Assembly: GCF_002234375.1 (NCBI RefSeq)
Contig: NZ_NMQV01000009.1
Location: 1 to 64,000, forward strand
DNA: 64,000 nucleotides
Direction: 5' to 3'
From: Pseudomonas fluvialis
Lineage (GTDB): Bacteria; Pseudomonadota; Gammaproteobacteria; Pseudomonadales; Pseudomonadaceae
Of the stretch, positions 1-64,000 are shown in pieces. Both the position numbers and the translations under genes were made by a program. Positions within the stretch are counted from its first letter, which is position 1; the number at the start of each line of letters is the position of its first letter. The notes beneath the pieces were generated by a model. That model had not been told where the DNA came from and did not search any database. It saw only the letters and a list, made by a program, of their open reading frames with translations.

Positions 1-90
1 CCACGCGATCCGGATGTTTTGAGTGAAGGTGCTCAGATCCGAGAAGTTGAACAGTTCACCTAAGTCGAGCAGTTGCTGTTGCAGAGACAT
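1..90 (-). CDS. IS4-family transposase, N-terminal 30 codons (runs off the window)
   Basis: Reading leftwards from an ATG at 90-88, the frame is open to the window edge and encodes MSLQQQLLDLGELFNF... followed by SDLSTFTQNIRIAW. This resembles, from memory, the extreme N-terminus of IS4-type transposases, just before their Nterm_IS4 domain. The DDE catalytic domain would lie outside the window. No ribosome binding site is visible because the start codon abuts the base of a hairpin (93-126). The identification rests on 30 residues only, so family level is the limit. Confidence 0.55.
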   Translation of the reverse strand, partial: MSLQQQLLDLGELFNFSDLSTFTQNIRIAW

Positions 91-126
91 AAAAAATCCG
101 ATGCCAGGGATCTGACATCGGATTTT
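91..126 (-). terminator. Hairpin with U-tract touching the transposase start codon
   Basis: An 11-bp perfect stem (93-103 pairs with 116-126, loop of 12) is followed on the minus strand by six Ts and then immediately by the transposase ATG. Minus-strand transcription entering the element from cobA would meet a terminator-like hairpin just before the start codon. Some IS elements protect their transposase from outside transcription this way; applying that here is inference. Confidence 0.6.
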
Positions 127-215
127 CGGGGAAGCCCCGTCAGGGCTCAAATGCTTAAGTGAACAGCATTACGCCAAGGCCGGGTTTTTTTGCGCGCCGT
201 GTTGGCCTACCGGGC

Positions 216-240
216 AAAAAAAGCCCGCCATATGGCGGGC
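216..240 (-). terminator. Rho-independent terminator of the nirBD-nas-cobA operon
   Basis: A perfect palindromic stem (223-240, gcccgccatatggcgggc) is followed on the minus strand by seven Ts. It lies about 30 bases after the cobA stop codon, so it should end the nitrite/nitrate reductase operon. Confidence 0.85.
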
Positions 241-270
241 CAAGGACTGCTCCGCAGGAGTGCGAAGTCT

Positions 271-1008
271 TCAGGCGTGTCTTGCCACGCTGTGCCAACC
301 TGCCTGGCGGGTTACCTCGCCAATCACCAGAATGGCCGGTGCGCGAAGTTGAAAGGTTTGCGCCGCATGCAGCAAGCCACCCAGCGTGCAGAACTGTTCA
401 CGTTGCTGTGGTAGCGAGGCATTCTCGATCATCGCCACCGGCATGCTGGCCGGCATCCCTCCGGCCAACAGGCCATCGCGAATATCGAGCAATCTGGCTA
501 CTCCCATGTATACCACCAGGGTGGTGCCGCCCTGGGCCAATGCGGCCCAGTTCAGCGGGCTGTCGTCCAGGGTATGCGCGGTGACCAGGGTTACCCCACG
601 CGCGACACCGCGCAGGGTCAGGGGGATATCGCAGGCGGTGGCGCCCGCCAGTCCAGCGGTGATGCCGTTGACCAGTTCCACTTCGATACCCTGGGCGCGC
701 AACCAGTCGGCTTCTTCGCTGCCACGGCCGAAAATGCACGGGTCGCCGCCTTTCAGGCGTACCACGCATTTGCCCTGGCGTGCGTAGCGCAGCATTAACC
801 GGTGGATAAACGCCTGGGGTGTGGAGCGGCAGCCACCACGCTTACCGACCGCCAGTACACGGGCCTGCGGGCAGTGCTCCAGCACGGCGGGATTGACCAG
901 ATCATCGGTCATGACGATCTGCGCCTGGTTGAGTGCTCTGACGGCTTTGAGGGTCAGCAATTCCGGGTCGCCGGGGCCAGCACCTACCAGCCAGACTTTT
1001 GCGTTCAT
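271..1008 (-). CDS. cobA: Uroporphyrinogen-III C-methyltransferase (SUMT)
   Basis: A 245-residue enzyme that adds two SAM-derived methyl groups to uroporphyrinogen III to give precorrin-2, the branch point to siroheme and cobalamin. The tetrapyrrole-methylase signatures are clear: VGAGPGDPELLTLKA near residues 8-22 and VRLKGGDPCIFGRG near 84-97. The length is that of stand-alone SUMT; there is no fused CysG dehydrogenase/chelatase domain. The ATG at 1008 has a GAGGAG ribosome binding site; the longer open frame upstream is not used. It is the last gene after nirB, nirD and the nitrate reductase, with 31 bases separating it from the reductase stop. Siroheme for NirB explains its place in the operon. 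Confidence 0.95.
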   Translation of the reverse strand: MNAKVWLVGAGPGDPELLTLKAVRALNQAQIVMTDDLVNPAVLEHCPQARVLAVGKRGGCRSTPQAFIHRLMLRYARQGKCVVRLKGGDPCIFGRGSEEADWLRAQGIEVELVNGITAGLAGATACDIPLTLRGVARGVTLVTAHTLDDSPLNWAALAQGGTTLVVYMGVARLLDIRDGLLAGGMPASMPVAMIENASLPQQREQFCTLGGLLHAAQTFQLRAPAILVIGEVTRQAGWHSVARHA

Positions 1009-1039
1009 CGTGTGCTCCTCGTGCAAGGGGATACGCCAG

Positions 1040-3748
1040 TCAGGCGCTGACTGGCAGTGCCTGGCTGGCCAGCAGGCGCTTGATTTCTGGAACACAGGAG
1101 CCGCACTGGCTACCACAGCCCAGTTGTTCCTGTAGTTCGGGCAACTTGAGACCGTCGGCAATGCCTTGTATGACCGCGGCTTCACTGACGTTGCGGCAAC
1201 TGCACAGGGTTTTGCCCAAGGTGCAGGCCGTATTGCCGGGCGGGGTGCTCAGCGGGGCCAGGAGCCAGCGCCGCAGTTGTGCGTCGGCCTCACCGCTGTG
1301 CCACAGGCCTTTCAGCCAGTGCCTGGCAGCAGTCTCGCCGGCCAAACGGATGGTGTGGATACGTCCCTGTTCGATACGTACACGCTTGCCAACCCGGCGC
1401 CGCGGGTCGTCATAGGCCAGAACGGGGCCCTGCTGCAGTTGCAGGCGTTGATCGAGTTGCTCCAGCCATTCGCTTTGCGGCGCGACCAGGCTGCCGGCGT
1501 TGATCTGCAGTGCGGGTCGTTCATGCCCGGTGAGGTTGAAGCTGGCGTAGGTGAAACCATCGAACAACGGGCGCAAGGCATTGAAGTGTGCCTGGATATC
1601 ACCCTCGACCAATACATAGAGTTCCCAGGGCAGGACCAGTTTACTGATCTGGATGGCGCTCAATTTGAGTTCCGGCTGCTTGGAAAGTGGATCATAGGCC
1701 GGCTGGGTGAGTACGTTGCAACCCAGTCCATTGAGGAAACGATCGCCCCAGTGCATCGGTAACCAGGCCTGGCCGGGACGCAAATTGGTATCGCCGAGCA
1801 CCGGCAGGACCAGGCTGGCCCGGCGGCTGCGTACCTTGACCAGGTCGCCGTCCTTGAGCTGACGGCGGCGCAGCTCATCCGGGTGCAGGCTCAGGCAGGC
1901 CTGCTCGACATGCCCGAAGGCGCTGGCCAGGGTGCCGGTACGGCTCATGCCGTGCCAGTGATCACGCAAGCGGCCCGTGTTGAGGAGCAGCGGAAAACGT
2001 GCATCGCGTTGTTCGCAGGGCGCACGGTAAGCCTCGCTGATGAAGCGGGCACGGCCACTGGCGGTGGCAAAACGCAGGTCCTCATACAGGCGCGGCGTGC
2101 CTTGGCGGGCGCCGACAGGCAGTGGCCACTGTTGCGGGCCCTGGCTGTCGAGCAGGGCATAGCTCAGCCCGCCGATATCCAGGTCGCGGCCCAGGGTCAG
2201 TCCGCGGTACTCGTTGAACAGTTCCTCGGGCTGCTGGAAGGCGAACAGGCTGGGTTGTCCGGGGCGCAGCAGGTTTTCCAGGCGACGGGCAACGTCGCAG
2301 GCAATCGCCCAGTCTGCCCGCGCCTCACCCGGTGCGGGTATGGCTGCACGCACATGGCTGATGCGCCGCTCGGAGTTGGTTACCGTGCCTTCCTTTTCTG
2401 CCCAGCTGGCAGCCGGCAGCAGCAGATCGGCATAGGCACAGGTTTCGGTGTGTGCGAAGGCCTCCTGGACGATCACGAAGGGGCATTCGGCGAGTGCCTG
2501 GTGGACTTTTTGCTGGTCGGGCAGCGATTGTGCCGGGTTGCTGCAGACGATCCACAGCGCCTTGATGCGCTGCTGGCGCACGGCCTCGAACAGTTCGATG
2601 GCGGTCAGCCCGGGTTGCTCGGGCAACTGAGCAACCTGCCAGTAGTCGGCTACCTCGGCGCGGTCCTGGGGGTTGGCCACCTGGCGGTGACCGGGCAACA
2701 GGTTGGCCAGGCTGCCGGTTTCCCGTCCGCCCATGGCGTTGGGCTGTCCGGTTAGTGAAAAAGGCCCGCAACCGGGGCGGCCGAGGGTGCCAGTGGCCAG
2801 GTGCAGGTTGATCAGCGCATTGTTCTTGGCGGTGCCAGCCGTGGACTGGTTGAGCCCCATGCACCACAACGACAGGAAGCGCGGTGCCTGGGCGATCAGT
2901 TGTGCGCAGTGCTGCAGGTCGTCCAGGGAGATGCCGCAGATGTCCGCGACAGCGGCGGGTGTATAGTCGCGCACTAGTTGCTTGAGTTCGGCAAAGCCTT
3001 CGGTATGCGCGGCGATGAACGCCTGGTCGAGGGCATCTTCCCAGAACAGCAGGTGCAGAATGCCGTGAAACAGCGCGACATCGGTACCCGGCAGGATGGC
3101 CAGGTGCAGGTCGGCCAGGCTGCTGGTGTCGGTGCGCCGCGGATCAATGACGATGATGCGCATTTCAGGGCGGCGTGCCTTGGCCGCTTCCAGGCGGCGG
3201 AACAGCACCGGGTGGGCATGCGCCATGTTCGAGCCGGCGATCAGCAGGCAATCGGTCAGCTCGATGTCTTCGTAGTTGCACGGTGGTGTATCGCTGCCCA
3301 GGCTGCGCTGGTAACCGACCACGGCGCTGGACATGCACAGGCGCGAATTGCTGTCGATATTGTTGGTGCCGATCAGCGCGCGGGCCAGCTTGTTGAAGGC
3401 GTAGTAGTCCTCGCTCAACAACTGCCCGGATACGTAGAAGGCTACGCTGTCCGGGCCGTGCTCACGCACGGTGTCGGCAAAGCGTTGGGCGGCATGTTGC
3501 AGTGCACTGTCCCAATCGCAGCGGCTGCGCGGCAGGCTTTTGCCCAGGCGCAGCTCGGGATACAGGGCGCGTGCCGCCGGGTCGCCACTGCGGTGCAGGT
3601 TGGCGCCCTTGCTGCATAGCCGGCCCAGGTTGGCCGGATGCTGCGGATCACCCTGTACGTTGTGGATGCGCTGCCCGTCATGCTCGATCAGCACGCCGCA
3701 GCCGACGCCACAGTAGCAACAGGTAGAGGCGGTGGTATGCAGGGTCAT
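1040..3748 (-). CDS. nasA: Assimilatory nitrate reductase, catalytic subunit (molybdopterin, with C-terminal BFD-like domain)
   Basis: A 902-residue molybdoenzyme that reduces nitrate to nitrite in the cytoplasm for nitrogen assimilation. An N-terminal [4Fe-4S] site is visible (Cys10, Cys13, Cys17, Cys45), followed by the bis-MGD oxidoreductase body and the C-terminal dinucleotide-binding domain (motifs such as LLNTGRLRDHWHGMSRTG). The last ~60 residues form a BFD-type [2Fe-2S] module (CSCRNVSE...CGSQCGSC), typical of the larger assimilatory NasA/NasC reductases that take electrons within the cytoplasm. The ATG at 3748 is chosen because translation there begins directly before the iron-sulfur motif and a GGAG precedes it. 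It sits between nirD and cobA. Confidence 0.95.
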   Translation of the reverse strand: MTLHTTASTCCYCGVGCGVLIEHDGQRIHNVQGDPQHPANLGRLCSKGANLHRSGDPAARALYPELRLGKSLPRSRCDWDSALQHAAQRFADTVREHGPDSVAFYVSGQLLSEDYYAFNKLARALIGTNNIDSNSRLCMSSAVVGYQRSLGSDTPPCNYEDIELTDCLLIAGSNMAHAHPVLFRRLEAAKARRPEMRIIVIDPRRTDTSSLADLHLAILPGTDVALFHGILHLLFWEDALDQAFIAAHTEGFAELKQLVRDYTPAAVADICGISLDDLQHCAQLIAQAPRFLSLWCMGLNQSTAGTAKNNALINLHLATGTLGRPGCGPFSLTGQPNAMGGRETGSLANLLPGHRQVANPQDRAEVADYWQVAQLPEQPGLTAIELFEAVRQQRIKALWIVCSNPAQSLPDQQKVHQALAECPFVIVQEAFAHTETCAYADLLLPAASWAEKEGTVTNSERRISHVRAAIPAPGEARADWAIACDVARRLENLLRPGQPSLFAFQQPEELFNEYRGLTLGRDLDIGGLSYALLDSQGPQQWPLPVGARQGTPRLYEDLRFATASGRARFISEAYRAPCEQRDARFPLLLNTGRLRDHWHGMSRTGTLASAFGHVEQACLSLHPDELRRRQLKDGDLVKVRSRRASLVLPVLGDTNLRPGQAWLPMHWGDRFLNGLGCNVLTQPAYDPLSKQPELKLSAIQISKLVLPWELYVLVEGDIQAHFNALRPLFDGFTYASFNLTGHERPALQINAGSLVAPQSEWLEQLDQRLQLQQGPVLAYDDPRRRVGKRVRIEQGRIHTIRLAGETAARHWLKGLWHSGEADAQLRRWLLAPLSTPPGNTACTLGKTLCSCRNVSEAAVIQGIADGLKLPELQEQLGCGSQCGSCVPEIKRLLASQALPVSA

Positions 3749-3816
3749 GGCATTACTCCGGCGATCTACGCCTGACAGCCTTGGGGCCCGTGTTGGGCGA
3801 AAAGCGCCGAACGCGT

Positions 3817-4149
3817 TCAGTGGCAGGCGCAGTCGCGCTGTTTTTCCAGGCAGAGCAGTACCCGGCCGTTTTCCACCTTGGCCGGATACTTGTGTGCGCA
3901 ACCTTCGTCGGGGGCCAGCGCTTCACCGTTTTCCAGACTGATCTGCCAGCTGTGCAGCGGACAGGTCACCTGCTTGCCATGCACCAGGCCCTGAGAGAGC
4001 GGGCCACCCTTGTGCGGGCAACGGTCACGCAGAGCGAACACCTGGTCATCGGCGGTGCGGAAAATGGCAATGTCGCCTTTGCTGCTGGCGACGATGCGCG
4101 AGCCCAGCGGGTTGATTTCGTCCAGCGCGCAGATATCCATCCAGTTCAT
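3817..4149 (-). CDS. nirD: Nitrite reductase (NADH) small subunit, Rieske type
   Basis: A 110-residue partner of NirB in cytoplasmic NADH-dependent reduction of nitrite to ammonium. It has a Rieske fold with all four cluster ligands present: Cys44-x-His46 (CPHKGG) and Cys63-x2-His66 (CPLHSW). Some NirD proteins have lost these ligands, so this copy is probably a real [2Fe-2S] electron carrier. The ATG at 4149 follows a GGAG; the longer upstream reading frame lacks homology. It is 59 bases after nirB and 68 before the nitrate reductase, in one operon. Confidence 0.95.
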   Translation of the reverse strand: MNWMDICALDEINPLGSRIVASSKGDIAIFRTADDQVFALRDRCPHKGGPLSQGLVHGKQVTCPLHSWQISLENGEALAPDEGCAHKYPAKVENGRVLLCLEKQRDCACH

Positions 4150-4208
4150 GGGTCGTACTCCAACAGAGAAAAGGTAGGTAACGGTCCACCGTAGGCGGGC
4201 CGGCAAGG

Positions 4209-6659
4209 TCAGGCGGTTTCCAGTTGGGTGACCGGGATGCGTTCGAATTCTTTCTTCAGCGCCGGACTGTGGATGCGCTCTTGCCAGGGGTCCTGCTCCA
4301 GCGACAGCGCGTAGCGCAGGCGCTCGGCCAAGGCCTTACGGTTGACTTCGTCTTCCAGCACGGCTTTCTTGATGTGCTCCATGCCGACGCGCTGCATGTA
4401 GTGCACGGTGCGTTCCAGGTAGAAGGCTTCCTCGCGGTACAGCTGCAGGAAGGCGGCGCTGTATTCGCGCACTTCCTCGGCACTCTTGAGCTTGACGAAA
4501 AACTCCGCTACCTCGGTCTTGATACCGCCATTACCGCCGATATACAGCTCCCAGCCGGAGTCCACGCCGATGATGCCGATGTCCTTGATGCCCGCTTCTG
4601 CGCAGTTGCGCGGGCAGCCGGAGACGGCCAGCTTGACCTTGTGCGGCGACCACATGTTGAACAGGTCGTGCTCCAGGTCGATGCCCAGCTGGGTCGAGTT
4701 CTGCGTGCCGAAGCGGCAGAACTCGCTGCCCACGCAGGTCTTCACGGTACGGATGGACTTGCCGTAGGCGTGGCCGGAGGGCATGTCCAGATCCTTCCAC
4801 ACACCCGGCAGGTCTTCCTTCTTGATGCCCAGCAAATCGATGCGCTGACCACCGGTGACCTTGACCATCGGCACGTGGTACTTGTCGGCGACGTCGGCGA
4901 TGCGGCGCAGCTCGGACGGGTTGGTCACGCCGCCCCACATGCGCGGGACTACCGAGTAGGTGCCGTCTTTCTGGATGTTGGCGTGGGCGCGTTCGTTGAT
5001 CAGGCGCGACTGCGGGTCGTCCTTGGCCTCGCCCGGCCAGGTGGAAATCAGGTAATAGTTGAGTGCCGGGCGACAGGTGGCACAGCCGTTGGGTGTTTGC
5101 CAGTCCATGAAGGTCATGGCGTCGCTCAGGCTGGTCAGGTGGTGGTCGCGGATGGCTTTGCGTACCTGGCCGTGGGTCAGCTCGCTGCAGCCGCAAATGG
5201 CTTTCTCGCTTTTCGGCTTGACGTCTGCCGCACCGCCGACGGTACTGATGAGGATCTGCTCGACCAGGCCGACGCAGGAGCCGCAGGAGCTGCCGGCCTT
5301 GGTGTGCTTCTTGATCTCGTCCACCGAGAACAGGCCGTTCTCCTGGATGGCCTTGACGATGGTGCCTTTGCACACGCCATTGCAGCCGCACACTTCCATG
5401 CTGTCGGGCATGTTGGCGGCGCTGCTCTGGCCCTGGTGGCCAACATCCCCGGTGGTACTTTCGCCAAACATCAGGTGGTCGCGAATGGCCGCGACATTGG
5501 CCTGTTCACGGATCTGCCGGAAATACCAGCCGCCGTCGGCGGTATCACCATACAGGCAGGCGCCGACCAGCACGTCATCCTTGAGCACCAGCTTCTTGTA
5601 GACGCCGCCGATAGGGTCGGAGAGGGTGATGGTCTCGGTGCCTTCGCCGCCCATGAACTCGCCGGCGGAGAACAGATCGATACCGGTGACCTTGAGTTTG
5701 GTGGAGGTCACCGAGCCCTGGTAACGGGCAAAGCCGAGCTGGGCCAGATGATTGGCACACACCTTGGCCTGCTCGAACAGCGGCGCGACCAGGCCATAGG
5801 CAATACCGCGGTGACTGGCGCATTCGCCGATGGCATAGATGCGTGGGTCGTAGGTCTGCAGGGTGTCGTTGACCAGGATGCCGCGGTTGCAGGCGATGCC
5901 GGCCTGTTCCGCCAGTTCGCTGTTGGGGCGGATGCCGGCGGCCATTACCACCAGGTCGGCAGGAATCACCTCGCCGTCCTTGAATTTGACCGCGCATACC
6001 CGGCCGTCGCCGTTATCCAGCAGCTCGGCGGTGTGTTTGGGCAGCAGGAAGTTCAGGCCACGCTGCTCCAGTGACTGCTGGAGCAATGCGCCGGCGGTAC
6101 GGTCGAGCTGGCGTTCCAGCAGCCAGTCGCCGATATGTACCACGCTGACGTCCATGCCGCGCAACTTGAGACCATTGGCGGCTTCCAGGCCGAGCAGGCC
6201 GCCGCCGATGACTACGGCATGCTTGTACTGCTTGGCGGCGTCCATCATCGCCAGGGTGTCGGCGATGTCGCGGTAGCCGATCACGCCCTGCAGGTCCTTG
6301 CCGGGAATCGGCAAGATGAAGGGCAACGAGCCGGTGGCCAGGAGCAGGCGGTCATATTCGGCACTGCTGCCGTCATCCGCGACTACCCGACGGTTGCGTC
6401 GGTCGATCTGCACCACCTTGCGGCCCAGGCGCAGGTCGATGTCGTGTTTGGCGTACCAGTCGAGGTCGTTAAGGATAATTTCTTCGAAGGTCTGTTCGCC
6501 CGCCAGCACCGGTGATAGCAGGATGCGGTTGTAATTGGGGTGCGGCTCGGCGCCGAACACTGTGATGTCGTATAGATCCGGGGCTATCTTGAGCAGCTCT
6601 TCCAGGGTGCGTACCCCAGCCATGCCGTTGCCGACCATCACCAGCTTGAGTTTTTTCAT
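4209..6659 (-). CDS. nirB: Nitrite reductase (NADH) large subunit
   Basis: An 816-residue siroheme enzyme for the six-electron reduction of nitrite to ammonium. Order of domains: FAD/NAD-binding pyridine nucleotide-disulfide oxidoreductase fold (VMVGNGMAGVRTLEELL at the N-terminus), two BFD-like [2Fe-2S] regions around residues 425-540 (CGCNGVCKG, SSCGSCVG, then CGCSE and CATCRP), and the siroheme/[4Fe-4S] half with CVGSEFCRFG and SGCPRNCAEAG supplying cluster cysteines. ATG at 6659 follows GTGAGG. First gene of nirB-nirD-nasA-cobA, behind a sigma-54 promoter and a leader of about 100 nt. Confidence 0.97.
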   Translation of the reverse strand: MKKLKLVMVGNGMAGVRTLEELLKIAPDLYDITVFGAEPHPNYNRILLSPVLAGEQTFEEIILNDLDWYAKHDIDLRLGRKVVQIDRRNRRVVADDGSSAEYDRLLLATGSLPFILPIPGKDLQGVIGYRDIADTLAMMDAAKQYKHAVVIGGGLLGLEAANGLKLRGMDVSVVHIGDWLLERQLDRTAGALLQQSLEQRGLNFLLPKHTAELLDNGDGRVCAVKFKDGEVIPADLVVMAAGIRPNSELAEQAGIACNRGILVNDTLQTYDPRIYAIGECASHRGIAYGLVAPLFEQAKVCANHLAQLGFARYQGSVTSTKLKVTGIDLFSAGEFMGGEGTETITLSDPIGGVYKKLVLKDDVLVGACLYGDTADGGWYFRQIREQANVAAIRDHLMFGESTTGDVGHQGQSSAANMPDSMEVCGCNGVCKGTIVKAIQENGLFSVDEIKKHTKAGSSCGSCVGLVEQILISTVGGAADVKPKSEKAICGCSELTHGQVRKAIRDHHLTSLSDAMTFMDWQTPNGCATCRPALNYYLISTWPGEAKDDPQSRLINERAHANIQKDGTYSVVPRMWGGVTNPSELRRIADVADKYHVPMVKVTGGQRIDLLGIKKEDLPGVWKDLDMPSGHAYGKSIRTVKTCVGSEFCRFGTQNSTQLGIDLEHDLFNMWSPHKVKLAVSGCPRNCAEAGIKDIGIIGVDSGWELYIGGNGGIKTEVAEFFVKLKSAEEVREYSAAFLQLYREEAFYLERTVHYMQRVGMEHIKKAVLEDEVNRKALAERLRYALSLEQDPWQERIHSPALKKEFERIPVTQLETA

Positions 6660-6699
6660 CGTCCTCACCGTCATGCCTTGCGGATGTTGAGCCTGCTTG

Positions 6700-6724
6700 G
6701 CTGCATCTGTTCCTGGAATGCAGC
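6700..6724 (-). promoter_or_regulatory. Stem-loop in the nirB leader
   Basis: A 7-bp stem (GCTGCAT with ATGCAGC) around an 11-base loop lies in the predicted nirB 5' leader, about 40 bases before the start codon. Nitrate-responsive antitermination by NasT/NasR proteins acts on nir/nas leaders in several proteobacteria. This hairpin has no U-tract, so any role is a guess. Confidence 0.3.
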
Positions 6725-6766
6725 TGGCCAGGGAGCGATCTCCGTGTGCCGCAGTGTGTCGGGGCT

Positions 6767-6785
6767 TAAGCAGGAACTGTGCCGT
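6767..6785 (-). promoter_or_regulatory. Sigma-54 (-24/-12) promoter of nirB operon
   Basis: On the minus strand the sequence cGGCACAGTTCctGCt has the GG-N10-GC spacing required by RpoN holoenzyme and matches most of the TGGCACG-N4-TTGC consensus. Upstream lies an AT-rich stretch (about 6785-6835) of the kind IHF bends, and a candidate NtrC site at 6901-6917. Predicted transcription start is about 6758. Confidence 0.75.
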
Positions 6786-6900
6786 TATTTAAAAATGCTT
6801 TTAAAACAGTTAGTTACTTTGTTTATTGAGCGTTTTGACAAAACACCGAAGCGCGTGCAGGGCGGTCTTGGTGCGAGGTGGCGAGCCAGGGATGGGCGTC

Positions 6901-6917
6901 TGCTTCACGTTGGTGCA
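6901..6917. promoter_or_regulatory. Candidate NtrC binding site upstream of nirB
   Basis: TGCTTC-N5-GGTGCA matches the dyad TGCACY-N5-GGTGCA in 10 of 12 arm positions, and one arm is perfect. It lies about 120 bases upstream of the -24 element, a usual distance for an NtrC enhancer. It overlaps the 3' end of the kinase gene's flank. Confidence 0.5.
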
Positions 6918-6929
6918 GGTGCGCGGCTG

Positions 6930-8597
6930 TCAGTGCAGCAGGGCAATCAGCAACAGCAGGTTGCCGAGCAGCGCCAGCAGGGCAATGCCTTGCCAGAGGC
7001 GTAATGGCTGGCGTATCAGCCAGGGTTGAGCCGTGTGCCGTAATGGCCGCCGTTCGCCCTGTTGCAGGGCATGCTGCCAGTGCTCGGCGGACTCGTAGCG
7101 TTGCCTGGGGTCGGCGTGCAGGGCATCGAGCAGCAGGGCGTCGACCCAGTCCGGTAGTTCCGGACGGTAGCGACTAGGTGGCTTTGCCACGCCGAAGCGT
7201 GGTCGCTGAAACGCTTCGATCTCACCGTAGGGATAGTGTCCGGTGAGCAGCCGGTACAGGCCTACGCCCAGCGCATAGAGATCCTGCTGGCTATGCGGTG
7301 CGGCGCCGGCAAACAGTTCCGGTGCCAGGTAGCTGGGGGTGCCGGCCCCCGCTGGGGGAGCTTCCGGATGCAGGCCTGGGCAGTAGGCCAGGCCGAAGTC
7401 CACCAGGTAGAGGCGGCCCTGCGCGTCCAGCAGCAGGTTGTCCAGGGTCAGGTCGCGATGCACGATGTGGCGTCGTTGCAATTGGCCGAGTAACCCGAGC
7501 ATGGCGCGCATGAGCTCCAGCCAGGGCGCCAGACGCCAGGGCCCCTGTTGCTCGAGCAGCGTGCTGAGTGGCTGGGCATCGAGTTGCCGCTGAACGAAAT
7601 ACAGGTGGCGACGCCCAGGCATGTCGTGCAGGTCGGCCACAGACTGGCCTGCCAGGCGACGCATCAACCACTCTTCGTGGAGCAGTGCCTGGCGTGCCGC
7701 ACTGTCGGTCGCCAGTTCTTCCGGCAGGGTCTTGAGCAGCCAGGGCAGCCCCTGCGCATCACGTACCCGATACAGCACGGCCTGGCGCGAGCGGCGCCAC
7801 AGCGCCTCGACCTGCCAGCCTTCGAAGTGCTGGCCGGGCTGCAGGCGTGGCGGGGTTGGCCAATCCTGCCGTTCTTGCAGTTCCGCCGCCAGTTCGTTTT
7901 CGGGTACTCCCAGTACATGCACCAGCAGAGCGCTGGCGTTGTCCTGGCCACCATTGCGCAATGCGCTGTCGACCAGGGCCTGGCAGGTAGCCTGGCAGTC
8001 GTGACCGGCGGCGAGCAACTGGCTGATCTGGCTGTCTGCCAGGTAAGCCCAGACGCCATCGCTGAGTAGCAGGTAGCGTTCACCGGGTTGCAGACTGCCT
8101 TGCTGGTAGTCCACCTGCAGGCTTTGATCCAGCCCCAGGGCACGTCTGAGTACGTGCTGCATGTTGGCTTGTGGCCACACATGGTCCTCGGTAAGGCGCT
8201 GTAAGCGGCCATCGGCGTAACGGTAGATGCGGCAATCACCGATGTGCGCCAGGGTATAGCGACGACCGCGCAAGACCAGACAGCTGAGGGTGGTCAGCAG
8301 ACTCTGCCCAGGGGCCTGGGCCAACAGCCAGCGGTTGTGTGCCTGCAGCAAACGCTCCAGAGACTGCGTTGCCGGCCAGGTTTCCGGCGTGGCGTAGTAG
8401 TCCATCGCCAGCGCCTGCAAGCTGCTTTGTGCGGCCAGTGCACCATCGCTGCACTGGCTGACGCCGTCGGCCATGGCCAGTAGATAGCCTTTGCTGCTGG
8501 CCAGGGCGGGCGCCGGGGTGACCACGCGCAAGGCGTCCTGGTTATCACGCCGTGGCCCGCGCTGGCTGGCTTCACCAAGGGCAAGTTGCAGTGTCAT
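6930..8597 (-). CDS. Fused PP2C-type phosphatase and Ser/Thr protein kinase, C-terminal membrane anchor
   Basis: A 555-residue protein with two opposing activities in one chain. Residues 1-225 are a PP2C phosphatase: RDNQDA, MADGVSQ, LLSDGVW and GGQDNAS carry the metal-binding aspartates. Residues ~260-515 are a Hanks-type kinase: LLKTL lysine, catalytic loop HRDLTLDNLLL, DFGLAY and GTPSYLAPE. A classic glycine-rich loop is hard to see. A single hydrophobic helix (about 533-554) ends the protein, so the catalytic domains face the cytoplasm. It lies 42 bases after the MFS nitrate transporter and just ahead of nirB; P. aeruginosa has a similar gene in the same place. Its substrate is unknown; modification of nitrate uptake or reduction is a guess from context. 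Confidence 0.92.
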   Translation of the reverse strand: MTLQLALGEASQRGPRRDNQDALRVVTPAPALASSKGYLLAMADGVSQCSDGALAAQSSLQALAMDYYATPETWPATQSLERLLQAHNRWLLAQAPGQSLLTTLSCLVLRGRRYTLAHIGDCRIYRYADGRLQRLTEDHVWPQANMQHVLRRALGLDQSLQVDYQQGSLQPGERYLLLSDGVWAYLADSQISQLLAAGHDCQATCQALVDSALRNGGQDNASALLVHVLGVPENELAAELQERQDWPTPPRLQPGQHFEGWQVEALWRRSRQAVLYRVRDAQGLPWLLKTLPEELATDSAARQALLHEEWLMRRLAGQSVADLHDMPGRRHLYFVQRQLDAQPLSTLLEQQGPWRLAPWLELMRAMLGLLGQLQRRHIVHRDLTLDNLLLDAQGRLYLVDFGLAYCPGLHPEAPPAGAGTPSYLAPELFAGAAPHSQQDLYALGVGLYRLLTGHYPYGEIEAFQRPRFGVAKPPSRYRPELPDWVDALLLDALHADPRQRYESAEHWQHALQQGERRPLRHTAQPWLIRQPLRLWQGIALLALLGNLLLLIALLH

Positions 8598-8639
8598 GCC
8601 TGGCCATCCCCGGCTGCTGGTCGGTCATGCCAGTCTGCC

Positions 8640-9851
8640 TCACACGCGTGCGGCGGTCATGGCCGAACTGCCCCAGGTGCTGCGCCAGCGACGCTTGACG
8701 CTGAACAGGCCGATCCAGGCCAGCACGCCAAGGCTGGCGAACAGCCACAGGCCCAGCTGATAGTCGCCGCTGGCCTGCTTGATGGCACCCAGGCCGGCGG
8801 CCAGGCAGAAGCCGCCGATGCCACCGGCCATGCCGATCAGCCCGGTCATCACGCCGATCTCGCGGTGGAAGCGTTGCGGCACCAGCTGGAACACTGCGCC
8901 GTTACCGGCGCCCAGACACAGCATGGCGACCACGAACAGCGCCAGTGCGGCGCTGGCGCTGGGCAGGTTCACACCGACCACGGCGATTGCCAGTGCGGCT
9001 ACCGTGTACATCACCAGCAGCGAGCGAATGCCGCCGATGCGGTCGGCCAGCGCGCCACCCAGTGGGCGCATCAGGCTGCCGGCGAAGACGCAGGCCGCCG
9101 TGTAGTAGCCGGCCTTGACCGGGTCGAAACCGTACTGGTCGAAAAAGTAACCGGGCAAGGCACTGGCCAGACCGAGGAAGCCACCAAAGGTCACGCTGTA
9201 GAAGAACATGAACCACCAGCTGTCCTTGTCGGCCAGTGCCTTGAGATAGTCACCCAGGGCTTTGGGGGCAGGACGGGTGGGGGCGTTCTTGGCCATGCCG
9301 GCGAAGATCAGCAGCGTCAGTAGCAGTGGAATCAGCGCCAGGCCGAACACGTTGTTCCAGCCGAACAGGGCCGCCAGGCCAGGCGCGAACAGCGCGGCGA
9401 GGACCGTCCCGGAATTGCCGGCGCCGGCGATGCCCATGGCCTTGCCCTGGTGCTCGGGCGGATACCATTGCGAGGCCAGCGGCAGGGAAACGGCAAAAGA
9501 GGCGCCGGCAAAACCGAGGAATAGCCCCAGCAGCAGCGCCTGCTCGAAGCTGTGGATGCCATGCAGCCAGGCGACCGCCAGGGCAAGAATCACCACCACC
9601 TGGCCAAACAGCCCGGCGGACTTGGGCGAGGTGCGGTCAGCGAGGATGCCCAGTACGAAGCGCAGAATGGCTCCGGCGAGAATCGGTGTAGCGACCATCA
9701 GCGAGCGTTGCTGGGTTGTCAGCCCCAGGTCGGCAGCAATCTGCACGCCCAGCGGGCCAAGTACGTACCAGACCATGAAGCTCAGGTCGAAATAAAGAAA
9801 GGCGGCAAACAGGGTCGGTGGGTGGCCGGCTTTCCAGAAACTTGTGTGCAT
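8640..9851 (-). CDS. Nitrate/nitrite MFS transporter (NarK/NasA type)
   Basis: A 403-residue, about 12-helix inner-membrane carrier of the nitrate/nitrite porter family. It starts MHTSFWKAGHPPTLFAAFLY, typical of this family, and has the nitrate-signature glycine segment GIAGAGNSGTVLA near residue 140-155. The ATG at 9851 is preferred over the longer frame because it follows a GAGG and begins at the conserved N-terminus. It brings nitrate in for the cytoplasmic reductase encoded downstream. It heads a two-gene unit with the PP2C/kinase gene and has its own sigma-54 promoter, separated from the start codon by a long leader. Confidence 0.93.
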   Translation of the reverse strand: MHTSFWKAGHPPTLFAAFLYFDLSFMVWYVLGPLGVQIAADLGLTTQQRSLMVATPILAGAILRFVLGILADRTSPKSAGLFGQVVVILALAVAWLHGIHSFEQALLLGLFLGFAGASFAVSLPLASQWYPPEHQGKAMGIAGAGNSGTVLAALFAPGLAALFGWNNVFGLALIPLLLTLLIFAGMAKNAPTRPAPKALGDYLKALADKDSWWFMFFYSVTFGGFLGLASALPGYFFDQYGFDPVKAGYYTAACVFAGSLMRPLGGALADRIGGIRSLLVMYTVAALAIAVVGVNLPSASAALALFVVAMLCLGAGNGAVFQLVPQRFHREIGVMTGLIGMAGGIGGFCLAAGLGAIKQASGDYQLGLWLFASLGVLAWIGLFSVKRRWRSTWGSSAMTAARV

Positions 9852-10115
9852 GGCGTACCTCGGTATCAGCGATAGAGGGCCCCGTACCGTAGTGGCTAGC
9901 GTGCGTGGCACTAGACACTACGGTGCGGAGAGACGCCGACTTGTGGCCGGCGGGGTGTGGCGAGACCACCTTTGGCTTGTCAGGCAAGCGGGCAAGGCAC
10001 CGGCTAGCCGGATAGGCTGGTCGGTGGCCCCGGTAACGGGGCGGCACAGGAGGTGCTGACAAGCGCCTGCACGATTCCTAGCGGGCAGCCGCCTGGCTGC
10101 TGCTGTGGCAGGTTT
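9852..10115 (-). promoter_or_regulatory. Long structured 5' leader of the nitrate transporter mRNA
   Basis: If transcription starts about 12 bases after the sigma-54 element at 10116-10131, the leader is some 250 nt. It contains at least four hairpins: 10027-10042 (GCCCCG/CGGGGC, tetraloop), 10000-10011 (palindrome CCGGCTAGCCGG), 9975-9989 (GCTTG/CAAGC) and the strongest, 9887-9923 (CCGTAGTG/CACTACGG outer stem plus an inner CTAG/CTAG stem), about 36 bases before the ATG. None has a U-tract. No open reading frame in it looks real. The other 130 bases up to the thioesterase gene hold the promoter and an NtrC-like site. Confidence 0.5.
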
Positions 10116-10131
10116 AGCAAGTCTCGGGCCA
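10116..10131 (-). promoter_or_regulatory. Sigma-54 promoter of the nitrate transporter-kinase unit
   Basis: Minus-strand TGGCCCG-AGAC-TTGCT differs from the consensus TGGCACG-N4-TTGCW at a single position and has exact GG-N10-GC spacing. The same TGGCCCG variant occurs before nrtA. Confidence 0.82.
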
Positions 10132-10216
10132 ACAGGCTGGAGGGCCCGTTGCGGCTGGGGTTGCAGCAGGGGTGAGGCGCGCAGGTGAGGCGTTGGGTGC
10201 GCGCTGCTGGGGCGTC

Positions 10217-10233
10217 AGCAACGTGCCGGTGCG
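10217..10233. promoter_or_regulatory. Candidate NtrC site upstream of the nitrate transporter promoter
   Basis: AGCAAC-N5-GGTGCG matches 9 of 12 arm positions of the NtrC dyad and lies about 90 bases upstream of the -24 element. It sits just outside the 3' end of the thioesterase gene. Confidence 0.4.
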
Positions 10234-10260
10234 CGCGGTTTGCCCCGTGTTGGTGCTGTG

Positions 10261-10704
10261 TCAGGCGAGGCGATCGGCCTGGCTAAAGCGTTGCTGCAGC
10301 GCCTCGGGCCAGGGGCTGACCCGCGACTGGGTGTAGTCGTAGAAGACAAAGCCGGACTTGGCCAGGGCGATCAGCGTGCCGTCGGCAGGACGGCTGATGC
10401 GGAAGATGATATCGGCTCCGTATTTGTTGAGGTCCATCATGCCGACTTCGAACAGCAACTGATCGCGCGCATAGGCTTCGGCGCGATACACGGTGGCCAG
10501 GTCGGTGACGATAATCCCGATACCTTGCGGGTTGACTTCGGCGATGGCATAGGCGTGCAGAAAGCGCGCGCGGGCCTCGGAGATCATCGAGATCAGCGCG
10601 TCGTTGGCCAGGTGATTGGCGCCATTGATGTCAGTGACGCGCACGCTGAGCGAGGTGCTGAAACAGAACAGCTCTTCAGGGAAATCGAGGGTCAGGCGGG
10701 CCAT
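10261..10704 (-). CDS. Hotdog-fold acyl-CoA thioesterase family protein
   Basis: A 147-residue protein of the 4HBT hotdog family. The segment TDINGANHLANDALISMISEAR (about residues 20-41) looks like the helix and active-site region of these thioesterases, with the Asn/His/Asn pattern in place of the usual acidic residue, and the later part (FRISRP..GTLIALAKSGFVFYD) gives the long beta strands. Substrate unknown. ATG at 10704 is the natural start; a longer frame reaches back through the intergenic inverted repeat. It lies 74 bases after nrtD on the same strand and may be a separate unit because a perfect inverted repeat stands between them. Confidence 0.85.
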   Translation of the reverse strand: MARLTLDFPEELFCFSTSLSVRVTDINGANHLANDALISMISEARARFLHAYAIAEVNPQGIGIIVTDLATVYRAEAYARDQLLFEVGMMDLNKYGADIIFRISRPADGTLIALAKSGFVFYDYTQSRVSPWPEALQQRFSQADRLA

Positions 10705-10743
10705 GGTGTTCTCTCGGCAGACAGGGCGGCCATTGTATACCGC

Positions 10744-10773
10744 CTGGCAGTCGTGGCACGCCACGACTGCCAG
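10744..10773 (-). terminator. Perfect 14-bp inverted repeat after nrtD
   Basis: CTGGCAGTCGTGGC (10744-10757) pairs perfectly with 10760-10773 around a 2-base centre, six bases beyond the nrtD stop codon. It would form a very stable RNA hairpin. There is no U-run, so it could stop or process the nrtABD message, but it is not a textbook intrinsic terminator. A TATACAAT motif just downstream may be the -10 box of the thioesterase gene. Confidence 0.45.
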
Positions 10774-10778
10774 CTGCT

Positions 10779-11570
10779 TCAGGCGGCAGGGCGCTGCTGG
10801 CGCTGGTAGAGAAATTCCAGGACGGCACTGCGATAGGCGTGGTATTGCGCGTCGTTTGCCAGTGCCAGGCGGTCGCGTGGGCGCGGCAGGTCGACCTGCA
10901 GGATGTCGCCGACCGTGGCGGCGGGACCATTGCTCATCATCACGATACGATCGGAAAGCAGTACCGCTTCATCGACATCATGAGTGACCATCACCACGGT
11001 GCTTTGCGTTTGCGTGACGATACGCAGCAGCTCATCCTGCAGGTGAGCGCGGGTCAGCGCGTCCAGTGCCCCGAACGGCTCATCCATCAGCAGCACCTTG
11101 GGTTGCATGGCCAGGGCGCGGGCGATGCCGACCCGCTGCTTCATGCCGCCGGATATTTCGTTGGGGTATTTGTGGCTGGCATGGCTGAGCCCCACCATCT
11201 GCAAGGCTTGCTCGGTACGTGACTTGAGCTCGGCCTTGCTGTGGTCGCGCCCGAAGACGCGCTCCACGGCCAGGTACACGTTGGCAAAGCAGGTCATCCA
11301 GGGCAGCAGACTGTGGTTCTGGAAGACCACTGCACGTTCCGGGCCGGGGCCGTCGATTTCTCGGCCATTGCAGATCAGGCCGCCGCTGTCGGCATCGAGC
11401 AGGCCAGCAATCAGGTTGAGCACCGTCGACTTGCCGCAACCTGAGTGGCCAATCAGTGCCACGAACTCGCCACGGGCGATACTCAGATTGACATCGCTGA
11501 GCGCCTGGAAACGTCCCTGCTTGGTATCGAAGTGTTTGCTGACCTGGCTGAGTTCTACGAATTTTTCCAT
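10779..11570 (-). CDS. nrtD: Nitrate ABC transporter, ATP-binding protein
   Basis: A 263-residue ABC ATPase of the nitrate/sulfonate/taurine group. Walker A is GHSGCGKST (about residues 44-52), the Q-loop region reads VVFQNHSLLPW as in NrtD/SsuB/TauB, the signature is ISGGMKQR, Walker B is VLLMDEPFGALD, and the H-loop is VMVTHDVDEA. ATG at 11570 with AGGAGA ahead; the longer frame upstream is intergenic. It is encoded directly after the permease and the binding protein, so it powers nitrate import by the same system. It lacks the extra C-terminal domain seen in cyanobacterial NrtC. Confidence 0.92.
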   Translation of the reverse strand: MEKFVELSQVSKHFDTKQGRFQALSDVNLSIARGEFVALIGHSGCGKSTVLNLIAGLLDADSGGLICNGREIDGPGPERAVVFQNHSLLPWMTCFANVYLAVERVFGRDHSKAELKSRTEQALQMVGLSHASHKYPNEISGGMKQRVGIARALAMQPKVLLMDEPFGALDALTRAHLQDELLRIVTQTQSTVVMVTHDVDEAVLLSDRIVMMSNGPAATVGDILQVDLPRPRDRLALANDAQYHAYRSAVLEFLYQRQQRPAA

Positions 11571-11618
11571 GAGAATATCTCCTGCGCCTGCCGTGGCAGG
11601 CGTGCTGGGTGAGGTCAA

Positions 11619-12467
11619 TCAGCTGGCATAGTCGAAGCGTTTGGCCAACCAGACGAGGCTCTGCTCCAAAGCCAGGCCGACCAGGCCGACGATGATGATT
11701 GCGATGAGGATGTGTTCGACGTTGAGGTTGTTCCACTCGTCCCACACCCAGAAGCCGAGGCCTGTGCCGCCAGTGAGCATTTCCGCGGCGACGATCACCA
11801 GCCAGGCGACACCGATGGCCAGGCGAATGCCGGTCATCAGATGGGGCAGCACCGCCGGGAAAAGGATGCGGGTGAGTACCTTGAACTCGGAAAGCTTGAG
11901 CACCCGGGCTACGTTCAGGTAGTCCTGTGGCACGCTGGCCACGCCGGCGGCCGTGTTGAGAATGATTGGCCAGATGGAGCTGATGAAGATCACCCAGATC
12001 GACGCCGGGCCGGCAGCCTCGAACACCAGCAGGCCGATCGGTAGCCAGGCCAGCGGAGATACGGGACGCAGCAGGCTGATGATCGGCGAGAGCATGCCGT
12101 TGAGGAAGGCGAAGCGGCCAATGGCGAAACCCAGCGGGATGCCGACCAGTGCGGCAAGGCCGAAACCAATGCCGACGCGGCCCAGCGAGTGCAGGATGTT
12201 CCAGCCGATGCCCATGTCATTCGGGCCGTTGTCATAAAAGGGGTCGGCAAACAGCAGCAGGGCCGCCTGCCAGGTCGACCAGGGGCCGGGTAGGCCTTCA
12301 CTGCGGCTGGCAATCGCCGCCCATACCAGAAGGAACAGCAACAGGCCCAAAAGGGGCGCTAGCACGGCGCGCGCCAGATTGAGCAGGGTGCTGCGTGAAG
12401 GGCTCAAGCGCTGCCAGGCGCTCACCGGCTGAGGAACTGGCGCAGGGACTTTCAGGGGCGCATTCAT
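11619..12467 (-). CDS. nrtB: Nitrate ABC transporter, permease
   Basis: A 282-residue inner-membrane permease with about six helices, the first at residues 35-55 (LAPLLGLLLFLLVWAAI). The family features IGFGLAALVGIPLGFAIG, the EAA-type loop (VARVLKLSEFKVLTRILFPAVLPHLMTGIRLAIGVAW) and the ending AEMLTGGTGLGFWVWDEWNN are those of NrtB-type nitrate permeases rather than taurine ones. It lies 14 bases after nrtA and 48 before nrtD, in one transcript from the sigma-54 promoter at 13845-13860. Confidence 0.93.
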   Translation of the reverse strand: MNAPLKVPAPVPQPVSAWQRLSPSRSTLLNLARAVLAPLLGLLLFLLVWAAIASRSEGLPGPWSTWQAALLLFADPFYDNGPNDMGIGWNILHSLGRVGIGFGLAALVGIPLGFAIGRFAFLNGMLSPIISLLRPVSPLAWLPIGLLVFEAAGPASIWVIFISSIWPIILNTAAGVASVPQDYLNVARVLKLSEFKVLTRILFPAVLPHLMTGIRLAIGVAWLVIVAAEMLTGGTGLGFWVWDEWNNLNVEHILIAIIIVGLVGLALEQSLVWLAKRFDYAS

Positions 12468-12481
12468 GGTCTGGCTCCAGG

Positions 12482-13759
12482 TCAGGCGTGGATGGCAAAG
12501 GATTGCGCATAGCCAGCCGGATCGCTGCCATCCCAGCGCTGACCGTCGATCAGTGTGCTGCTACGCAGGACGCTCTCGGGTACGGCCAGGCCCAACTGGC
12601 TGGCGGCTTCGCCATACAGCGTGGTCTGGTTGACCTGGGCGGCCAGGCCGGCATAGTCGGGCTGCTCCTTGAGCAGGCCCCAGCGCTTGAACTGGGTGAG
12701 GAACCACATGCCGTCGGAGTGATAGGGGAAATTGACCTGGCCCTCGCGGCAGAAAGCCATGGCGTGTTCATCCTGCCAGCTGTTGCCCAGGCCATCTTCG
12801 TATTGAGCCAGAAAGCGCGGTTCGATGACCTTGAGCGGAGCGTTTACATAGGCCTTGCCGGAAATCAGCTTGGCCGTGCTGCGCCGATTGGCCTCGCTGG
12901 CTTCGATAAAGCGGCTGGCATCGAGGATGGCCATGATCAGCGCGCGTGCCGTGTTGGGGTGTTGCTCGATAAAGGCGCGGGTAGTGCCGAGAACTTTCTC
13001 CGGATGGTCCGGCCAGATCTGTTGGGTAGTGACGGCCGTGAAGCCGATACGGTCGAAGATTGCCCGGGCGCCCCAGGGCTCGCCTACGCAGAAGCCATCC
13101 ATGTTGCCGACGCGCATGTTGGCGACCATTTGCGGTGGCGGTACGGTGATGGTTTTTACGTCGCTCAGTGGGTTGATGCCCAGGCTGCCCAGCCAGTAGT
13201 ACAGCCACATGGCATGGGTGCCGGTGGGGAAGGTCTGGGCGAAGGTCAGGGGTTTGCCACCTTGCTTGAGGTGAGCGGCTAGTTGTGCGCCGTTTGTGAC
13301 ACCGGCTTCACGCAGCTGTTTGGAGAGGGTAATGGCCTGGCCGTTCTGGTTGAGGCCCATGAGGACGGCCATGTCTTTCTGCGGTCCGGCCAGACCCAGT
13401 TGCGCGCCGTACATCATGCCGTACAACACGTGGGCGGCGTCCAGTTCGCCAGTGTTGAGCTTGTCGCGTACGCCTGCCCATGAGGCTTCCTTGCTCGGGG
13501 TGATGTGCAAGCCATATTTCCCGGCAAAGCCCTGGGTAGCGGCTACCACCAGAGAGGCGCAATCGGTCAGCGGGATGAAGCCGACTTTCAGGCTGGTTTT
13601 TTCCGGGGCATCGGAGCCGGCCGCCCAGGCGGCACTGCGCAAGCTGTTCGGAGCGGCCAGGCCCAGGCTGGTAATACCACCTACGGCACCGGCCAGGGCA
13701 ATGGATTTTTTTAGAAAGCTGCGGCGGCTCTGGGCCTGGGGTTTGTCACGCTCGGTCAT
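12482..13759 (-). CDS. nrtA: Nitrate ABC transporter, substrate-binding protein (Tat-exported)
   Basis: A 425-residue periplasmic binding protein of the NrtA/CmpA/NasF type. A twin-arginine signal stands at the N-terminus (SRRSFLKK, arginines 12-13, followed by a hydrophobic AGAVGGITSLGLA stretch), so it is exported folded. The body has the NMT1-like fold with typical sequences KVGFIPLTDCASLVVA and GVRDKLNTGELDAAHVLYGM. The ATG at 13759 begins exactly before the signal; the longer frame to 13870 runs through the promoter and is not coding. It is the first gene of nrtA-nrtB-nrtD. A NasS-type nitrate sensor would look similar but lacks a signal peptide. Confidence 0.92.
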   Translation of the reverse strand: MTERDKPQAQSRRSFLKKSIALAGAVGGITSLGLAAPNSLRSAAWAAGSDAPEKTSLKVGFIPLTDCASLVVAATQGFAGKYGLHITPSKEASWAGVRDKLNTGELDAAHVLYGMMYGAQLGLAGPQKDMAVLMGLNQNGQAITLSKQLREAGVTNGAQLAAHLKQGGKPLTFAQTFPTGTHAMWLYYWLGSLGINPLSDVKTITVPPPQMVANMRVGNMDGFCVGEPWGARAIFDRIGFTAVTTQQIWPDHPEKVLGTTRAFIEQHPNTARALIMAILDASRFIEASEANRRSTAKLISGKAYVNAPLKVIEPRFLAQYEDGLGNSWQDEHAMAFCREGQVNFPYHSDGMWFLTQFKRWGLLKEQPDYAGLAAQVNQTTLYGEAASQLGLAVPESVLRSSTLIDGQRWDGSDPAGYAQSFAIHA

Positions 13760-13844
13760 GGCAAAGTCCTTCTGTCTTAACGGCGCCTGGCTAGGCAGGA
13801 GCGCCACCTTTTCTTGTTGTTGTGGGTGGCGGTGACAGGAGGTT

Positions 13845-13860
13845 TGCAAGGTGCGGGCCA
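13845..13860 (-). promoter_or_regulatory. Sigma-54 promoter of nrtABD
   Basis: Minus-strand TGGCCCG-CACC-TTGCA has one mismatch to the RpoN consensus and the exact GG-N10-GC spacing. Predicted start is about 13833, giving a leader of ~70 nt before nrtA. I found no convincing NtrC dyad upstream, though AT-rich sequence (13880-13920) could bind IHF. Confidence 0.82.
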
Positions 13861-14016
13861 GCCGCTCCATAGCAGCTCGAAGAAATTTTCAGGGGTAGAT
13901 AAAAACCTTTTAAAACAACAGGCTGGCTACCTATTGCGAGGTATTCGTTAACGCTGGGCGTGGCTTGTCGGGCGCATGCAAGAGGAGTCTATGGACAGAA
14001 TGGCAGGCTTATGGGG

Positions 14017-14046
14017 AGGCAGCATCGCTGGATGCTGCCTTTTTTT
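14017..14046 (+). terminator. Rho-independent terminator reading rightwards, with no annotated gene in front
   Basis: A 10-bp perfect stem (AGGCAGCATC with GATGCTGCCT, tetraloop GCTG) is followed on the plus strand by seven Ts. Both neighbours (nrtA and alaC) are on the minus strand, so this directional terminator would end a plus-strand transcript starting in the nrtA upstream region. On the minus strand it has no T-run and would serve alaC poorly. Confidence 0.7.
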
Positions 14047-14054
14047 GGTGCGTG

Positions 14055-15278
14055 CTAGCTGGATTTGCGCGGGCTGGCTGGCAGCAGGCCATCGGCGCGG
14101 AACATCGCCTTGATGCCGCGGATCGCCTGACGGGTGCGATCAAGGTTTTCGATCAGAGCAAAACGCACGTGGTCATCGCCGTAGTCGCCGAAGCCCAGGC
14201 CCGGCGAGACGCAGACCTTGGCCTCCAGCAGCAGCTTCTTGGCGAACTCCAGCGAGCCCATATGGGCATAGGGCTCGGGTATCTTGGCCCAGATATACAT
14301 GGAGGCCTTGGGCTTCTCCACCATCCAGCCGGCTTCGTGCAGGCCCTTGACCAGCATGTTGCGGCGCTGCCGGTACTGCTCGGCGATATCGCGCACGCAT
14401 TGCTGGTCGCCTTCCAGGGCGGCGATGGCTGCGACCTGCAGCGGGGTGAAGGTGCCATAGTCGTGGTAGCTCTTGATCCGCGCCAGGGCGCTGACCAGTT
14501 CAGGGTTGCCGACCATGAAGCCGATCCGCCAGCCGGCCATGTTGTAGCTCTTGGACAGGGTGAAGAACTCCACGGCGATGTCCTTGGCGCCCGGCACCTG
14601 CATGATCGACGGAGCTTTCCAGCCGTCGTAGACGATGTCGGCGTAGGCCAGGTCGTGGATCACCAGCACGTCATACTGCTTGGCCAGGGCTACCACCCGC
14701 TCGAAGAAGTCCAGCTCCACGCACTGTGCGGTGGGGTTGGAGGGGAAGCCGAGGATCATCATCTTCGGTTTCGGGATAGCTTCGCGGATGGCTCGCTCTA
14801 GCTCGGCGAAGAAGTCCACGCCCGGTATCAGCGGCACCGAGCGCACCTGAGCGCCGGCGATCACCGCGCCGTAGATGTGGATGGGATAGCTCGGGTTGGG
14901 TACCAGCACGGTGTCGCCGTGGTCCAGGGTGGCCAGCATCAGGTGCGCCAGGCCTTCCTTGGAGCCGATGGTGACGATGGCTTCGCTTTCCGGGTCGATC
15001 TCCACGTCATAGCGGTCCTTGTACCAGCGCGAGATGGCGCGGCGCAGGCGCGGGATGCCGCGGGAGGTGGAGTAGCCGTGGGTGTCTTCGCGCTGGGCGA
15101 CCTGCACCAGCTTCTCGACGATATGCGGCGGGGTGGCGCCGTCCGGATTGCCCATGCTGAAGTCGATGATGTCCTCGCCACGGCGGCGGGCGGCCATCTT
15201 CAGTTCGGCGGTGATGTTGAAAACGTAGGGGGGCAGACGATCGATGCGCGCAAAGCGGCGCTTGGCATGTTCAGCCAT
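14055..15278 (-). CDS. alaC: Alanine-synthesising aminotransferase (AlaC/YfdZ type)
   Basis: A 407-residue PLP-dependent class I/II aminotransferase, cytoplasmic, converting pyruvate and glutamate to alanine and 2-oxoglutarate in characterised AlaC proteins. The PLP lysine is Lys243 in [15 protein letters not shown]; other signatures are [16 protein letters not shown] near the start, [14 protein letters not shown] and [10 protein letters not shown]. Length is usual. ATG at 15278 gives the conserved start [20 protein letters not shown]. It is monocistronic by spacing, with the chemoreceptor gene 107 bases upstream on the same strand. Confidence 0.92.
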
Positions 15279-15385
15279 GATTTCCTCAGCAGACGTAAGC
15301 GCCCGGAACCGTCCGAGCGACGTTGGCCAGTAGGCTGGCCAGGTGGCGACAATACGATTGCCGCCACGAATCTGGCAAGTGCTCG

Positions 15386-16825
15386 TCAGTGATTGATACG
15401 CTGGTGCAGCTGCTGGGAGAGTGCCGCCAGGCGCTGTCCGAGTTCGCTGAGTTCGCCCTGCGCGGCGAGCAGCTCGGCGCTGGCTTCGCGCTGGCGTTGG
15501 CTGGCGGCGCGCTGGCTGGCACTGTGTTCGCGCACTTCGACCAATTGGCTGTGCGCGTTATCCAGGGTCTGCCGTTGCTCGGCAATGGAGCTGGATATCT
15601 CGGCGCTGCGTGCGGCGTTATCGAGAATGGTGCTGCCTGCCTGGCCTACCTGGTTGACGCCGGTTGCGACAATCCCCTGCGAGGCTTCCAGCACGCCCTG
15701 CACCGTATCGGCTGTCTGGTTGCTGCGTTGCGACAGGTTGCGTACTTCATCGGCAACCACGGCAAAGCCTCGGCCATGTTCGCCGGCGCGTGCTGCTTCA
15801 ATGGCGGCGTTAAGGGCCAGCAGATTGGTTTGCTGGGCGATGGCACTGATCATTTGCATGGCTTCGGCAATGCGCTGGTTGCTTTGCTCGATAGCCTGCA
15901 TGCTCTGCTCGGCATCACCCATGCGTGCGGCGCACTGTTGCATTTGTGTGGTGCTTTGCTCGGTCTGCTGGTTGAGTTGCTGCATGTGTGTGGTGCTGCT
16001 GGCCAGCTGCTGCAGGACTTCGTGCACGGCGGCATCCAGTTGTTGCATGGCGTCGGCCTGGTGCTGTACGTCCTGGTCTATGCTCTGACAACGCTGGCGG
16101 ATGCCGCCCAGGGTGTCCTGTAATTGCTGGGCCATGTGCAGCAGGCTGTTGGCGCCTTGGCGTACTTCTTCGACGAGACTGCCCAGTTGCTCCTGGTTAC
16201 GGCTGGCCTGGGCGGCGTTGCGTCGTGCCTCCTCCACACCTTCAGCTGCTTCGCCAAAGGCTTGCTGGCGTAAGCGTGCCGTGTACCACTGGGCGAGCCA
16301 CAAGGTGAGGATCGGCAGGAGGAAGCCTGAGTAAGTGTTGACGGCTGCGTCGCGTGGGCTTAGCTCGAAGACCGGTAGGTTGGCGCCACTGCGCTCCAGG
16401 CGAATTAGCCAGAATACGAACAGTGCTTGCAATAAACCCCAGACAGCTGCACTGCGTGGCCCTGCCATCAGGTAGGCGAAAACGATCATTACCGCCGGCC
16501 AGTACAGGTGTGCCGAATGCAGGCCGCCCAGCTGGTAGATGAGAATCATCGAGTAACTGGCCATGCAGGTCAGTGCCACGTTGGCTACGGCGGCTACCGG
16601 CAGCCAGGCACTGCGCAACAAAAACAGCATCAAGGGCATGCCCAGCACCAGCAGCAGCGAGCCATAAGCTAGGGCTTCATTACCCAGGCGCCCCCACTTG
16701 ATGCAGCTGTAAAGGCCGATGAGCAGGCTGCACAGGCCACTGAAGGCGAGTGTGCGAGCTTGCAGGATGCTGGCTTGGTCGGTCAGTTGTGACGGAATGA
16801 ATCTGGCGAGAAGACCCTGTTGCAT
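15386..16825 (-). CDS. Methyl-accepting chemotaxis protein with polytopic membrane input region
   Basis: A 479-residue chemoreceptor. The N-terminal ~185 residues are mostly hydrophobic and predict about six membrane helices, with no large periplasmic ligand domain, so the signal must come from the membrane or from a partner. After a coiled-coil linker, the signalling domain is unmistakable: [20 protein letters not shown] and [16 protein letters not shown] at about residues 327-363, the CheA/CheW-binding tip. ATG at 16825 is preferred over the upstream start, which would add residues without character. No che genes are nearby, as is usual for scattered receptors. The ligand cannot be told from sequence. 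Confidence 0.9.
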
Positions 16826-16976
16826 GAAGAAACTCCATTCATGTGCCTTGTGCAGTATCGGCATAGGGCAGGGGGGACTTGAGCGGCAAATGTGCCAAAA
16901 CAGCGCACTTCGTGATTAACCATAAGCGAAATGCGCCGTAATGCCAGTGTGAGGTCTGACAGTGTGTTGTCCGGCA

Positions 16977-17008
16977 GGCCTTGTCGGTCTGGAAGGGATG
17001 ACAAGGCC
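16977..17008 (-). terminator. Inverted repeat after folD
   Basis: A 9-bp stem (GGCCTTGTC with GACAAGGCC) lies nine bases past the folD stop codon on the minus strand. No U-run follows, so it is at best a weak terminator or mRNA 3' stabiliser. Confidence 0.4.
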
Positions 17009-17016
17009 GGGTTGGA

Positions 17017-17871
17017 TCAGTTATGGAGTTGTTCGGCGGCGTGCAGGGTGTTTTCCAGCAGGCAAGCGCGGGTCATCGGACCTACACCACCGGGGACCGG
17101 GGTGATCCAGGCGGCACGTTGCGCTGCGCTGGTGAAGTCAACATCGCCAACCAGTTTGCCATCGGCCTGGCGGTTGATGCCCACATCGATGACGATGGCG
17201 CCTTGCTTGATCCACTCGCCCTTGACCAGTCCCGGCTTGCCCACCGCCACCACGACAATGTCGGCCTGGGCGACATGGCTGGCCAGGTCTTTGGTAAAGC
17301 GGTGGGTAACCGTGGTGGTGCAGCCGGCCAGCAGCAGTTCCAGGGCCATGGGGCGGCCAACGATATTGGAAGCGCCAACGATGACCGCATGCAGGCCGTG
17401 TAGGTCGGCACCGGTGCTGTGTAGCAGGGTCATGATGCCCTTGGGGGTGCAGGGGCGCAGCAAGGGCATGCGCTGCGCCAGGCGGCCAATATTGAAGGGG
17501 TGAAAGCCGTCTACATCCTTGTCTGGGCGAATACGTTCTAACAGCTGCGAGGCGTCGAGATGAGCAGGTAGGGGCAGTTGCACGAGAATGCCATCGATCT
17601 GCGTGTCGGCGTTGAGCTGGTCGATCAGTGCAAGCAGCTCCTCCTGCGTGGTGCTGGCAGGGAGGTCATGCGCCCGTGAAACGAAACCGACTTCTTCACA
17701 GTCCTTGCGCTTGTGCGCTACATAGACTTGCGAGGCAGGGTCGCTGCCGACCAGGATCACCGCCAGGCCGGGGGCGCGTAAACCTTGCTGGTGGCGCTCG
17801 GTGACTCGTTGGGCAATCTGCTGGCGCAGGCTGGCGGCAATGGCTTTGCCATCGATCAGTTGTGCGGTCAT
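17017..17871 (-). CDS. folD: Methylenetetrahydrofolate dehydrogenase / methenyl-THF cyclohydrolase
   Basis: A 284-residue bifunctional folate enzyme that interconverts 5,10-methylene-THF and 10-formyl-THF with NADP. Family signatures are present: [23 protein letters not shown] (with the catalytic Lys in the Y-x3-K arrangement), [11 protein letters not shown], the NADP loop [14 protein letters not shown], and the C-terminal [18 protein letters not shown]. Length and start (ATG 17871) are standard. It is read away from the tRNA cluster, so the 320 bases between them carry both promoters. Confidence 0.97.
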
Positions 17872-18194
17872 GAAGCTGCTTAACCATGCTGGGGCTAAAA
17901 AGGACGGCTATTCTCGCACGATGACCAGAACTGGCAAAGGCACTCGCCAGTTGCTGATGTTGTGTCAGCGGAAAGTGTGCTCGGAGCTGGCCAGGCTGCT
18001 GGACGAAAATTCTTGCGGCTACGTAACTGGCTGAAATTTTTATTTTTTCTTGTTGACGCTGAGCAGGCGGCTGAGTAACATGCGCCCCGCTTGTCGAGCA
18101 CAGCCTGCGCTGGGTTAGATGGCACTCTGGACTGGTAACAGTTTGTAGAGCCAAAGCTTTGAGTCTGCGCTCAGCTAAGAATGCAGATTGATAA
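17872..18194. other. folD-tRNA divergent intergenic region
   Basis: No gene is visible. The right half holds the tRNA promoter (18053-18081) preceded by a T-rich UP-element-like stretch (18036-18050), and a ~105-nt tRNA leader. The left part must contain the folD promoter, which I could not place with confidence. Confidence 0.6.
18053..18081 (+). promoter_or_regulatory. Sigma-70 promoter of the tRNA cluster
   Basis: TTGACG, 17 bases, TAACAT, followed by a GC-rich discriminator (gcgccccgc). The GC discriminator and T-rich upstream sequence are typical of stringently controlled stable-RNA promoters. Predicted start is about 18088. Confidence 0.75.
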
Positions 18195-18271
18195 GCGCCC
18201 GTAGCTCAGCTGGATAGAGCATCCGCCTTCTAAGCGGATGGTCGCAGGTTCGAGTCCTGCCGGGTGCGCCA
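18195..18271 (+). tRNA. tRNA-Arg (anticodon TCT)
   Basis: A 77-base cloverleaf with GCGCCCG/CGGGTGC acceptor stem, D-loop GCTCAGCTGGATAGAGC, anticodon loop CTTCTAA (anticodon TCT, reads AGA), T-arm GGTTCGAGTCC and encoded CCA. First in the cluster before tig, as I recall from other Pseudomonas. Confidence 0.97.
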
Positions 18272-18308
18272 TTGGCTCGCAGGGTAAGCAAAGCGGTAAC
18301 GCAATATG

Positions 18309-18384
18309 GTGGGCGTAGCTCAGTTGGTAGAGCACAGGATTGTGGCTCCTGGTGTCGTGGGTTCGATTCCCATCGTCCACCCCA
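18309..18384 (+). tRNA. tRNA-His (anticodon GTG)
   Basis: A 76-base cloverleaf, anticodon loop TTGTGGC (GTG), with the extra 5' G of histidine tRNA opposite the discriminator C, and encoded CCA. It follows tRNA-Arg by 37 bases. Confidence 0.97.
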
Positions 18385-18394
18385 TATTCGAGAA

Positions 18395-18424
18395 AGCGCC
18401 AGGCTAAGCCTGGCGTTTTCGTTT
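18395..18424 (+). terminator. Terminator-like hairpin between tRNA-His and tRNA-Leu
   Basis: An 8-bp stem CGCCAGGC/GCCTGGCG with a TAA loop is followed by TTTTCGTTT. It lies inside the tRNA cluster, so either tRNA-Leu has its own promoter or enough transcription reads through. Confidence 0.7.
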
Positions 18425-18437
18425 CCGGCAAGACCAC

Positions 18438-18522
18438 GCGGACGTGGTGAAATTGGTAGACACACCAGATTTAGGTTCTGGCGCCGCAAGGTGTGAGAGT
18501 TCGAGTCTCTCCGTCCGCACCA
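18438..18522 (+). tRNA. tRNA-Leu (anticodon TAG)
   Basis: An 85-base class II tRNA with a long variable arm, GCGGACG/CGTCCGC acceptor stem, anticodon loop ATTTAGG (TAG, reads CUA) and encoded CCA. Located 150 bases before tig. Confidence 0.96.
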
Positions 18523-18582
18523 TCTCTTCCTTTTATATAGCCAATTTCGGTTGTAGCGGCCTGCTTCATTGCGCGCGCGTGG

Positions 18583-18611
18583 GTGACTTCTTTTTCGCAA
18601 GTCTCTAGAAT
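18583..18611 (+). promoter_or_regulatory. Sigma-70 promoter of tig
   Basis: GTGACT, 17 bases, TAGAAT. The -10 box is good and the -35 matches four of six positions. It sits about 60 bases before the tig start codon. Confidence 0.5.
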
Positions 18612-18672
18612 GCGTGCCCTTGATTCTGGGAGCCGGTGCGGCCGGCCTACGTCTGTGCAACGAGGGATATCC

Positions 18673-19986
18673 ATGCAAGTTTCTGTTGAAAGCACCTCCG
18701 CTCTTGAGCGTCGTCTGACCATTGGCGTTCCGGCCGAGCGTATCGAGAGTGAAGTGACCAAGCGCCTGCAGCAAACTGCACGCCGTGCCAAAGTGCCTGG
18801 TTTCCGTCCCGGCAAGGTGCCGATGAGCGTTATTCGTCAGCGCTATGAGGACAGTGCTCGTCAGGAAGCGCTGGGCGATCTGATTCAAAGCAGCTTTTAC
18901 GAAGCCATCGTCGCCGAGAAGCTGAATCCGGCCGGTGCGCCTTCCGTGGAGCCCAAGGTGTTCGAGAAAGGCAAAGACCTCGAGTACGTGGCTACGTTCG
19001 AGATCTATCCGGAAATTCAGGTGGCCGGTTTCGAGGGCATCACGGTCGAGCGCCCGCAGGCTGAAGTCAGCGAGGCGGATGTGGACAACATGCTGGACAT
19101 TCTGCGCAAGCAGAATACGCGCTTTGAAGCCGTGGAGCGTGCTGCTGAGAATGGCGACCAGTTGAACATCGACTTCGTCGGCAAGATCGAGGGTGAGGCT
19201 TTTGCGGGTGGTTCGGCTAAGGGGACTGCCCTGGTGCTGGGTTCGGGTCGCATGATCCCGGGTTTTGAAGATGCACTGGTGGGTGCCAAGGCCGGCGAAG
19301 AGCGCGTAATTACTCCGACCTTCCCTGAGGACTACCAGAATCTCGAACTGGCTGGTAAAACCGCCGAATTCACTGTGACGGTCAATGCTGTAGCTGCACC
19401 GGTTCTTCCGGAGCTCAACGAACAGTTCTTCGCACTGTTTGGTGCGAGCGAGGGTGGCCTGGAAGGCTTCCGCGCCGAAGTGCGCAAAAACATGGAGCGT
19501 GAGCTGCGCCAGGCTATCAAGTCGAAGGTCAAGAATCAGGTGATGGAAGGCCTGCTGGCTGCCAACACGGTTGAGCTGCCCAAGGCGCTGGTGGCCAATG
19601 AAGTGCAGCGTCTGCGTGTGCAGGCCGTGCAGCAGTTCGGTGGCAACATCAAGCCTGAACAGCTGCCTGCTGAGCTCTTCGAAGAGCAGGCCAAGCGTCG
19701 CGTCAGCTTGGGACTGATTATTGCTGAGGTGGTCAAGCAGGCTGAGCTGAAGCCCGATGATGCGCGCGTTCGCGAGTTGATCGAAGAAATGGCTTCGGCC
19801 TATCAAGAGCCGGAGCAGGTCGTGGCCTGGTACTACAAGAATGAGCAACAACTGGGTGAGGTTCGCTCGGTTGTGCTGGAAGAGCAAGTTGTAGATACTG
19901 TCCTGCAGAAGGCTAAGGTGACCGATAAGCCGGTTTCCTACGAAGAAGCAGTCAAGCCGGCCGCCGCACCTGGTGCTGCCGAGTAA
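18673..19986 (+). CDS. tig: Trigger factor, ribosome-associated chaperone
   Basis: A 437-residue chaperone and peptidyl-prolyl isomerase that receives nascent chains at the ribosome exit tunnel. The N-terminal ribosome-binding domain contains the signature loop PGFRPGKVP (the exit-tunnel docking motif GFRxGxxP), then an FKBP-type domain (about residues 155-245; [38 protein letters not shown]), then the long helical substrate-binding domain. ATG at 18673 gives the conserved start [18 protein letters not shown] with CGAGGG upstream. First protein gene of the tig-clpP-clpX-lon-hupB-ppiD block. Confidence 0.98.
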
Positions 19987-20009
19987 GTACCTAGCTTCCT
20001 TCGAGTTGA

Positions 20010-20039
20010 ACATAAGCCAGCGGATTCGCTGGCTTATGT
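20010..20039 (+). terminator. Strong hairpin between tig and clpP
   Basis: A 13-bp perfect stem with GATT loop lies 24 bases after the tig stop codon. Only a short mixed T-run (gtgtctt) follows, so termination may be partial and allow read-through into clpP. Confidence 0.55.
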
Positions 20040-20081
20040 GTCTTAGCGACATGAAAAACCATTAGGGAGCGATCGCCGGAC

Positions 20082-20723
20082 ATGTCCCGCAATTCTTATC
20101 TGCAGCAAATGCCCGAAATTCAAGCAGCCGGTGGCCTGGTGCCCATGGTGGTCGAGCAGTCTGCCCGTGGCGAGCGTGCCTACGATATCTATTCTCGCCT
20201 GCTCAAGGAGCGGGTGATTTTCCTGGTTGGTCAGGTAGAAGACTACATGGCCAATCTGGTGGTAGCTCAGTTGCTGTTCCTTGAGGCGGAGAATCCGGAC
20301 AAGGATATTCACCTCTACATCAATTCACCGGGTGGCTCGGTTACCGCAGGCATGTCGATCTACGACACCATGCAGTTCATCAAGCCTGATGTCTCGACTA
20401 TTTGTATCGGCCAAGCCTGCAGCATGGGTGCCTTGCTGCTGACGGCGGGTGCCGCTGGCAAGCGCTATTGTCTGCCCCATTCGCGGATGATGATTCACCA
20501 GCCATTGGGTGGTTTCCAGGGACAGGCCTCGGATATCGAGATTCATGCCCGGGAAATCCTGACCATCCGTGACCGCCTCAACAAGGTCCTGGCTGATCAT
20601 ACCGGGCAGCCGATTGATGTCATTGCTCGCGATACCGATCGCGACAACTTCATGAGTGGCGATGAGGCGGTCAAGTACGGCCTGATCGATCAGGTGCTGA
20701 GCAAGCGCCCGGTTATTGGCTGA
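20082..20723 (+). CDS. clpP: ATP-dependent Clp protease, proteolytic subunit
   Basis: A 213-residue serine protease subunit of the tetradecameric ClpP barrel. The catalytic Ser114 lies in [15 protein letters not shown] and His139 in MMIHQPLGG, the standard ClpP arrangement, with the Asp in the expected C-terminal region (TDRDNFM). The N-terminus matches the usual propeptide-bearing form. ClpX, encoded 111 bases downstream, is its unfoldase partner. Confident identification with normal length. Confidence 0.98.
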
Positions 20724-20834
20724 CAGGTCGTCAGGAAAATGATGCTACGGCGGCCAATGCCTGCCAGGCAGGGTTGAAAATACCCGGGCTAGCCGCCATC
20801 TTGTGTTTTAGGCCTATCGGATTGGATCAATCGA

Positions 20835-22115
20835 ATGACTGATACCCGTAACGGAGAGGATAACGGCAAGCTGCTGTACTGCTCGTTCTGTGGCAAGAGC
20901 CAGCACGAAGTACGCAAGCTGATTGCCGGTCCTTCCGTGTTCATTTGCGACGAGTGCGTCGACCTGTGCAACGACATCATCCGCGAGGAGGTGCAGGAAG
21001 CTCAGGCTGACAGCCAGGCGCACAAGTTGCCCGCTCCGCGTGAGATCAGCGCCATCCTAGATCAGTATGTGATTGGTCAGGAACGTGCCAAAAAGATTCT
21101 TTCGGTGGCGGTGTACAACCACTACAAGCGTCTCAACCAGCGTGACAAGAAAGATGAGGTCGAGCTGGGCAAGAGCAATATTCTGTTGATCGGTCCTACC
21201 GGCTCGGGCAAGACCTTGCTTGCCGAGACGCTGGCGCGTTTGCTCAACGTACCCTTTACCATTGCCGATGCCACTACGCTCACTGAAGCGGGTTATGTCG
21301 GTGAGGATGTCGAGAACATCATCCAGAAGCTCTTGCAAAAGTGCGACTACGATGTCGAGAAGGCCCAGATGGGCATTGTCTACATCGATGAGATCGACAA
21401 GATTTCGCGCAAGTCCGATAACCCCTCGATCACCCGTGATGTATCGGGTGAGGGTGTGCAGCAAGCTCTGCTCAAGCTGATTGAAGGTACGGTGGCTTCG
21501 GTGCCTCCGCAGGGTGGTCGCAAGCACCCGCAGCAGGAATTCCTGCAGGTGGATACGCGCAATATCCTGTTCATTTGTGGTGGGGCTTTTGCTGGTCTGG
21601 AGAAAGTCATCCAGGGGCGCTCTACCAAAGGTGGTATCGGTTTCAATGCCGAGGTGCGTAGCCCGGACAGTGGCAAGAAGGTCGGTGAGGCCCTGCGTGA
21701 TGTGGAGCCGGATGATCTGGTCAAGTTTGGTCTGATCCCTGAGTTCGTTGGTCGTCTGCCGGTGATTGCCACCCTGGATGAACTGGACGAGGCGGCGCTG
21801 ATGCAGATTCTCACCGAGCCGAAGAACGCGCTGACCAAGCAGTACGCTCGTCTGTTCGAACTGGAGGGTGTTGAGCTGGAGTTTCGTGCTGATGCGCTCA
21901 AGGCAGTTGCCCAGCGTGCGCTGGAGCGCAAGACCGGGGCACGTGGCCTGCGCTCGATTCTCGAGAATGTGTTGCTGGATACCATGTATGACATTCCCTC
22001 GCAGGAGGGTGTCAGCAAGGTTGTGGTTGATGAAAGCGTGATCCAGGGGGCTTCCAAGCCACTGTTGATCTACGCCAGTAATGACCTGCCGGCCAAGGCC
22101 GCACCCGACGCGTAA
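20835..22115 (+). CDS. clpX: ATP-dependent Clp protease, unfoldase subunit ClpX
   Basis: A 426-residue AAA+ unfoldase that feeds tagged substrates to ClpP. The N-terminal zinc-binding domain has Cys16, Cys19, Cys38 and Cys41 (CSFC...CDEC). Walker A GPTGSGKT is at residues 120-127, Walker B at VYIDEIDK, and the ClpP-docking IGF loop appears as [12 protein letters not shown] 20835 is the natural start. Followed by a terminator (22124-22150) before lon. Confidence 0.98.
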
Positions 22116-22123
22116 TGAAACAA

Positions 22124-22150
22124 AAGGGGCCTGTTGGCCCCTTAGTTTTA
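22124..22150 (+). terminator. Rho-independent terminator after clpX
   Basis: An 8-bp stem AAGGGGCC/GGCCCCTT with TGTT loop is followed by AGTTTTA, nine bases past the clpX stop. Confidence 0.8.
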
Positions 22151-22160
22151 TGGGCGCGCG

Positions 22161-22190
22161 GCTTGTTTTTTTCGCCAGCCATCCCCATCT
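22161..22190 (+). promoter_or_regulatory. Heat-shock (sigma-32) promoter of lon
   Basis: GCTTGTTT followed by CCCCATCT with the right spacing for RpoH (about 15 bases between the core -35 and -10). The -10 element matches CCCCATNT perfectly; the -35 keeps CTTG but not the following AAA. It lies between the clpX terminator and the lon start, about 55 bases upstream of the ATG. Lon is a classic RpoH target. Confidence 0.75.
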
Positions 22191-22245
22191 TGGCTGCATA
22201 AGATCCTGTCTTTATCGACCTTCCGGTCGCCGCAGAGCTGAATAT

Positions 22246-24642
<2,397 letters not shown>

Positions 24643-24655
24643 CCGGGGGGCTTTG

Positions 24656-24685
24656 TTGACACTATTTCCGAGCCCTTGTTATAAA
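24656..24685 (+). promoter_or_regulatory. Sigma-70 promoter of hupB
   Basis: A perfect TTGACA (24656-24661), 18 bases, TATAAA (24680-24685). Start is predicted near 24692, some 85 bases before the hupB start. Confidence 0.75.
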
Positions 24686-24776
24686 GCCGCTCACGCGTGT
24701 CAGCAGGCCAACCAGCGCCCGCTTTGCTCACACCAAAATCAAGAAACAATCCAATAGGAATTAAAGGGGACTTAGA

Positions 24777-25049
24777 GTGAACAAGTCGGAACTGATCGAT
24801 GCCATCGCCGCATCTGCTGATATCCCGAAAGCTGTTGCTGGCCGTGCGCTGGATGCAGTAATCGAATCCGTCACTGATGCCCTGAAGGCTGGTGATTCCG
24901 TGGTACTGGTTGGCTTTGGCACCTTCGCCGTTAAAGAGCGCGCTGCGCGCACTGGCCGCAACCCGCAAACTGGCAAGCCGATCAACATCGCTGCTGCCAA
25001 GATTCCGGGTTTCAAAGCGGGTAAAGCACTGAAAGACGCCGTCAACTGA
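24777..25049 (+). CDS. hupB: DNA-binding protein HU-beta
   Basis: A 90-residue histone-like nucleoid protein that bends DNA as a dimer. The sequence is archetypal: [20 protein letters not shown] at the start, the beta-arm [11 protein letters not shown] with the intercalating proline, and [13 protein letters not shown] at the end. The start codon is GTG at 24777, preceded by AAGGGG; no ATG alternative gives the conserved N-terminus. It has its own sigma-70 promoter and probably the terminator at 25165-25193, beyond a structured non-coding stretch. Confidence 0.97.
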
Positions 25050-25059
25050 TACGCGTCGC

Positions 25060-25193
25060 TCAGCCTTTGCCCTGTCAGCTGGCATGTTCCAGCTGACAGC
25101 GAAGCGGCAAGCTAGCTTGCCGAGGGGCGCGGAACCGAGTCCCATCCGCTTCGCAACTTGCTAGAAGGCGCATCCTAGGATGCGCCTTTGTTC
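25060..25193 (+). ncRNA. Structured non-coding stretch between hupB and ppiD (candidate RNA element)
   Basis: Within 120 bases there are a 10-bp perfect stem (25073-25098), an 18-base perfect palindrome CGGCAAGCTAGCTTGCCG (25105-25122), a pair of 9-base arms GCGAAGCGG (25099-25107) and CCGCTTCGC (25146-25154) that competes with the palindrome, and the terminator at 25165-25193. It reads like a folded RNA ending in a terminator, either an independent small RNA or the structured 3' end of hupB mRNA. No promoter of its own is clear. Confidence 0.4.
25165..25193 (+). terminator. Rho-independent terminator upstream of ppiD
   Basis: An 11-bp perfect stem AAGGCGCATCC/GGATGCGCCTT with a 2-base centre is followed by TGTTCTATTT. 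It ends hupB transcription or the structured RNA before it. Confidence 0.8.
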
Positions 25194-25250
25194 TATTTAG
25201 AATCTACCCAAGCCGCACGACCAGTCGTTTATGGTCGTTCTGGGGGAGCC

Positions 25251-27116
25251 ATGCTGCAGAATATTCGTGACAATTCACAAAGCTGGATTGCCAAGACCAT
25301 TGTCGGCCTGATTGTTGTGCTGATGGCCTTTACCGGCTTTGAGGCGATCGTCAACTCGGGCAGTAATCGCAACAATGCCGCGTTGGTCAATGGTGCGGAA
25401 ATCACCCTTGATCAACTGACTCAGGCAGCTGATATGCAGCGCCGTCAGTTGCAGCAGCAACTGGGCAAGGATTTTGATGCTTCGTTGCTGGATGACAAGC
25501 TGCTGCGTGAGTCGGCTCTTAAGGGGTTGATTGATCGGCAGTTGCTGTTGCAAGGCGCGGCGGATGCCGGTTTTGCATTCTCCGATGCGGCCATTGACCA
25601 GTTGATTTTGCTGACGCCTGAATTCCAGGTCGATGGGCAGTTCAATGCCGACCGCTTCGATCAGGTTATTCGCCAGATGGGTTTTGATCGCCTGCGTTTT
25701 CGTCAGATGCTGCGTGAGGAAATGCTCATTGGCCAGCTGCGCGCCGGCCTGGCAGGCAGTGCCTTTGTGACGGATGCGGAGATCAAGGCCTTTGCTCGTC
25801 TGGATCGTCAGACACGCGATTTTGCCTACCTGACGGTTGTCGCTGATCGTGCTGCGGTCAGCGTATCCGATGAGCAAGTCGAGTCGTTTTACAAAGAGCA
25901 TGAAGCACGCTTCATGACGCCCGAGCAGGTGACACTGGAGTATGTCGAACTGAAGAAGGATGCCTTCTTCGATCAGGTCGACGTCAATGAAGATGACTTG
26001 CAGGCGCTGTATCAGAAGGAGATTGCCAATCTGGCTGAGCAGCGTCAGGCCGCGCATATCCTTGTGGAAGTCAATGCAGAGCAGGACGAGGCCAAGGCTC
26101 GTACCAAGATCGAGCAGCTGGCTGAGCGTATTGCCAAGGGTGAAGACTTTGCAGCTCTGGCTCGTGACTTCTCCGCAGACACCGGCTCAGCTGCCGAAGG
26201 CGGGGATCTTGGTTTTGCGGGGCCGGGCGTTTATGACCCGGCCTTTGAAGAGGCCTTGTACGGGCTGCAGCTGCAAGAGGTCTCTGCGCCGGTACGTACG
26301 GAGTTCGGTTTTCACCTGATCAAGCTGCTGGGTGTGCAGGCGCCAGAGGTGCCGGCCTTTGCTGAGCTACGTGAAAAACTGGAGCGTGAGCTGAAAACCC
26401 AGCAGGTTGAGCAGCGCTTTGTCGAAGCGGTCAAGCAGTTGGAGGACTCGGCGTTTGAAGCCTCTGACCTGCATCAGCCTGCTCAGGAAATGGATCTGGC
26501 CGTGCTCAGCGTTGGTCCGTTCGGTCGTGAGGGGGGCGAAGGTCTGGCGGCTAACCGGCAGGTTGTTCAAGCGGCTTTCAGTGCTGAGTTGCTTGAGGAC
26601 GGTGCCAACAGTTCAGCCATTGAGTTGGACCCCTCGACGGTTGTGGTGGTGCGTGTCAAGCAACACCTCAAGCCGCAACCGCAGGCCTTGGTCGACGTGC
26701 AGCTCGAGATTCGTCAGCAGCTGGAAGCCGAACAGGCTGCCAAGCAGGCCGAGGAACTGGCTGGTCAGCAGCTTGAAGCTCTGCGCAAGGGGTTTACATC
26801 GCAGGATCAGGCGCAGGCCTGGACGATTCTGGAAGCGGCTGGCCGTGCTCAGGAAGGGGTGGCCCCGGCTATCCTGCAGGCAGTATTCCGTATGCAGCGA
26901 CCGCAGTCGCCCGAGCAGCCGGTATTTACGCAAGTGGCCTTGAGTAATGGTGACCAGGTGCTCGTGCGTCTGAATGGCGTCAACGACGACCAGGGTGAGT
27001 TGCAGCCGCAAGAGCTGGCCATGTACAGGCAATTCCTGGCTTCGCGTGTCGGTCAGGAAGACTTTGCGGCTTACCGTCGGCAGTTGCAGGCCAGCGCGGA
27101 AATCGAGCGTTTTTAA
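25251..27116 (+). CDS. ppiD: Periplasmic chaperone / peptidyl-prolyl isomerase PpiD
   Basis: A 621-residue inner-membrane-anchored protein facing the periplasm near the Sec translocon, where it assists exported proteins. One N-terminal membrane helix (SWIAKTIVGLIVVLMAFTGF, about residues 11-30), then a SurA-like chaperone region, then one parvulin domain (about residues 260-360: QAAHILVEV, GEDFAALARDFSADTGSAAEGGDLGF, GFHLIKLL). ATG at 25251 follows GGGGGAG; the upstream frame crosses the terminator. Last member of the proteostasis block. Confidence 0.95.
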   Translation: MLQNIRDNSQSWIAKTIVGLIVVLMAFTGFEAIVNSGSNRNNAALVNGAEITLDQLTQAADMQRRQLQQQLGKDFDASLLDDKLLRESALKGLIDRQLLLQGAADAGFAFSDAAIDQLILLTPEFQVDGQFNADRFDQVIRQMGFDRLRFRQMLREEMLIGQLRAGLAGSAFVTDAEIKAFARLDRQTRDFAYLTVVADRAAVSVSDEQVESFYKEHEARFMTPEQVTLEYVELKKDAFFDQVDVNEDDLQALYQKEIANLAEQRQAAHILVEVNAEQDEAKARTKIEQLAERIAKGEDFAALARDFSADTGSAAEGGDLGFAGPGVYDPAFEEALYGLQLQEVSAPVRTEFGFHLIKLLGVQAPEVPAFAELREKLERELKTQQVEQRFVEAVKQLEDSAFEASDLHQPAQEMDLAVLSVGPFGREGGEGLAANRQVVQAAFSAELLEDGANSSAIELDPSTVVVVRVKQHLKPQPQALVDVQLEIRQQLEAEQAAKQAEELAGQQLEALRKGFTSQDQAQAWTILEAAGRAQEGVAPAILQAVFRMQRPQSPEQPVFTQVALSNGDQVLVRLNGVNDDQGELQPQELAMYRQFLASRVGQEDFAAYRRQLQASAEIERF

Positions 27117-27127
27117 GTTGTACCTGT

Positions 27128-27167
27128 AGACAGCACAACGCCCCGCTTGCGGGGCGTTGTGCTGTCT
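27128..27167 (+). terminator. Very strong hairpin after ppiD
   Basis: A 19-bp perfect stem with a 2-base centre (27128-27146 with 27149-27167), 11 bases past the ppiD stop. The U-tract is poor (ggcgtgttgtttct), yet the stem is exceptionally long; it could terminate or protect the message. Confidence 0.65.
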
Positions 27168-27480
27168 GGCGTGTTGTTTCTTATCGCGGATCATTGCGTT
27201 GCTGAATAATTCTCCATCGCCGTATGGTGCGGAGGTTTCGTGAACTGATCCGTAATTGACAAACGTCGGCGTTTGCCTGAATGTGTGCGCACCCGAATCA
27301 AACGGGCGTATGAATTGAGCGTTTGTCCTGTGGGCTTCGCTATTTCGCCTGATTATCGCGTCGGCGGGTGTGCCAGAGAAAAGAATGCAGCTATGCTCCC
27401 TCGGCTATGTCCGGGGATGCCTGCTGTAGGCTGGCGTCCGATGTGTAACTGTTCAGCTTCCATACCGTGGAGATCAGTTG
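27168..27480. promoter_or_regulatory. fadBA upstream region with paired CAAACG/CGTTTG operators
   Basis: No gene is visible. A TTGACA at 27256-27261 could be the -35 box (the -10 at 27279 is weak). The perfect palindrome CAAACG-TCGG-CGTTTG (27260-27275) overlaps it, and the same two arms recur further apart at 27299-27304 and 27320-27325. PsrA, the TetR-type repressor of fadBA in P. aeruginosa, binds GAAAC/CAAAC...GTTTG/GTTTC sites with a shorter centre, so this is a PsrA-like or related fatty-acid-responsive operator. Confidence 0.5.
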
Positions 27481-30837
<3,357 letters not shown>

Positions 30838-30858
30838 GCGCTCGTTGCGTGTCAAAAG

Positions 30859-30888
30859 AACCGGAGCCCTTGGGCTCCGGTTTTTTTT
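30859..30888 (+). terminator. Rho-independent terminator of fadBA
   Basis: An 11-bp stem AACCGGAGCCC/GGGCTCCGGTT followed by eight Ts, 21 bases after fadA. The flanking A-run is short, so it acts mainly rightwards. Confidence 0.92.
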
Positions 30889-30897
30889 ACAGCTGAT

Positions 30898-31878
30898 TTA
30901 TTCCGTCCAGTAAACCTTGTCGAGCAGCTCTTCGGGTAGCTGGAGTTGCCACCTGGCCAGGCCCGAACGGCTGAACAGGTACTGGCCATTTTCCGCAGCG
31001 CGTGGGGTCAGGCTGGATGGCTTGGCGCCTGCGAGAATCTCCAGGGCCAGGCTGGCAGCGGCTTCCCCCTGTACCTGGCCGAATTGCACCAGGCCGCCAA
31101 TGGCCTTGTCCGGGCCGACGCTGAAGTCCCAGAAGGCAAAGGGGGGGATCGGGCTGTGCTGTGCTGTCCAGGCGAGCACCTGCTGGCCGTCCATGACCCT
31201 GTCGTGTTCATCGCGCAGGGTCTGGTAGAGACCGATGATCAGTGCGTCATAACCCTGTTGGCGCGCCTGAGAAACGCGTGCCTGCCAGTCATCGAACTGG
31301 CTGACCTGATGGATGTCGGCGCTGACCGCGCCGACCTGATAGTGGCGCCGGTCGGCAAAGCTTTCACGGATGGCCACTGCCGAAGTGATGTCGCTGTCGA
31401 ACAACACCAGTACGCGGCGCAGTTCGGGCCCCATGATGCGTTGTAGTTCGACGATCGAGCGGCGGAACAGTGGGCGTTCCAGAACGCCGGTGACCAGCGG
31501 CAGTTGCTGTAGGCCGAGCAGGCGAGGGTTGTCGTTCAGGCCGAGAAATACTGTCGGGGTGCCATGCTCGTTGAGACGTTTGGCGAGCAGGCGAATGGCT
31601 GCATCATCCGCGAGGATCACCAGGCGTGGCTTGCTCTGTAGAAAAAATTGCCAGGCGGCTTCGGCGCGTGCGGCATGCTCTTCCACGGGCAAGCGCTTGG
31701 TATCCATGGCAAAGCGCAGCAGGCGGTGCTGTTCGCCGAGCTTGCTGTGCAGGCCATGGATATAGCTTTGATCCCAGGGGTAGCCGTCGTGGTAGCTCTG
31801 GATCAGCAGTAGGTCGTCAGCTTGCGTCGTGAGTGCCGGTAGGAGTAGCGCAGCGAGTAACAGTCGAGTGAAGCGCAT
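30898..31878 (-). CDS. Orphan periplasmic binding protein-like (ABC_sub_bind type)
   Basis: A 326-residue exported protein with a Sec signal (MRFTRLLLAALLLPALTTQA-DD). The body begins DLLLIQSYHDGYPWDQSYIHGL and continues with two alternating alpha/beta lobes (TPTVFLGLNDNPRLL; VLVLFDSDITSAVAIRE; GYDALIIGLYQTL), resembling the ABC_sub_bind periplasmic-binding fold. There is no permease or ATPase nearby, so it is unlikely to serve an ordinary importer. Similar stand-alone domains often act as inputs of sensor kinases or GGDEF proteins. Ligand unknown. It converges on fadA and lies downstream of the AraC-type gene on the same strand, 50 bases away. Confidence 0.75.
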   Translation of the reverse strand: MRFTRLLLAALLLPALTTQADDLLLIQSYHDGYPWDQSYIHGLHSKLGEQHRLLRFAMDTKRLPVEEHAARAEAAWQFFLQSKPRLVILADDAAIRLLAKRLNEHGTPTVFLGLNDNPRLLGLQQLPLVTGVLERPLFRRSIVELQRIMGPELRRVLVLFDSDITSAVAIRESFADRRHYQVGAVSADIHQVSQFDDWQARVSQARQQGYDALIIGLYQTLRDEHDRVMDGQQVLAWTAQHSPIPPFAFWDFSVGPDKAIGGLVQFGQVQGEAAASLALEILAGAKPSSLTPRAAENGQYLFSRSGLARWQLQLPEELLDKVYWTE

Positions 31879-31928
31879 GGCGTCTTCCTTGCCGGTGCAG
31901 TGGCTACATCATAGCGTGTCAGTGCGGT

Positions 31929-32978
31929 TCAGGCCGACTGCCGCTGTGATCGGCGATATTCACCTGGGGTTGTGCTGCTCCAGCGCTTGAAAGCCCGCTG
32001 GAAGGCTGCGGCCGAGGTAAAGCCGAGCAGATAGGCAATCTCGCCAAAGGCCAGTTCAGTGTCGCGGATATAGGTCATGGCCAGGTCGCGGCGCGTATCG
32101 TTAAGCAGTTGACGAAACTGAGTGCCTTCCTCGGCCAGACGGCGGCGCAAGGTCCAGGCCGGTATCTGCAGGCGTCGCGCAATGTCTGCAAGGGTCGGTT
32201 CGTGCCCCTGTAGCAATGGGCCGAGCAGTTGGCCAACGCGTTCGCTCAGGTTGCGTGTGCGGGTGCGTTGCTGCAAGGCTTCTTCGCAGAGTTGCAGAAG
32301 GTGCTGCCAGGTGCTCGGGCAGTGTTGCGGGTTGCGCAGCGCCAGACTGGTCTGGCTCAGGCGCAAGCGATTGGCCTTGGCACTGAACTCTACCGGGCAC
32401 TGAAACAGGGGCGAATAGCGTTCGCTGTAGTCTGGTGCAGTGAATTCGATTTCGACACGTTCGATAGGCAGGCACCGGCCCGGCGGCTGGGCGCACAGCT
32501 GGCTCAGTTGGCAGGCCCAGCTGGCCAGTACCGAATCGACCACAAAGCGGTTATAGCTGTTGTAGGGGCTGATCGAGTAGAAGCACAGCCAGGCGCCACC
32601 GCTGTCTTCGAGAAAGCTCGATTGCCCTCGGTAGTTGTGGGCATACAAAGGTTCGAAACGAGTCAGCACCCGTGCGGCTTCGCGCACGTTGGGGGCCTGT
32701 GCGGCGGTTATGCCGGCCAGGCCTGCCTGACTGAAATGGCTGAGTTCGCCCATCAGCAGGCCCAGTGCCGGGTTGCTGGTGAGGCTGATGGCGGCATGTC
32801 CCAGGTGCATGAAGCGCGGGATGGACAAGCGTGCCTGTGCCTCGCTGAGGCGTGCGGGATCGAGGCCAAACTGGGCGAGCAGCTGGCTACCGGATTGCCC
32901 GCAGTGTTCGACGGCTTGCGCCAGGCTTTGGGTAAAGGCCACCGACAGGTCGCCGAGGCGAATGCGCGGTCGGTTCAT
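31929..32978 (-). CDS. AraC-family transcriptional regulator
   Basis: A 349-residue regulator with an N-terminal arabinose_bd-type domain (as in the OruR-type branch of the family) and a C-terminal pair of helix-turn-helix motifs at about residues 250-345 (PTLADIARRLQIPAWTLRRRLAEEG and LAFGEIAYLLGFTSAAAFQRAFKRW). The ATG at 32978 overlaps the stop codon of the upstream nitrilase-like gene (ATGA), indicating translational coupling; the much longer open frame upstream is not coding. Its target and effector are unknown, possibly the neighbouring genes. Confidence 0.88.
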   Translation of the reverse strand: MNRPRIRLGDLSVAFTQSLAQAVEHCGQSGSQLLAQFGLDPARLSEAQARLSIPRFMHLGHAAISLTSNPALGLLMGELSHFSQAGLAGITAAQAPNVREAARVLTRFEPLYAHNYRGQSSFLEDSGGAWLCFYSISPYNSYNRFVVDSVLASWACQLSQLCAQPPGRCLPIERVEIEFTAPDYSERYSPLFQCPVEFSAKANRLRLSQTSLALRNPQHCPSTWQHLLQLCEEALQQRTRTRNLSERVGQLLGPLLQGHEPTLADIARRLQIPAWTLRRRLAEEGTQFRQLLNDTRRDLAMTYIRDTELAFGEIAYLLGFTSAAAFQRAFKRWSSTTPGEYRRSQRQSA

Positions 32979-33802
32979 GGCTGGAGTGGGTGCGCCTGTA
33001 GTTGGCTGACCGCTGGGCGGCTGTTGCTGTGCTGGCTGCCGGGTAGGGGCCAGGGCAGGCTGGCCTGCTCCAGGGAAATGGCTGCTGTATGGCCAAGCTG
33101 GCGAAGCATCTGCGCCTGCAATTGACCGGGAGGTGTATGGGCGTCCCAGGGCTGTTGCTGCGGTGGTAGCAAGAGAGTGCCATCGGCAGCGCAGGCCAGG
33201 CCGACTTGCTGCCAGGCACCGCGGCCATTTGTATGCAGGCGTCCGTCGCGGTATTCGGCGGCGGGCAACAGCAGGCTGCCGGCCAGCAGCGAAACCTGGA
33301 ACTCGCTGGCCAGCTGGCGACACAGCCACAGATAATCGTCTGCCAGGCGTTGTGCCTTGTGGCGTATCAGTTGCTGGGGCAGCTGTTCGCCCTGCAGTTT
33401 GCCTTGCAGCCACAGCAAAGGATGGCTTAGACCGAGCAGGGGCAGCGCCTCGCTGAGTTGCTGTGCCGCATACAGCTGGGGTTTCTCCTCCTGCAGAAAC
33501 AGCCAGCTGGCAATGTGCTCGGGCAAGACCAGCAGGTTGTCGGAGGACATCAGCTGAGCTTCCTGAGCCTGGCGCAACAGTCCCGCCAGTTTGCCATGCA
33601 GGGTGGCGAGATCGCGGTAGTCACTGCTGTAGAGACGTGGCTGCAAATCCAGCAGAAAGGGCGCCGGCTGCGCGCTGGTCAGTATATGTAGACGCAGGTC
33701 ACTGAGCTGGTAGCTGGCTGTACGTTGTTGTGTCCAGTATGCGTAGCCCAAGATGGCGAAGGCCAAGAGCAGGAGGGCAAGCCAGAGAGCAAATCGGCGC
33801 AT
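32975..33802 (-). CDS. Truncated nitrilase-superfamily protein, membrane anchored
   Basis: A 275-residue protein with an N-terminal membrane helix (about residues 4-22). Residues 88-100 (DNLLVLPEHIASW) look like the first catalytic motif of carbon-nitrogen hydrolases, with Glu95, and SLLAGSLLLPAAEYRDGR resembles the strand that follows. The catalytic Lys motif and the Cys motif (normally around a C-x-D/E segment later in the chain) are missing; after about residue 215 the sequence loses resemblance. I recall fuller relatives of ~370 residues in other Pseudomonas, so this copy is shortened and probably inactive. Yet the frame is intact and its TGA overlaps the start of the AraC gene. The family call is from sequence character and memory only. 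Confidence 0.6.
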   Translation of the reverse strand: MRRFALWLALLLLAFAILGYAYWTQQRTASYQLSDLRLHILTSAQPAPFLLDLQPRLYSSDYRDLATLHGKLAGLLRQAQEAQLMSSDNLLVLPEHIASWLFLQEEKPQLYAAQQLSEALPLLGLSHPLLWLQGKLQGEQLPQQLIRHKAQRLADDYLWLCRQLASEFQVSLLAGSLLLPAAEYRDGRLHTNGRGAWQQVGLACAADGTLLLPPQQQPWDAHTPPGQLQAQMLRQLGHTAAISLEQASLPWPLPGSQHSNSRPAVSQLQAHPLQP

Positions 33803-33983
33803 GGGGTGGTTGCAACGGAATGTGATGGCTCAGGGTAGGAGAAGTGTCTGGTAAAGCCAAGAGCTGCGTGTCTCTTAAGATCATTAACTTGTTATTTTTG
33901 GTCATTGAGGCTGTCGGGAAGGCTGATTATCGTCTATGCCATAACCGACTGTAGCGCCGCGACGCTGCAGCTATCCCGTGTAA

Positions 33984-36047
<2,064 letters not shown>

Positions 36048-36323
36048 CCTGCAGGCCAGCCTGCCGCGTGGTGGGCTGGCCTGACCCGCATCACAGTTTT
36101 TCCTGTCGACCTGTTGGCCAGGCACTCCGCTCCGGAGGCCTGCCAACCGGGTCACATTGCCCGCGTTGGCAATTCCCCTAGACTCGCTGAAAAAGCGTCA
36201 AGGCACCGAGGGCGAGCCGGGTTGGCGAACCTGCGCTGAACCTTAGTAGCGACGCACTTGCCTGTTGCACTATGGCTGACCGTTGTTGTCCGAGCGGATG
36301 GACGGTCGAGTCTGGAGATGATC

Positions 36324-37691
36324 ATGAGCGTGCAAAGCAAACCGCAGATGGTTGAGGCCGTGCTGTTCTTCAACGAGCGCGGCATTTGCAAGGAGATGTT
36401 TTATCCCGAGTTTGAGGCCATGCTCGATGGCGTGGTGAACTTTGCCGAGTTTGCTGACCGGCAGATGCGGGCGGCCTATGTGTTGATCAATCCGCGGCTG
36501 TTGATTCGCTCGCTGGTGCTGTTCTACCTGGACTTCGACGAGCAGGGGAGAGCCGATACCGGCTGGAACATCCCGCTGCGTCATCTGGCGGAGAAGGCCG
36601 GCCGTGGCCCGGATTTGGGGGCAGGGCCGATTCGTCTGGCCTGCCGCAGCCAGTGCCCGGTGTCCTGGCACCAGATGCACCTCTGGGATCCCAGCCTGGC
36701 ACCCACCCAGAATGATCTGGTACTGCTGCGCGATGCCGTGAAACGCAACAACCTCGGTGTGCTGGTCGAGGAAGACAGTGCGCCGGTTGAACTGGGCCGT
36801 CTGCAGGTGGCTTCGGAGGATCGCTGGTATGCCAAGCCGGACGCCGAGCGCGAGGAGGCCGCGCGCTTGGCCGAGCAGTTGGAGCAGGAGCATCGCCAGA
36901 AAACCGCCCAGTTGATCAAGCAGCAGCGACTGCGCATCACCAGCCTGATCGCCCAGCATGAGGAAGAGCTGGCCAAGGCACGGCTGGCTGCTGAGCAGCA
37001 GCTGGCACCGTTGCAGGAGCAGTTGTTGCAGTTCCAGCAACAACTTAAACAGCAGCAGGCACTCAATCAGAACCTCAAGCAGCAGATTCAGGCGCAGAGT
37101 GACAGTTTTGCCCAAGCGCGCCAGGAGATGCAGGAGCAACTGCGCAGCATCGAACACAGCGGTCAAACGGAAAACGATAGCCTGCGCAGCCAGTACGAGG
37201 CCGAGCTGCAGGCCAAGGTGCGTGCGGCCGTGGTCGAGTACAAGGAGCAGATTGCCATTCGCGACATGGAGCTGGCCTATCGCCATGAACAGGATGCTCA
37301 GGCGCAGGCGGAAATCCAGCGTCTGCGCCAGCAGTGCGAGCACTTGGCCAGCCAGGGCGGCGAGCAGATACTTGAGCGTCTGTCGCGACTAGGCGTGGTG
37401 TTCGTCGCCTATCATCCGGGCGCGGGGCACCTGACCATCCCTCTGCAAGACATGGCGCGCTATCAGGACAACCCGGTAGGCTACGCAGCCAGTAAGTGTT
37501 TTGTGGCCGAAGGGCAGTATCGCAAGTGGTTGGCGCACTATCAGGAGCCGACGTGCGAGGCCAGTCTGGCCAATGGCGAGCGGTGTGCGATGCCCCTGGA
37601 TCGGGTCGACACGCCGAGCCGTTTTGTCGATGGGGATAGCAATTGCTGCTCACGCCACAAGGTTGCCTCTCGGGTAAAAAGCCAGGCCTGA
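36324..37691 (+). CDS. Conserved coiled-coil protein of unknown function
   Basis: A 455-residue cytoplasmic protein. The first ~175 residues are a conserved globular domain (VEAVLFFNERGICKEMFYPEFEAMLDGV..., PVSWHQMHLWDP). Residues ~180-375 are a long glutamine- and glutamate-rich coiled coil (LAEQLEQEHRQKTAQLIKQQ and on), and the last ~80 residues are a small Cys/His-containing domain (CEASLANGERC, CCSRHK) that might bind metal. Homologues before the ACC-deaminase-like and nadK genes are, from memory, often labelled chromosome partitioning proteins without evidence I can see. ATG 36324 with GGAG seven bases before. Role unknown. Confidence 0.85.
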   Translation: MSVQSKPQMVEAVLFFNERGICKEMFYPEFEAMLDGVVNFAEFADRQMRAAYVLINPRLLIRSLVLFYLDFDEQGRADTGWNIPLRHLAEKAGRGPDLGAGPIRLACRSQCPVSWHQMHLWDPSLAPTQNDLVLLRDAVKRNNLGVLVEEDSAPVELGRLQVASEDRWYAKPDAEREEAARLAEQLEQEHRQKTAQLIKQQRLRITSLIAQHEEELAKARLAAEQQLAPLQEQLLQFQQQLKQQQALNQNLKQQIQAQSDSFAQARQEMQEQLRSIEHSGQTENDSLRSQYEAELQAKVRAAVVEYKEQIAIRDMELAYRHEQDAQAQAEIQRLRQQCEHLASQGGEQILERLSRLGVVFVAYHPGAGHLTIPLQDMARYQDNPVGYAASKCFVAEGQYRKWLAHYQEPTCEASLANGERCAMPLDRVDTPSRFVDGDSNCCSRHKVASRVKSQA

Positions 37692-38641
37692 ACCTGCTGC
37701 GTGATGTTCCGGTAGCGTTGCAGCGGGTGAATAGCGACTGGTTGCAGCAGGCCGGTGTTGAGCTGGCCGTGTTGCGACTGGATCAACTGGATCCCGTGCT
37801 GTCCGGCAACAAGCCGTTCAAACTGGCCGGCTACCTGCAGCTGGCTCTATCTCAGGGTGCCTGTGGCCTGCTCAGCGTGGGCGGCGCACACTCCAATCAC
37901 CTGCATGCCCTGGCTGCACTGGCTAAGGAACAGGGCTTGCCCTGTGTCGGTTTGCTGCGCGGCGAGCCGCAGCAGACGCCTACCGTAATGGATCTGCAGG
38001 CTTGGGGTATGACCCTGCACTGGTTGAGTCACGGAGATTATCGTCAGCGCCACCATGAATCTTTCTGGCCTGCCTGGCAGGCACGCTATCCCGGTTATCT
38101 GCTGATTGGCGAAGGTGGCAGCGGTGCACCTGGCCTGTCGGGCTGCGCGATGATTGTCGAGCACCTGCGTGCCGGGTTGGCAGGTATTGGCTGGTCTGAC
38201 TATGACGCGCTGTGGCTCGCTGTGGGCAGTGGCACAACCTTGGCCGGCCTGGTGTTGGCCGAGCAGGGCGCGCATCCGTTGTGGGGCGCGCTGGCGCTGC
38301 CGCCGCGCTATCAGCCACAGCGGCAGATCGAGGCGTTGCTGGCTGAGGCAGGCTGCCCGGCAGGTGGTTATCAGCTGGTGGATGCCAGCCTGGGAGGCTT
38401 TGCTAGAGTCAATGCAGAGCTGCTGCAGAGCATGGGTGATTTTACCCGGCACAGCGGTATACCTTTGGAGCCGATTTATACCGGCAAGGCCTTGCTGGCA
38501 TTGCGCCAATATGTGCAGCGGGGTTACTTTCCACCAGGAACCCGCCTGGTCATGCTGCACACTGGCGGTTTGCAAGGCGTGCGTGCCCTGCAGACCGATG
38601 ATCGGCAAGGGTGCAACCCGCAGGAAGCCCGTGATGAATGA
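37643..38641 (+). CDS. PLP-dependent ACC deaminase / D-cysteine desulfhydrase family protein
   Basis: A 332-residue fold-type II PLP enzyme. The PLP lysine motif is SGNKPFKLAGYL (about residue 55), followed by SVGGAHSNHLHALAALAKEQG with the typical Ser/Asn substrate loop, and VGSGTTLAGLVLA for the phosphate. This group includes D-cysteine desulfhydrase and ACC deaminase; the exact substrate cannot be told. The start is a TTG at 37643 with GGGGA upstream, overlapping the coiled-coil gene by 49 bases; the only later alternatives (GTG near 37727) would remove conserved residues. Its stop overlaps the next gene by 8 bases. Confidence 0.85.
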   Translation: MLLTPQGCLSGKKPGLNLLRDVPVALQRVNSDWLQQAGVELAVLRLDQLDPVLSGNKPFKLAGYLQLALSQGACGLLSVGGAHSNHLHALAALAKEQGLPCVGLLRGEPQQTPTVMDLQAWGMTLHWLSHGDYRQRHHESFWPAWQARYPGYLLIGEGGSGAPGLSGCAMIVEHLRAGLAGIGWSDYDALWLAVGSGTTLAGLVLAEQGAHPLWGALALPPRYQPQRQIEALLAEAGCPAGGYQLVDASLGGFARVNAELLQSMGDFTRHSGIPLEPIYTGKALLALRQYVQRGYFPPGTRLVMLHTGGLQGVRALQTDDRQGCNPQEARDE

Positions 38642-39743
38642 CGCCTTGACCCCGGCTCAGTTGCGTAGTTTGACGCCGCTGAACATGCTTTCCGAGCAGC
38701 AGTGGCGCGAGTTGCGCACGCAACTGGTGCCGCAGCATGTATTGGCCGGGCAATTGTTGTTCCGCCGCGGCGATCAGGCGCGCACGACCTATTACCTGCT
38801 CAGTGGCGAGCTGCTACTGGAAGATGCTGATGGCTGCGAGGAGCGTCTGCAGGCTGGCACTGTCGCCAGCTGCCATCCGTTGTCGCCGGCCTTGCCGCGT
38901 GTGCAGCAGGCTCGAGCCCTGAGTGACGTCAGTGTGCTGGTGCTGGACAGTGCCACGCTGACTCGTCTACTGACCTGGCATTCCGCCTTGCAGGGGTTGT
39001 TGCTGGAGTTGCAGCAGGATGGCGAGGATCTTGAGTGGTTACAGCGCCTGCTGGCCAATCCGTTGTTTGCTCGTGTTCCTCCCGCCAACGTGCGTGCCAT
39101 GCTGGGTCGTCTGCAGCCGGTTACGCTGCCGGCGGGCAGTGTGGTGCTACAGGAAGGTGAGCAGGGTGATTGCTGCTATTTCCTCAAGCAGGGGCGGGCC
39201 GAGGTATTACGTGGCAGTGACAGCGAGCGCCAGGTATTGGCCGAGCTGGAGCTGGGTGCCTGTTTCGGTGAAGAAGCCCTGCTGGCCGATCGTCCGCGCA
39301 ATGCCAGCGTCACGCTGCTGGAAGATAGCCTGTTGTTGCGCCTGGATCGCCAGGATTTCGTGGCGCTGCTCAAGGCACCGGTAGTCGATCAGCTGTCGCT
39401 GGGCGAGGCCTCGCGTCTGCTGGCGCAGGGGGCGGCCTGGCTGGACGTGCGCCTGCAGGATGAATACCAGCAGGCGCATGCAGCTCAGGCGTTGAACATG
39501 CCGTTGCACCTGCTGCGCCTCAAGGCACGCCTGCTGGACAAGGAGCGCAGTTACATCTGCTACTGCGACAGCGGCAAGCGCAGTGCCAATGCCGTCTACC
39601 TATTGGCTCAGTTGGGTTTCAGTGCCTATGCCCTACGGGATGGTTATGACGCGCTGCCGGCGTTGCAGCGCGATGCGCTGCTTAGCGAGAACGGTGCCGG
39701 CTACCTGGCGCGCAGTGGTGGACGCATCGAGCGTAGTGCCTGA
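38634..39743 (+). CDS. Protein with two cyclic-nucleotide-binding-like domains and a rhodanese domain
   Basis: A 369-residue cytoplasmic protein. An N-terminal cNMP-type beta barrel (about residues 20-120, GQLLFRRGDQARTTYYLLSGELLLE), a second and better one (about 150-250, GSVVLQEGEQGDCCYFLKQGRAEVL and GACFGEEALLADRPRNASVTLLED), and a rhodanese fold (about 265-350) with the loop CYCDSGKRSANAVYLL, whose Cys could carry persulfide. The second barrel keeps the G-E-x-A-L...R-N-A phosphate cassette; Arg is followed by Asn, which fits cAMP-type binding loosely. There is no DNA-binding or kinase output. ATG 38634 with AGGA ahead. Confidence 0.88.
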   Translation: MNDALTPAQLRSLTPLNMLSEQQWRELRTQLVPQHVLAGQLLFRRGDQARTTYYLLSGELLLEDADGCEERLQAGTVASCHPLSPALPRVQQARALSDVSVLVLDSATLTRLLTWHSALQGLLLELQQDGEDLEWLQRLLANPLFARVPPANVRAMLGRLQPVTLPAGSVVLQEGEQGDCCYFLKQGRAEVLRGSDSERQVLAELELGACFGEEALLADRPRNASVTLLEDSLLLRLDRQDFVALLKAPVVDQLSLGEASRLLAQGAAWLDVRLQDEYQQAHAAQALNMPLHLLRLKARLLDKERSYICYCDSGKRSANAVYLLAQLGFSAYALRDGYDALPALQRDALLSENGAGYLARSGGRIERSA

Positions 39744-39828
39744 TCCAGGGCGTTTGCCGGTTTGCTGAGGGATCGTGCTTTCGCCCATAATCGAGCCCTT
39801 TTCGGGCGGTGTGGCAGGCAGGGGTCCC

Positions 39829-40716
39829 ATGGAGCAGTTCCGCAATATCGGCATTATTGGCCGCCTCGGCAGCACCCAGGTGCTTGATAGCATCCGGCGT
39901 CTCAAACGCTTCCTGCTCGACCGCCACCTGCATGTGATTCTTGAAGACACCATTGCCGAAGTGTTGCCAGGGCATGGCCTGCAGACCTGCTCGCGGAAGA
40001 TCCTCGGTGAAGTCTGCGATCTGGTGATCGTGGTGGGCGGCGATGGAAGCATGCTCGGTGCGGCGCGGGCGCTGGCACGTCACAAGGTGCCGGTACTGGG
40101 GATCAATCGGGGTAGCCTGGGCTTTCTGACCGATATCCGCCCGGATGAGCTCGAACAGAAGGTTGCCGAGGTGCTGGATGGCCAGTACCTGGTGGAGAAC
40201 CGCTTTCTGCTGGAGGCCGAGGTGCGTCGGCATGGTGAGGCGATAGGTCAGGGTGACGCCCTGAACGATGTGGTGCTGCACCCGGGCAAGTCGACCCAGT
40301 TGATCGAGTTCGAGCTGTATATCGATGGGCATTTTGTCTGCAGTCAGAAGGCCGACGGGTTGATCGTGGCCACACCGACTGGCTCGACCGCCTATGCGCT
40401 ATCGGCCGGCGGGCCGATCATGCATCCCAAGCTGGATGCGATTGTGGTCGTGCCGATGTATCCGCATACGCTGTCCAGCCGACCGATCGTGGTCGACAGC
40501 AACAGCGAACTACGCATCGTGGTGTCGCCGAATATCGCGATCTACCCGCAGGTATCCTGTGACGGCCAGAATCACTTTACTTGTGCGCCCGGCGATACCA
40601 TCACGGTGTTGAAGAAGCCCCAGAAGCTGCAGCTGATCCATCCGCTCGACCACAACTACTACGAGGTCTGCCGCACCAAGCTGGGCTGGGGGAGCCGCCT
40701 GGGCGGAGGCGATTGA
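39829..40716 (+). CDS. nadK: NAD kinase
   Basis: A 295-residue enzyme that phosphorylates NAD to NADP. The diagnostic GGDGS lies at residues 70-74 (VIVVGGDGSMLGAAR), followed by GINRGSLGFLTDI and the conserved TPTGSTAYALSAGGPI. The start is ATG 39829 (MEQFRNIGIIGRLGS); a longer frame upstream is not needed. Its TGA overlaps the next ATG (TGATG), so the downstream phosphoesterase is co-translated. Confidence 0.97.
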   Translation: MEQFRNIGIIGRLGSTQVLDSIRRLKRFLLDRHLHVILEDTIAEVLPGHGLQTCSRKILGEVCDLVIVVGGDGSMLGAARALARHKVPVLGINRGSLGFLTDIRPDELEQKVAEVLDGQYLVENRFLLEAEVRRHGEAIGQGDALNDVVLHPGKSTQLIEFELYIDGHFVCSQKADGLIVATPTGSTAYALSAGGPIMHPKLDAIVVVPMYPHTLSSRPIVVDSNSELRIVVSPNIAIYPQVSCDGQNHFTCAPGDTITVLKKPQKLQLIHPLDHNYYEVCRTKLGWGSRLGGGD

Positions 40717-41702
40717 TGGACACTCCGCGTGTGCTCGAGGCAGGGCGTGGCTACGACCTGATCGGCGATGTGCATGGTTGTGCACATACCCTGGAGCGCC
40801 TGCTGGAGCAGCTGGGTTACAAGCGCCAGCGGGGTGTCTGGCAGCACCCGCGCCGACAGGCGCTGTTTCTCGGCGATATCATCGATCGTGGGCCGCGTAT
40901 CCGCGAAGCGCTGCACCTGGTGCACGATATGGTCGAGGCCGGGCAGGCCTTGTGCATCATGGGTAATCATGAGTTCAACGCCCTTGGCTGGCACACGCCG
41001 GCTCCGCCGCATAGCGCGTGTCAATTTGTGCGCGAGCATACGCCGCGGCATGCGCGGTTGATCCGCGAAACCCAGCAGCAGTTCGAGGCGCATCCTGTGG
41101 ACTGGCAGGCTTTCCTCGACTGGTTCCTGCAGTTGCCGCTACTGCTGGAGGGTGCACATTTCCGCCTGGTGCATGCCTGTTGGGATCAACAGTTGATTGA
41201 CCAGTTACGTGGTCGTTTTGCCAATGCGCAGGTTGATCAGGCGTTTGTTGCCGAGGCCGCGTTACCAGGCAGCCTGGCTGGCCAGGTGTTCGAGCGATTG
41301 TTGCGTGGTACTGACCTGCCATTGCCTGCGGGTATGACCTTGACCAGTGGTGACGGCTATACCCGGCGTTTCTTCCGCACCAAGTTCTGGGAAGAGGCAC
41401 CGCGCACCTATGGTGATGTGGTCTTCCAGCCCGATGCGTTGCCCGAGCCGGTGGCAGCCATGCCCCTGGGGCCGGGCGAGCGTAGCCGGCTGCTGGCCTA
41501 TGGGGCCGATGAGCCGCTGTTGTTCGTGGGGCACTACTGGCGGCAGGGGCGGCCGGCGCCGATTCGTCCCAACCTGGCCTGCCTAGATTACAGCGCAGTG
41601 AAGTTCGGCAAGCTGGTGGCCTATCGGCTCGATGAGGAGCGCCAGCTGGACCCCGGCAAGTTCTGCTGGGTCGAGGTAGAACGCCCGGAGTTGCCGCAAT
41701 GA
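40716..41702 (+). CDS. Metallophosphoesterase
   Basis: A 328-residue calcineurin-like phosphoesterase. The two-metal site is laid out in order: YDLIGDVHGCAHTLERLL (GD-x-H-G at about residue 17), FLGDIIDRGPR (GD-x2-D-R-G), IMGNHEFNALGW (GN-H-E) and later VHACWD and FVGHYWRQG. It resembles bis(5'-nucleosyl)-tetraphosphatase and PrpE-like enzymes, but the substrate is unclear. It is fused by overlapping stop/start codons to nadK before it and the rhomboid gene after it. Confidence 0.9.
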   Translation: MDTPRVLEAGRGYDLIGDVHGCAHTLERLLEQLGYKRQRGVWQHPRRQALFLGDIIDRGPRIREALHLVHDMVEAGQALCIMGNHEFNALGWHTPAPPHSACQFVREHTPRHARLIRETQQQFEAHPVDWQAFLDWFLQLPLLLEGAHFRLVHACWDQQLIDQLRGRFANAQVDQAFVAEAALPGSLAGQVFERLLRGTDLPLPAGMTLTSGDGYTRRFFRTKFWEEAPRTYGDVVFQPDALPEPVAAMPLGPGERSRLLAYGADEPLLFVGHYWRQGRPAPIRPNLACLDYSAVKFGKLVAYRLDEERQLDPGKFCWVEVERPELPQ

Positions 41703-42559
41703 GCGGGGTAGTGGTGCGTCGTTGGCCCCTGGATCATGACCTGGTCGGTTTTGCCCGGCAGTTGCAGCAGTTGCAGGTGCCGCATCGTTTTACCGAAGAG
41801 GGCGGTGCACAGGTGTTGTGGGTGCCCGAGCAGGCCTGGGTGGCGCAGGTTGAGATGCTCTATCAGCGCTACGAGCAGGATCCGCAGTGGTTGCCGCAGC
41901 ACAATACGGCGTCGTCTCCGGCGCCGCGTCTGAAACAGCGTCTGCTGCAGGCACCTGTGAGCCTGCTGGTGCTCGCATTGAGCCTGCTGGTCGCACTGCT
42001 CAGCGGGCTGGGTGAGCGCATCGAGGTGCTCGTCTGGCTGAACTTTCAGGCCTTTACTTTTGATGAGCGCCATCTGTATTTCCTGCCGTTGCAGGACAGC
42101 CTGGCCGAAGGCCAGTGGTGGCGTTTGTGGACTCCCGCCCTGGTGCATTTTGGGCTGTTACACCTGGCCATGAACGGCTTGTGGTATTGGGAGCTGGGGC
42201 GACGTATCGAGGCGGCCAGAGGCGGCTGGACGCTGCTCTGGCTGACCTTGAGCAGCGCCCTGGTGGCTAACCTGGCACAGTATCTGATTGGCGGGCCTGG
42301 GCTGTTTGGCGGCCTGTCTGGGGTACTCTATGCGTTGCTGGGCTATTGCTGGTGGTATCAGCGCCTCTGTCCGCAGGCCGGCTTGCAACTGCCGGCCGGG
42401 GTGCTGGTGATGATGCTGGTCTGGCTGTTGTTGTGCCTGAGCGGGTTGATCACTGCCCTTGGGTTTGGCCAGATAGCCAATGCCGCGCATGTCGGCGGCC
42501 TGTTGCTGGGCTGCCTGCTGGGCCTTCTGGCAGGGCTCTGGGCGCGGCGAACGAATTGA
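41699..42559 (+). CDS. Rhomboid intramembrane serine protease (GlpG-like)
   Basis: A 286-residue membrane protease. Residues 1-~70 are a cytoplasmic N-terminal domain of the GlpG kind, then six or so membrane helices. The catalytic dyad is Ser207 (GLFGGLSGVLYALLGY) and His264 (NAAHVGGLLLG); the oxyanion residues His155 and Asn159 are in HLAMNGLWYW, and the L1 loop WRLWTPALVH precedes them. All key residues are there, so it should be active, cutting transmembrane segments of unknown substrates. Start overlaps the previous stop (ATGA). Confidence 0.94.
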   Translation: MSGVVVRRWPLDHDLVGFARQLQQLQVPHRFTEEGGAQVLWVPEQAWVAQVEMLYQRYEQDPQWLPQHNTASSPAPRLKQRLLQAPVSLLVLALSLLVALLSGLGERIEVLVWLNFQAFTFDERHLYFLPLQDSLAEGQWWRLWTPALVHFGLLHLAMNGLWYWELGRRIEAARGGWTLLWLTLSSALVANLAQYLIGGPGLFGGLSGVLYALLGYCWWYQRLCPQAGLQLPAGVLVMMLVWLLLCLSGLITALGFGQIANAAHVGGLLLGCLLGLLAGLWARRTN

Positions 42560-42579
42560 TAGAGGGCGAGGAGAATGCA

Positions 42580-42852
42580 ATGAGCAGTTTTGCCGAGATG
42601 ATTGCCAACATAACCCCGGAGATCTACCAGAACCTCAAGCAGGCGGTAGAGATCGGCAAGTGGCCGGATGGCCGCCTGCTGACCCGTGAGCAGAAAGAGC
42701 TGACTCTGCAGGCAATGATCGCCTGGGAACAGCACAACCTGCCCGAGGAGGAGCGTACCGGTTACATGGGTGGCCAGGAATGTGGATCCAAGGCCAAGCA
42801 GGCGGCAGCCAGCAACGCCCTGTTTGCCCCGGCTTCGGGGACGCGGCATTGA
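42580..42852 (+). CDS. yeaC: YeaC-like small protein (DUF1315)
   Basis: A 90-residue small cytoplasmic protein beginning MSSFAEMIANITPEIYQNLK, with the family core KWPDGRLLTREQKELTLQAMIAWE and an acidic PEEERTGYM segment. The function of the family is unknown. ATG 42580 with GAGGAG nine bases ahead. It sits 20 bases after the rhomboid gene; its TGA overlaps the likely TTG start of the next gene. Confidence 0.88.
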   Translation: MSSFAEMIANITPEIYQNLKQAVEIGKWPDGRLLTREQKELTLQAMIAWEQHNLPEEERTGYMGGQECGSKAKQAAASNALFAPASGTRH

Positions 42853-43688
42853 TACAGGAGCTGGCGCGTGGCGCACTGCACAAGATGCATACGCAACTGG
42901 ACACGCCGGTGCAGTATGCCCTGCACCTGGGTGAGCAGCCGCTGCTATTGAACAGCCTGCTGGGTAAAACCGTACGCCTGGAATACCTGGGCGCCATCCA
43001 TTGCTGCCATTGTGGGCGCAAGACCAAGAGCAGCTACAGCCAGGGTTATTGCTATCCCTGCATGCAGAAGCTGGCGCAGTGTGACCTGTGCATCATGAGC
43101 CCGGAAAAGTGCCACTATGAGGCCGGCACCTGTCGCGAGCCTGCCTGGGGTGAGCAGTTCTGCATGACCGATCATGTCGTCTACCTGGCCAACTCCAGTG
43201 GTGTGAAGGTGGGTATTACCCGGGCTAGCCAGGTGCCGACGCGCTGGATCGACCAGGGCGCCAGCCAGGCCTTGCCGATCATGCGCGTAGCGACCCGTCA
43301 GCAGTCGGGCTTTGTCGAAGATTTGCTGCGTAGCCAGGTAGCCGACAAGACCAACTGGCGTGCCTTGCTCAAGGGCGATGCCGAGCCTGTCGACCTGCCG
43401 GCGCTGCGTGAGCAGCTGTTTGCGCGTTGTGCGGAGGGTATCGCCGCGTTGCAGCAGCGTTTTGGCCTGCAGGCCATCCAGCCGGTGCATGACGTCGCTG
43501 TCACGACCATTCAGTACCCGATCACGGCCTACCCGGCGAAGATCAACAGTTTCAACCTGGACAAAGATCCTGTCGCCGAAGGTACCCTGTTGGGCATCAA
43601 GGGGCAGTACCTGATGTTCGACGGCGGTGTCATCAATATCCGCAAATACACCGCTTACCAGTTGGCGATCCACGAGATTGCCGCTTAA
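42849..43688 (+). CDS. DUF2797 family protein with zinc-binding cysteines
   Basis: A 279-residue conserved protein of unknown function. An N-terminal domain is rich in Cys pairs (HCCHCGRKTK, GYCYPCMQKLAQCDLC, CHYEAGTC) and must bind metal, probably two zinc ions. The middle resembles the GIY-YIG-like segment VVYLANSSGVKVGITRASQVPTRW. I take TTG 42849 as the start because the resulting LIQELARGALHKM matches the N-terminus I recall for relatives and it overlaps the yeaC stop; the first ATG (42885) would trim 12 residues. It precedes pepN. Confidence 0.8.
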   Translation: MIQELARGALHKMHTQLDTPVQYALHLGEQPLLLNSLLGKTVRLEYLGAIHCCHCGRKTKSSYSQGYCYPCMQKLAQCDLCIMSPEKCHYEAGTCREPAWGEQFCMTDHVVYLANSSGVKVGITRASQVPTRWIDQGASQALPIMRVATRQQSGFVEDLLRSQVADKTNWRALLKGDAEPVDLPALREQLFARCAEGIAALQQRFGLQAIQPVHDVAVTTIQYPITAYPAKINSFNLDKDPVAEGTLLGIKGQYLMFDGGVINIRKYTAYQLAIHEIAA

Positions 43689-43787
43689 AGACGAAAAGAG
43701 CGCTTGACGCTGGAGGCTGAACGCATGACCGAGTCGTTCAGCTTCCCGTTTTCAGTGCTGTTACTCGAATTGGACGAGGCTCCCCTT

Positions 43788-46451
43788 ATGCGTACCGAAC
43801 AACCGAAGATGATCTACCTCAAGGACTATCAGGTGCCGGACTACCTGATTGACGAGACACACCTGACCTTCGAGCTGTTCGAGGACCACACCCTGGTGCA
43901 CGCCCAACTGGTGATGCGGCGTAACCCCGAGGCGGGCGCTGGCCTTCCGTTGCTGGTACTGGATGGCCAGCAGCTGGAGTTGCTGGAGCTGAAACTGGAT
44001 GACCAAGTATTGGTGGCGGGTGATTACCAGCTGAGCGACAGCCAGTTGAGCCTGCAGCCGACGCACGAGCAGTTCGTCATCGACAGCAGCGTGCGTATCC
44101 ACCCGGAAAGCAATACCGCGCTGGAAGGCCTGTACAAGTCCGGCAGCATGTTCTGTACGCAGTGCGAGGCCGAGGGCTTCCGCAAGATTACCTACTACCT
44201 CGATCGCCCCGACGTGATGAGTAAATTCACCACCACGCTCAGCGCCGAACAGCATCGCTATCCGGTGTTGCTCTCCAACGGCAACCCGATTGCCAGCGGC
44301 ACGGAAGAGGGGGGGCGCCATTGGGCGACCTGGGAAGATCCGTTCAGAAAACCGGCCTATCTGTTCGCACTGGTTGCCGGCGACCTGTGGTGTGTCGAAG
44401 ACACCTTTACCACCATGAGCCAGCGGGACGTGGCACTGCGCATCTATGTCGAGCCGGAAAACATCGACAAGGTGCAGCACGCCATGGACAGCCTGAAAAA
44501 GTCGATGAAGTGGGACGAGGAGGTGTACGGGCGCGAATACGACCTGGACATCTTCATGATCGTCGCGGTCAACGACTTCAACATGGGCGCCATGGAGAAC
44601 AAGGGCCTCAATATCTTCAACTCCAGCTGCGTGCTGGCTCGTGCCGAGACCGCCACCGACGCCGCCCATCAGCGTGTCGAGGCGGTGGTGGCCCACGAGT
44701 ACTTCCATAACTGGTCGGGCAACCGGGTGACCTGCCGCGACTGGTTCCAGTTGTCTCTGAAAGAAGGCTTCACGGTGTTCCGTGATGCCGAGTTTTCGGC
44801 CGATATGCACTCGCGCACGGTCAAGCGAATCGAAGACGTGGCCTACCTGCGTACCCACCAGTTCGCCGAGGACGCCGGCCCGATGGCTCATCCGGTGCGC
44901 CCGGATGCGTACATGGAAATTTCCAATTTCTACACCCTGACCATCTACGAGAAGGGTGCGGAAGTGCTGCGCATGATCCATACCCTGCTTGGCGCCGAAC
45001 TGTTCCGCAAGGGCTCGGACCTGTACTTCGCACGGCACGACGGCCAGGCGGTAACCTGCGACGACTTCGTCAAGGCCATGGAGGATGCCAGTGGCATCGA
45101 CCTGGCCCAGTTCAAGCGCTGGTACAGTCAGGCCGGTACGCCGCAGTTGGTAGTGAGTGAACACTACGATGCGCTCGCGCAGCGTTATACCCTGACCTTT
45201 GCACAAAGCTGCCCGGCCACGCCGGGGCAGTCGGAAAAACAGCCGTTTGTCATTCCGGTTGCCCTGGGGCTGCTAGATGCCCAGGGTAACGCGCTGCCCC
45301 TGCAGTTGGCCGGCGAAGCGCAGGCGCAGGGCGTTCAGCGTGTGCTTTCAGTTACCGAGGCGCAGCAGTCGTTTACCTTCGTCAATCTGGCCGAACAGCC
45401 GCTACCGTCGTTGTTGCGCGGTTTCAGCGCGCCGGTGAAGCTGAGCTTCCCGTACAGCCGCGACCAGTTGATGTTCCTCATGCAGCACGACTCCGACGGC
45501 TTCAATCGCTGGGAAGCTGGCCAGCAGCTGGCCGTGCAGGTGTTGCAGGAGCTGATCGGCCAGCAGCAGCGTGGCGAGCCCATGTTGCTCGATCCGAGGC
45601 TGGTTACGGCGCTGCGCAGTGTGCTGGAAAACCACAGCCTGGATTCGGCCATGGTGGCCGAGATGCTCTCGTTGCCCGGCGAAGGCTACCTGGCCGAGCT
45701 GGCTGAGCAGGCGGATGTCGAGGCTATCCATGCGGCCCGCGAGTTTGCCCGTGCTCGCCTGGCCGAGGCACTGTTTGAGCCGCTGTGGGCGCGTTATCAG
45801 GCCAACCGCCAGGTGTCGCGCAGCACGCCGTATCAGGCCGAGGCCGCGCACTTTGCCCGGCGCAGCCTGCAGAACATCGCGCTGTCCTACCTGATGCTGT
45901 GCAATCGTGGCGAAGTGCTGGAGGCCTGCGTCGAGCAGTTCGATACCGCGGACAATATGACGGAGCGTCTGGCGGCTCTCGCGGTGCTGGTCAACAGCCC
46001 CGCCGAGGAAGCCGCGCAGCGTGCGCTGGCCCAGTTTGCCGAGTGCTTTGCCGATAATCCGCTGGTCATGGATCAGTGGTTCAGTGTGCAGGCGGCCTGC
46101 CAGCGTCCTGGTGCGCTGGCGCGCGTGCAGGCTTTGATGAACCATGCGGCGTTCAGTCTGAAGAATCCCAACAAGGTGCGTGCACTGATCGGTGCCTTTG
46201 CCAACCAGAACCTGGTGCATTTCCATGCGGCCGATGGCGCCGGCTATCGTTTCCTGGCTGACCAGGTGATTGCCCTCAATCGCCTCAATCCGCAGATTGC
46301 TGCCCGTCAGTTGCTTCCGTTGACGCGTTGGGCACGCTACGACGCGCCGCGCCAAGCGTTGATGCGCAACGAGCTGCTGCGTATCCGCGACAGTGGATCA
46401 TTGTCCAGCGATGTCTTCGAGGTGCTCGACAAAAGCCTGCGTACGGCTTGA
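43788..46451 (+). CDS. pepN: Aminopeptidase N
   Basis: An 887-residue M1-family zinc aminopeptidase, the usual length. The exopeptidase motif GAMEN is at residues 267-271 and the zinc site HEYFHNW at 303-309, with the third ligand Glu in LKEGFTVFRD. It trims N-terminal residues of peptides in the cytoplasm. ATG 43788 (MRTEQPKMIYLKDYQVPDY) with GAGG upstream; an upstream ATG at 43704 in the same frame adds residues not seen in the family. Likely last gene of the nadK-to-pepN run. Confidence 0.96.
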   Translation: MRTEQPKMIYLKDYQVPDYLIDETHLTFELFEDHTLVHAQLVMRRNPEAGAGLPLLVLDGQQLELLELKLDDQVLVAGDYQLSDSQLSLQPTHEQFVIDSSVRIHPESNTALEGLYKSGSMFCTQCEAEGFRKITYYLDRPDVMSKFTTTLSAEQHRYPVLLSNGNPIASGTEEGGRHWATWEDPFRKPAYLFALVAGDLWCVEDTFTTMSQRDVALRIYVEPENIDKVQHAMDSLKKSMKWDEEVYGREYDLDIFMIVAVNDFNMGAMENKGLNIFNSSCVLARAETATDAAHQRVEAVVAHEYFHNWSGNRVTCRDWFQLSLKEGFTVFRDAEFSADMHSRTVKRIEDVAYLRTHQFAEDAGPMAHPVRPDAYMEISNFYTLTIYEKGAEVLRMIHTLLGAELFRKGSDLYFARHDGQAVTCDDFVKAMEDASGIDLAQFKRWYSQAGTPQLVVSEHYDALAQRYTLTFAQSCPATPGQSEKQPFVIPVALGLLDAQGNALPLQLAGEAQAQGVQRVLSVTEAQQSFTFVNLAEQPLPSLLRGFSAPVKLSFPYSRDQLMFLMQHDSDGFNRWEAGQQLAVQVLQELIGQQQRGEPMLLDPRLVTALRSVLENHSLDSAMVAEMLSLPGEGYLAELAEQADVEAIHAAREFARARLAEALFEPLWARYQANRQVSRSTPYQAEAAHFARRSLQNIALSYLMLCNRGEVLEACVEQFDTADNMTERLAALAVLVNSPAEEAAQRALAQFAECFADNPLVMDQWFSVQAACQRPGALARVQALMNHAAFSLKNPNKVRALIGAFANQNLVHFHAADGAGYRFLADQVIALNRLNPQIAARQLLPLTRWARYDAPRQALMRNELLRIRDSGSLSSDVFEVLDKSLRTA

Positions 46452-46646
46452 CGGCGGAGTGGCGACCGGCATTTGTGCGGCGTGTTGATGTGCAAACCCG
46501 GGAAAAGTGCCGGAAATGCTCAAGCATGCGGGGTTACGCTTAACAAAACATAACGACGGGTTGATTGTCAGGGCTTTGCCTAGGCCTATAGGATAGCCCG
46601 TCTGCCCGAATGCAGATTCACCTATAACAATAAGGGGGAAAGGTGT

Positions 46647-47732
46647 ATGAGTGAGCCCGTCTTGCGGCGCACGCGATTCGATGTGGGCATGGAGCCCGTA
46701 GCCGCATCGACAGCCAGTCGTCTGCTTCCACTGAGCAAGGTTTGCGCGCTGCTGGCCCTGCTGGCCGGTTTGAGCCTGCCGGCGCTGGTGCAGGCTGAGG
46801 CCGTTGCGCCTGCCAAGCCTGGTTACGCCGTGCCTTCAGAGCGTGCCGTGCACAGCCTGTTGGTCGACGTAGTACGTGCCGGCAAGCGTCTGGTGGCCGT
46901 GGGGGATCGTGGCCATATCCTTTTCTCCGATGACCAGGGACAAAACTGGCAGCAGGCCGAAGTGCCTACTCGGCAGATGCTGACCGGCGTGTTCTTTGTC
47001 GATGACCAGCATGGCTGGGCGGTTGGCCACGATGCGCAAATCCTTGCCAGTCGTGATGGTGGTCAGACCTGGCAACGTCAGTACCGTGATCTCGAACGCG
47101 AGGCGCCGTTGCTGGATGTCTGGTTCCGCAACCGCCAGCAGGGCTTTGCCGTGGGCGCCTACGGTGCTGTGCTGACCACCAACAACGGTGGCCAGACCTG
47201 GGAAGAGATCAGCGAACGCCTGGACAATCCCGATGCTTATCACCTTAACGGGGTGACCTATGTGGAGGGCGGCGGCCTGTTCGTGGTCGGTGAGCTGGGG
47301 CTGATGTATCGCTCGGCCGATTGGGGATTGAGCTGGGAAACTGTTGCCAGCCCTTATGAAGGCTCGCTGTTTGGTGTGGGTGCCACTGGGCAGCCCGGTA
47401 GCCTGGTGGTGTACGGCTTGCGTGGCCATCTGTTCCGCTCCAGTGACTTCGGCAACAGCTGGCAGGCGATTCGCCTGGAAGCGGAGAACGGCCCGCTGGA
47501 GTTTGGTCTGGCCGGCAGCGCACTGCTGGAAGACGGGCAGCTGGTTGTGGTCGGCCATGGTGGCAGCGTGCTGCTAAGTCGTGATGCCGGCCAGAGTTTC
47601 ACGGTTATCAACCGTGCCGACCGCTTGCCGCTGGCGGGAGTAGCCAGTGCCGGCAATGGTGGCTTGATCCTGGTTGGTCAGGGCGGCGTACACCTCGCCA
47701 CGGCCAATGGCAGTGAACTGGATCAACAATAA
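46647..47732 (+). CDS. YCF48-type beta-propeller (BNR-repeat) exported protein
   Basis: A 361-residue protein with an N-terminal hydrophobic signal (about residues 30-50, VCALLALLAGLSLPALVQAEA). The rest is a beta-propeller of repeats with Asp-box motifs: SDDQGQNW, SRDGGQTW, TNNGGQTW, SADWGLSW, SSDFGNSW and SRDAGQSF. It is probably periplasmic or on the outside. The following MMPL gene starts 21 bases later, so they are one unit; such propellers often precede MMPL transporters, and I infer that they act together. Substrate unknown. Its ribosome binding site is GGGGGAAAGG. Confidence 0.9.
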   Translation: MSEPVLRRTRFDVGMEPVAASTASRLLPLSKVCALLALLAGLSLPALVQAEAVAPAKPGYAVPSERAVHSLLVDVVRAGKRLVAVGDRGHILFSDDQGQNWQQAEVPTRQMLTGVFFVDDQHGWAVGHDAQILASRDGGQTWQRQYRDLEREAPLLDVWFRNRQQGFAVGAYGAVLTTNNGGQTWEEISERLDNPDAYHLNGVTYVEGGGLFVVGELGLMYRSADWGLSWETVASPYEGSLFGVGATGQPGSLVVYGLRGHLFRSSDFGNSWQAIRLEAENGPLEFGLAGSALLEDGQLVVVGHGGSVLLSRDAGQSFTVINRADRLPLAGVASAGNGGLILVGQGGVHLATANGSELDQQ

Positions 47733-47753
47733 TAAAGGCCGGGAGTTTGCCCC

Positions 47754-50111
47754 ATGAGCATCAACAAGCAACAACACACGCCGGCGCCTTTTCTCGAGCG
47801 TCTGATTTTCAATAATCGTCCGGCGGTCATCCTGATCTGTACCCTGATCAGCCTGTTCCTGTTTTACCAGGCGGCGCAGGTTCGTCCGTCGACCAGCTTC
47901 GAGAAGATGATTCCCCTGCAGCACCCCTACATCAAGAACATGATGGATCACCGCAACGACCTGTCCAACCTGGGCAACACGGTGCGTATTGCGGTGGAAG
48001 CGGTGGATGGCGATATCTTCACCAAGGAGTACATGGAGACCCTGCGTCAGATCAATGACGAGGTGTTCTACATTGCCGGCGTCGATCGTTCCGGCATGAA
48101 GTCGCTGTGGAGCCCCAACGTTCGCTGGACCGAGGTCACCGAAGAAGGCTTCGATGGTGGCGAGGTCATTCCGCAGACCTATGACGGTTCCGCGGAGAGT
48201 CTGGAAGAGCTGCGTAACAACGTACTCAAGTCTGGTCAGGTCGGCCGCCTGGTAGGCAACAACTTCAAGTCGAGCATCATTGATGTCCCGCTGCTCGAGT
48301 CCTACCCGGATCCACAGGATCAGAGCCGTCTGATCAAGCTCGACTACCAGCAGTTTTCCCATGAGCTGGAAGAGAAAATTCGCGAGAAGTACCAGGCACA
48401 GAACCCCAATGTGAAGGTGCACATCATCGGTTTTGCCAAGAAGGTCGGCGACCTGATCGATGGCCTGATCGGTGTGGTGATGTTCTTCGGTGTGGCTATC
48501 GCCATTACCTTTGTCCTGCTGTTGTGGTTTACCCACTGTTTCAAGAGCACCCTGGCAGTGGTGTGCACCACACTGATTGCCGTGGTCTGGCAGCTGGGCA
48601 TGCTCAATGTGCTGGGCTTTGGTCTTGACCCCTATTCGATGCTGGTGCCGTTCCTGGTGTTTGCCATTGGTATTTCTCATGGGGTGCAGAAGATCAATGG
48701 TATTGCCATGGCCTCGGGGGATGCGCCCGATGCCCTGACGGCTGCGCGTCGGGCTTTCCGCCAGTTGTTCATTCCGGGCATGGTGGCGCTGCTCTCCGAT
48801 GCCGTCGGCTTCATTACCCTGCTGTTGATCGATATCGGGGTGATCCGCGAGCTGGCCATTGCCGCTTCGGTCGGTGTGGCGGTGATCATCCTCACCAACC
48901 TGATCCTGTTGCCGGTGACCATCTCCTATATCGGCATCAGCCAGAAAGCCGTACGCATCAGTCGTGAAGAGGCCAGCAAGAATCATCCGTTCTGGCGCCT
49001 GATCTCCAATTTCGCCCACCCCCTGGTGGCGCCGATTTCCGTGGTGGTGGCGCTGGCTGCCCTGGGCGGCGGCATCTGGTATGGCCAGAATCTGAAGATC
49101 GGTGACCTTGACCAGGGCGCTCCTGAGCTGCACCCCGACTCGCGCTACAACCTGGATAACGATTTTGTCATCCGCAACTACTCGACCAGCTCGGACGTGC
49201 TGGTGATCATGGCCAAGACGGCGCCAGAAGGTTGCTCCAGTTACAAGACCCTGTCGGCGATGGATCAGCTGATGTGGCAAATGGAGAACACCGAGGGCGT
49301 GCAGTCGGCGGTATCCATGGTGAGCGTGTCCAAGCAGGTCATCAAGGGCATGAACGAGGGCAACCTGAAATGGGAAACCCTGTCGCGCAACCAGGACGTG
49401 CTGAACAACTCCATTGCGCGTGCCGAAGGCCTGTACAACGGCAACTGCTCGCTGGCGCCGGTACTGGTGTTCCTCAACGACCACAAGGCCGAGACGCTGG
49501 AACGTACCGTTGCAGTCGCCAAGCAGTTTGCCGAGGAGCATAACGAAGACGGCCTAGAGTTCCTCCTGGCAGCGGGGAACGCGGGCATCGAAGCCGCTAC
49601 CAACGAGGTAATTGCCTCGTCGGAAACCACCATGCTCATCGCTGTCTATGCGGCGGTGGTTATCATGTGCCTGCTGACCTTCCGCTCCCTGGCCGCCACG
49701 CTCTGTGTGATCCTGCCGCTAGTGCTGACTTCGGTACTGGGCAATGCGCTGATGGCTTACATGGGCATCGGCGTGAAGGTAGCAACCCTGCCAGTGATCG
49801 CGCTGGGTGTGGGTATCGGTGTCGACTATGGCATCTACATCTACAGCCGCATGGAAACCTACCTACGCCAGGGTATGGCTTTGCAGGATGCCTATTACGA
49901 AACGCTCAAGTCCACCGGCAAGGCGGTACTGTTTACCGGTGTGTGCCTGGCGATTGGCGTGGCGACCTGGATCTTCTCGGCGATCAAGTTCCAGGGCGAC
50001 ATGGGCCTGATGCTGACCTTCATGTTCCTCTGGAATATGTTCGGGGCGATCTGGCTGTTGCCGGCCTTGGCCCGCTTCCTGATCAAGCCGGAGAAGCTGC
50101 GTCAGGCGTAA
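47754..50111 (+). CDS. RND/MMPL-family membrane transporter
   Basis: A 785-residue inner-membrane protein with the two-fold repeated RND design: one helix near residue 20-40, a periplasmic domain, five helices (ITFVLLLWFTHCF... to ILTNLILLPVTI), then the second half ending in FMFLWNMFGAIWLLPALARFL. The GDLDQGAPELHPDSRYNLDN segment marks the second periplasmic domain, as in MmpL-like and HpnN-type exporters of lipids. It is larger than SecD/F and lacks an adjacent membrane-fusion protein. Terminated by the hairpin at 50128-50158. Confidence 0.92.
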   Translation: MSINKQQHTPAPFLERLIFNNRPAVILICTLISLFLFYQAAQVRPSTSFEKMIPLQHPYIKNMMDHRNDLSNLGNTVRIAVEAVDGDIFTKEYMETLRQINDEVFYIAGVDRSGMKSLWSPNVRWTEVTEEGFDGGEVIPQTYDGSAESLEELRNNVLKSGQVGRLVGNNFKSSIIDVPLLESYPDPQDQSRLIKLDYQQFSHELEEKIREKYQAQNPNVKVHIIGFAKKVGDLIDGLIGVVMFFGVAIAITFVLLLWFTHCFKSTLAVVCTTLIAVVWQLGMLNVLGFGLDPYSMLVPFLVFAIGISHGVQKINGIAMASGDAPDALTAARRAFRQLFIPGMVALLSDAVGFITLLLIDIGVIRELAIAASVGVAVIILTNLILLPVTISYIGISQKAVRISREEASKNHPFWRLISNFAHPLVAPISVVVALAALGGGIWYGQNLKIGDLDQGAPELHPDSRYNLDNDFVIRNYSTSSDVLVIMAKTAPEGCSSYKTLSAMDQLMWQMENTEGVQSAVSMVSVSKQVIKGMNEGNLKWETLSRNQDVLNNSIARAEGLYNGNCSLAPVLVFLNDHKAETLERTVAVAKQFAEEHNEDGLEFLLAAGNAGIEAATNEVIASSETTMLIAVYAAVVIMCLLTFRSLAATLCVILPLVLTSVLGNALMAYMGIGVKVATLPVIALGVGIGVDYGIYIYSRMETYLRQGMALQDAYYETLKSTGKAVLFTGVCLAIGVATWIFSAIKFQGDMGLMLTFMFLWNMFGAIWLLPALARFLIKPEKLRQA

Positions 50112-50127
50112 GCCATGACCCGGCCAT

Positions 50128-50158
50128 AAAAAAACGCGACCTTCGGGTCGCGTTTTTT
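50128..50158. terminator. Bidirectional terminator between the MMPL gene and a convergent small gene
   Basis: A stem ACGCGACC/GGTCGCGT with TTCG tetraloop is flanked by seven As on the left and six Ts on the right, so it works on both strands for the two converging genes. Confidence 0.93.
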
Positions 50159-50172
50159 ATGCTCAGCCCCGC

Positions 50173-50589
50173 TCAGTGCGGGGTGCCCTGGGCCTGTTCG
50201 AGCAGCCACTGTTTCTCGTGTTGCCAGTCGAAGGGTTCATCGTTGGCTTCGGCTTCGAAGCGGCGTTCATCGAGTCGCTGGTACAAGGCGATTTCCTCGT
50301 CCGGCATGTAGTGCAGGCAGTCGCCGGCGAAGAACCACAGCAGGTCGCGAGGTACCAGGTGGGCAATCTGCGGATAGCGCTGGAATATCTGGCAGATCAG
50401 TTCCTGGCCCAGGTACTGGCTGGTTACCGGCTCCTCACGCAGTTGTTCCTGCAGTTCGTCATAACGCTCAAGGAACAGGGCATGGCTGTCGTCCTCGATC
50501 TGCTCGGCGTCGCCCAACGCCTGCAGGATGCCGCGCAGGTGGCGAAGTAAAGCCAGGGGATAGTCGAGGGCAGTATCTTTGGCAGTCAT
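50173..50589 (-). CDS. Conserved Pseudomonas small protein, function unknown
   Basis: A 138-residue acidic, cytoplasmic protein, converging on the MMPL gene. The most characteristic part is the segment QRYPQIAHLVPRDLLWFFAGDCLHYMPDEEIALYQRLDERRFEAE, which I recognise from pseudomonad proteins without knowing a role. ATG 50589. No signal peptide, no membrane helix and no cofactor motif. Confidence 0.8.
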   Translation of the reverse strand: MTAKDTALDYPLALLRHLRGILQALGDAEQIEDDSHALFLERYDELQEQLREEPVTSQYLGQELICQIFQRYPQIAHLVPRDLLWFFAGDCLHYMPDEEIALYQRLDERRFEAEANDEPFDWQHEKQWLLEQAQGTPH

Positions 50590-50724
50590 GGCGTGATCCG
50601 TGGAGAAGTAGGGCTGGCAATTATACGCAAGGCCCTGGCCTGTTAGGCGGGCAACTTGGCATGATCGGCGCTGGGGACATTGCCGGTTGTCGTCCTAGAC
50701 TGGCGGAGACAGAGGAGCGTTGCC

Positions 50725-51384
50725 ATGCATGTCTACCTGCAACCCGCCGAGTACATCGATAGTCAGCACCCGGCAGTACAAGCCTTCGCCGAACAGCACC
50801 GTGGCGTTCAGGCCGCTCCGCGTGAGCAGGCGGTCAGCCTGTACTACGCGGTGCGTGACCAGTTGCGCTACAACCCTTACTGCTTCAGTAGTGAACCGGC
50901 CACGCTCAAGGCCAGTCATGCGTTGCAGCAAGGGGAAAGCTATTGCGTGCCCAAGGCGCTACTCCTGGCGGCCTGCGCGCGCCACTGCGGCATTCCCGCA
51001 CGTATTGGCCTGGCGGATGTGCGTAATCACCTGTCGTCGCCGCGTTTGCTGCAGCTACTGCGCACGGATGTGTTTGCCATGCATGGCTATACCGAGCTGT
51101 ACCTGGACGGGCGCTGGGTCAAGGCTACGCCGGCTTTCAATGCTGCGCTTTGTCGCGCTTTCAACGTGGCACCACTGGACTTCGATGGTCGCCAGGACAG
51201 CGTTTTCCATCCCTTCAATAGTGCGGGTAACCGCTACATGGAGTACCTGCGGGATCACGGGCAGTTCAGCGACCTGCCGCTGGAGTTGTTTCTGGGGCAC
51301 CTGCAGGGCTGCTACCCACACCTGTTCAGTGCGCAGCCAGGCGCGCTACAGGGGGATTTACTCGGCGAGGTGCGTGGCGCCTGA
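50725..51384 (+). CDS. Transglutaminase-like cysteine protease-fold protein
   Basis: A 219-residue protein with a transglutaminase-like core. The catalytic cysteine lies in GESYCVPKALLLAACARHCGIPARIGLADVRNH (about residue 77), and the His and Asp are supplied by MHGYTELYLDGRWVKATPAFN. Members cut or cross-link peptides; the target here is unknown. ATG 50725 follows GAGGAG. It has no signal peptide. The downstream c-di-GMP gene starts 137 bases later and seems separately transcribed. Confidence 0.88.
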   Translation: MHVYLQPAEYIDSQHPAVQAFAEQHRGVQAAPREQAVSLYYAVRDQLRYNPYCFSSEPATLKASHALQQGESYCVPKALLLAACARHCGIPARIGLADVRNHLSSPRLLQLLRTDVFAMHGYTELYLDGRWVKATPAFNAALCRAFNVAPLDFDGRQDSVFHPFNSAGNRYMEYLRDHGQFSDLPLELFLGHLQGCYPHLFSAQPGALQGDLLGEVRGA

Positions 51385-51521
51385 GTATCAGCCTCGGCGC
51401 ATCGGTCGCATCGCTCTGGGTGATCGGGTTTGTGAAAATACCCAGAAGATCGCAAACTGCCATGCATCAGGCTGTGATGTGGGTGAAATGGCGGCGGCCC
51501 GAGTCCGGAACGAGTGAGCGC

Positions 51522-54437
51522 ATGTCGATACGAAACCTGTTTTTCCTGCTGACCCTGATGCTGGTGTTGTTGCTGGGGGCATTGGGCCTTTGGCTGGTGG
51601 CTGACAGCCATACCAAGGTGTTGGCGGTCGACTGGCTGCAGAAAAGCAATCGCCTGGTCGATACCAGCCAGCAGGCCAGCGCGGAGCTAGCGGTCGAACG
51701 GGGGCTTACCGCTCGCCTGTTGGCCAGCCTGGATGCTCCGGATGATGGTCTGTGGTTGCGTGTGCAGGTGCAGCGCAGAGCTGTTGATCGCCAGCATGAA
51801 CAGCTACGCCGTTTACTCGACGAGCTGGTAGAGCTTTCCCCCGGACACCCGCTTGCCCAGTACCAGCAGCGTCTTGCACAAATGCTGAGCACCTTGCAGT
51901 TGCGCCGCGTGGCTGTGGCTGCCGCGGTGACAGGGCAGCGGCCGGCCTTGCAAAGCAGCCAATGGATCAGTGACAGCAGTCGCATGATCGAGGTGCTGCA
52001 CAGCCTGGCTGGGGTGAGCATGCTGCCGCTGGAAGACAACATCTACAGTTATGCTTCGCAGCCGATTATCAAGGATGTGTTGTTCACCATGGGTGAATAC
52101 CTGGGCCGTGAGCGTGCCCTGCTGGTCGTGGTGTTGTCGCGGCGCTCGCCGCTGACGCTCGCCGAGCAGCGCCAACTGGATGAGCATCGCAGCGTGGTGG
52201 AGCAGGCTCGGCGGCGCACAGAGGCAATTCTTGACCAGTTGCAAGGGCAGCAGGGGTTGCAGCAGGTGCGTCTGCATTTCGAACGCGAAATGCTGGTTTA
52301 TGACCAGCTGCGAGCCGACATCCTGGCTAGCAGTCGACGCGAGGAGGCCTATCAGGTAACCGCCGAGCAGTGGTTTACCCAGGCCACCCTGGCTATCCAG
52401 AGCGTGCACCAGATGTCGCGCAGCCTGGGCCGGCAGTTCGAAGAGAATGTCGAACAGTTGCGACGCAATGCGGTATGGGCAAGACAACTGGTTCTGCTCG
52501 CATTCATTGCTCTGTTTGCCCTGTTCAGCCTGGCTGTACACCTACTGCGCAAGCGTATCCTGCAACCCTTGCAGCACCTGACCCTGGCTGCCAACGAGAT
52601 TGCCGGCGGTCAGCTGGATCACCCCTTGGCGGCACTGCAGGACGATGAGGTGGGCCGGCTGGGCCAGGCCTTCGAGCGTATGCGCGAGCAACTGCTCGCC
52701 GATTGTGCGCGCCGCGCCGTGCAGGGACGCGAGTTGCATAAACTGCACACGGCTATCGAGCAGAGTGTGGCGGCCATGCTGATTACCGATCGACACGGCA
52801 TCATCGAGTACATCAATCCGCAGTTTGCCAAGGTGACCGGCTACCGGGAGGATGAGTTGATTGGTCACAAGGCTGGTGTCTGGCGCTCCGGAGAAACCGC
52901 TTCCAGCAATTATCAGGATTTGTGGAATACCATTCGTGGCGGCAAGGTATGGATGGGTGAACTGCTCAATAAGCGCAAGAATGGTGAACTTTACTGGGCG
53001 CTGGTGTCGATCAGCCCGGTATGTGACGAGCAGGGACAGATTACCCACTATATCGATATCCACCTGGATATCAGCGAGCATAAGCGCATCGCCGAGCGTT
53101 TGGACTTCGTCTCCTATTACGATCAGACCACCAATCTGCCCAATCGCCAGTTGCTGGCGCGACGGTTTACCCAGGCCAGCCAGCAAGCCGGTGAGTTGCA
53201 CCCGGCGCTGGCTATGGTGTCGCTGAGCATTGGCCGACTGAAAACCATCAATGACAGCCTGGGCTGGGCCGTTGGTGACCAGGTATTGCGTGAAGTCGGC
53301 CGGCGCCTGAAAAACTGTGTAAAAGCCCAGGACACCGTTTCGCACCAGGAGGGTGGGCAGTTCAGTGTATTGCTCTGCCAGGTACGCGATGCCGAGGATG
53401 CCTTGCAGCGTGCCACGCGCATGGTCGATGCCTTGTCACGCCCCTTTTTGTTGCAGCAGCATCAGCTGCAACTGACGCCCAAGGCCGGGATTAGTCTTTT
53501 GCAGGGGGCTACCGGCGGCTTCGAAGTATTGCTGAAGAATGCGGATATTGCCCTGCACCATGCCGAGCAATCACCGGTCGAGCGCGTGCGCCTGTATTGC
53601 AATGAAATGGATATCAGCGCCCAGCAGCGTCTGGCCCTGGAAAGTGCGTTGCGTCAGGCATTGAGCGTGGGTGGCCTGGAATTGCACTACCAGCCGAAGG
53701 TCGAGATTGCCAGCGGGCGTATCCATGCGGTGGAAGCGCTGGCTCGCTGGCGCGATGTGCGTACCGGTCAATATGTCTCGCCGCAGGTATTCATCCCGGT
53801 AGCCGAGGAGAGTGGCCTCATTCATGCGCTGGGTGATTGGGTATTGCTGGAAGCCTGCCAGCAAAGCCGGCGCTGGCAGGAGCAAGGGCTGCCAGCCTTG
53901 ACCATGGCCGTGAATATTTCCGTCGACCAACTCAAGCAGCCCGGCTTCCCCGAGCGAGTGGCCGAGGTGTTGCAGCTGACGGGGCTGCCGGCGCATTGCC
54001 TGGAATTTGAGCTGACCGAAAGCATCTTTATGGAAAATCCCGAGCAGGCACTGGGTGTGCTGGCTCGCCTCAAGCAGATGGGGCTGAAGCTGTCGATCGA
54101 TGATTTCGGCACCGGTTACTCAAGCCTGGCCTACCTTAGCCGGCTGCCCGTGGATTACCTGAAAATCGATCGCAGCTTCGTCGAACATGTCACCACGGAC
54201 CTGCGTGCAGCAGCCATTGCCACTTCGGTCATTGCACTGGGGCATCGCATGGGACTGCGCGTGGTGGCCGAAGGTGTGGAAAGCCAGGCGCAGCTGTTCT
54301 ACCTGGCGCAGCATGATTGTGACGAGATGCAGGGCTACCATTTCAGCCGGCCACTGCCTGCGCAGGGCGTGCTGGAATTGTTGCGTGGCTACCAGGCACA
54401 GACACTGGTGGCAGCTACGGCTACCTTGCCACGCTGA
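51522..54437 (+). CDS. Membrane PAS-GGDEF-EAL protein, likely c-di-GMP phosphodiesterase with degenerate GGDEF
   Basis: A 971-residue sensor. TM1 (about 5-28), a ~300-residue helical periplasmic domain, TM2 (about 325-347), HAMP (~350-400), PAS (~408-520, with QFAKVTGYREDELIGHKAGVWRSG), GGDEF (~530-690) and EAL (~700-955). In the GGDEF domain the catalytic signature reads EGGQF, so cyclase activity is probably lost. The EAL domain keeps VEALARW, ELTESIFME, DDFGTGYSS and KIDRSFV, so it should degrade c-di-GMP. ATG 51522 (MSIRNLFFLLTLMLVLLLG) is taken rather than the earlier frame start at 51420. Confidence 0.92.
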   Translation: MSIRNLFFLLTLMLVLLLGALGLWLVADSHTKVLAVDWLQKSNRLVDTSQQASAELAVERGLTARLLASLDAPDDGLWLRVQVQRRAVDRQHEQLRRLLDELVELSPGHPLAQYQQRLAQMLSTLQLRRVAVAAAVTGQRPALQSSQWISDSSRMIEVLHSLAGVSMLPLEDNIYSYASQPIIKDVLFTMGEYLGRERALLVVVLSRRSPLTLAEQRQLDEHRSVVEQARRRTEAILDQLQGQQGLQQVRLHFEREMLVYDQLRADILASSRREEAYQVTAEQWFTQATLAIQSVHQMSRSLGRQFEENVEQLRRNAVWARQLVLLAFIALFALFSLAVHLLRKRILQPLQHLTLAANEIAGGQLDHPLAALQDDEVGRLGQAFERMREQLLADCARRAVQGRELHKLHTAIEQSVAAMLITDRHGIIEYINPQFAKVTGYREDELIGHKAGVWRSGETASSNYQDLWNTIRGGKVWMGELLNKRKNGELYWALVSISPVCDEQGQITHYIDIHLDISEHKRIAERLDFVSYYDQTTNLPNRQLLARRFTQASQQAGELHPALAMVSLSIGRLKTINDSLGWAVGDQVLREVGRRLKNCVKAQDTVSHQEGGQFSVLLCQVRDAEDALQRATRMVDALSRPFLLQQHQLQLTPKAGISLLQGATGGFEVLLKNADIALHHAEQSPVERVRLYCNEMDISAQQRLALESALRQALSVGGLELHYQPKVEIASGRIHAVEALARWRDVRTGQYVSPQVFIPVAEESGLIHALGDWVLLEACQQSRRWQEQGLPALTMAVNISVDQLKQPGFPERVAEVLQLTGLPAHCLEFELTESIFMENPEQALGVLARLKQMGLKLSIDDFGTGYSSLAYLSRLPVDYLKIDRSFVEHVTTDLRAAAIATSVIALGHRMGLRVVAEGVESQAQLFYLAQHDCDEMQGYHFSRPLPAQGVLELLRGYQAQTLVAATATLPR

Positions 54438-54444
54438 GAGCAGG

Positions 54445-55206
54445 TCAGCTTTTCAGCCGGTAGCCGGTGCGAAACATCCAGTAAACGGTAGCCAGGCACA
54501 ACGCCAGGAAGCCGAGGGTCATGCCCAGGCTGATGCCGACAGGTACGTCGGTAACGCCGTAGAAGCTCCAGCGAAAGCCGCTGATCAGGTACACCACCGG
54601 GTTGAACAGGGTGAGTTGCTGCCAGAGGGCTGGCAGCATGCTGATCGAGTAGAAACTGCCGCCAAGGAAGGTCAGCGGGGTGACAATCAGCGCCGGTACG
54701 ATCTGCAGTTTCTCCCAGCCGTCTGCCCAGAGGCCGATGATGAAGCCGAACAGGCTGAAGGTGATGGCCGTCAGCAGCAGGAAGGCCACCATCCACAGCG
54801 GATGAGCGATCTCGAAGCTGACGAACAGGCGTGCAGTGCAAAGAATAATCAAACCAAGAATGATCGACTTGGTCGCAGCCGCGCCGACGTAGCCAATGAC
54901 GATCTCCAGAGGTGAGACGGGGGCCGAGAGCACTTCGTAGATGGTGCCCGAGTAGCGTGGCATGTAGATGCCGAAAGAGGCGTTGGAAATGCTCTCGGTG
55001 AGCAGGGCGAGCATGATCAGCCCTGGGACGATGAAGGCACCGTAGCTGACCCCCTGTACCTGGGTCATGCTGCTGCCGATCGCCGAGCCGAACACCACGA
55101 AATACAGCGACGTCGAAATGACCGGCGTAGCGATGCTCTGCATCAGCGTGCGCCAGGTGCGTGCGAGTTCAGCGCGGTAGATAGCGCGAATGGCATAGAG
55201 GTTCAT
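54445..55206 (-). CDS. yadH: ABC-2 type transporter, permease (YadH-like)
   Basis: A 253-residue inner-membrane permease with about six helices ([51 protein letters not shown] and others) of the ABC-2 family, close in sequence and length to E. coli YadH. The ABC-2 signature is [19 protein letters not shown]. Its ATG overlaps the stop codon of the ATPase gene (ATGA). The exported compound is unknown. It ends eight bases from the EAL-protein stop, with convergent genes packed end to end. Confidence 0.92.
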
Positions 55207-56129
55207 GCCGACTCCCTCAGCAGGTTGACGAAAATCTCCTCCAGCGAGCTCTGGCTGGATTGCAGGTCGCCAAACTCGATACCCGCCTCGTCCAGCGTAC
55301 GCAGCAGTTCGGCAATGCCGCTGTGTTCCTGCTGGCCATCGTAGTGATAACGCAGCACTTGGCCCTGTGCGTCGAGCTCCAGGGCAAAGCCCTGCAAACT
55401 GCCCGGCAGGCTGGCCAGTGGTTGCTTGAGTTGCAGGCTCAGCTGTTTCTTGCCGAGCTTGCGCATCAGTAGCGCCTTATCCTCGACGAGGATGATTTCA
55501 CCCTTGCGGATGATGCCGATGCGATCGGCCATTTCCTCGGCTTCCTCGATGTAGTGAGTGGTCAGGATGATGGTCACGCCTCGCTCGCGTAGGCGCCGTA
55601 CCATTTCCCACATGTCACGGCGCAGCTCGACATCGACGCCAGCGGTGGGTTCATCGAGGAATAGAATGCGTGGTTCGTGGGCCAGCGCCTTGGCGATCAT
55701 CACCCGGCGCTTCATGCCACCGGATAGCTCGAAAATCTTGGCGTCACGCTTGTCCCACAGGGACAGGTCGCGTAGCAGTTGTTCGAGGTAGGCAGGGTCA
55801 GGCTTCTTGCCGAACAGGCCACGGCTGAAGCGCAGCGAGGCACTGACGGTCTCGAACACATCGTTGACCAGTTCCTGCGGTACCAGGCCAATCTGGCTGC
55901 GCGCGGCACGGTAGTCGCGGACAATGTCCTGGCCATCGACCAGTACCTGGCCACTAGTGGGGTTGACGATGCCGCAGATGATGCTGATCAGCGTGGTCTT
56001 GCCCGCGCCGTTGGGGCCGAGCAGGGCGAAGATTTCGCCGCGCTGAATTTCCAGGTCGACCTGGCGCAGGGCGCTGTGCCCCGAGGCATAGGTTTTTGAC
56101 AGCTGCTGGATGGCGATAACCGCTGACAC
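55203..56129 (-). CDS. yadG: ABC transporter ATP-binding protein (YadG-like)
   Basis: A 308-residue ATPase, the same length as E. coli YadG. Walker A GPNGAGKT, signature [19 protein letters not shown], Walker [13 protein letters not shown] and the H-loop [14 protein letters not shown] are complete. The start is a GTG at 56129, six bases after GGAG, giving [21 protein letters not shown]; the longer ORF to 56534 runs antisense to the next gene and is not coding. It is followed directly by yadH. Confidence 0.92.
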
Positions 56130-56231
56130 AGGCTGCTCCGTGAAGTCTGAAACGGGGCTGCAAGGATAAACCACTGGGCGCTGCGCTGTCGTATCGGCGA
56201 CAATGCGGCGTTTGGTTGTTGAGGTAGCGCC

Positions 56232-56756
56232 ATGAAAGCCGCTTTGCAGGAACTCATTACCCTGATCAGCTCCGGATGCATGAGTGATGAGCAGATCGCC
56301 CGCGTAGCCGAGGAAGCCGCGCAGGCTTATGCCGATCCGCAGGCCTTCCTGCAGGCCAATGCGGATATCAATTACGACGATGAATTCCCCATCCCCCTGG
56401 GTGAATGGGTGGTGGTGGGCAGTCTGCCGGATACCGTACTGTTCCAGGCTGACCGCTATGACCAGTTGTTCCAGCAGATCACCGAGTCTTTCGGGCCGCA
56501 GGTGAACTTTGTGCTCAAGGCCAAGCAGTTGCACAAGGTTGAGGCCGCCAAGGCACTCAATCGCATTCAGGTGCAGTTGTCGGCGTTGTATCCGGAAAAG
56601 GGCGGCTATGTGCTAGTGGACTTCAGCGAGCCGCTGGATGATGCCTTGCAGGCAGTGCTGGTCTATCGCTGTGACCTGGAAAGGCTGCTGGAACTGGCTG
56701 TGGAAGTGGGGATTTTTGCCCAGCCCAGCCTGCAGCGGGCTACCCAGTCGGCTTAA
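56232..56756 (+). CDS. Conserved hypothetical protein
   Basis: A 174-residue cytoplasmic protein without a known motif. It begins [40 protein letters not shown], a helical part, then a mixed region around [20 protein letters not shown]. It is transcribed divergently from yadG (102 bases apart) and its TAA overlaps the stop of the small gene coming the other way by 3 bases. Role unknown. Confidence 0.75.
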
Positions 56757-56977
56757 TAGCCAGGCGTCTGGCGGCGCAGCGGAGTGAGCAGGGCGTTCAG
56801 TCCGTTGTGGTCAATCTCGTGCATGAGGGCCAGCAGGCGGCCCAGTTCGCCGCGTGGAAAACCCTGGCGGGCAAACCAGGCCAGGTAATGACCTGGCAGG
56901 TCAGCCAGCAGGCGGCCCTGGTATTTGCCATAGGGCATGCTCTGGCTGACCAGCTTCAACAAGTCTTGCGGATCCAT
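56753..56977 (-). CDS. DUF3820 family small protein
   Basis: A 74-residue protein, MDPQDLLKLVSQSMPYGKYQGRLLADLPGHYLAWFARQGFPRGELGRLLALMHEI..., a family of small proteins whose MPYGKYxGRxLxDLPxxYLxWF core is strongly conserved. Function not established; relatives are sometimes labelled quorum-sensing-regulated virulence factors. The ATG 56977 has GGGG ahead; upstream ATGs in the same frame lack homology. It may be the distal gene of the fabAB strand, 63 bases after fabB. Confidence 0.82.
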   Translation of the reverse strand: MDPQDLLKLVSQSMPYGKYQGRLLADLPGHYLAWFARQGFPRGELGRLLALMHEIDHNGLNALLTPLRRQTPGY

Positions 56978-57039
56978 GCAGCCCCTCCGGTCAATACAAA
57001 ACATGCCCTGCACTGACAGGGCATGTTCTGTCGCCTGCC

Positions 57040-58257
57040 TCAGCCTTGCCAGCGCTTGAGTACCAGGGTGGCATTGGTGCCACCGAAACCGAAGCTGTTG
57101 CTCATCACCGTGTCGATCTTGGCGTTTTCCAGTGTGCTGCGCTGGATGGGCAGATCGGCGACCTCGGGGTCAAGGGTGTCGATGTTGGCCGAGCCGGCAA
57201 TGAAGCCGCCTTGCATCATCAACAGGCAGTAGATGGCTTCCTGAACGCCGGCAGCACCCAGCGAATGCCCGGAGAGGCTCTTGGTGGAGCTGATCAGCGG
57301 CGCCTTGTCCGCGAATACTTCGCGCACGGCACGGGCTTCGGCGACATCACCGACGGGGGTCGACGTGCCGTGGGTATTCAGGTAATCGATAGGCGTAGTT
57401 ACGTTAGCCAGGGCTTGCTGCATGCAGCGCACGGCACCTTCGCCGCTCGGGGCGACCATGTCATAGCCGTCGCTGGTTGCGCCGTAGCCGACGATTTCCG
57501 CGTAGATCTTTGCGCCGCGCTTGAGTGCGTGCTGCAGTTCCTCAACCACCACCATGCCGCCACCGCCGGCAATCACGAAGCCGTCTCGCTGAGCATCGTA
57601 GGCGCGCGACGCACGTTCGGGCGTCTCGTTGTATTGGGTGGACAGAGCGCCCATGGCGTCGAACAGGCAGCTTTGACTCCAGTGTTCTTCCTCACCACCG
57701 CCGGCGAAGACGATGTCCTGCTTGCCCAGCTGGATCTGTTCCATGGCATTGCCAATGCAGTGCGCACTGGTAGCGCAGGCCGAGGAGATCGAGTAATTGA
57801 CGCCCTTGATCTGGAAGGGGGTGGCCAGACAGGCCGAAACAGTACTACCCATGGTGCGCGGCACGCGGTAGGGGCCAATGCGCTTGACGCCTTTCTCGCG
57901 CAGGGTGTCGATGGCTTCCATCTGGTTCAGCGTGGAAGCGCCACCCGAGCCGGCAATCAGGCCGGTACGCGGATTGGAAACCTGTTCGGCGCTTAGCCCG
58001 GCATCGGCAATCGCCTGTTGCATGGCCAGGTAGGCATAGGCCGCTGCGTCGCCCATGAAGCGATAGATCTTGCGGTCGATCAGCTCTTCCAGATTGAGCT
58101 GCACCGAACCGGAAACCTGGCTGCGCAGGCCCATCTCGGCATAGGCCGGATTGAAGCGAATGCCTGACTGGCCGTTGCGCAGGCTGGCGGTTACGGTCTC
58201 TTTGTCATTGCCCAGGCAGGAAACGATGCCCAGACCGGTGATCACGACGCGACGCAT
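57040..58257 (-). CDS. fabB: 3-oxoacyl-ACP synthase I
   Basis: A 405-residue condensing enzyme needed to elongate the cis-3-decenoyl-ACP branch of unsaturated fatty acid synthesis. The nucleophile is Cys161 in [12 protein letters not shown], and the two histidines are in [11 protein letters not shown] and [12 protein letters not shown]. Normal length. It follows fabA by 11 bases, forming the fabA-fabB operon that sets membrane fluidity. Confidence 0.98.
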
Positions 58258-58268
58258 GCGGATGTCCT

Positions 58269-58784
58269 TCAGAAGCTGTCGGTAGAGGTGAACAGGCCAA
58301 CGCGCAGGCCTTCGGCGCTGTAAATCTCGCGGCCATCGACGCTGACGTTGCCGTCGGCGATGCCGAGGATCAGCGAGCGGTTGATGGTGCGCTTGATATG
58401 GATGTTGTAGGTGACCTTCTTGGCGGTAGGCAGTACCTGGCCAAAGAATTTCACTTCACCCGAGCCCAGGGCTCGTCCGCGGCCGGGATTGCCTTGCCAG
58501 CCGAGATAGAAACCGACCAGTTGCCACATGGCATCCAGGCCCAGGCAGCCGGGCATGACCGGGTCGCCCTCGAAGTGGCAAGCGAAAAACCACAGGTCCG
58601 GATGAATATCCAGTTCCGCAACAATTTCTCCCTTGCCATATTTCCCGCCGGTTTCGCTGATGTGCAGGATGCGATCGATCATCAGCATATTGGGCGCGGG
58701 CAGTTGCGCATTACCCGGGCCGAACAGTTCACCGCGCCCGCAGGCCAGCAGTTCTTCTCGGGTATAGGCGTTTTGCTTGGTCAT
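58269..58784 (-). CDS. fabA: 3-hydroxydecanoyl-ACP dehydratase/isomerase
   Basis: A 171-residue hotdog enzyme that introduces the cis double bond at the C10 stage. The catalytic pair is His70 ([22 protein letters not shown]) and the Asp of the same segment (LGLDAM). ATG 58784 gives the normal N-terminus [22 protein letters not shown]. It is the first gene of fabAB and lies downstream of the FabR/DesT-type site at 58905-58922. Confidence 0.98.
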
Positions 58785-58904
58785 GCGGGTTCCTCAAAGT
58801 GCCGCGTGCAGCGGGCCGGTAGGTCATCCTGGTCGAGCAGACTTATGCTCAGGGGCATCAGCCTAGCCATAGACTGTGACACGCTGCAGAAAGTCACAGC
58901 GCAT

Positions 58905-58922
58905 AGCGTACAACTGTTCACC
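58905..58922. promoter_or_regulatory. Candidate FabR/DesT-type operator upstream of fabAB
   Basis: AGCGTACA-AC-TGTTCACC. The left half is a perfect match to the FabR-like palindrome AGCGTACANNTGTACGCT, the right half matches five of eight. It lies ~120 bases before the fabA start. In P. aeruginosa DesT, a FabR-like repressor, controls fabAB, so this is its most likely binding site. A further inverted repeat CTGTGAC...GTCACAG lies at 58874-58899, between the operator and fabA. Confidence 0.6.
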
Positions 58923-58989
58923 CATTTTCATCCAATGGTAATGCCAACCGGCTGCAGGGTAGCAGCATGGCGTGTAGCGAGACTTGATG

Positions 58990-60903
58990 CTACTCATCGA
59001 AAGTCGAGGCTCGCGGACTGCTCCATTGCTGCAGCAGGCGCTGGAGTTCGGTGCGTTTGAACGGTTTGGCCAGGTAATCATTCATGCCGCTGGCCAAGCA
59101 GGCCTCACGATCACCGGGTAGGGCATTGGCGGTGAGGGCGATGATGGGGAGCTGCGCGGCAGTAAAGCGCTGGCGGATCAGGCGACTGGTCTGGTAGCCG
59201 TCCAGTACGGGCAGGCGGCAGTCCATGAGCACCAGGGATATGGGCTCATGCGCCAGCAAATCGATGGCCTGCTGGCCATCGCTGGCGCAGATCACCCGGT
59301 GGCCGAGGCTTTGCAACATGGCTTCGATGACACTGCGGTTGACCGCGTTGTCTTCGACCAGCAATACGTTGAGCTGGGTAGGCGGCGCACTGGCCGCCGG
59401 CATGCTGCGCCCGGCGCACTGGCCGTGCTGGCAGAAGAACAAGGGAATTTCCAGGGTAAAGGTCGAGCCCTGGCCCTCCTGGCTACGCGCGGTGAGGCGT
59501 CCGCCCATGCATTCGGCCAGGGTGCGTGCAATGGGCAGACCCAATCCGGTGCCGCCGTAGCGTCGGGAGATCGAGCTGTCAGCCTGGCGGAAAGCATCGA
59601 ACATGGCGTCCAGTTGCGCGCTGGCGATGCCGATGCCGGTATCCTGCACGGCGCAGGTCAGCCAAAGGCTGTCTTCATCACGTTGCCGCCAGGCTACATC
59701 GATGCAGATAGAGCCTTGCTCGGTAAACTTCAGCGCATTGCCAATCAGGTTGACCAGTATCTGGCGGATGCGCGTGGGGTCGCCGAAGGCCTGGATGCCT
59801 TGCAGGCCTTCGGCCAGCTGCAGGTCAAGCTGCAGGCCGCGTTGCTGGGCGCTGTGCTGGAATACCTGGACCGAGTTGCGTAGCAGTTCGGCGGGCAGGA
59901 AGGGAATGCATTCCAGCTCCAGAGCGCCCCGCTCAATGCGCGAGAAGTCGAGGATATCGTTGATCACCTTGAGCAAGTGCTCAGTGGACTCCACGGCCAG
60001 TTCGGCGTACTCGCTTTGCTCGTGGTTGAGTTCGGTGGTTTCCAGCAGTTGCAGCATGCCCAGCACGCCATTCATGGGCGTACGCAATTCATGGCTCATC
60101 ATGGCCAGGAACTCCGATTTGGCGCTGTTGGCGCGTTCGGCCTCCTCGCGGGCGCTGATCAGTGCCTGCATGGCCATTTGCTGTTCGCGACTGGCGTGAT
60201 CCAGGGCGCTGGCCAGGCTATTGATGTGCTGTGCCAGGCTGCCCAGCTGTGGGTCTTCGGGAACCGGTAGGCTGCTCTGATAGTTGCCACCCTGAATGGC
60301 TTCCACGGCTTTGCTCATGTCGCTGAGTGGTGTGGATAGTTGCGACGACAGGCGTCGCGCGAGCAGGAAGGTCAGGAGCAGGGCGAACAGGGAAATGCTG
60401 ATGGCCTTGAGCAGAATACCTTGTTGACGACGGTCGAAGGTGTCTTCGGCAAGACCGACCACAACGCGGCCCAGATAGGTGGTGTCATCGCTGGCTGGTG
60501 GGTTGTTGCTGGCAAAGGGTTCACTACCTTCCAGGCTGACCTGTTGCAGGTTGATGGCTGCCTGAAAACTGCGTACTCGCACGGCTGTCTGAGTGTCGCG
60601 CTGGATAAAGGCAAGGATCTGGTCCTCGCTGTCACGCACCTCAATGAAGCGCACCGGCTGACTGCTCAGAGTGGCTTGGAGGAGGTTGTCGAGAATCTGC
60701 TGGTTGCCGGTGATCACGCCAAATTCGCAGGCTGGCGCCAATTGCGAGGCAATCAGTTGCCCGGTGCTGCGTAGTTCATCCTGCAGGTCGCTGAGCCGGG
60801 CATGGGTGAAGAAGGCGGTCAACAGCAAGGTCAGCAGCAGGGCAGGGCCAACACTGATCAGCTGGGTGCGCGTGTGGATATCGAGGGGACGCAAAAGGCT
60901 CAT
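58990..60903 (-). CDS. Hybrid sensor histidine kinase
   Basis: A 637-residue inner-membrane kinase. TM1 (about residues 18-36), a periplasmic domain of ~130 residues ([27 protein letters not shown]8-like in character), TM2 (about 165-185), HAMP, then the H-box [16 protein letters not shown] with the phosphoacceptor His, the N and G boxes ([32 protein letters not shown]) and a C-terminal receiver ([13 protein letters not shown], acceptor Asp in [14 protein letters not shown]). No Hpt domain or partner regulator is nearby. Its start overlaps the stop of the binding-protein gene (ATGA), so they are translationally coupled. Confidence 0.95.
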
Positions 60904-61790
60904 GGTTGCGCCTCGTGATCGCGCAGCAGGCGTTGCAACTGCGGCTCGTCAGGTGGTGCCAGACCCAGAGCGCGAGCGACCGGGCGGTTGCTGATGACCT
61001 TGAAGTGTTGTGGATACAGGCTGCTCGGCCATTGCTGGCTGGGTTGCTCGAGCAAAGGAGCCAGCGTGGCCAGCCAGTCTGCCTGGTCGCTGTAGCTGCT
61101 GGCCAGGCTGCCTGCCTTGACGAAGGCAGCGCTAGGGCCGATGACGGCGCGTTGGCGACTGTAGCTGCTCAGCAGGATGGTCTTGGCGGTTTGCGAGTTG
61201 TAGAGCTGGCTGTCGTCGATCGCCAGGAGCAGGTCGCTATCTTGCAGGACCTGTTGCAGGGGGCGATTGTCCCGCGGGTTTTCCCAGAGTTGTGTGGTCA
61301 GCTCCAGGTCCAGTGCCTGGGCTGCTTGCTGGTATTCCTCCAGCAGCGTACTGCTGTGCCGCCCATAGAGCAGGCCGATACGCTGGATGCCCGGTTGCAG
61401 CAGGCGAGCCAGGCGCATCTGGCGCAGCGGCGGCGGGTCGCTCCAGAGTAGCGTCAGGCCCGGCACGCTGGGCAGATGCAGTTGTTCAGCACGACTGCGA
61501 CTGATGCGCAGGGCGAGGCTGGGAGGGTTCTGCCGCTGGCCAAGGCGCCAGGTCAGGGCGGCTTCGTCGAGCAGAATCAGCCGGTCACCAGGCTTCAGGC
61601 TGGGTTCTCCCTCCTGCAGCGTGTGCTGGCGAATACGCAGGCCAGGATGCTGCTGTTGCAAGGCCTCGGCGAAGGTGTTTAGCCCCGGGGAGGTGGTCTG
61701 GCTAAGCAGGAGGATATCTGCTGCCCATAAAGGTAGACAGCAGAGCAGGCTGGCCAGGGCGATTATCTTGCTCATCCATGAGTTGCGCAT
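60900..61790 (-). CDS. Periplasmic binding-type protein coupled to the hybrid kinase
   Basis: A 296-residue exported protein. A signal peptide is clear ([22 protein letters not shown]), followed by two alternating lobes of the ABC_sub_bind kind ([68 protein letters not shown]). There is no permease or ATPase, so it probably senses rather than imports. It starts two bases after the TonB receptor stop and overlaps the kinase start, so the three proteins are made together. It is a distant relative in design of the 30898-31878 protein. The second ATG (M6) is an alternative start. Confidence 0.78.
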
Positions 61791-61792
61791 GC

Positions 61793-63967
61793 TCAGAACT
61801 CGAGTTCCGCCGTGAAGTAGACGCGGTGGCGCTGGTCGTTGCGGCTTTCCCTTTGAATCTGTTGGCCGTTGTATAGCACCTCACGCCAGGCCAGGGTGCC
61901 ACTGTCCAGGCGCTGTTGCCAGACACCGGCCAATTCCAGTTGGCTACTGCCCAGTTGCAGGCGCTTGGCCAGGCGCAGATCGAGACGCTGGAAGGGTTGC
62001 TCGTTGAGGGCTTCCATCTGGTAGTAGAACAGGCTGCTGCTCCAGCCCTGCCCCCAGTCGGCCAGCCAGCCGGTGGAGCCACTGTGTCGTGCGCTCTGGT
62101 GCTTGTCGTTGGGGTTGCTGGGATCGTCTTCGATATAGGCGTAGCTGAGACGCAGGCGGTCACGGCTGCTGGCACGCCAGTCCAGTTGGGTTTCCATGCC
62201 GCGCAGGCTGATGCTGCTGTTATTACTGGCGGGAATGGCGTTGTTGAGCAACGGTTCGCTGATCAGGCCGCTGATATGGTCATCGAACAGCTTGACGTCC
62301 AGGCTCAGTTGCCATGCTTCGAAGTGACCGTTGTAACCGATTTCCCGCGAGCGCATGCGTTCGTTATCGAGGTTCTCCGGCCCCTGATTACTGACAAAGT
62401 AATAGGCGTCGGAGCGTCCGTAGATGTTCGGCGAGATATCGGTGATCCAATAGCTCCAGTTCGGCGTGCTTTCGAACAGGTCGGGTGAGCGGACCGCTTC
62501 CGAGTACAGTGCGCGCAGGCCGTGACCGGGGGCCAGCAGGTAATTGACGGCCAGGCGTGGGGTCAGCGAGTCGCCTCCGAGCTGGTCGTATTCGTACATG
62601 GCGCCACCTTGCAGCAACCAGCGCTCGCTGGCTTGCCATTCAAGATGGCCGAACAAGCGACCCAGGTTGTTGTGCGTGCTGCCGGCGAAATAAGTCTGCG
62701 AGTCGGCCTGGTCACGCCGCAGGCTGACGCCACTGAGCAGGCGCAGGTCGTCGGTAAGGCTAAGGGTGTCGAGCAATTCGATTTCCGCGCGACTTTCGCG
62801 CAGGTCCTGATTCACCGTGCCGCAGGTTTCCTGGCGCCCGGAACCATTGAGCCATTCATTGATGATCTGGTTGGCCAGTGCCTGTTCGGCGGCTACCTGG
62901 CTGGTTGCGGTGAAGCCGCTGAGGGCAAAACGCTGGGCAAATTGCGGGTTCATCTGCCAAAGCTGTCGCAGCGGGGGGTAGTAGCTGAGCGCGGCGTCAC
63001 AAGCCCGCCAGCTGCGCAGGTGCTCCCAGTGCTGCAGGTTGCCTTGCAGTTGCAGGCTGTGTTGCGGCGAGAGGTCGATATTCCAGCGCACACTGGCTGC
63101 GTAGTCGCGTACCTGGGTGTCGCTGCCTTGGTCGCCGGGGCTGTAGGGGCCGAAGACCGGGCGATAGGTGTAGGGCTGCTGGTTGCTACCTTCGCTGAGA
63201 GCCAGTTGCCAGCTCAGCTGCTGCTGGCTGTCCAGATCATGCTCAGCCGATAGCAACAGGCGATTGAGCCGCCGGTCGTCACGCAGTGGTTGTTGATTGG
63301 CGTCTTTGTCGAAACCGTTATCCGCCTGGCCGGACAGCGACAGTCGTAGTGCCCCGTTGTCGAGGGCCTGGCCATGGCTGGCATACCAGTCATTGATGCC
63401 CGTCTGGCCATAGCGCCATTGCAGGCGGGTGCCGAGGCTGTCCTGGGGCTTACGGCTGATGATATTGACCACCCCGAGCAGGGCATTGGCGCCATAGCTC
63501 ACCGTATTGGGGCCGCGGAAGACTTCGATGCGCTCGATATCCTCGATGGCCAGTGGCAGGTCGAACCAGTCAACGGTTGCCAGCCCTGGGCGATAGACCG
63601 AGCGCCCATCGATCAACACCTGCAGGCGACGTGCCTCGCTACTGTTGCTGCCGTGGTAGTTGACGGTGGCCAGGTTGCCTTGCCGGTAGCTGACCATCAT
63701 GCCGGGCACCAGCCGCATCAGTTCGGCGATGTCGCGTGCACCGCTAGCGCGAATCAACTCGCGATCAAGTACCGTCATGGCGCCCGGAACGGCTGCCGGT
63801 GCCTGCTTGAGGCGCGTGGCGGTGAGCACGCTGGGCAGCTCGCTGTCGCTGGCAAACAAATCATCCTGGCTGGCAAAGGCCTGGGCTAGTCCGGGCAGCA
63901 AGAGGGCTAAGGTGGGCAGAAGGCAACGCAAAGCGGCGCATCCTTGGACTGTCTCTGATGCGGGCAT
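61793..63967 (-). CDS. TonB-dependent outer-membrane receptor
   Basis: A 724-residue beta-barrel receptor with a plug domain near the N-terminus (ELPSVLTATRLKQAPAAVPGAMTVLDRELIRASGARDIAELMRLVPGM, RLQVLIDGRSVYRP, ERIEVFRGPNTVSYGANALLGVVNIISRKP) and a C-terminal aromatic ending (HRVYFTAELEF) as barrel proteins require. There is no signalling extension of the FecA/FpvA kind. The region is of the CirA/vitamin B12-like group; the ligand is unknown. ATG 63967 lacks a clear ribosome site; TTG at 63928 (MRCLLPTLALLLPGLAQA) has AAGGA ahead and begins exactly at a signal peptide, so it may be the real start. Confidence 0.92.
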   Translation of the reverse strand: MPASETVQGCAALRCLLPTLALLLPGLAQAFASQDDLFASDSELPSVLTATRLKQAPAAVPGAMTVLDRELIRASGARDIAELMRLVPGMMVSYRQGNLATVNYHGSNSSEARRLQVLIDGRSVYRPGLATVDWFDLPLAIEDIERIEVFRGPNTVSYGANALLGVVNIISRKPQDSLGTRLQWRYGQTGINDWYASHGQALDNGALRLSLSGQADNGFDKDANQQPLRDDRRLNRLLLSAEHDLDSQQQLSWQLALSEGSNQQPYTYRPVFGPYSPGDQGSDTQVRDYAASVRWNIDLSPQHSLQLQGNLQHWEHLRSWRACDAALSYYPPLRQLWQMNPQFAQRFALSGFTATSQVAAEQALANQIINEWLNGSGRQETCGTVNQDLRESRAEIELLDTLSLTDDLRLLSGVSLRRDQADSQTYFAGSTHNNLGRLFGHLEWQASERWLLQGGAMYEYDQLGGDSLTPRLAVNYLLAPGHGLRALYSEAVRSPDLFESTPNWSYWITDISPNIYGRSDAYYFVSNQGPENLDNERMRSREIGYNGHFEAWQLSLDVKLFDDHISGLISEPLLNNAIPASNNSSISLRGMETQLDWRASSRDRLRLSYAYIEDDPSNPNDKHQSARHSGSTGWLADWGQGWSSSLFYYQMEALNEQPFQRLDLRLAKRLQLGSSQLELAGVWQQRLDSGTLAWREVLYNGQQIQRESRNDQRHRVYFTAELEF

Positions 63968-64000
63968 GTTAACCGAGGCTCGGCGCTTTGCCAGTAGCTA

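Follow-up and report, generated by a model that had tools for sequence, protein, structure and literature searches.

The window (the whole stretch of DNA that was analyzed, 64,000 nucleotides) carries on its forward strand a gene (38634..39743, +) for a protein of 369 amino acids plus stop, here called CNR, in which two cyclic-nucleotide-binding domains (CNB1 and CNB2) precede a rhodanese domain. It was delimited from the open frame and its translation, from Pfam matches (PF00027 twice, PF00581 once), and from orthologues; the start is an ATG, with an AGGAAG motif (read by eye) 6 nt upstream. The cNMP_binding family PF00027 matched two stretches above its curated score (E 1.3e-32), and Rhodanese, PF00581, reached 48.9 bits against a cut-off of 22.2 (E 9.9e-13); Pfam returned no other family below E 0.3 and no DNA-binding or kinase domain. 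The domain content is certain, and the sequence-only reading, which had described two cNMP-type barrels and a rhodanese fold with no DNA-binding or kinase part, was right on this point. In the best 80 of 151 confirmed loci (a sample leaning to close relatives, including some MAGs whose names go no lower than family or class), relatives align over almost the full length at 68 to 78% identity, so the frame is not a chance one. The host genome (3.29 Mb) holds no second full-length copy; three other matches in it cover one domain each.

CNB1 (residues ~12 to 125; 38667..39008, +; bounds approximate) is a degenerate barrel, recognized from the AlphaFold2 fold and an alignment of 81 + 28 sequences, which lacks the Gly-Glu of the phosphate cassette and retains R89. 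CNB2 (residues ~137 to 247; 39042..39374, +) is a canonical cyclic-nucleotide-binding domain by Pfam, alignment, AlphaFold2, Foldseek, PDB matches, and VIA-align, and its phosphate-binding cassette, LGACFGEEALLADRPRNASVTLLED, lies at 39252..39326 (+). The rhodanese domain (residues ~255 to 340; 39396..39653, +), assigned by Pfam, contains the active-site loop C311-D-S-G-K-R316 (39564..39581, +; translation and alignment). The C-terminal tail (residues 341 to 369; 39654..39740, +; alignment and AlphaFold2) has the highest mean conservation of four segments compared within Pseudomonas.

Upstream lie HYP (36324..37691, +; start inferred from relatives), a conserved coiled-coil protein without a Pfam match that is the steadiest neighbor of CNR, and a PLP enzyme of the ACC deaminase/D-cysteine desulfhydrase superfamily (37643..38641, +; start codon uncertain). 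Only the coiled coil is confident in the AlphaFold2 model of HYP (mean pLDDT, 53.5; pTM, 0.23). PF00291 above cut-off, with GNK, SNH, and YTGK motifs that align with the PDB relatives 1j0a and 4d97, places the PLP protein in its superfamily; its scores lie below the D-cysteine desulfhydrase cut-offs (61.1 versus 429 bits for PRK03910.1-3 and 78.8 versus 289.4 bits for TIGR01275). The 8-base overlap of this gene with CNR, already noted in the sequence-only reading, is confirmed by a TGA stop at 38639-38641 and the CNR start at 38634; of the 80 relatives (best 80 of 151 loci), only 4 share an overlap of exactly 8 bases, the other spacings running from −4 to +177. Downstream, an NAD(+) kinase (NADK; 39829..40716, +; PRK01231 above cut-off) is a frequent neighbor, ~1 to 1.5 kb off in other Pseudomonas loci. 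It was not upheld as an operon partner, its aligned part starting 0.96 to 1.54 kb past the CNR stop in the 76 of the 80 loci that have an NADK match, versus 85 nt from the stop to the NADK start codon in the window.

Conservation and structure of the domains

Conservation was read from 81 Pseudomonas-type sequences (the window plus the best 80 of 151 loci) and the 28 best-scoring others from a gammaproteobacterial genome search (L085, of the window's family, is in neither group); 60 further members were hand-picked among the matches listed. The CNB2 cassette pattern FGE..AL....RNA is conserved in all 109 aligned sequences, with F211, G212, E213, L216, R222, N223, and A224 identical throughout, and the further members keep it nearly as well (E213 in 58, R222 in 59, N223 in 55, and A224 in all 60). 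CNB1 has no Gly-Glu at the cassette position; its R89 is present in 81/81 Pseudomonas-type sequences, 26/28 others, and 52 of the 60. CNR thus has the two CNB domains of a tandem-CNB receptor and the canonical FGE..AL....R.A cassette in CNB2 only, and the idea that both barrels act as sensors is not supported.

Structural comparison gave the same division. Searched alone against the PDB, CNB2 hit regulatory chains of PKG and PKA (E 4.3e-23 for the best), and CNB1 found no chain better than E 0.06. An AlphaFold2 model of CNR (35 sequences) showed two barrels (mean pLDDT, 74.5; pTM, 0.51) and a weak rhodanese half, residues 275 to 288 and 352 to 369 falling below 50 pLDDT. Foldseek with this model ranked the tandem CNBs of PKA-R and PKG first (E 7e-17), and VIA-align gave a Z of 16.9 and an rmsd of 1.7 over 117 residues, in rows that cover CNB2 only. 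Judged by its sequence, CNB2 probably binds a cyclic nucleotide. The residue after the cassette Arg is usually Ala, Ser, or Thr, and N223 in its place makes the ligand preference of CNB2 uncertain. The table of Kannan et al. (PMC2246266), in the part accessible to us, shows PRAAT, PRTAT, and PRSAT at this position.

Two other identities for CNR were rejected. Against a CRP/Fnr-type regulator, Pfam found no HTH family, and the NCBIfam CRP and FtrB models matched the CNB2 part only, below cut-off; against a Family 2B encapsulin, Pfam found no HK97-fold shell domain, and the NCBIfam encapsulin model matched residues 151 to 247 only, again below cut-off. None of the neighbors HYP, PLP, and NADK is a protein kinase; locus L149 has a kinase-like adjacent open reading frame (by eye).

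For the rhodanese part, the nearest solved structure by sequence was PspE (E 1.5e-9), with YgaP and a CoA-persulfide reductase also matched, and the PspE loop CNAGRQS aligned to CDSGKRS in CNR. The catalytic-Cys loop has six residues (C311-DSGK-R316), the length of the sulfurtransferase type, Cdc25-type phosphatases having seven; the intact Cys loop of the sequence-only reading is thereby borne out. C311 and R316 are identical in 109/109 aligned sequences. The further members have Cys at position 311 in 55 and Ser in 5, retain R316 in 50, and combine cassette and Cys in 53 of 60. The rhodanese is plausibly catalytic, by a modest lean, and catalysis is not needed in every relative, since the Cys is missing in those 5 members and in all three same-genus paralogues (described below). 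Any claim on what the rhodanese does is the weakest link in the account of CNR.

Distribution of CNR relatives

Relatives were sought in 276 gammaproteobacterial genomes (completeness of at least 90, drawn evenly). CNR matched in 253 of them at E <= 0.001 and in 124 at E <= 1e-30; the latter is our chosen threshold for a CNR-positive genome, a full-length span being seen only among the matches listed (better than ~1e-51), almost every one of which covers ~residues 10 to 340. Relatives occur as a stand-alone form (~350 to 390 aa), as a form with a long coiled coil (by eye; ~800 to 900 aa, one of 1292), and as a form in which the coiled coil is followed by an FGE-sulfatase-type domain at the C terminus (of four proteins scanned, two matched PF03781, at E 2e-62 and 2e-59). 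Three more relatives look like this last form by eye. The fused coiled coils were considered as HYP and rejected from their Pfam content, scans giving matches to CNB, rhodanese, and FGE-sulfatase, weak ones to coiled coils, and nothing more.

The number of positive genomes and the several architectures make the CNB-rhodanese fusion common. CNR is real and conserved, and its architecture, of which the sequence-only reading had called the output unusual and possibly uncharacterised, is neither unusual nor unrecorded: beyond the 124 genomes, the available part of Kannan et al. 2007 (PMC2246266) already tabulates rhodanese as a fusion partner of bacterial CNB domains, under the group name "Other_bacterial". 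Within the genus, only 14 of 79 genomes sampled had CNR at E <= 1e-20, so many members lack it. Three of these 14, and of the 79, have a second CNR-like gene (L164, L183, and L184), in which the R-S-A cassette is intact and TPEGGIRS stands for the Cys loop. No description of CNR was found in the available literature on rhodanese and cyclic-nucleotide proteins or under PA3089, which, by gene order, is its presumed PAO1 locus. In the part of PMC12604733 that was accessible, rhodanese and cyclic-nucleotide terms sit only in separate table rows, with no bearing on CNR.

Co-occurrence with adenylate cyclases

Class I adenylate cyclases, which make cAMP, were counted by PF12633 over its cut-off (83/276 genomes; G036, below cut-off, was counted as without), and class III cyclases by PF00211 (175/276). 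Some cyclase was present in 122/124 CNR-positive versus 67/152 CNR-negative genomes (p 4e-26), and a class I cyclase in 75/124 versus 8/152. With one genome per family (n = 157; the lowest-numbered genome of each family, and the window's own genome for its family), the counts were 69/70 versus 39/87 for any cyclase and 39/70 versus 3/87 for class I. When the genomes were split into four size bins, the any-cyclase link reached significance in all but the bin of largest genomes (p 0.15). The class I link held in the two larger bins and missed significance in the two smaller ones (p 0.13 and 0.055). The window's own genome has cyclases of both classes. Two CNR-positive genomes had no cyclase match: in G073, the member examined (L231) lacks the Cys, and G213, which keeps cassette and Cys (L109), is a counter-example.

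The EAL (c-di-GMP) domain served as a control. It was present in 122/124 CNR-positive and 108/152 CNR-negative genomes. Among EAL-positive genomes only, a cyclase was still found in 120/122 CNR-positive versus 60/108 CNR-negative ones (p 1e-16); among cyclase-positive genomes only, EAL was found in 120/122 versus 60/67 (p 0.01). The association is therefore with cAMP synthesis, EAL adding little once cyclases are accounted for, and c-di-GMP, which the sequence-only reading had named beside cAMP as a ligand to test, was rejected for want of support. The tie of CNR to cAMP synthesis is the strongest new fact here, with lineage effects only partly controlled, by taking one genome per family.

Gene neighborhood

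In the best 80 of 151 loci, CNR is adjoined by PLP in 80, by HYP in 79, and by NADK in 76. The one locus without HYP, L017, lies on a truncated contig. Among 195 genomes of the order, 92 had HYP and 59 had CNR (E <= 1e-25), and the best CNR of each genome lay within 2.4 kb of HYP in 34 of the 59. The gap between the two in these 34 was below 0.4 kb in 12, 0.9 to 1.4 kb in 21, and 2.4 kb in 1. Among the 25 genomes without this link, HYP was on another contig in 17, far away in 1, and absent in 7; those 17 mean that broken assemblies may hide HYP-CNR links. A gap the size of the PLP gene was seen in 22 genomes and confirmed by sequence in 16 (the window, L123, and L144 to L157).

Twenty regions of the order were hand-picked among those listed, 17 with CNR and 3 without. 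In the 17, which come from 11 other families, PLP stands between HYP and CNR in 14 and not in 3, and NADK is near in 16. In L124, from another family of the order, HYP and CNR overlap by 4 bases with no PLP between them. Of the regions without CNR, L161 has HYP and PLP, L162 has HYP and NADK, and L163 has HYP only. Outside the order, none of the window's neighbor genes was matched in seven regions with a stand-alone CNR. By these region counts, HYP is the steadiest partner of CNR and PLP a frequent one, neither being obligatory, and the linkage of HYP and PLP to CNR is older than Pseudomonas. The sequence-only reading had made its case depend on the PLP and CNR genes being kept together elsewhere; they are (80/80 of the best 80 of 151 loci and 14/17 regions from other families), so it survives on this count.

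Interpretation

CNR may be an effector of cAMP that resembles a PKA regulatory subunit in build, has a sulfurtransferase for its output, and gates this rhodanese through its second barrel, a reading that we consider evenly poised between right and wrong. CNB2 would bind cAMP, as its invariant canonical cassette and the co-occurrence with cyclases suggest, and CNB1, having lost the cassette, would have a structural or docking role. Binding of cAMP would shift the packing of CNB2 on the directly following rhodanese, as other CNB-gated enzymes suggest by analogy, and the shift would open or close access to Cys311, the presumed site of persulfide formation. This allosteric step, argued from analogy, falls a little short of an even case; because the model is weak in its rhodanese half (275 to 288 below 50 pLDDT; whole-model pTM, 0.51), it leaves the gating geometry unsupported. 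From the gene linkage, the likely setting would be sulfur/thiol homeostasis together with the PLP enzyme and the coiled-coil HYP. With its domain pairing, and with relatives confined almost wholly to those sampled genomes that have a cyclase, CNR is a good candidate for cAMP acting directly on sulfur chemistry rather than via gene regulation.

The main rival, a less likely one, makes CNR a cAMP-dependent scaffold or localization protein with a cAMP-binding CNB2 and a rhodanese fold that serves as a protein-binding domain instead of an enzyme, perhaps as in CbpA of Pseudomonas aeruginosa. It would suit the same-genus paralogues, 3/3 of which keep the R-S-A cassette and have the Cys loop replaced by TPEGGIRS, the relatives with long coiled coils behind the module (by eye), and the coiled-coil nature of the neighbor HYP. 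A mere binding domain would not, however, need the Cys that is retained along with the cassette in 109/109 and 53/60 sequences.

CbpA itself was reportedly described by Endoh and Engel in 2009 as a polar, PKA-R-like protein in which the N-terminal CAP domain is degenerate and the C-terminal one binds cAMP; we take it to be PA4704. The likeness to CNR is this pairing of a degenerate N-terminal with a cAMP-binding C-terminal barrel; CbpA is not known to have a rhodanese. CbpA may be the same-genus, Cys-less paralogue of CNR, in which case the family would have one member with shown cAMP binding and a lost rhodanese Cys. CbpA is mentioned in the accessible parts of PMC11139211, PMC7247823, and PMC3019171.

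Two further alternatives concern the neighbors. A functional coupling of CNR to the PLP enzyme is improbable overall. One form of it, a sulfur relay in which sulfur from a cysteine-like substrate of the PLP enzyme is passed on by CNR under cAMP control, is compatible with the cAMP-effector reading and unlikely. It would account for PLP adjoining CNR in 80/80 of the best 80 of 151 loci and in 14/17 regions, but CNR occurs without an intervening PLP in 3/17 regions and in L124, PLP occurs without CNR in L161, and the PLP protein scores far below every NCBIfam D-cysteine desulfhydrase cut-off matched. A desulfhydrase yields sulfide and a rhodanese uses sulfane sulfur, so a direct relay is not obvious. 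We give about the same low credence to an ordinary conserved gene order with neighbors functionally unlinked to CNR, which bears on the linkage and not on the CNR mechanism: the block fadH, HYP, PLP, CNR, NADK, phosphoesterase, rhomboid, DUF2797, pepN is broadly syntenic, but the HYP-PLP-CNR unit recurs in one orientation in 14/17 regions, and the CNR-NADK distance varies. Least probable is a CNB2 that no longer takes a ligand or that responds to a different purine compound, either cGMP or a nucleoside. The N223 that makes it conceivable (atypical against the usual Ala, Ser, or Thr and, in the part available, the table in PMC2246266), together with the nucleoside binding of trypanosome PKA, is set against invariant E213 and R222 and the association with cyclases, class I included.

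CNR can be set beside several known systems. With the regulatory parts of PKA and PKG, its best Foldseek matches, CNR shares the tandem CNB and the canonical cassette; it differs in having no fused kinase, a degenerate CNB1, and a rhodanese as output. Bacterial CNBs are joined to enzymes in Bd1971, a cAMP-sensing EAL phosphodiesterase that matches CNB2 (6hq3; E 5e-10), and in the mycobacterial acetyltransferase Pat, whose NCBIfam model also matches CNB2 (1.3e-17); both have a single CNB and an enzyme other than rhodanese. PspE, a thiosulfate sulfurtransferase, is unlike CNR a stand-alone single domain. The CNB-rhodanese proteins of Kannan et al. 2007 (PMC2246266) are bacterial and likewise have CNB attached to a rhodanese homology domain. 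For these, the accessible part of that paper names no single protein, ligand, or function and mentions neither a tandem order nor a degenerate CNB1, an association with cyclases, or gene linkage. The fusion itself was thus already tabulated in 2007, and what is new here is the CNB2-only cassette, the cyclase association, and the order-wide gene linkage.

According to the available part of a review of cAMP (PMC11139211), CRP is the only route of global cAMP control in most bacteria, P. aeruginosa having CbpA as a further effector. If the cAMP-effector reading is true, CNR, with its intact cassette and sulfurtransferase loop, would add a direct enzymatic output of cAMP and a concrete link to sulfur/thiol chemistry; its relatives at E <= 1e-30 are found in 124/276 genomes, only 2 of them without an adenylate cyclase match. 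A broader view, which we put forward as speculative and rather doubtful, is that CNB-CNB-rhodanese modules, whether on their own or joined to coiled coils and sulfatase-modifying-factor-like domains, might form a widespread non-transcriptional cAMP branch in Gammaproteobacteria, controlling persulfide transfer directly and in parallel to CRP/Vfr. Family 2B encapsulins (PMC8346489, in the part available) also have a cNMP-binding domain and, in some operons, a cysteine desulfurase, with an HK97 shell that is absent from CNR; the same part reports rhodaneses to be enriched near cysteine-desulfurase systems.

Near the phosphate cassette of the canonical cyclic-nucleotide-binding barrel (CNB2) of CNR, the 369-residue CNB1-CNB2-rhodanese protein, lie two cysteines, Cys181 (window 39174-39176) and Cys210 (39261-39263), both invariant across 35 aligned Pseudomonas-type sequences. 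A cysteine at position 210 was present in only 1 of 28 other sequences, the best-scoring members from the gammaproteobacterial sample. The pair is a possible redox input.

Paralogues of CNR lacking the rhodanese Cys loop were identified in same-genus genomes (L164, 5091-6239, reverse strand; L183; L184). All three keep an intact CNB2 cassette of R-S-A form, with TPEGGIRS at the Cys-loop place, and are possibly CbpA, the polar cAMP-binding protein of Pseudomonas aeruginosa. The window's own genome also encodes a CNB-like protein with an apparent GGDEF domain (GGEEF by eye; L004:1393-2412, forward strand).

Long CNB-CNB-rhodanese fusions were found at L115 (5749-11226, reverse strand) and L118 (6734-12316, forward strand), in which the fused domains run on, as judged by eye, into ~1,000 residues of coiled coil and a hydrophobic stretch, and then into a domain of the sulfatase-modifying-factor type that PF03781 matched. 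L114, L116, and L117 encode fusions of similar make-up (by eye). Genes for CNB-CNB-rhodanese-coiled-coil proteins occur in pairs, arranged divergently at L120 (3594-9376) and L121 (2428-9410) and in tandem at L122 (5261-10747).

HYP (window 36324-37691), encoded 5′ of the PLP-enzyme gene, has a long coiled coil between conserved N- and C-terminal parts, the latter Cys rich; it matched no Pfam family. Across the order, 92 of the 195 genomes sampled carry it. In one genome of the same family and another genus (L161, G355), HYP and the PLP gene are kept and CNR is absent.

Downstream, 85 nt (39744-39828) separate CNR from the NAD(+) kinase gene; in 76 of 80 loci (best 80 of 151 relatives), the aligned part of the kinase starts ~1 to 1.5 kb beyond CNR. 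An intervening gene may be absent from the Pseudomonas fluvialis genome. At L149 (5951-8215, reverse strand), the open reading frame adjoining CNR resembles a Ser/Thr protein kinase by eye, with GGMSTVYLA near its start.
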